From an uncultured Roseateles sp. (GTDB lineage Bacteria > Pseudomonadota > Gammaproteobacteria > Burkholderiales > Burkholderiaceae): DNA of 19,895 nucleotides. The DNA lies in NCBI GenBank assembly GCA_946886855.1, contig CAMPJJ010000100.1, forward strand, positions 1 to 19,895, read 5' to 3'. How positions within the stretch are numbered: position 1 is the stretch's first letter; each line of letters opens with the position of its first letter. The notes under the pieces are model-generated. The model saw only the letters and a list, made by a program, of their open reading frames with translations, did no database searches and had not been told where the DNA came from. The position numbers and the translations under genes are program-made. Shown in pieces: positions 1 through 19,895 of the stretch.

Positions 1-318
1 GGCCTGGGGCAGGGCGTCGACGGCGCGGAGGAGCTCCTCGCCTACGCGCGGCTCCTGCCGCCGGAGATCGGCAATGGCGCGGCGCGCATCGGTCGCGTGA
101 TCACGGCGCCGACGGCCCGCGGCGGCGGCCTCGGCCGCGCGCTGATGAGCCAGGCCGTGCGCGAGTGCCAGAAACTCTGGCCGGGCCAGCCGATCGAGCT
201 CGGCGCGCAGGCCCACCTGCGCGAGTTCTACGGCAGCTTCGGCTTCACGCCGATCTCGGACGTCTACGACGAGGACGGCATCCCCCACATCGACATGCGC
301 AAGGAGGCGACGCCATGA
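1..318 (+). CDS. elaA: ElaA-type GNAT N-acetyltransferase, 5' partial
   Basis: The reading frame is open from base 1, so the start lies outside the window; about 105 C-terminal residues are present. The visible part follows E. coli ElaA closely: LLAYARLL, then IGRVI with the acetyl-CoA-binding loop ARGGGLGRALM, then ELGAQAHLREFYGSFGF and the family ending EDGIPHIDM. ElaA belongs to the GNAT fold, which transfers an acetyl group from acetyl-CoA to an amine; the physiological substrate is not established. Its stop codon overlaps the start of the next gene (ATGA), so the two are probably cotranscribed and translationally coupled. The family call is firm and the substrate is unknown. Confidence 0.9.
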   Translation, partial: GLGQGVDGAEELLAYARLLPPEIGNGAARIGRVITAPTARGGGLGRALMSQAVRECQKLWPGQPIELGAQAHLREFYGSFGFTPISDVYDEDGIPHIDMRKEATP

Positions 319-1322
319 GCGGACCCCAACACGACGCCCCACACGACGCCCCACGCGACGCCCACCGCGATGCCGCGGTTCCGGGCGGATCGCCTTCCGC
401 GGACGACCTCGTCCTGCATCACTACAGCAGCTCGCCCTTCGCCGAGAAGTCGCGGCTGATGCTGGGGCTCAAGGGACTGCCGTGGCACTCGGTGACGGTG
501 CCGATGGTGCTGCCCAAGCCGGACGTGGTGGCGCTGACCGGCGGCTACCGCCGCACGCCCTTCCTGCAGCTGGGTGCCGACATCTACTGCGACACCGCGC
601 TGATCGCCGAGGTGCTGGAAGGCCGCCGGCCGACGCCCAGCCTCTTTCCCGCGGCCGTCGCCGGCCACGCGCGTGCGCTGGCGCAGTGGGCGGACACGGA
701 CCTGTTCTGGACCGCGCTGCCCTACGCGATGCAGCCGGCGGGCGCGACCGCGCTGTTCGCCGGCGCGCCGCCGGACATGCTCAAGATCTTCGTCGCCGAC
801 CGCAAGGCGATGAGCGAGGGCATGCCGCAGGTGCGCGGCGTCGACGCCGGAGCGGCGCTGACGCAGTACCTCGCGTGGCTGTCGGACATGCTGTCGGATG
901 GCCGGCCCTGGCTGCTCGGCGGCGAGACCAGCATCGCCGACCTCAGCGTCTATCACCCGCTGTGGTTCGTGACCCGGACCGGTCCGCTGGCCGAGATCTT
1001 CCAGCCGCACGAGGCGCTGCGCGCCTGGATGGCGCGTGTCGCCGCGATCGGCCATGGGGAGCGCGCCGGCAAGCTCGACGGCGCCGCCGCGATCGCGCTG
1101 GCGAAGGCCTCGACGCCGCGTCCGGCGCAGGTCGAGGAAGGCCTGGGCTTCGCCGCCGGCGAGGCCGTGACGGTCACCCCCTACGACTACGCCCGCGACG
1201 CGGTCGCCGGCGACCTCGTGGGCCTCACCTGCCGCACGGTGACGCTCGCCCGCGAGGACGAGCGCGCCGGCCGCGTGCACGTGCACTTCCCGCGCATCCG
1301 CTACACGCTGAAGCGGGCATAG
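315..1322 (+). CDS. Glutathione S-transferase family protein
   Basis: This 335-residue protein starts at the ATG that overlaps the elaA stop, with AAGGAGG 8 nt upstream. After a low-complexity His/Asp/Ala/Pro-rich tail (about residues 1-32) comes a thioredoxin-like GST N-domain: HHYSSSPFAEKSRL (from H35; candidate catalytic Ser/Tyr at 37-40), the cis-proline segment YRRTPFLQL, and DTALIAEVLE. An all-helical C-domain follows (about 120-260, with the typical LLGGETSIADLSVYHPLW). About 70 further residues after the GST C-domain (EEGLGFAAGEAVTVTPYDYA and on) exceed the usual 200-230-residue GST length and were not assigned. The family uses glutathione in conjugation or reduction; the substrate here is unknown. 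The SDR follows 54 nt downstream and may be co-expressed. Confidence 0.88.
   Translation: MSGPQHDAPHDAPRDAHRDAAVPGGSPSADDLVLHHYSSSPFAEKSRLMLGLKGLPWHSVTVPMVLPKPDVVALTGGYRRTPFLQLGADIYCDTALIAEVLEGRRPTPSLFPAAVAGHARALAQWADTDLFWTALPYAMQPAGATALFAGAPPDMLKIFVADRKAMSEGMPQVRGVDAGAALTQYLAWLSDMLSDGRPWLLGGETSIADLSVYHPLWFVTRTGPLAEIFQPHEALRAWMARVAAIGHGERAGKLDGAAAIALAKASTPRPAQVEEGLGFAAGEAVTVTPYDYARDAVAGDLVGLTCRTVTLAREDERAGRVHVHFPRIRYTLKRA
330..374 (+). repeat. 12-bp in-frame tandem repeat in GST N-terminus
   Basis: Nearly four units of a 12-bp repeat (consensus CACGACGCCCCA, with degeneration toward the 3' end) encode the four-residue period HDAP-HDAP-RDAH-RDA. The repeat lies directly after the start codon region of the GST gene and is not part of the GST fold. 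Because the unit is a multiple of three, copy-number change would not shift the frame. Confidence 0.7.
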
Positions 1323-1376
1323 CCCGTCGGTATCGTCGCAAGCACACAGACAAGAACACCTCACGGAGACAGGCGC

Positions 1377-2270
1377 ATGAAGGACTATCAAGGCAAGACC
1401 GCGGTGATCACCGGCGCGGGCTCGGGGTTCGGGCTCGAGGTGGCGCGCATCGCCGCCGCGCGCGGCATGAACCTGGTGCTGTGCGACGTGCAGCAGGACG
1501 CGCTCGACAAGGCCGCCGCTGAATTCGCCGCGCATCCGGTGCTGGCGCAACGCGTCGACGTGTCCAAGGCCGATCCGATGGAGGCGCTGGCGGCCGCGGT
1601 GAAGGCGCGCTTCGGCGCGCCGAACTTCGTGTTCAACAACGCCGGCGTCGGCTCGGGCGGGCTGATCTGGGAGAACTCGCTCGCCGACTGGGACTGGGTG
1701 CTGGGCGTCAACCTGATGGGCGTGGTGCACGGGGTGCGGCTGTTCACGCCGATGATGCTGGAGGCTGCCGGCAAGGACCCCGCATGGCAGGGCCACATCG
1801 TCAACACCGCCTCCATGGCCGGCATGCTGAACCCACCCAACATGGGGGTCTACAACGTGTCCAAGCATGCGGTGGTGTCGCTCAGCGAGACGCTCTACCA
1901 GGACCTGGCGCTGGTGACGGAGCAGGTGCGGGCCTCGGTGCTGTGCCCCTTCTTCGTGCCGACCGGCATCACGCAGAGCCATCGCAACCGTCCGGGCGAA
2001 CTCGGCGCCGACAAGCCGACCCGGAGCCAGCTCATCTCGCAGGCGATGACCGACAAGGCGGTCAGCTCCGGCAAGCTGACGGCGGCGGACGTCGCGCGGA
2101 TGGTGTTCGAGGCCATGGACGAGGAGCGCTTCTACATCTTCAGCCACCCGCAGGCGCTCAAGGGCGTGCAGACGCGGCTGGAGGACGTGATGCAGCTGCG
2201 CAACCCGACCGACCCGTTCGAGGACAAGCCGGAGATCGGCGCCAAGCTCAAGGCGTCGCTGCGCGGCTGA
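1377..2270 (+). CDS. Short-chain dehydrogenase/reductase (SDR)
   Basis: This 297-residue classical SDR has the Rossmann dinucleotide motif TGAGSGFG at residues 12-19, the NNAG motif at 87-90, and the catalytic Ser146, Tyr159 and Lys163 (YNVSK). A good ribosome-binding site, GGAGA, lies 7 nt before the ATG. An acidic residue in the CDVQQ segment after beta strand 2 suggests NAD(H) over NADP(H), which is inferred from the family. The product would be a cytosolic oxidoreductase acting on an alcohol or ketone; the substrate cannot be read from sequence. The C-terminal segment RFYIFSHPQ with a trailing helix is common in this SDR subgroup. It follows the GST gene by 54 nt in the same direction. 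Confidence 0.92.
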   Translation: MKDYQGKTAVITGAGSGFGLEVARIAAARGMNLVLCDVQQDALDKAAAEFAAHPVLAQRVDVSKADPMEALAAAVKARFGAPNFVFNNAGVGSGGLIWENSLADWDWVLGVNLMGVVHGVRLFTPMMLEAAGKDPAWQGHIVNTASMAGMLNPPNMGVYNVSKHAVVSLSETLYQDLALVTEQVRASVLCPFFVPTGITQSHRNRPGELGADKPTRSQLISQAMTDKAVSSGKLTAADVARMVFEAMDEERFYIFSHPQALKGVQTRLEDVMQLRNPTDPFEDKPEIGAKLKASLRG

Positions 2271-2428
2271 GGCCTGCCGGACGGCGCACGGGAACGTGCG
2301 ATCACGGGGGCGCCTGTCCGCGTGCGCGGGGATGCGTGGGCCACACCTGACACTTCTGACAGGGGACCACCCCCGGATGCGGGAGAGCCCTTCCCCTCGC
2401 CCGGGGTAGGCGGGCCCACAATGGTCGC

Positions 2429-4153
2429 GTGGTCTCGTTCGCACTCCCCCGACTTCCGCGTGTGCTGACGCGCCTGTTGCCGATCCTGGCGGCGGTCGTG
2501 GCGGCCTGGCTGGCATTGGCGGGGCAGGGGCATGCAGACCCGCGCGACTGGCTGACGGCCGAGGAGCGCGCCTGGGTGGCGCAGCATCCGGTGCTGCGGG
2601 TCGGCGGCTCGGCCAGCTACGGCCCGTTCACCTATGTCGACGAGGAGGGCCGCCTCACCGGCCTGTCGCTGGACTATGCGCGGCGGCTGTCGGAGCTCAC
2701 CGGACTGCGCTTCGAATTCCAGGCGCCGCGCCCCTTCGCCGACAACCTGGACGCCCTGGCCGCGGGCGAGCTCGACCTGCAGATGTCCTTGCGCGAGACG
2801 CCGGACCGCGCGCAGCGTTTCGGCTTCACGCGACCCTACATCACGGTGCCGGCGGTGCTGCTGCGCCGCGCCGGCGCCGGCGACGATCCGCTGCGGCCGG
2901 GCGAGGCGGTGGCGGTGGCGCGCGGTTATGCGGTGGCGGAATTCCTGCGGGACCGCTACGCGACGAATCCGGTGCAGGTCGAGGTCGACGACCGCACGGT
3001 GCTGCGCCGGCTGGCCGGCGGCCAGGTCGGCGCGGCGGTGGTGGACCTGGCCGGCGCGACCTACCTGATGCGGCGCGACGGCATCGGCAACCTGCGCGTG
3101 GTGGACGACATCGGCTACGCCTACGGGCTGGGCATCGGCTACCGCCGCGACTGGCCGATGCTGGGCCGCATCCTGGACAAGGCGCTGACGCGCATCGGCG
3201 ACGGCGAGCGCCAGGCCATCGCCGACCGCTGGATCACGCAGGACACGGCGGCGATGCGCTGGCAGCGCCGCACGTTGTGGGCCGTGGGCATCGCGCTGGC
3301 GCTGGTGGTCGTCGGGCTCGGCGTGACGCTGCTCTGGAACCGCGCGCTGCAACGTCAGGTGCGCCTGCGCGGCGAGCTGCTGGAGCGCGAGCTGGGCGAG
3401 CGCATGCGGTTGCAGGACGTGGACCAGGCCCGCGAGCTGGCCGAGGTCACCAGCAAGACCAAGAGCGAGTTCCTGTCCCAGGCGAGCCATGAGCTGCGCA
3501 CGCCGCTCAACGCGGTGCTGGGATTCAGCCAGCTGCTCGCCCACGATCCGAAGCGGCCGCTGGACGAGGTGCAGCAGTCGCGGCTCCAGCACATCGACCA
3601 GGCGGCCAAGCACCTGCTGGTGCTGATCGAGGACATGATGACGCTGTCGCGCGTGGAGGCGAACACGCTGACCGTGCAGTCGCTGCCGCTGCAGGCGGCG
3701 CCGCTGCTGCGCCGCGTGGTGGAACTCGCGCAGCCGGCGGCCGCGGCCGCGGGCGTCGATCTGCAGGTCGGCATGACGCCCGAGGAGGACAGCACCCTGC
3801 CGCTGGTACAGGCCGATCCGATCCGGCTGGAACAGGTGCTGCACAACCTCATCTCCAACGCCATCAAGTACAACCGGCGCGGCGGCTGGGTCAAGGTCCG
3901 CGCCAGCGCGCAAGCGCGCGGCTTCCGCATCGAGGTGGCCGACAACGGCATCGGACTGAGCCCCGAGCAGCGCTCGCAGCTGTTCCAGCCGTTCAACCGG
4001 CTCGGGCGTGTGGAGCAGCCAGGGCACGGCATCGGGTTGGTCATCTGCAAGCAGCTGATGGATCGCATGGGCGGGCGCATCCTCGTGGACAGCGAGAGCG
4101 GGCAGGGGTCGCGGTTCACGCTGGAATTGCCGGCGGTGCCGGGCGTCGCTTAG
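2429..4153 (+). CDS. Sensor histidine kinase with periplasmic SBP domain
   Basis: A 574-residue hybrid of a solute-binding sensor and a kinase. A signal peptide (about 1-36, cleavage after GHA) leads to a family-3 solute-binding domain (about 40-275; LRVGGSASYGPFTYVDEEGR). A transmembrane helix (about 282-303) and a short coiled coil follow, then HisKA with phospho-acceptor His354 (SHELRTPLNAVLGF). The ATPase domain has the N-box NLISNAIKYN (N473), G1 DNGIG (D505), F-box LFQPFNRLG and G2 GHGIGL (532-537). This is the layout of BvgS/EvgS-type sensors without their receiver and Hpt domains. No response regulator gene is adjacent, so the partner is elsewhere. The start is GTG and no ribosome-binding site was found; an in-frame GTG at 2462 is an alternative. 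The ligand is probably a small solute such as an amino acid, judged only from the domain family. Confidence 0.9.
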   Translation: MVSFALPRLPRVLTRLLPILAAVVAAWLALAGQGHADPRDWLTAEERAWVAQHPVLRVGGSASYGPFTYVDEEGRLTGLSLDYARRLSELTGLRFEFQAPRPFADNLDALAAGELDLQMSLRETPDRAQRFGFTRPYITVPAVLLRRAGAGDDPLRPGEAVAVARGYAVAEFLRDRYATNPVQVEVDDRTVLRRLAGGQVGAAVVDLAGATYLMRRDGIGNLRVVDDIGYAYGLGIGYRRDWPMLGRILDKALTRIGDGERQAIADRWITQDTAAMRWQRRTLWAVGIALALVVVGLGVTLLWNRALQRQVRLRGELLERELGERMRLQDVDQARELAEVTSKTKSEFLSQASHELRTPLNAVLGFSQLLAHDPKRPLDEVQQSRLQHIDQAAKHLLVLIEDMMTLSRVEANTLTVQSLPLQAAPLLRRVVELAQPAAAAAGVDLQVGMTPEEDSTLPLVQADPIRLEQVLHNLISNAIKYNRRGGWVKVRASAQARGFRIEVADNGIGLSPEQRSQLFQPFNRLGRVEQPGHGIGLVICKQLMDRMGGRILVDSESGQGSRFTLELPAVPGVA

Positions 4154-4162
4154 ACCGAGCAA

Positions 4163-4270
4163 GATCAGGGCAACCCCGCCCCCCTTTCCTCCATCTCCCT
4201 CCTTCGCTTGCCTCCCGGCAAGCGAATTCCCTCCTTGAGTTCCGGAAAGGGGGGCGGGGTCGCCCTGATC
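4163..4270. repeat. Nested long inverted repeat between two + strand genes
   Basis: A 27-bp left arm (4163-4189) pairs with 4244-4270 at 26 of 27 positions; the single difference would be a G-U wobble in RNA. Inside the 54-nt loop is a second, perfect 10-bp stem (4203-4212 with 4217-4226, loop TCCC). The element is very pyrimidine-rich on one arm and purine-rich on the other. It could act as a strong transcription barrier after the histidine kinase gene, or be a small palindromic mobile repeat. No T-tract follows, so it is not a standard rho-independent terminator. Confidence 0.85.
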
Positions 4271-4339
4271 CGAGGCACCGCGGGGCTGTGCTCCGGCGCT
4301 CTGGCACACTGCGCGGCCTTGCGCGGTACCCTCCATCCC

Positions 4340-5608
4340 ATGTCTACCTCCGAATCTCCCCGTCGCGCCGTCGTCATCGGCGGCGGCCCCGCCGGCCTCA
4401 TGGCCGCTGAGCGCCTCGCCCATGCCGGGCTCTGCGTCGACCTCTACGACGCCATGGCCTCCGTCGGCCGCAAGTTCCTGCTGGCAGGCAAGGGCGGACT
4501 GAACCTCACGCACTCGGAGTCGCGTCCCGATTTCGATTCGCGCTTCTTCGAACGCCAGGCCGACGTCGGCCGCTGGCTCGACCGCTTCGACGGCGAGGCG
4601 CTCCGGGCCTGGGCACAAGGCCTCGGCGTCGAGACCTTCGTGGGCACCTCCGGGCGCGTCTTTCCCCGGGACCTCAAGGCCGCGCCGATGCTGCGCGCCT
4701 GGCTGTCGCGCCTGCGCACGCAGGGCGTGCGTTTCCACATGCGCCACCGCTGGCTCGGTTGGGACGAGGACGGCGCGCTGCGCTTCAGCGCGCCCGGAAG
4801 CGAGGCGACCGTGACCGTGAGCGCGGACGCCGTCGTGCTCGCGCTGGGCGGCGCCTCGTGGCCGCAGCTGGGGTCGGACGGCGCCTGGGCACCGCTGCTC
4901 GCCGACGTCGGCGCCACCGTCTCGCCCTTGCGGGCCGCCAACTGCGGCTTCGATCTCGGCGCACCGCGGGACGGCGCGGCGCCCGGCTGGTCGCCGTTCT
5001 TCGCCGACAAGTTCGCGGGTCAGCCGCTCAAGCCGGTGGCCCTGAGCGCCGAAGGCGTGGACGGCCGGCAGTTCGCGCGCCAGGGCGAATTCGTCGTGAC
5101 CGCGACCGGCATCGAAGGCTCGCTGGTCTATGCCGCGTCCGCGTTGCTGCGCGAGAAGATCGAGCGCGACGGCGAGGCGCTGGTCCACCTGGACCTGCTG
5201 CCCGGCCGCGATGCCGCCTGGGTGCTGGAGCAGGTCGCGCATCCGCGCGGCTCGCGGTCCTTGTCCTCGCACCTGAAGAGCCGCTTGAACATCGAGGGCC
5301 TGAAAGCCGGCCTGCTGCACGAGGTGCTCACGAAGGACGAATACGCCGACACGGCCACGCTGGCCCGCACGCTGAAGGCGCTGCCGCTGCGCCTGCGCGC
5401 CGCGCGGCCCGTCGCGGAAGCCATCAGCACCGCGGGCGGGGTGGCGATCGAATCGCTCGACGAGCGGCTGATGCTGAAAGCGAGGCCCGGCGTGTTCGTC
5501 GCCGGCGAGATGCTGGACTGGGAAGCGCCGACGGGCGGTTACCTGCTGACGGCCTCGATGGCCAGCGGCCTCGTCGCCGGGGAAGGCGTCGCCGCGTACT
5601 TGGGCTGA
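4340..5608 (+). CDS. NAD(P)/FAD-dependent oxidoreductase, HI0933/BaiN family
   Basis: This 422-residue flavoprotein begins MSTSESPRRAVVIGGGPAG, with the FAD-binding GxGxxG variant GGGPAG at residues 14-19. It carries the family motif GRKFLLAGKGGLNLTHSE and ends with STAGGVA and then PGVFVAGEMLDWEAPTGGY, which closes the FAD site. It most resembles the TIGR03862-type subgroup (PP4765-like) of HI0933 proteins. These are cytosolic flavoenzymes whose reaction is mostly undefined. The start at 4340 places the Rossmann motif at the usual distance from the N-terminus. The frame stays open further upstream, but that extension runs into the inverted repeat and has no family resemblance. No strong Shine-Dalgarno sequence is visible. 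Confidence 0.9.
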   Translation: MSTSESPRRAVVIGGGPAGLMAAERLAHAGLCVDLYDAMASVGRKFLLAGKGGLNLTHSESRPDFDSRFFERQADVGRWLDRFDGEALRAWAQGLGVETFVGTSGRVFPRDLKAAPMLRAWLSRLRTQGVRFHMRHRWLGWDEDGALRFSAPGSEATVTVSADAVVLALGGASWPQLGSDGAWAPLLADVGATVSPLRAANCGFDLGAPRDGAAPGWSPFFADKFAGQPLKPVALSAEGVDGRQFARQGEFVVTATGIEGSLVYAASALLREKIERDGEALVHLDLLPGRDAAWVLEQVAHPRGSRSLSSHLKSRLNIEGLKAGLLHEVLTKDEYADTATLARTLKALPLRLRAARPVAEAISTAGGVAIESLDERLMLKARPGVFVAGEMLDWEAPTGGYLLTASMASGLVAGEGVAAYLG

Positions 5609-5617
5609 GTCGGGCTC

Positions 5618-5659
5618 GTGAGCCGCATTTGACGAAATACGGCTCACAAAATGAGCCGG
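5618..5659 (+). promoter_or_regulatory. Operator-like TGAGCCG repeat array upstream of fic
   Basis: Three copies of TGAGCCG occur in alternating orientation: forward at 5619-5625, reversed (CGGCTCA) at 5640-5646, and forward at 5652-5658. The outer pair with the middle copy gives GTGAGCCG-14 nt-CGGCTCAC and CGGCTCA-5 nt-TGAGCCG. The array fills most of the 61-nt gap between the flavoprotein stop and the Fic start. Because the Fic protein carries its own C-terminal winged helix, autoregulation at this array is a reasonable inference. Confidence 0.6.
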
Positions 5660-5669
5660 AAATGACAGA

Positions 5670-6857
5670 ATGTGGCGCATGATCCGAAAGACAGCCCCAC
5701 CGACCTGGATCTGGCAACGCCCGGACTGGCCGGCTTTCCACTACGACGCTCAGGCCGTGGCGCCCGACCTGTTCGAGGCCTACGTCATGCACGGCACCGT
5801 CGAGGGCAAGGCGATGGCCATCGGCCTCGGGGTGACGAGTCCTGTCGTGCTGGATGTGTTTGCCGACGAGGTCGTCGCCACGGCCGCGATCGAAGGGGAG
5901 CGACTGTCCGCCGATACCGTGCGCTCGTCGGTGCTCCGGCGGATGGGTTTGAGCGAGGCGGGGCCTGTCGACCGCCACGTCGACGGACTCGTCGCGATGA
6001 TCGCGGATGCGACGACCCGCATTGATCAGCCGCTGGACGACGATCGCCTCTGCCGCTGGCAGGCGGCGCTGTTCCCGAACGGCCTCTCCGGTCTCCAGCG
6101 CATCGCCGTGGGACGTTATCGCGAGCACGCGGATCCGATGCAGATCGTCAGCGGACGTCCCGGTCGGGAGGTGGTGCATTACCAGGCGCCTGCGTCACGC
6201 GACGTTCCTGCCGAGATGGCGCGTTTCCTCGCGTGGTTTGCGGCCACGACGCCGCGCAAGGGCGTCCCGCAAGCGTTGGACGGTCCGAGGTTGGATGGCC
6301 TCGCGCGCGCGGCGATCGCGCACTTCTGGTTCGAGAGCATCCACCCGTTCGAGGACGGAAACGGCCGCGTCGGCCGGGCGATCATCGACATGGCGATCGC
6401 CCAGCACCTCAGACCACCGATGCGGCTCCACAGCCTGTCCAGGCAACTGCTGACCGCCCGTGGCGAGTATTACGCGGCGCTGGAAGGCTCGCGCGGCGGC
6501 ATGGATCTGACCGCCTGGGTGCAATGGTTCGTGCGCCAGTACACCGGCGCCTGTGACGCCGCGAACCACGTCATGGACACCGCCGTCCAGAAGCGACGCT
6601 TCTGGGACGCGCATGCGGCCGTGTCGTTGGCGGAGCGCCAGCGCAAGGTCCTGCAGCGCCTGCTGGACGACGGCGACGGCGGCTTCCTCGGCGGACTCAA
6701 CGCCGAGAAATACATGAAGATGACCGGCGTCTCGAAGGCGACGGCGACGCGCGACCTGTCGGAGATGACCGCGGCCGGCCAACTGCGCGCGCACGGCGTG
6801 GGCAAGGCGGTGCGCTACTACGTCGACGTGCCCGGCTGGACGCACGGCATCGCGTAA
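5670..6857 (+). CDS. Fic family protein (DUF4172 N-domain, class II AMPylator)
   Basis: A 395-residue Fic protein. The N-terminal segment (about 1-60, TWIWQRPDWPAFHYD) matches the DUF4172 type. The inhibitory helix motif (S/T)xxxE(G/N) is present as TAAIEG (Thr71, Glu75), marking a class II, intramolecularly inhibited enzyme. The catalytic loop HPFEDGNGRVGR starts at His225 and has every key residue (H, D, GN, R). The C-terminus (about 330-390; YMKMTGVSKATATRDLSEM) is a winged-helix DNA-binding fold. Fic enzymes transfer AMP from ATP to a hydroxyl side chain of a target protein. No antitoxin gene is adjacent, as expected for class II. An in-frame ATG at 5679 is a possible alternative start. 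The tautomerase gene converges 14 nt after the stop. Confidence 0.93.
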   Translation: MWRMIRKTAPPTWIWQRPDWPAFHYDAQAVAPDLFEAYVMHGTVEGKAMAIGLGVTSPVVLDVFADEVVATAAIEGERLSADTVRSSVLRRMGLSEAGPVDRHVDGLVAMIADATTRIDQPLDDDRLCRWQAALFPNGLSGLQRIAVGRYREHADPMQIVSGRPGREVVHYQAPASRDVPAEMARFLAWFAATTPRKGVPQALDGPRLDGLARAAIAHFWFESIHPFEDGNGRVGRAIIDMAIAQHLRPPMRLHSLSRQLLTARGEYYAALEGSRGGMDLTAWVQWFVRQYTGACDAANHVMDTAVQKRRFWDAHAAVSLAERQRKVLQRLLDDGDGGFLGGLNAEKYMKMTGVSKATATRDLSEMTAAGQLRAHGVGKAVRYYVDVPGWTHGIA

Positions 6858-6871
6858 CGCCCAGGGCGCAC

Positions 6872-7090
6872 TCAGGCCTGTTTCGGCTTGAGCCCCATCT
6901 TCTCGAGCGTCAGCGTCTCGTCCGCGCGACCCCAGCCGCCATCGGCGACCTCGTCCACCAGCACCATGGTGTAGGGGCGGGCGCGTTCGCCGAAGTACTC
7001 GACGAACATCGCCGTGACGCGGTGGATGATTTCCTCCTTGCGGGCGGCGTCGGCGACGCCTTCGGGCAGCTTGATGTTGGCAAAGGGCAT
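6872..7090 (-). CDS. 4-oxalocrotonate tautomerase-family protein
   Basis: A 72-residue protein beginning MPFANIKLPEG; after Met removal Pro1 would be the catalytic base of the tautomerase superfamily. The length and the segment RPYTMVLVDEVADGGWGRAD fit the small 4-OT/PptA group, which forms oligomers and tautomerises enol-keto compounds. The start at 7090 is set by Pro2 and by GAGG upstream of the ATG; a longer in-frame extension to 7234 has no family resemblance. It is convergent with the Fic gene and no pathway partner is nearby, so the substrate is unknown. Confidence 0.88.
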   Translation of the reverse strand: MPFANIKLPEGVADAARKEEIIHRVTAMFVEYFGERARPYTMVLVDEVADGGWGRADETLTLEKMGLKPKQA

Positions 7091-7193
7091 GGTGGCCTCG
7101 TTGAAGTGAAGGGATGACGAGGCTGATTCTTCGCAATCGGCGCTTGTCGACAAAGGGTCCGGCGTCGTCATGACATGCCAACGGGCGTCAACA

Positions 7194-7256
7194 ATGCGGG
7201 CCGGCCATGCGGGCCGGTCATTCGGGCCGGTCATTCGGGCCGGTCATGCGGGTGAC
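7194..7256. repeat. 13-bp tandem repeat, four full units plus a partial
   Basis: Units of 13 bp start at 7194, 7207, 7220, 7233 and (partial) 7246, with consensus ATKCGGGCCGGTC. Units 3 and 4 are identical. The array ends 26 nt before the start of the His-rich protein gene, so it lies in that gene's 5' leader or promoter region. The 13-bp period is not a multiple of three and no reading frame runs sensibly through it. Confidence 0.85.
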
Positions 7257-7282
7257 ATCAAGTTCAGCGACCCTGCGTCGCG

Positions 7283-7852
7283 ATGCGTTCTGCGACCGGA
7301 TCCCCCGCCCGCACGCTCGCCGGCTGGCTCCGCCAGGCGCGCGGCCTGCTGCTGTTGCTGCTGTGCGCCGCGGTGCCGCTGTATGGCGCCGCGGGCGCGC
7401 GGCTGACGACGCTCGGCCCCCTGCATCACCACCGCGCGGCGCCCGTCGCCGATCACGACCATCGATCGCTGGCCGAGCGATGGCGGGAGGCCGTCCACCA
7501 GGGGCTGCAGGCGCTGGCGGGGCAGGAGGGCTCGCAGGTGCTCGACACCGCCCGGGCGCGGCAGCAGCAGGTCCAGGCGCAGCGCGACGGGAGACCCGCG
7601 CATGTCCACGCTCACGGCCTTTTCGAGCGCCACCACCACGAGGCCGACGATCCCACCGTCGTGCTGGACGATCATGACGGGCCCGCCCTGAGCGACGCGG
7701 CGGCGCTGGGCGGCTACGTCCTGCCGATGGCGAGCGTCGACATGCCGCGCGTCCCCGCGCCCGGGAACGCCAACGGCCATTGGCCTCGCGCCGGACCGCC
7801 GACCTGGCGGAGCATCGGCGATGCGCGACTGGAGCGGCCGCCCCGGCGCTGA
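7283..7852 (+). CDS. Predicted secreted His-rich protein, function unknown
   Basis: This 189-residue protein is not recognised. It has an N-terminal export signal: an Arg-containing start, then the hydrophobic core GLLLLLLCAAVPLYGAAGA (residues 21-39). The mature part is rich in histidine clusters (HHH at 48-50, HDH, HVHAHG, HHHE), and the C-terminus ends ARLERPPRR. Clustered His/Asp in a periplasmic protein suggests metal binding, but no copper, zinc or cobalt gene is next to it. No clear Shine-Dalgarno sequence precedes the ATG. The Arg/Leu/Glu/Pro-rich end resembles small uncharacterised periplasmic proteins of Burkholderiales. Confidence 0.6.
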   Translation: MRSATGSPARTLAGWLRQARGLLLLLLCAAVPLYGAAGARLTTLGPLHHHRAAPVADHDHRSLAERWREAVHQGLQALAGQEGSQVLDTARARQQQVQAQRDGRPAHVHAHGLFERHHHEADDPTVVLDDHDGPALSDAAALGGYVLPMASVDMPRVPAPGNANGHWPRAGPPTWRSIGDARLERPPRR

Positions 7853-8048
7853 ACGGCCTTCATGGCGCGCGCAGGTCCACGCCCTCGGCGCGGACGTCGC
7901 GCGCGCCGCCGTTCCACATCGTCGGGCCGCCGCGCTGGTCGCGTTGGCCGCACTGGCCGCGCCCGTCCGATGAGGCCACGCCGCCGTCGCCGACAGGTCG
8001 ACGCGGCGCCATCGGCTGTCCGCCGACGCGGCAGCAGGATCTCTCGTC

Positions 8049-8477
8049 ATGGAAACACTTGGAACCCACTCCCCGGGCGCCGTCGTCGGCGCTCGCGATC
8101 TCGACGCGGCCAGACCGACGTCCACGCCCAAGCCCAAGCCCAAGCACACGCACACGCACACGCACACGCACACGCACACGTCCGCGTCCCCATCCCCATC
8201 GACATCGACATCGACATCGACATCGACATCGACCTGGCAGGGCGCGGTCGACCGGGCCGTGCGCCTGTGCGGCAGCCAGGCCGCGCTGGCCCGGCATCTG
8301 AAAGTGCCTCGGCAGCACGTCAGCGAGGCCCGCACGGGCGGTCGCACGATCCCGACGGACCGCCTGCCGGCGCTCGGGCAACTCGTCCACATGACCCCCG
8401 CCGAACTGTGGACCTTGCAGGAGGTGGCCAACATGCCGCGGCGCAATCCGTTCGCCCGCGATGGCAACGCGCCGTGA
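8049..8477 (+). CDS. Small HTH (YdaS/Cro-like) protein with repeat-built N-terminus
   Basis: A 142-residue protein. Its C-terminal half (about 63-130) looks like a YdaS/Cro-type helix-turn-helix: AVDRAVRLCGSQAALARHL, then VPRQHVSEARTG and IPTDRLPALGQLVHMTPAEL. These domains in prophage and plasmid genes bind DNA as Cro-like repressors. The N-terminal part (about 1-62) is low complexity and includes (PK)3, (HT)6 and (ST)6, encoded by three hexanucleotide microsatellites. The ATG at 8049 is the first convincing start, with AGGA about 12 nt upstream. A shorter protein lacking the repeats cannot be excluded, but no ATG lies just before the HTH. No partner toxin or phage gene was seen beside it. 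Confidence 0.7.
   Translation: METLGTHSPGAVVGARDLDAARPTSTPKPKPKHTHTHTHTHTHTSASPSPSTSTSTSTSTSTWQGAVDRAVRLCGSQAALARHLKVPRQHVSEARTGGRTIPTDRLPALGQLVHMTPAELWTLQEVANMPRRNPFARDGNAP
8127..8234 (+). repeat. Three abutting hexanucleotide microsatellites in HTH gene
   Basis: Within one 108-bp stretch lie (CCCAAG)3 at 8127-8144, (CACACG)6 at 8145-8180, then TCCGCG, two TCCCCA, five TCGACA and a final TCGACC up to 8234. All units are six bases and in register with the gene, giving Pro-Lys, His-Thr and Ser-Pro/Ser-Thr dipeptide runs. The perfect copies imply recent slippage expansion. Confidence 0.95.
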
Positions 8478-8637
8478 ACGCAGTGTGGGTGAGTTGTACG
8501 GGTGGCGTCCAGGCGCGTAGGACCGCGCCGACGCGAAGACGCGCTGCCCACCGTCACGCGCCGGGAGACCGGCGTCCTAGGATTGGTTCCGTGCCATCGC
8601 ACCCTGCGAGATACGCAGTAACTTTCTGGAGTAGACG

Positions 8638-8820
8638 ATGAACAAGGACCAAGTGAAGGGCGCCGTCAAGGACGCCGCGGGCAAGGTGCAACAGAAGACC
8701 GGCGAGGTCATCGGCAGCACCGAGCAGCAGGCCAAGGGTCTGGCCAAGCAGGTCGACGGCAAGGCCCAGAAGGCCTACGGCGACGTGAAGGAAGCCGCCA
8801 AGGACGCTGGCAAGCGCTGA
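8638..8820 (+). CDS. CsbD-family stress protein
   Basis: A 60-residue hydrophilic protein, MNKDQVKGAVKDAAGKVQQK and on, with the CsbD signature of KGxxKxxxGK repeats and a Lys/Ala-rich helical C-terminus. CsbD proteins are small general-stress proteins of unknown mechanism. GGAG lies 6 nt before the ATG. A small inverted repeat CTGCG-AGATA-CGCAG (8604-8618) sits just upstream of the ribosome-binding site. A strong terminator follows 18 nt after the stop, so the gene is probably a single-gene transcript. Confidence 0.92.
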   Translation: MNKDQVKGAVKDAAGKVQQKTGEVIGSTEQQAKGLAKQVDGKAQKAYGDVKEAAKDAGKR

Positions 8821-8838
8821 GCGCCCGGCGCCAGTGAC

Positions 8839-8873
8839 AACGCCGGCGGGACTCGCGTCCCGCCGGCGTTTTT
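8839..8873 (+). terminator. Rho-independent terminator of csbD-like gene
   Basis: A 13-bp perfect stem (8839-8851 with 8858-8870, core CGCCGGCGGGA) has a 6-nt loop CTCGCG and runs into TTTTT ending at 8873. It starts 18 nt after the CsbD-family stop codon. Confidence 0.93.
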
Positions 8874-8875
8874 CG

Positions 8876-8941
8876 TTGTCCGATCATTGTCCGATCATTG
8901 TCCGATCATTGTCCGATCATTGTTCGATCATTGTCGGATCA
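8876..8941. repeat. 11-bp tandem repeat, six units
   Basis: Six head-to-tail copies of TTGTCCGATCA start at 8876, 8887, 8898, 8909, 8920 and 8931. The first four are identical, the fifth has TTC for TCC, and the sixth has CGG for CCG. The array begins directly after the terminator U-tract and ends 31 nt before the stop of the convergent 50-residue gene. The 11-bp period is close to one DNA helical turn, and each unit contains GATC. Confidence 0.95.
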
Positions 8942-8972
8942 CACAGGCCGGACGGGCCGGCCCGCCAGTTGA

Positions 8973-9125
8973 TTAGCCCGGCTTGTTCTTCAGCTTGCCC
9001 TTGGGCATCACGGCGGTCATCGGCGCCACCGGCCGGGTGGAGACGGACGACGACTCCTTGGGCGTGCTGGTGTCCTTCTTGGGCTTCTTGTTGGCCTTGT
9101 CGTTGCGTTGCTCGCCTTTTGGCAT
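8973..9125 (-). CDS. 50-residue Lys/Pro-rich small protein, function unknown
   Basis: This short gene encodes MPKGEQRNDKANKKPKKDTS, a Ser/Thr-rich middle, and an end that repeats the MPKGK pattern before KNKPG. It is strongly basic, lacks Cys and has no membrane segment. AAGGA precedes the ATG at a suitable distance. Similar small KxNKxxKKPKK proteins are common in Burkholderiales, which is recalled family knowledge and not checked here. The function is unknown; the charge suggests nucleic-acid contact. The neighbouring XRE gene upstream on the same strand ends 66 nt away. Confidence 0.75.
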   Translation of the reverse strand: MPKGEQRNDKANKKPKKDTSTPKESSSVSTRPVAPMTAVMPKGKLKNKPG

Positions 9126-9191
9126 GGCTTGATTTCCTTCTGGTCGTTCAGGGTCGGGATGGCGGCACTCTACTACTGCCGCGCGCGCCGG

Positions 9192-9440
9192 TCACTTCAC
9201 CGGCAACCCCGGCCTGATCCCGTACAACGCCAGCATGCCGAAGACATGGCCGATGGCGACGCCCGGTTCACCGGACTCGATCCGCGCGATGGTCTGGACG
9301 TGCACGCCCAGCCGCGTGCCCGCCGCACCCTGACTCTCGCCGGCCGCCGTGCGCGCGGCCTTCGCCGCGGCGCCCAGCGCCTTGATCGCCTGCAGGGCGT
9401 CGTCGTCGATGTCCACCGAAATGCGTTTGCCTTGTGCCAT
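9192..9440 (-). CDS. XRE/HipB-like HTH protein
   Basis: An 82-residue protein, MAQGKRISVDIDDDALQAIK and on. It contains an XRE helix-turn-helix (TRLGVHVQTIARIESGEPGV) followed by a short helix (HVFGMLALYGIRPGLPVK). The layout matches small antitoxin-like XRE proteins of the HipB kind, but no hipA-like toxin gene lies within the window. The frame stays open upstream into the M81 gene's antisense space; the ATG at 9440 is chosen because the M81 gene occupies the sequence beyond 9485 on the same strand. It follows the M81 gene by 44 nt and may be the last gene of that transcript. No strong Shine-Dalgarno sequence was seen. Confidence 0.78.
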   Translation of the reverse strand: MAQGKRISVDIDDDALQAIKALGAAAKAARTAAGESQGAAGTRLGVHVQTIARIESGEPGVAIGHVFGMLALYGIRPGLPVK

Positions 9441-9484
9441 GGGACCGCATTCTCGCCGGAGGCTGAGACAAGCCGCCTCCTGCG

Positions 9485-10948
9485 TCACCCGAATCCGTGC
9501 GGGTCCGCCACCCTCGGCCAGTAGTCCAGCGATCGGGCGCGGTAGGGCGTGCTCGCGAAATCGCAGGTCATCGCCCCGGGCGTGGTGACGTAGAGCACCG
9601 CCTTGGCGATCGGCGCGAACTCGGCATGGAAGTGCTGCGTCGACTTCACCACGATCAGCGCCTTGTTCTCGAGCGTCAGGCCCAGGCCGGTGAACGCATC
9701 CGTGCCGTAGGTCTGCGTGCGGATCGAGCAGAGCACGATGTGCACGCCGTTCGCCGCCTCGACCCGCACGCAGGTGCCCAGCCGTTCGCGCGTGCCGAGC
9801 GCGGACTGGGTGTGGTCCTCGACGACCGCCCGCACCACGACCCGCAGGTCCAGCGGGTCGCCCGAGGCCGGTCCGCATTTGCCGCCGATCCGCAGGTCGA
9901 GCTCCGCGCCCACGCCCGCGTCGCGGCAGATGTGCACCGCGCCCAGGTCCCACAGGCAGCCGACGATGACGTTGCCGATGCCGCGCTGGACGATGCGGCG
10001 CAGGACGAAGGTGCTGTCGCACGGCGCGCCGCCGCCGGGGTTGTCGGCGATGTCGGCGAGCACCACCGTACCTTCGCCCATCGCGAGCGCGCGATCGAGC
10101 GCGCCGTCGACATCGATCAGTTCCGGTCCGATCGCCTCACGCAGCGCCCAGAACTCGCGGCCCAGCTGCTCGGCGAGCGAGCGCGCCAGCGCCGGATCGT
10201 CGTCGGTCACGACCCAGAGCTTCGCGCCCGCTTCGGGCACGTCGCCCCACGGGAAGCCATGGCCGAGCGAGATCGACAGCACGCCCGGTTCGCCTTCCAG
10301 CGCCTGCATGCGCGCGACGAAGGACTGCATCGGCTCGCGCGTCGTGTGCCAGAGGCCGACCATCTTGCAGTCGAAGGTCGCCGTGACCGGTCGCACGCGG
10401 CCCGCCGCCGTGTCGACGAGGAGCCGGTAGAGCTCGCGCCCGCGCGGTTCCGCGTCGATGTGCGGATACTCCTTGAACGCCACGATCGCCGTCGCCGAGC
10501 GCTGCATCAGCGCCGTGAGATGACAGTGCAGATCGAGCTCCAGCCCGATCGCGACGTCCGGACCCACCACCGCGCGGATGTGCGCCGCGAGGTCGCCCTC
10601 GCAGTCGTCGTAGCCTTCCGCGGCCATCGCGCCGTGCAGCAGCAGCTGCACCGCGTCGACCGGCATCGCCGCGCGCAGGTCGGCGAGGATTTCGTCGCGC
10701 AGCGCCTCGTAGACATGCCGCACCGTGCGGCCCGAGGGCTGGGCGATCGCGCAGAGGCTCTCGGCGACCTCATGGCCGTCGGCCTCGATCAGGTCGCGCA
10801 GGAAGCGCATGAAGGCGCCGGTGCCTCCGGGATCGCGCCGGCTCGCGTCGCCGTGGAAGATCCCGTACTCCTCGAAGCCGCCCAGCCCCGTCGGCGCCGG
10901 TGCGAAGGTGTTGGTCTCGGTGGCGAGGTGGGCGATGAAGAACTTCAT
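9485..10948 (-). CDS. M81 family metallopeptidase (MlrC-like)
   Basis: A 487-residue protein of the M81/MlrC family. It starts MKFFIAHLATETNTFAP with the family ETNTF motif (Glu11). LLHGAM follows, then the metal-ligand segment LDLHCHLT (Asp139, His141, His143) and a further ligand candidate His163 (YPHIDAEPRG), with a C-terminal MlrC domain. MlrC of microcystin-degrading sphingomonads is a zinc peptidase that cleaves the linear tetrapeptide made from microcystin; other family members act on unknown peptides. The usual DxHxN motif is DLHCH here, an apparent Asn-to-His change. There is no signal peptide, so it is cytosolic. The gene starts 22 nt after the upstream serine hydrolase gene, which suggests one operon. 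Confidence 0.9.
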   Translation of the reverse strand: MKFFIAHLATETNTFAPAPTGLGGFEEYGIFHGDASRRDPGGTGAFMRFLRDLIEADGHEVAESLCAIAQPSGRTVRHVYEALRDEILADLRAAMPVDAVQLLLHGAMAAEGYDDCEGDLAAHIRAVVGPDVAIGLELDLHCHLTALMQRSATAIVAFKEYPHIDAEPRGRELYRLLVDTAAGRVRPVTATFDCKMVGLWHTTREPMQSFVARMQALEGEPGVLSISLGHGFPWGDVPEAGAKLWVVTDDDPALARSLAEQLGREFWALREAIGPELIDVDGALDRALAMGEGTVVLADIADNPGGGAPCDSTFVLRRIVQRGIGNVIVGCLWDLGAVHICRDAGVGAELDLRIGGKCGPASGDPLDLRVVVRAVVEDHTQSALGTRERLGTCVRVEAANGVHIVLCSIRTQTYGTDAFTGLGLTLENKALIVVKSTQHFHAEFAPIAKAVLYVTTPGAMTCDFASTPYRARSLDYWPRVADPHGFG

Positions 10949-10970
10949 GGGTCGTTCCGTGCGCGCGGGC

Positions 10971-13058
10971 TCAGTAGTTGAGGTTGAAGGCCATCAGCTG
11001 ACCGACGACGCCGATCCAGACGATGCCCGCCAGCGCCAGCGCGACCAGCACGCCCCACACGCGCGTCAGACGCGTGGCATCGACGCGGAACAGTTTCCAC
11101 GCGACCCACACGCCGACGATTGCCGCCGCGATCGCGAACACGCCGCTCAATTGCATGAGACCGAACAGCCAGTCGTTGCCGCCGTTGTAGAGGGCGAGGT
11201 CGGTGCTGAGCACCGGCATGATCAGGACGATCCAGGCCGTCACGTAGACGAGGTCCACGCCGACGGCGACGCGCTGCCAGCGGCGCAGCTTCTGCAGCGC
11301 GGGCGAGGCGCCGCTCGTGGCGCGGTCCGCGCGTCGCAGCAGCGCGCCCAGCGGCCAGGCGGCGAGCGCGCCGGCCAGCACCAGCAGCGACAGGCCCAGG
11401 ATGCTCAGCGTCAACGGCGCCGAGCGCAGGAAGGGCGCTTCCTGCAACACGGAGACGGGGTTCTCGCTGTCGATCACCGTCTTCACGCCGTCGACGTCGG
11501 CCAGCGCGAGTTCCTGCGTGCCGCCCTGCTTGCGCCACAGCTGCGGCGCGACTTCGCGGAAGGTGGCCATCTCCCCCGTCGGGCCGGAGGGCGCGACGAT
11601 CGTGCCATCGGGATTGGCGGCAATCACCGTCTGGTTCATCAGGTAAAGCGCGCTGAGGAAGCCGTGTTCGACGCGACGCGAGGTCTGGTAGCGGCCCGCG
11701 ATCAACTGCGCGTCCTCGGGCGCCGACGCCAGCGCCGGCGCGTCGACGACCGGCTGACCGGGGAAGTAGCGGTCGAGGAAGCCCTCCATCAACGCCTTGC
11801 GCGCGAGGTAGACCGCCGAGTCCTTCCCGCGGCTGTTGAAGGACACGAAGATGCCGACGCCTTCATCGGGCAGCAGGCTGAGGTCGGAATGGAACACGAT
11901 GGTGTCGCCGCCGTGGCCCAGCAGGGTGCGGCCATTGCGGTACTCCCGGAAGAAGCCGTGCGCCATCACGTTGAAGCCGGGGCGCGTCTGCGCGGACGGG
12001 CTGTGCATCAGCGCGGTGGTGGCGGGGCTCAGGATCTCGACGCCGTTGAACTTGCCCTGCTGCAGGTGCGCGAGCATGAAGCGCGCCATGTCCGACGCCG
12101 TCGCGCTGCCGCTGCCCGCGGGCGCGGTGACGACGAGCTCGAACGGGGAGGGCGCGGGATCGCTCGCCTGCCGGTAGCCCTTCGCGATGAAGGGCTCGAA
12201 CTTCGCCGGCAGCGGCTGCGCCGTCGTCGAGTGCTGCATGCCCAGCGGCTGGAAGATGTGGCGGTCGACGTAGGTGTCGAAGGGCTCGCCCGACACCCGC
12301 TGCACGATGTAGCCGGCCAGCGCGACGCCGTAGTTGGAATAGCCCGGGGCCTGCCCCGGCGCGAACAGCATCGGCCGCGGATGCTGCTTCAGGTAGTCCT
12401 CGTTGGACGGCGCGAGCTTGGGGTCGTAGGCGAGCAGATCCTTCAGACCCTCCTCGAAGCCGGCGGTGTGGTTCATCAGATGCCGCAGCGTGACCGGCTT
12501 GCCGAAGGTCTGCGGGATCTTGAAGTCGAGGTAGTCGTTGACGTCGCGGTCCAGATCGAGCTTGCCCGCCTGGACCTGCTGCATCACCGCGGTCCAGGTG
12601 AACAGCTTGGAGGTCGAGCCGGGCCGGACCATCGAGGTCTCGGCGTTCATCGGCACCTTGGCCTTGACGTCCGCGTAGCCGTAGCCCTTCTGGAACAGCA
12701 CCTGGCCGTCCTTGACCACAGAGACGACGGCGCCGGCGATGTCGCCGGCCTCGAGCGAGTAGGCGACGCGGCCGTCCAGCCAGGCTTCGAGGTCGGCGGC
12801 GGTCAGCGCGACGGCAGCGCGAGCGCCCGAGGCGGGCAGCGCCGGCGGCTCGGGCGTGGCGGCGGTCTTCGGCGCGAGCGGCTTCGCCGGCGGGATCGCC
12901 GCGGGCTGACCGGTGGGTTGACCGGTGGGCTGGGCGACCGTCAAGGTCGCGAGCGCGGCGAGGACGGCGGCCAGCGCCAGCGGCAGCGCCCATCGTCCGA
13001 CGCGGGAGCGGGAGCGGGCGTGGCGGCCGGCCAGGCCGGTCTGCGGGGTCAAGGTCAT
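10971..13058 (-). CDS. Beta-lactamase-fold serine hydrolase with C-terminal membrane bundle (paralogue 1)
   Basis: A 695-residue exported enzyme. A signal sequence (hydrophobic stretch about 25-42, ending TVAQ) and a Pro/Gly/Gln-rich linker precede the class C/PBP-like serine hydrolase domain (about 85-420). The nucleophile motif is S148-T-S-K151, the second motif Y240-S-N242, and the third H382-G-G384. An additional domain of about 100 residues follows, then four hydrophobic segments (about 550-695), ending LMAFNLNY. Family members include DD-peptidases, esterases, D-aminopeptidases and MlrB. The catalytic domain is probably periplasmic and anchored by the C-terminal helices. The start at 13058 is set by GAAGGA 6 nt upstream; a further ATG at 13076 overlaps that site. 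It is a tandem paralogue of the gene upstream. Confidence 0.88.
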   Translation of the reverse strand: MTLTPQTGLAGRHARSRSRVGRWALPLALAAVLAALATLTVAQPTGQPTGQPAAIPPAKPLAPKTAATPEPPALPASGARAAVALTAADLEAWLDGRVAYSLEAGDIAGAVVSVVKDGQVLFQKGYGYADVKAKVPMNAETSMVRPGSTSKLFTWTAVMQQVQAGKLDLDRDVNDYLDFKIPQTFGKPVTLRHLMNHTAGFEEGLKDLLAYDPKLAPSNEDYLKQHPRPMLFAPGQAPGYSNYGVALAGYIVQRVSGEPFDTYVDRHIFQPLGMQHSTTAQPLPAKFEPFIAKGYRQASDPAPSPFELVVTAPAGSGSATASDMARFMLAHLQQGKFNGVEILSPATTALMHSPSAQTRPGFNVMAHGFFREYRNGRTLLGHGGDTIVFHSDLSLLPDEGVGIFVSFNSRGKDSAVYLARKALMEGFLDRYFPGQPVVDAPALASAPEDAQLIAGRYQTSRRVEHGFLSALYLMNQTVIAANPDGTIVAPSGPTGEMATFREVAPQLWRKQGGTQELALADVDGVKTVIDSENPVSVLQEAPFLRSAPLTLSILGLSLLVLAGALAAWPLGALLRRADRATSGASPALQKLRRWQRVAVGVDLVYVTAWIVLIMPVLSTDLALYNGGNDWLFGLMQLSGVFAIAAAIVGVWVAWKLFRVDATRLTRVWGVLVALALAGIVWIGVVGQLMAFNLNY

Positions 13059-13064
13059 CGGGAT

Positions 13065-13070
13065 TCCTTC
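13065..13070 (-). promoter_or_regulatory. Ribosome-binding site deciding start at 13058
   Basis: GAAGGA on the minus strand lies 6 nt before the ATG at 13058. The alternative ATG at 13076 would place this sequence inside the coding region and has no such site of its own. Confidence 0.65.
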
Positions 13071-13128
13071 AAACAAGCACGGGCGCGCCTTGTGAGCGCG
13101 CCCTGATCCACAGCCGGGGACCGCGGGT

Positions 13129-15186
13129 TCAGAAGTTCTGGTTGAAGCTCATCAGGTGGTGGGCGGCGCCGATCACGATCAGCACGATGAACGCCAGCAC
13201 CCACACCACCGCCAGCGCCTTCGCGGACCTGCCTCCGCCCTTGAGCGCGAGCCGCGCGTGCCACAGCGCCGCGAGCAGTCCGCCGATGAAGGCCAGCAGG
13301 GTCAGTCCTTGCGCGAGGGGCAGGACGACGCTCAGGTCGCCGTCGCCTTCCAAGCGCGTGAACACCAAGGTCCAGAGCGCGACGGCGAGCAGCACGAGCA
13401 CGCTGGCGACGCGCACCGCCAGCACCGACCGTCCCGGCGCTGCGGCGCCGTGCTTGCGGCGCAGCACCGCGGCGACCGGCCACAGCAGCGCGGTGAGCAG
13501 CATCGTCGCCAGCGACAGGCCGGCCATCAGCAGGGCCAGACCGCCTGACAGCGCCGGGACCGGCTCGAAGACGAACGCGAAGACGTAAGGCTCCAGGCCC
13601 CAGCGCAGCACGCGGCCGTTCTCGACGATCGCCTGGAGGCGGCGCTTGCCGTGCTCCTCTTCCCACAGGTAGGGCCTGACCTCGCGGAACACGCTGCGCG
13701 AGCCGGCCAGCTCCAGCGCGACGCGGCCGTCGTCCAGCGCCTGCACCTTCAGCGGGCTGAGCAGCGGCAGCAGCGAGAAGAAGGTCGAGTCCTCGCGCCG
13801 GGTGCTCTGGTACGAACCGGCCAGCTGCTGCGCATGCTGCTTCGCGGTCGCGTCGTCGACCTGCCGCGGCGTCGCCGGGCGCGCATCGGGCAGATAGCGG
13901 TTGGCGAAGGCGTCCAGCAGCGTGTCCCGCAGCCACTTGCCCTGGCCGTCCTTGCCCGGGGAGTTGACCGAGATGTACAGCCCGATGCCGTCGTCGACGA
14001 ACAGCAGCAGGTCGGTGTGGAAGAGGATGGTGTCGCCGCCGTGGCCGACGACGCGATGGCCGTTGATGTCGTGCTGGTAGAAGCCCAGTCCGATGCCGAG
14101 CAGGTCCGGCATCGGCTTGGTGAGCTGGCCGTGCATCTGCTTCACGGTCTCCGGCCGGAGCAGGCGCGCATCGCCGAGCTGCCCCTGCTGCAGGAAGGCC
14201 AGCATGAAGCGGCCCATGTCCGCGCCCGTCGCCGACAGGCTGCCGGCGGGCGCCAGGCTGACGATCTCGAAACCCTTGCCGGGTTCGCCCTGTTTCTCGT
14301 AGCCCTGCGACATCAGCGGCGCCAGCGCCGGCGGCAGCGGCTGGCGGAAGGTCGCATGCCGCATGCCCAGCGGGGAGAAGATCTTCTGCTCGACATAGTC
14401 GTCGAAGGGCAGGCCGCTGACGCGCTGCACGATGTAGCCGGCGAGCGCGGTGGCGTAGTTCGAGTAACCCGGCCGCGCGCCCGGCTCGTAGAGCGCGGGC
14501 GGGATGTAGTCCTTGAGCACCTTCGCCAGATCGGGCGACTTGCCCGAATAGGTGATCAGGTCGCGCGCCGTCTCCTCGAAGCCGGTCGTGTGCGTGAGCA
14601 CGTGGCGCAGCGTCATCGGCTTGCCGTTGAGCTGCGGGATCTTGAAGTCGAGGTACTGGTTGAGGTCGGCGTCCAGGTTCAGCTGGCCCTGCTCGACCAG
14701 CTGCATCACCGCCGTCCACGTGAACAGCTTGGACACGGAGCCCGGGCGGAACAGCGTGCGCGCCGCATCGACGGGGACGCGCCGGTCCCAGTCGGCGTAG
14801 CCGTAGCCCTTCTGGATCAGCGGCTGGCCGTCCTTCACGATGACGACGACGGCACCCGGCACCTGCGCCATCTTCAGCGCGGCGGGCATCAGGCCGTCCA
14901 GCCAGGCTTGCGCGTCGGCCAGCGTCAGGGGTTGGGCGGCGGCCTTTGCAGCGGTCGCGCCCGTCGCGCCCGTCGCGGCGCTCGCGGCGACGGGCGTCGT
15001 CGCGGACGCGCCGGAAGTGCTGGCGGCGGTGGAAGCGCCCGAGGCCGCCGAAGGCGGCGACGTCGCGGTGATCGGCGCGATCAGCACCGACTTGGGCGTG
15101 GTTGTCGGCGTCTGGGCCGACGCCGTCGGCAGCGCCGCGCAGACGGCCAGCATCAGGGCGCCTAGGCGCAGGGTCAGGGGCTTCAT
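13129..15186 (-). CDS. Beta-lactamase-fold serine hydrolase with C-terminal membrane bundle (paralogue 2)
   Basis: A 685-residue tandem paralogue of the gene at 10971-13058. A signal peptide (1-24, ending PTASA) and a long Ala/Ser/Thr-rich linker (about 25-90) lead to the catalytic domain: S150-V-S-K153, Y241-S-N243 and H382-G-G384. As in the paralogue, a non-catalytic domain and C-terminal hydrophobic segments (about 535-685) follow, and the protein ends LMSFNQNF. Shared blocks such as TLRHVLTHTTGFEE and GYIVQRVSGLPFDDYV show common origin. It probably cleaves or rearranges a peptide or ester in the periplasm; MlrB-like linear peptide cleavage is one candidate, DD-peptidase or lipase activity are others. 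It starts 10 nt after the TonB receptor stop, so it is probably translationally coupled. Confidence 0.88.
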   Translation of the reverse strand: MKPLTLRLGALMLAVCAALPTASAQTPTTTPKSVLIAPITATSPPSAASGASTAASTSGASATTPVAASAATGATGATAAKAAAQPLTLADAQAWLDGLMPAALKMAQVPGAVVVIVKDGQPLIQKGYGYADWDRRVPVDAARTLFRPGSVSKLFTWTAVMQLVEQGQLNLDADLNQYLDFKIPQLNGKPMTLRHVLTHTTGFEETARDLITYSGKSPDLAKVLKDYIPPALYEPGARPGYSNYATALAGYIVQRVSGLPFDDYVEQKIFSPLGMRHATFRQPLPPALAPLMSQGYEKQGEPGKGFEIVSLAPAGSLSATGADMGRFMLAFLQQGQLGDARLLRPETVKQMHGQLTKPMPDLLGIGLGFYQHDINGHRVVGHGGDTILFHTDLLLFVDDGIGLYISVNSPGKDGQGKWLRDTLLDAFANRYLPDARPATPRQVDDATAKQHAQQLAGSYQSTRREDSTFFSLLPLLSPLKVQALDDGRVALELAGSRSVFREVRPYLWEEEHGKRRLQAIVENGRVLRWGLEPYVFAFVFEPVPALSGGLALLMAGLSLATMLLTALLWPVAAVLRRKHGAAAPGRSVLAVRVASVLVLLAVALWTLVFTRLEGDGDLSVVLPLAQGLTLLAFIGGLLAALWHARLALKGGGRSAKALAVVWVLAFIVLIVIGAAHHLMSFNQNF

Positions 15187-15196
15187 GGGGCGGCGT

Positions 15197-17500
15197 TCAG
15201 AAGTTGTAGTTGACCGAGGCGCCGATCGTGCGCGGCTGCGCCGGCGTCGCGCGCAGCGGGCCGCCGAAGGCGGTGAGCGCCGTGTCGGCGCCGAGGATCG
15301 CGCGCTTGTCGGTCAGGTTGCGGACGAAGGCCGACAGCTGCCAGGCGCCGAAGTCCATGCCCCACTGCGCATCCACCAGCGTGTAGGCCGGCATCACGAA
15401 GTTGGGGATGGAGGTGGTCTCGCTGTCGTAGCCCGCGTTGCGCTTGCCGACGTGCCGCACCTGCAGGCTGGCGTAGGACGGCTTGCCCGCCAGCGCGAAG
15501 TTGTAGCGCGCGCCCAGCGACACGGACAGCTTCGCTGAGTTCGGCAGCCTCGCGCCGGAGGGGCCGAGGGCCGGCGCGTCTTCCTTGAGCTTGCCGTCGG
15601 TCCAGGCCAGGCTGCCCTCCAGGCGCCAGTCGTCGTTGATCGCATAACGCGACGCCAGCTCCAGCCCCTTGACCTCGGCCTTGCCGGCGTTGCCCATCAC
15701 CGTGGTGGCGCCGAAGGCGAGCGGCTGCTGCAGCTTGCTCCAGCGGATGTCGAAGAGCGCGACCTCCAGCGACAGGCGCCGGTCCAGCAGGTCGGCCTTG
15801 TAGCCGGCCTCGTAGCTCCAGAGCGTGTCGGCCTCGAACGAGGTCGGCGCGCCGGGGATGACCTGGCCGTTCTCGTCGATCGCCTGCGGGTTGGGGCCGC
15901 CGGGACGGTAGCCGCTGGCGGCGCGGACGTAGACGCTGCTCTGCTTGTCGAGCGAATAGCGACCCGTGATCAGGTAGGTGTTCGACCGGTCCTTGGACGT
16001 GGCCGGTGCCGGGAAGTCCGGGACGTCGTTGGTGAAGGTCTCGTAGGCCTGCTTGTTGCGCGCCACGCGGGCGCCCAGCGTGAAGGACAGCGCCGAGCTG
16101 GGATTCCAGGTCACGTCGCCGTAGACGGCGTTCTCCTCGTAGCTCGCGGGCTGGCCCACGCGCACGAGCTCCGCGTCCGCATCGGCCCCGGTGGGACGGC
16201 CCCACAGGCGCTGGTTGTAGCCGTTGCGTTCCTTGTTGTGATACAGGCCGATCAGCCATTCGACGGTGCCGCGCGCCGAGGTCAGGCGCAGCTCCTGCGT
16301 TTCCTTGCGCAGCTTGGTGCGGTTGTCCAGCTGCACGAAGTCGAAGGCGCCGCCGCCCAGGATCTCGGTGGCGTCCAGCAGCGTGTCGCCGTTGAAGCGC
16401 TGGCTCGACACGATGGCGTTCAGGCGCGCCCAGCCGAAGTCGTAGTCGACGTCCGCCGAGAGCAGCCGCGTGCGGATGCTGTAGGGCTCGGAGATCGACA
16501 GGTCGTGCGTCAGGTCGCCGTGCAGCGGCTGGCCCGTCGCGACGTCGTACTGGACCACGCCGGTGCCGTTGCGTTCGATCTTCTGGTCGACCGCGGAGAG
16601 GCGGACCTTCATCTTCGACATCGGCTCCAGCAGCAGCGAGACCCGCCCGCCGCGGGTGTCGCCGTCGTTGACGTGCTTGCCCGACGCCAGGCCGGAGGCC
16701 TTGATGTAGCCGCCGTCATGGTCGTTGAAGGCGGCCACGCGCAGGGCGGCGACGCCGGCGCTCAGCGGCACGTTCACCACCGCGTTCTCCGTGTGTCCGA
16801 GCGCGCCGCCCTTGATGCCGCGCACGCCCAGGCCGACCTTGCCGGAAAACTCCAGGGTGTCGGGTTCGTTGGTGACGTACTTGAGCAGGCCGCCCATCGC
16901 GCCCGCGCCGTAGAGCGTGCCCTGCGGGCCGCGCAGCAGCTCGATGTGATGCAGGTCCAGCAGCGACATGTCGAGCGCCGCCACCGCCGCGCCGCCGAAG
17001 GCGGTGCTGGAGCCGTAGGCCACCTCGTCGACATAGGTGCCGACCGTCGCCGTGCCCGCGCTGCCCACGTTGATGCCGCGGATGCTGACCTGGCCGCGGC
17101 CGGGGCCGCCGTCGCTGCTCACGTCCACGCCGGGCAGGCTGCCGACGTAGTCCACCAGGGAGCCGGCGCCCGCGCGCTCCAGGCCCTCGGCGCTGATCGT
17201 CTCCACGCGCAGCGGCACGTCGCGCAGCGGTTCGCGGCGGCGCGTCGCGGTGACGGTCACGACCTCCAGCTTCTCCGCCTTGGCCGCGGCGCGGTCACCG
17301 TCCCGTTCGCTGGGCACTGCGGACGACGCTGGCGCGGCGGGCGGCAGCGGCGCGGCGGCCTGGCTCCACGCGGGCAGCGCCTGCATCGCGGCGAGGCAGG
17401 GCAGCAGCAGGGGCGCGAAGGCGAAGCGTCGCGCGTTCCGTGCGGAAGGCGCTCGGCGGCTGGATCGGGCAGGGCGGGGAGCGCGGGGGGAGACGGTCAT
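15197..17500 (-). CDS. TonB-dependent outer-membrane receptor
   Basis: A 767-residue receptor. A signal peptide (Arg-rich start, hydrophobic FAFAPLLLPCLAAMQAL, cleavage near residue 48) leads to a TonB-box-like segment VVTVTATRR. The plug domain has SLPGVDVSSDGGPGRGQVSI, RGIN and LRGPQGTLYGAGAMGGLLKY, and a long beta-barrel ends SVNYNF with the required terminal aromatic residue. No FecA-type signalling extension is present. TonB receptors carry bulky scarce substrates across the outer membrane. The operon partners suggest a peptide or peptide-derived substrate, but a siderophore is possible. The ATG at 17500 has AGGAG 8 nt upstream; the frame stays open to 17809 but that part overlaps the divergent regulator. 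It is the first gene of the minus-strand cluster. Confidence 0.92.
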   Translation of the reverse strand: MTVSPRAPRPARSSRRAPSARNARRFAFAPLLLPCLAAMQALPAWSQAAAPLPPAAPASSAVPSERDGDRAAAKAEKLEVVTVTATRRREPLRDVPLRVETISAEGLERAGAGSLVDYVGSLPGVDVSSDGGPGRGQVSIRGINVGSAGTATVGTYVDEVAYGSSTAFGGAAVAALDMSLLDLHHIELLRGPQGTLYGAGAMGGLLKYVTNEPDTLEFSGKVGLGVRGIKGGALGHTENAVVNVPLSAGVAALRVAAFNDHDGGYIKASGLASGKHVNDGDTRGGRVSLLLEPMSKMKVRLSAVDQKIERNGTGVVQYDVATGQPLHGDLTHDLSISEPYSIRTRLLSADVDYDFGWARLNAIVSSQRFNGDTLLDATEILGGGAFDFVQLDNRTKLRKETQELRLTSARGTVEWLIGLYHNKERNGYNQRLWGRPTGADADAELVRVGQPASYEENAVYGDVTWNPSSALSFTLGARVARNKQAYETFTNDVPDFPAPATSKDRSNTYLITGRYSLDKQSSVYVRAASGYRPGGPNPQAIDENGQVIPGAPTSFEADTLWSYEAGYKADLLDRRLSLEVALFDIRWSKLQQPLAFGATTVMGNAGKAEVKGLELASRYAINDDWRLEGSLAWTDGKLKEDAPALGPSGARLPNSAKLSVSLGARYNFALAGKPSYASLQVRHVGKRNAGYDSETTSIPNFVMPAYTLVDAQWGMDFGAWQLSAFVRNLTDKRAILGADTALTAFGGPLRATPAQPRTIGASVNYNF

Positions 17501-17508
17501 TCGGTGGA

Positions 17509-17513
17509 CTCCT
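17509..17513 (-). promoter_or_regulatory. Ribosome-binding site deciding TonB receptor start
   Basis: AGGAG on the minus strand is spaced 8 nt from the ATG at 17500. It supports that start over the longer open frame, which would run through the operator and into the regulator gene. Confidence 0.75.
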
Positions 17514-17541
17514 GGCGAGGCGGGCGAAGTTGAGCCGCAAG

Positions 17542-17577
17542 TTTCCAATTTGGAAAAAGCTTTCACATTGGTGGAAA
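17542..17577. promoter_or_regulatory. Candidate operator of the XRE-cupin regulator
   Basis: TTTCCAATTTGGAAA (17542-17556) is a perfect 7-1-7 palindrome. Four bases later lies a degenerate second copy, TTTCACATTGGTGGAAA (17561-17577), which keeps the outer TTTC and GAAA half-sites. Both sit between the receptor gene and the divergently transcribed XRE-cupin gene, in an AT-rich island of otherwise GC-rich DNA. Position, symmetry and duplication are typical of a repressor site; binding is inferred. Confidence 0.65.
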
Positions 17578-17605
17578 CCTTAGCTGCTATTGCGCGAAGC
17601 TTCAA
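17577..17605 (-). promoter_or_regulatory. Possible sigma-70 promoter of the receptor operon
   Basis: On the minus strand TTGAAG (17600-17605) is followed after 17 nt by TAAGGT (17577-17582). The -35 box is good and the -10 box weak. A promoter here would place the palindromes at 17542-17577 at and just after the transcription start, a position suited to repression. Confidence 0.3.
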
Positions 17606-17675
17606 CTCAGGGTGATCGCGGTGGTCCCTGGGGACCGCCTTGCTAAGATCGCTGCACTGTCTGCTTCCCTCGACC

Positions 17676-18407
17676 ATGGCCATCGATTCGAACCTTCCCG
17701 GCGACCACATCCGCAGCGTGCGACGACGGTTGGGCCTGACGCTCAGCGACGTGAGCGGGCGGACCGGCCTGGCGGTGTCGACGCTTTCCAAACTGGAAAA
17801 GGGCAACATGTCCCTGTCCTACGACAAGCTGATGCTGCTGAGCAAAGGCCTGGGCGTGGACATGGCGGAGCTGCTGGCCGACGTGCCCGGCTCGCGCGCC
17901 GCGCCGGGCGGCGGCGGACGTCGGATCGTCGAGCGCGCCGGGGAAGGGCAGCAGGTCGTGACGGAGAGTTATCAGCAGCTGTATCTGGCGACGGAGCTCC
18001 TGAACAAACGCGTCACGCCGTTGATCGCCGAGGTGAACGCGCGCACGTTGGACGAGTTCAAGGCGGAGTTCGGCGATCTGATCCGCCATCCCGGCGAGGA
18101 GTTCGCGTACGTGCTGGAGGGCGAGATCGCCTTCCACTGCGAGCTGTATGCGCCGGTGGTGCTGAAGGCCGGGGACTCGATCTACTTCGACAGCGAGATG
18201 GGGCACGCCTACCTGAAGGCGTCCGACGCCCGCTGCCGCGTGCTGGCGACCTGCGCGCCGCGCAGCAGCGGCACGCCGGACGGGTTCAGCCAGCATTTCA
18301 TCGATGTGTCCAAGCGTCTGCAGGAGCCGGCACCGGCGCCCGCACCAACCACCTCGGGCAAGGGCGCGAAGGCTGCAGCCACGAAATCGCGCGGTTCGAA
18401 GCGCTGA
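17676..18407 (+). CDS. XRE-family regulator with cupin sensor domain
   Basis: A 243-residue regulator. An N-terminal XRE helix-turn-helix (about 8-65; LTLSDVSGRTGLAVSTLSKL) is followed by a linker and a C-terminal cupin (about 120-200) with HPGEEFAYVLEGE (His138) and GDSIYFDSEMGHAY (His177). A Lys/Ala/Pro-rich tail ends the protein. XRE-cupin proteins such as PuuR and PsdR are usually local repressors of catabolic genes, with the cupin sensing a metabolite; PsdR of Pseudomonas controls dipeptide use. This gene diverges from the receptor operon across 175 nt containing a palindrome, so it is the probable regulator of that operon. The ATG at 17676 gives the usual N-terminus; an upstream TTG at 17640 is possible. 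No clear Shine-Dalgarno sequence was seen. Confidence 0.9.
   Translation: MAIDSNLPGDHIRSVRRRLGLTLSDVSGRTGLAVSTLSKLEKGNMSLSYDKLMLLSKGLGVDMAELLADVPGSRAAPGGGGRRIVERAGEGQQVVTESYQQLYLATELLNKRVTPLIAEVNARTLDEFKAEFGDLIRHPGEEFAYVLEGEIAFHCELYAPVVLKAGDSIYFDSEMGHAYLKASDARCRVLATCAPRSSGTPDGFSQHFIDVSKRLQEPAPAPAPTTSGKGAKAAATKSRGSKR
17785..17799. promoter_or_regulatory. Operator-like palindrome inside the regulator's HTH codons
   Basis: TTTCCAAACTGGAAA matches the intergenic palindrome at 13 of 15 positions and keeps both half-sites (TTTCCA, TGGAAA). It overlaps codons for the HTH residues LSKLEK. It may be a second binding site about 230 nt away, allowing looping or roadblock, or a chance result of the conserved protein sequence. 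Confidence 0.4.
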
Positions 18408-18418
18408 TTGTCCTGACC

Positions 18419-18548
18419 CGACCCTCACCCCGACCCCTCTCCCGCAGTGCGGGAGAGGGGCCAAGTAGCACCGAGCCTGCAACGACTACTTCTGAGCGGT
18501 GGAGGCCCCCTCTCCCGCACTGCGGGAGAGGGTTGGGGGTGAGGGTCG
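18419..18548. repeat. 41-bp inverted repeat with palindromic arms between convergent genes
   Basis: Arms 18419-18459 and 18508-18548 are inverted copies agreeing at 39 of 41 positions, separated by 48 nt. Each arm holds its own near-perfect palindrome: 18434-18460 with half-arm CCCCTCTCCCGCA, and 18508-18532 with CCCTCTCCCGCA. Inside the spacer AAGTAG (18463) and CTACTT (18486) extend the symmetry. It lies just after the XRE-cupin stop and overlaps the last codons of the convergent transporter gene. It could terminate both transcripts; its form also fits a small dispersed palindromic element. Confidence 0.9.
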
Positions 18549-19895
18549 TGCCAACGCCTCGGTCGGCGCCTCGAGCCTCCTCAACAGGGGTCCCAGCGCG
18601 AGCAGCGCCATCGAGGCCGCGGCGGCGAGCGCTGCAAGCAGCACGAAGAATCCGGCCGGCCCGAGCCACTCCCACGCGCGTCCCACGACCCCCGACAGCA
18701 GGTTGCCCGCGAAGGCCGCGAGGAACCACGCGGCAATGACCGTCGCGCCCATGCCCGACGGCGCGAGCCGCGCGAACAGGCCCAGCCCCACCGGCAGGAT
18801 GTAGAGCTCGCCCATCGTGTAGACCGCGAAGAACACCAGCAGCCACAGGCCGCTCACCGGCTTGCCATCGGACATCGCAGCCATCGCCGCCAGCAGCAGG
18901 TAGGCCGCGGCGACGCCGGCCGCGCCGATGGCCATCTTCCGCACCGGCGCGGGTTCGCGGCCCTTCACGGCCGCGCGCCGCCAGGCGCGGATCAGCAGCG
19001 GCGTGAACAGGAAGACGAACAGCGGGTTGAGCGACTGCACCCAGGTCACCGGGATCGCGACGCCGAAGGCGTGCAGGTCGACGCTGCTGTCCGCCCACAA
19101 CGCCAGGGTGTTGCCGCTGTGCGCGTAGGCGCTGCGGAACACCATCACCGCCAGGGCCACCAGCAGCAGCGGCACGACGATCGCAGCCGCGCCGGGTTTG
19201 CGCCGTGCGTTGCCATCGACTGAGCCCGCAGACCCGGTGACGTCAGTCGAACCCGTCGAACCACCCGTCGATCCCGCAGCCCCCGCTGCATCGGGGCTCG
19301 CGGCGTTGGCGGCCCGCGCGGATGTATCCCGCGGCCGGTCCTGCGGCAGATGCCGCCCGCCGAGCAGGTAGATCGCCAGGCCCACGCACATGCCGACGCC
19401 CGCGGCGCCGAAGCCCCAGTGCCAGCCGTAGACCTCGCCCAGCGTGCCGCAGGCCAGCGGCGCGAGCAGCCCGCCGAGGTTCACGCCCACGTAGTAGACG
19501 TTGTAGGCGCCGCCGCGGCGGGGATCGTCCTCGGCGTAGAGATCGCCGACCTGGCTCGGCAGGTTGGGGAGGAAGAGGCCGTTGCCCAGCGCGATCAGCA
19601 CGAGGCTCGGATAGAACATCGCCTCCCAGCTCAGCGCGAAATGCCCCACCGCCATCAGGCTGCCGCCGATCACGATCGCGAGGCGGCGCCCGAGCCAGCG
19701 GTCGGCGAGGTAGCCCCCGGCGATCGGCGTCAGGAACACGCCGCCGGTGTACAGGCCGTAGATCAGCGAGGCGTCGGCCTGCGTGAAATGCAGCTGCTTG
19801 GTCATGTAATAGACCAGCAGCGCGCTCATCCCGTAGAAGGAGAAGCGCTCCCACATCTCGGTCAGGAACAGCACGGTGAGCCCGCGCGGCTGGCC
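18486..19895 (-). CDS. POT/PTR-family proton-dependent peptide transporter, 5' partial
   Basis: The frame stays open to the window edge. The visible N-terminal residues GQPRGLTVLFLTEMWERFSF, followed by YG, carry the POT signature ExxERFxxYG with more sequence before it, so the true start lies outside. The 469 residues seen include multiple hydrophobic helices, the second family region YNVYYVGVNLGG, and a hydrophilic Gly/Ser/Thr/Ala-rich insertion between helices (about 19190-19340). POT carriers bring di- and tripeptides across the inner membrane with protons; MlrD of the microcystin cluster is of this general type. The last residues, TLSRSAGEG and the tail after it, are encoded by one arm of the inverted repeat at 18508-18548, so the C-terminus has been replaced or extended by that element. 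Confidence 0.9.
   Translation of the reverse strand, partial: GQPRGLTVLFLTEMWERFSFYGMSALLVYYMTKQLHFTQADASLIYGLYTGGVFLTPIAGGYLADRWLGRRLAIVIGGSLMAVGHFALSWEAMFYPSLVLIALGNGLFLPNLPSQVGDLYAEDDPRRGGAYNVYYVGVNLGGLLAPLACGTLGEVYGWHWGFGAAGVGMCVGLAIYLLGGRHLPQDRPRDTSARAANAASPDAAGAAGSTGGSTGSTDVTGSAGSVDGNARRKPGAAAIVVPLLLVALAVMVFRSAYAHSGNTLALWADSSVDLHAFGVAIPVTWVQSLNPLFVFLFTPLLIRAWRRAAVKGREPAPVRKMAIGAAGVAAAYLLLAAMAAMSDGKPVSGLWLLVFFAVYTMGELYILPVGLGLFARLAPSGMGATVIAAWFLAAFAGNLLSGVVGRAWEWLGPAGFFVLLAALAAAASMALLALGPLLRRLEAPTEALARPSPPTLSRSAGEGASTAQK

Follow-up and report, generated by a model that had tools for sequence, protein, structure and literature searches.

A probable regulon for scavenging D-amino-acid-containing peptides around an M81 peptidase gene of an uncultured Roseateles

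Which peptides would a bacterium handle with an M81 metallopeptidase encoded beside an outer-membrane receptor, exported hydrolases, an oligopeptide carrier and a dedicated regulator? Such a grouping occurs in the window, the whole 19,895-nucleotide stretch of DNA from an uncultured Roseateles sp. analysed here. Profile searches of positions 9485-19895 recovered an M81 peptidase, two exported S12 hydrolases, a TonB receptor, an XRE-cupin regulator and a POT carrier. All parts listed in an earlier note on this DNA were thereby confirmed, and its proposal that the locus is dedicated to taking up and degrading peptides, under a regulator of its own, is supported. The most likely explanation is that the locus takes up and digests D-amino-acid peptides, and we consider it probable that it forms an XRE-cupin-controlled regulon for scavenging them. 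Our argument draws on gene content, operon layout, catalytic residues, co-localisation statistics and shared palindromes, all of which were read from the sequence.

The receptor gene (15197..17500, minus strand) is followed on the same strand by genes for hydrolases S12a (13129..15186) and S12b (10971..13058) and for the 487-aa M81 protein (9485..10948). These four genes likely constitute a single minus-strand operon because the gaps between them are just 10, 70 and 22 bp. An AGGAG sequence resembling a ribosome site lies upstream of the receptor start at 17500. The gene for the 243-aa regulator (17676..18407, plus strand) is divergent from this operon and convergent with the POT gene (18486..19895, minus strand), which sits outside the operon and has its 5' end beyond the window. 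No match to a sigma-70 promoter or terminator was found in 17380-18560. Searching plasmids by megablast gave matches in 6 records, each covering at most 5% of the query.

The M81 protein combines PF07364 and PF07171 (MlrC_C) domains, lacks a hydrophobic segment and is predicted to be cytosolic. The zinc ligands reported for MlrC, E39/D167/H169/H191 (PMC9982164), align to its E11/D139/H141/H163, completing the E/D/H/H site of the family. These residues are kept in 135, 141, 142 and 142 of 142 aligned M81 rows, respectively, with the remaining 7 rows being gaps in the E11 column. A substrate residue of MlrC, E70, pairs with G41 in the pairwise alignment and falls in a variable loop of the multiple alignment. 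M81 is a large family, with at least 7262 matches among the 7998 scored candidates listed. The experimental M81 work found in a limited literature search concerned the microcystin-degrading MlrC, and this search returned no assignment of a D-amino-acid-peptide role to M81.

S12a and S12b share 42% identity and a common architecture, wherein an N-terminal hydrophobic segment precedes a PF00144 domain, a linker and four C-terminal TM-like segments. The SxxK, YxN and HxG motifs are the signature of S12 and class C enzymes, and both proteins contain it (S150-K153, Y241 and H382 in S12a; S148-K151, Y240 and H382 in S12b, where the motifs read STSK, YSN and HGG). A structure model of S12a, whose low confidence (mean pLDDT 59.8) restricted its use to helix count and loose fold matching, has four long C-terminal helices. 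The earlier note had called both hydrolases MlrB-type. This description is true at the PF00144/S12 level alone, because the proteins differ in size (685 and 695 aa) and in their four C-terminal hydrophobic segments from MlrB, which we compared by its description as a 541-aa protein with a signal peptide and no TM helix (PMC11070527, PMC12474180). The POT carrier has a PF00854 domain and scored 292 bits against the curated model TIGR00924 (cut-off 130). Its TEMWERF segment is an ExxER-type sequence. The receptor has a PF07715 plug and a PF00593 barrel.

The identity of the genes around M81 in relatives offers the main clue to substrate. In the closest relative, the cluster runs on past the place where the window ends, into a DauA-type dehydrogenase gene (301 bits to 3nyc) and a DgcA/epimerase-like gene (343 bits, below the cut-off of 400) beside POT. 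These D-amino-acid genes would lie outside the window, and the earlier note missed them because the window ends inside the POT gene. Genes resembling DauA, DgcA, DgcN, DadA and D-aminopeptidase recur around M81 across relatives, among them an S12 protein that has no evident signal peptide, adjoins M81 and matches D-aminopeptidase over its length, below the cut-off. Among the recurrent uncharacterised neighbour families of the 45-row M81 clade that includes the window's protein, annotation covered one representative for each of nine, and it covered a minority of single neighbours.

We quantified this association in 200 genomes of the family. In M81-positive genomes, 20 of 28 DauA copies were within 12 kb of M81 (0.32 expected), as were 10 of 16 DgcA (0.21 expected) and 4 of 6 DgcN (0.09 expected). 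The counts became 14/22, 7/13 and 3/5 upon removing four genomes whose loci were among the first to show the link to M81. P-values for these counts are optimistic because the sampled genomes are related. For 33 rows of the 45-row clade, a D-amino-acid enzyme is encoded no more than 10 kb away, and the absences are uncertain because several loci are on short contigs. Conversely, the family sample includes 52 M81 genes, 24 of which lack both DauA and DgcA at distances up to 12 kb. Phylum-wide, the 20 other M81-positive genomes carry 23 M81 genes and 14 DauA copies, only 2 of the latter being near M81 (0.09 expected); therefore, the link is not universal for M81. The earlier note had suggested comparing gene order around M81 homologues, and conservation does reach beyond close relatives. 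These results suggest D-amino-acid catabolism is a better common denominator than mlr for the genes around M81. D-arginine had been hinted at as the specific substrate by DauA together with AstA in two Massilia loci. We dropped this candidate because the closest relative does not conserve E87, the residue of DauA that contacts D-arginine.

A second line of evidence concerns regulation. The regulator joins an XRE helix-turn-helix (PF01381, HTH_3) to a cupin domain (PF07883, Cupin_2), as found in XRE-cupin proteins, which reportedly act as local repressors and one structure of which contains D-methionine (PMC7901475). Ahead of the receptor operon, at 17542..17556, is a 15-bp palindrome (TTTCCAATTTGGAAA, strand not applicable) with 0 matches in 200 shuffles and equivalents in relatives. 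The same palindrome, TTTCCAnnnTGGAAA, occurs between POT and DauA in four relatives and is likely the operator of the XRE-cupin regulator. A match at 17785..17799 (strand not applicable) falls within the regulator gene, and was discounted as an operator because the bases involved also specify LSKLEKG, part of the HTH domain, and because the match is weaker in L110.

Few copies of the candidate operator exist, and they tend to be beside the regulator's own gene. In the nearest genome (6.4 Mb), all three exact copies are at this locus, one of them within the regulator gene. Exact copies fall inside such loci in 3/3 cases for G001, 3/3 for G096, 2/2 for G002 and 1/1 for G128, with one copy each in G001 and G096 falling within the regulator gene. 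Allowing up to one mismatch, 5/5 copies in G002 are at three M81 loci (one within the regulator gene) and the sole copy in G005 precedes the receptor gene. One-mismatch copies away from such loci number 8/11 in G001, 5/8 in G096 and 2/6 in G128. One exact copy in G074 is also away from such loci, and single palindromes in L007, L039, L078, L084, L103 and L118 have no visible link.

From these observations we infer a substrate class, compartments, an order of steps, repression and a ligand. The TonB receptor would admit peptides too large for porins. Periplasmic trimming would follow, carried out by both membrane-anchored S12 peptidases and probably directed at bonds adjoining D-residues. POT would import the di- and tripeptides so produced, and the zinc-dependent M81 enzyme would hydrolyse them in the cytosol. 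The DauA-type dehydrogenase could then oxidise the D-amino acids set free, or the DgcA/epimerase-type enzyme could convert them. The regulator would repress the locus promoters via TTTCCAnnnTGGAAA until its cupin domain is occupied by a ligand, for which a D-amino acid or D-peptide is plausible.

The earlier note had likened the locus to the mlr system, and we considered whether it could serve an mlr-like route for microcystin-type cyclic peptides. Here, the ring would be opened by another enzyme, with receptor uptake, periplasmic trimming by S12, import by POT and release of the last residue by M81. Like the mlr cluster, the locus comprises a periplasmic S12 hydrolase, a PTR2 carrier (POT and MlrD being compared at the level of this family) and a cytosolic M81 enzyme that would act on a peptide with D-residues, which are also present in microcystins. 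At the level of families and predicted compartments, its parts match MlrB, MlrC and MlrD (PMC12474180), and in Sphingopyxis C-1 the mlr cluster has dipeptidase and D-aminoacylase genes as neighbours (PMC4520899). Moreover, Paucibacter toxinivorans strain 2C20 degrades microcystins without mlr genes (PMC8068134), and a MAG labelled as this species yielded 9 matches to M81, including fragments. However, the M81 protein scored 343 bits against the curated MlrC model NF041767, whose cut-off is 999. A quick tree was built from 102 of the 142 aligned rows, omitting the five P-numbered proteins along with L116, a duplicate locus, and thinning the other distant loci at random to 25. In this tree, the M81 protein sits inside the 45-row clade (value of 97), whereas MlrC groups with L112_4 and L118_6 (value of 99) on a branch so long that its placing is unsure. 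The S12 hydrolases are paired and have a predicted membrane domain absent from MlrB, and the locus adds a TonB receptor, an XRE-cupin regulator and, in relatives, D-amino-acid enzymes. Window genes scanned for MlrA-type CPBP proteins (PF02517) yielded no match, in agreement with the earlier note, and no ring-opening enzyme or other sign of a cyclic substrate was seen in the locus. A tblastn search of plasmids with MlrC returned nothing above 60% identity. Microcystin in particular does not account for the D-amino-acid enzymes and the shared palindrome. We regard this route as improbable, and a specific relation to mlr was not supported.

Other substrates deserve similar scrutiny. Peptide siderophores often contain D- and hydroxy-amino acids, and the receptor might import foreign ones for the hydrolases to dismantle for iron and nitrogen. 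The receptor's best NCBIfam match is TonB-siderophore (150 bits, below the cut-off of 223.5), loci in several relatives have ECF/FecR pairs alongside, and L014, L019 and L093 are each next to a distant relative of 3-hydroxy-D-aspartate aldolase. We nonetheless find xenosiderophore scavenging very unlikely given that the regulator belongs to the XRE-cupin type, the partial set of annotated neighbours contains no iron reductase or siderophore genes, and the best Fur-like match in the divergent intergenic region has 10/19 mismatches to the consensus, which is no better than background. This last result agrees with the earlier note's reading of a peptide uptake locus. About equally doubtful is an ordinary oligopeptide operon for L-peptide nutrition with D-amino-acid genes as bystanders. 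POT transporters carry L-di- and tripeptides, and M81 elsewhere accompanies Dpp transporters, or a TRAP permease at some loci, often without a recognised D-amino-acid gene. Yet, co-localisation of M81 with D-amino-acid genes greatly exceeds chance among the sampled genomes of the family, and the receptor operon and DauA have the palindrome in common. Somewhat less remote, albeit still unlikely, is scavenging of peptidoglycan stem peptides (L-Ala, gamma-D-Glu, diaminoacid, D-Ala) from other bacteria, the odds of which overlap with those of our preferred explanation because it is a special case. The S12 family also includes DD-carboxypeptidases, and the E. coli L-Ala-D/L-Glu epimerase (1jpd) is a 180-bit match for the DgcA-like protein of the relative. 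However, no typical murein-recycling genes were seen among annotated neighbours, a minority of all, and DgcN beside DgcA in relatives indicates free D-Glu from any source.

Scavenging of D-amino-acid peptides, our preferred explanation, has partial precedents. The PsdR/mdpA/dppA3 dipeptide regulon of Pseudomonas aeruginosa similarly places an XRE-cupin regulator and palindromic site beside targets for dipeptide uptake and degradation, but the available text describes no outer-membrane receptor or D-amino-acid dehydrogenase (PMC7901475). The Lip3 DL-peptidase of Paenibacillus (9sn1), which cleaves DL bonds in a lipopeptide (PMC13188892), is similar in length to S12a and its second-best PDB sequence match (92 bits), although it is distant and comes from a Gram-positive, and we came across no TonB-POT-M81 locus described near it. 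ClbP-type S12 peptidases have a periplasmic S12 domain and C-terminal membrane helices, as predicted for S12a and S12b. ClbP activates a self-made prodrug, is to our knowledge not part of any uptake locus, and in full length (7mdc) ranks 48 against the low-confidence S12a model. The PsdR regulon, for its part, uses other peptidase and transporter families than this locus. Relatives of enzymes from both the DauA and DgcN-DgcA pathways are found within homologous loci, and dgcN has been presented as central to a route that racemises D-acidic amino acids (PMC12363236), but we found no described association of either with M81 or TonB receptors, and the D-arginine contact is not conserved.

The position of D-amino-acid enzymes and the shared palindrome give M81 a testable function and name a likely operator. 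Hence, the locus suggests a job for a large family best known from cyanobacterial-toxin breakdown. More tentatively, many M81 enzymes outside microcystin degraders could have cleavage of D-peptides as their main function, in Burkholderiales as part of one modular regulon type composed of an XRE-cupin operator, a D-amino-acid dehydrogenase and M81, with import interchangeably by TonB receptor, membrane-anchored S12 and POT/MFS or by Dpp ABC transporters, and this might explain mlr-independent microcystin breakdown of the Paucibacter kind. If so, these bacteria could feed on nonribosomal and cell-wall peptides. The locus also supplies candidates for the genes behind the mlr-independent degradation of peptides that has been reported in Paucibacter toxinivorans, and it bears on the recycling of D-amino-acid peptides, which are often considered hard to degrade.

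All of the parts listed in an earlier note were located in the window. The minus strand encodes a TonB-dependent receptor (15197-17500) and, after it, two S12 (PF00144) hydrolases, S12a (13129-15186) and S12b (10971-13058), and an M81 metallopeptidase (9485-10948), with successive spacings of 10, 70 and 22 bp. The XRE-cupin regulator (17676-18407, plus strand) is divergent from the receptor and convergent with a POT carrier (18486-19895, minus strand), whose 5' end is truncated by the window edge. GC-rich inverted repeats (CCCCTCTCCCGCA / TGCGGGAGAGGGG; 18434-18520) lie between these convergent genes, extend into the 3' end of the POT gene, and form a REP-like element. A small XRE-type HTH protein (9192-9440) is encoded 44 bp downstream of M81 on the same strand, and had no tblastn match in 80 loci around M81 homologues at E ≤ 1e-8. 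Farther along, a short-period low-complexity repeat (about 8050-8330) translates as DVDVDV or VCVCVC and adjoins a 72-aa YdaS-like HTH frame (8259-8477) scoring under the Pfam cut-off.

Judged by gene order, the cluster is both conserved and modular. The comparison around M81 homologues suggested in the earlier note found the set conserved in the nearest named relative identified, Mitsuaria sp. GD03876 (locus L001, genome G001; M81 87% identical), and rearranged in Massilia (L003, L004) and Scleromatobacter (L008). Within the 80-locus set, L001 had counterparts of all six window proteins, and POT matches occurred in only these four loci. L001 was also collinear with the window beyond M81, with Fic, flavoprotein, histidine kinase, SDR, GST and GNAT genes in unchanged order. 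The Fic/DUF4172 protein (5670-6857), which has a weak C-terminal DIP2311-like match, keeps the same place there. In a second locus set, L108, L110 and L113 had the receptor, one S12, POT, regulator and a DauA-type D-amino-acid dehydrogenase at 60-73% identity to reference proteins, while their M81 proteins were 44-45% identical and fell in a clade other than the window's. In other Burkholderiales, the carrier belonged to the MFS, and M81 was directly preceded by an S12 protein that had no obvious signal peptide. The best full-length family for this S12 protein was D-aminopeptidase NF009622 in 4/4 tested, at 144-153 bits against a cut-off of 443. A further arrangement of XRE-cupin, DauA, M81 and then a Dpp ABC transporter was found in L074, L077, L095 and L097-L099, and in L021 from the alphaproteobacterium Microvirga.

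A quick maximum-likelihood tree built from 102 rows placed the window M81 in a 45-row clade (support 97). Within 10 kb, this clade had a receptor in 36 rows, S12 in 42, MFS in 32, POT in 5, XRE-cupin in 12 and DppA in none, as counted with a crude gene finder that missed the L001 regulator. At least one of DauA, DgcA, DgcN, DadA or DSD was present in 33/45 rows, compared with 26/56 other M81 rows, of which 27 had DppA. Because its sequence stops too soon, the window counts among the 12 clade rows without any of these enzymes. Outside the clade, recurring M81 neighbors were gamma-glutamyltranspeptidase (6 loci), an M20 hydrolase (14) and a PRK09061-subfamily amidohydrolase (8), with one representative annotated per family (L022:16916-18523, L029:11464-12624, L056:16086-17579). 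Pandoraea horticolens (L018) carried tandem TonB receptor-M81 pairs plus an XRE-cupin gene. In the 4.7-Mb assembly of a metagenome-assembled genome labelled Paucibacter toxinivorans (G009, genome of L016), M81 was matched nine times, in some cases by fragments, and several of the matches adjoined DgcA, S12 or TonB-receptor genes (L116-L120). Microcystin degradation independent of mlr has been described for P. toxinivorans strain 2C20 (PMC8068134), which is not the source of G009.

One family of M81 neighbors was the DauA-type dehydrogenase, which scored 301 bits to D-arginine dehydrogenase 3nyc. Arginine is not favored as the specific substrate because E87 of DauA, a D-arginine contact, is replaced in the closest relative. 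Further neighbor families were DgcA/L-Ala-D/L-Glu epimerase, DgcN, RidA, AstA and a D-serine-dehydratase-like protein. DgcN is described as the key gene in a racemization route for D-acidic amino acids (PMC12363236). In G001, DauA-like and DgcA-like genes lie directly past POT, the latter at 343 bits versus a cut-off of 400.

To quantify this association, we sampled the family of G001 evenly, taking 200 genomes, and defined near as within 12 kb. M81 (E ≤ 1e-60) was represented by 52 genes in 25 genomes, DauA-like by 87 copies in 80, DgcA by 18 copies in 11, and DgcN by 8 copies in 7. In all, 20/28 DauA (expected 0.32), 10/16 DgcA (0.21) and 4/6 DgcN copies (0.09) in M81-positive genomes were near M81. 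Excluding four sample genomes among those that first suggested the link left 14/22, 7/13 and 3/5, respectively. DauA or DgcA was near 28 of the 52 M81 genes and neither was near 24, and M81 was present in 9/11 DgcA-positive genomes. Across 299 genomes of the phylum, the 20 other M81-positive ones carried 23 M81 genes and 14 DauA copies; just 2 of these copies were near M81 (0.09 expected), which counts against the generality of the link. P-values for these associations presuppose independent genomes, an assumption that the samples violate, and are optimistic.

The regulator-receptor intergenic region contains a palindrome, TTTCCAATTTGGAAA (17542-17556), about 42 bp upstream of the receptor start, with zero matches in 200 shuffles of the window. 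It occupied the same position in L121 and L108 and was slightly altered in L110 and L113, and all four loci had a second site separating the POT match from the DauA match. Where POT was lacking, the palindrome stood between the receptor gene and the DauA gene (L002 and L114, one mismatch), and L008 had it upstream of the receptor (one mismatch). A reversed control pattern had no match at ≤ 1 mismatch in the 128 sequences scanned, among which L007, L039, L078, L084, L103 and L118 had single one-mismatch palindromes without visible link. Genome-wide, TTTCCAnnnTGGAAA matched exactly three times in G001 and G096, twice in G002, once in G128 and G074, and never in five other genomes searched. Every exact match except that of G074 falls in such M81 loci. 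In G001 and G096 alike, one of the three is located within the regulator gene, where it could be a coincidence of coding. Allowing one mismatch, sites at the locus numbered 3/11 in G001, 3/8 in G096 and the single site in G005, and 4/6 in G128 were at two M81 loci (one within a regulator gene). Roseateles violae (G002, genome of L002; C1 and C11) has five M81 genes, and its five sites all fell at three separate M81 loci, as would be expected if a single regulator acted on several of them. One of these sites was inside the regulator gene and another 80 bp upstream of the third M81 gene. Published accounts describe XRE-cupin regulators as local repressors whose palindromic sites adjoin their own genes; among them PsdR governs the uptake and degradation of dipeptides, and one structure, from Vibrio, contains D-methionine (PMC7901475). 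As a putative operator, the common palindrome links the D-amino-acid dehydrogenase with the receptor operon in a more direct way than gene order does by itself.

The earlier note had read the locus as mlr-like, and its likeness in layout is real, though only at the family level: periplasmic S12, inner-membrane PTR2 and cytosolic M81. Specific membership was unsupported, and by the tests made the window locus is not an mlr system. The MlrC zinc ligands E39, D167, H169 and H191 (PMC9982164, where the last is printed once as H196) align with E11, D139, H141 and H163 of the window M81, which had no hydrophobic segment in a sequence scan. Across the 142 aligned M81 rows, these ligands were retained in 135 (the remaining 7 being gaps), 141, 142 and 142, respectively. 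The window M81 scored 343 bits on the MlrC model versus a cut-off of 999, and MlrC shared a long branch with two further proteins (support 99) in the 102-row tree, where placement of long rows is unsure. The hydrolases are paralogues (42% identity) that retain SxxK, YSN and HGG motifs, each with one N-terminal hydrophobic segment. Unlike MlrB, described as an exported protein of 541 aa without TM helices (PMC11070527; PMC12474180), both end in four hydrophobic segments. An AlphaFold model of S12a has four long C-terminal helices at low confidence (mean pLDDT 59.8, 9 sequences). The second-best match of S12a by PDB sequence search was 9sn1, titled Lip3 DL-peptidase; Lip3 cuts DL bonds of the lipopeptide syringafactin, according to a commentary (PMC13188892). 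No MlrA-type gene was detected among the window genes scanned, in agreement with the earlier note.

Each part is already known. A limited literature search turned up no publication that connects M81 to D-amino-acid catabolism, and no description of the combination, the common palindrome or the M81/D-amino-acid association. Most likely, a peptide would enter through the receptor, be trimmed in the periplasm by the S12 hydrolases, be imported by POT and then be hydrolyzed by M81, after which its D-amino acids would be oxidized or racemized. The regulator would sense a D-ligand, derepressing the whole route. Possible substrates include nonribosomal peptides, muropeptides and microcystin-like peptides.
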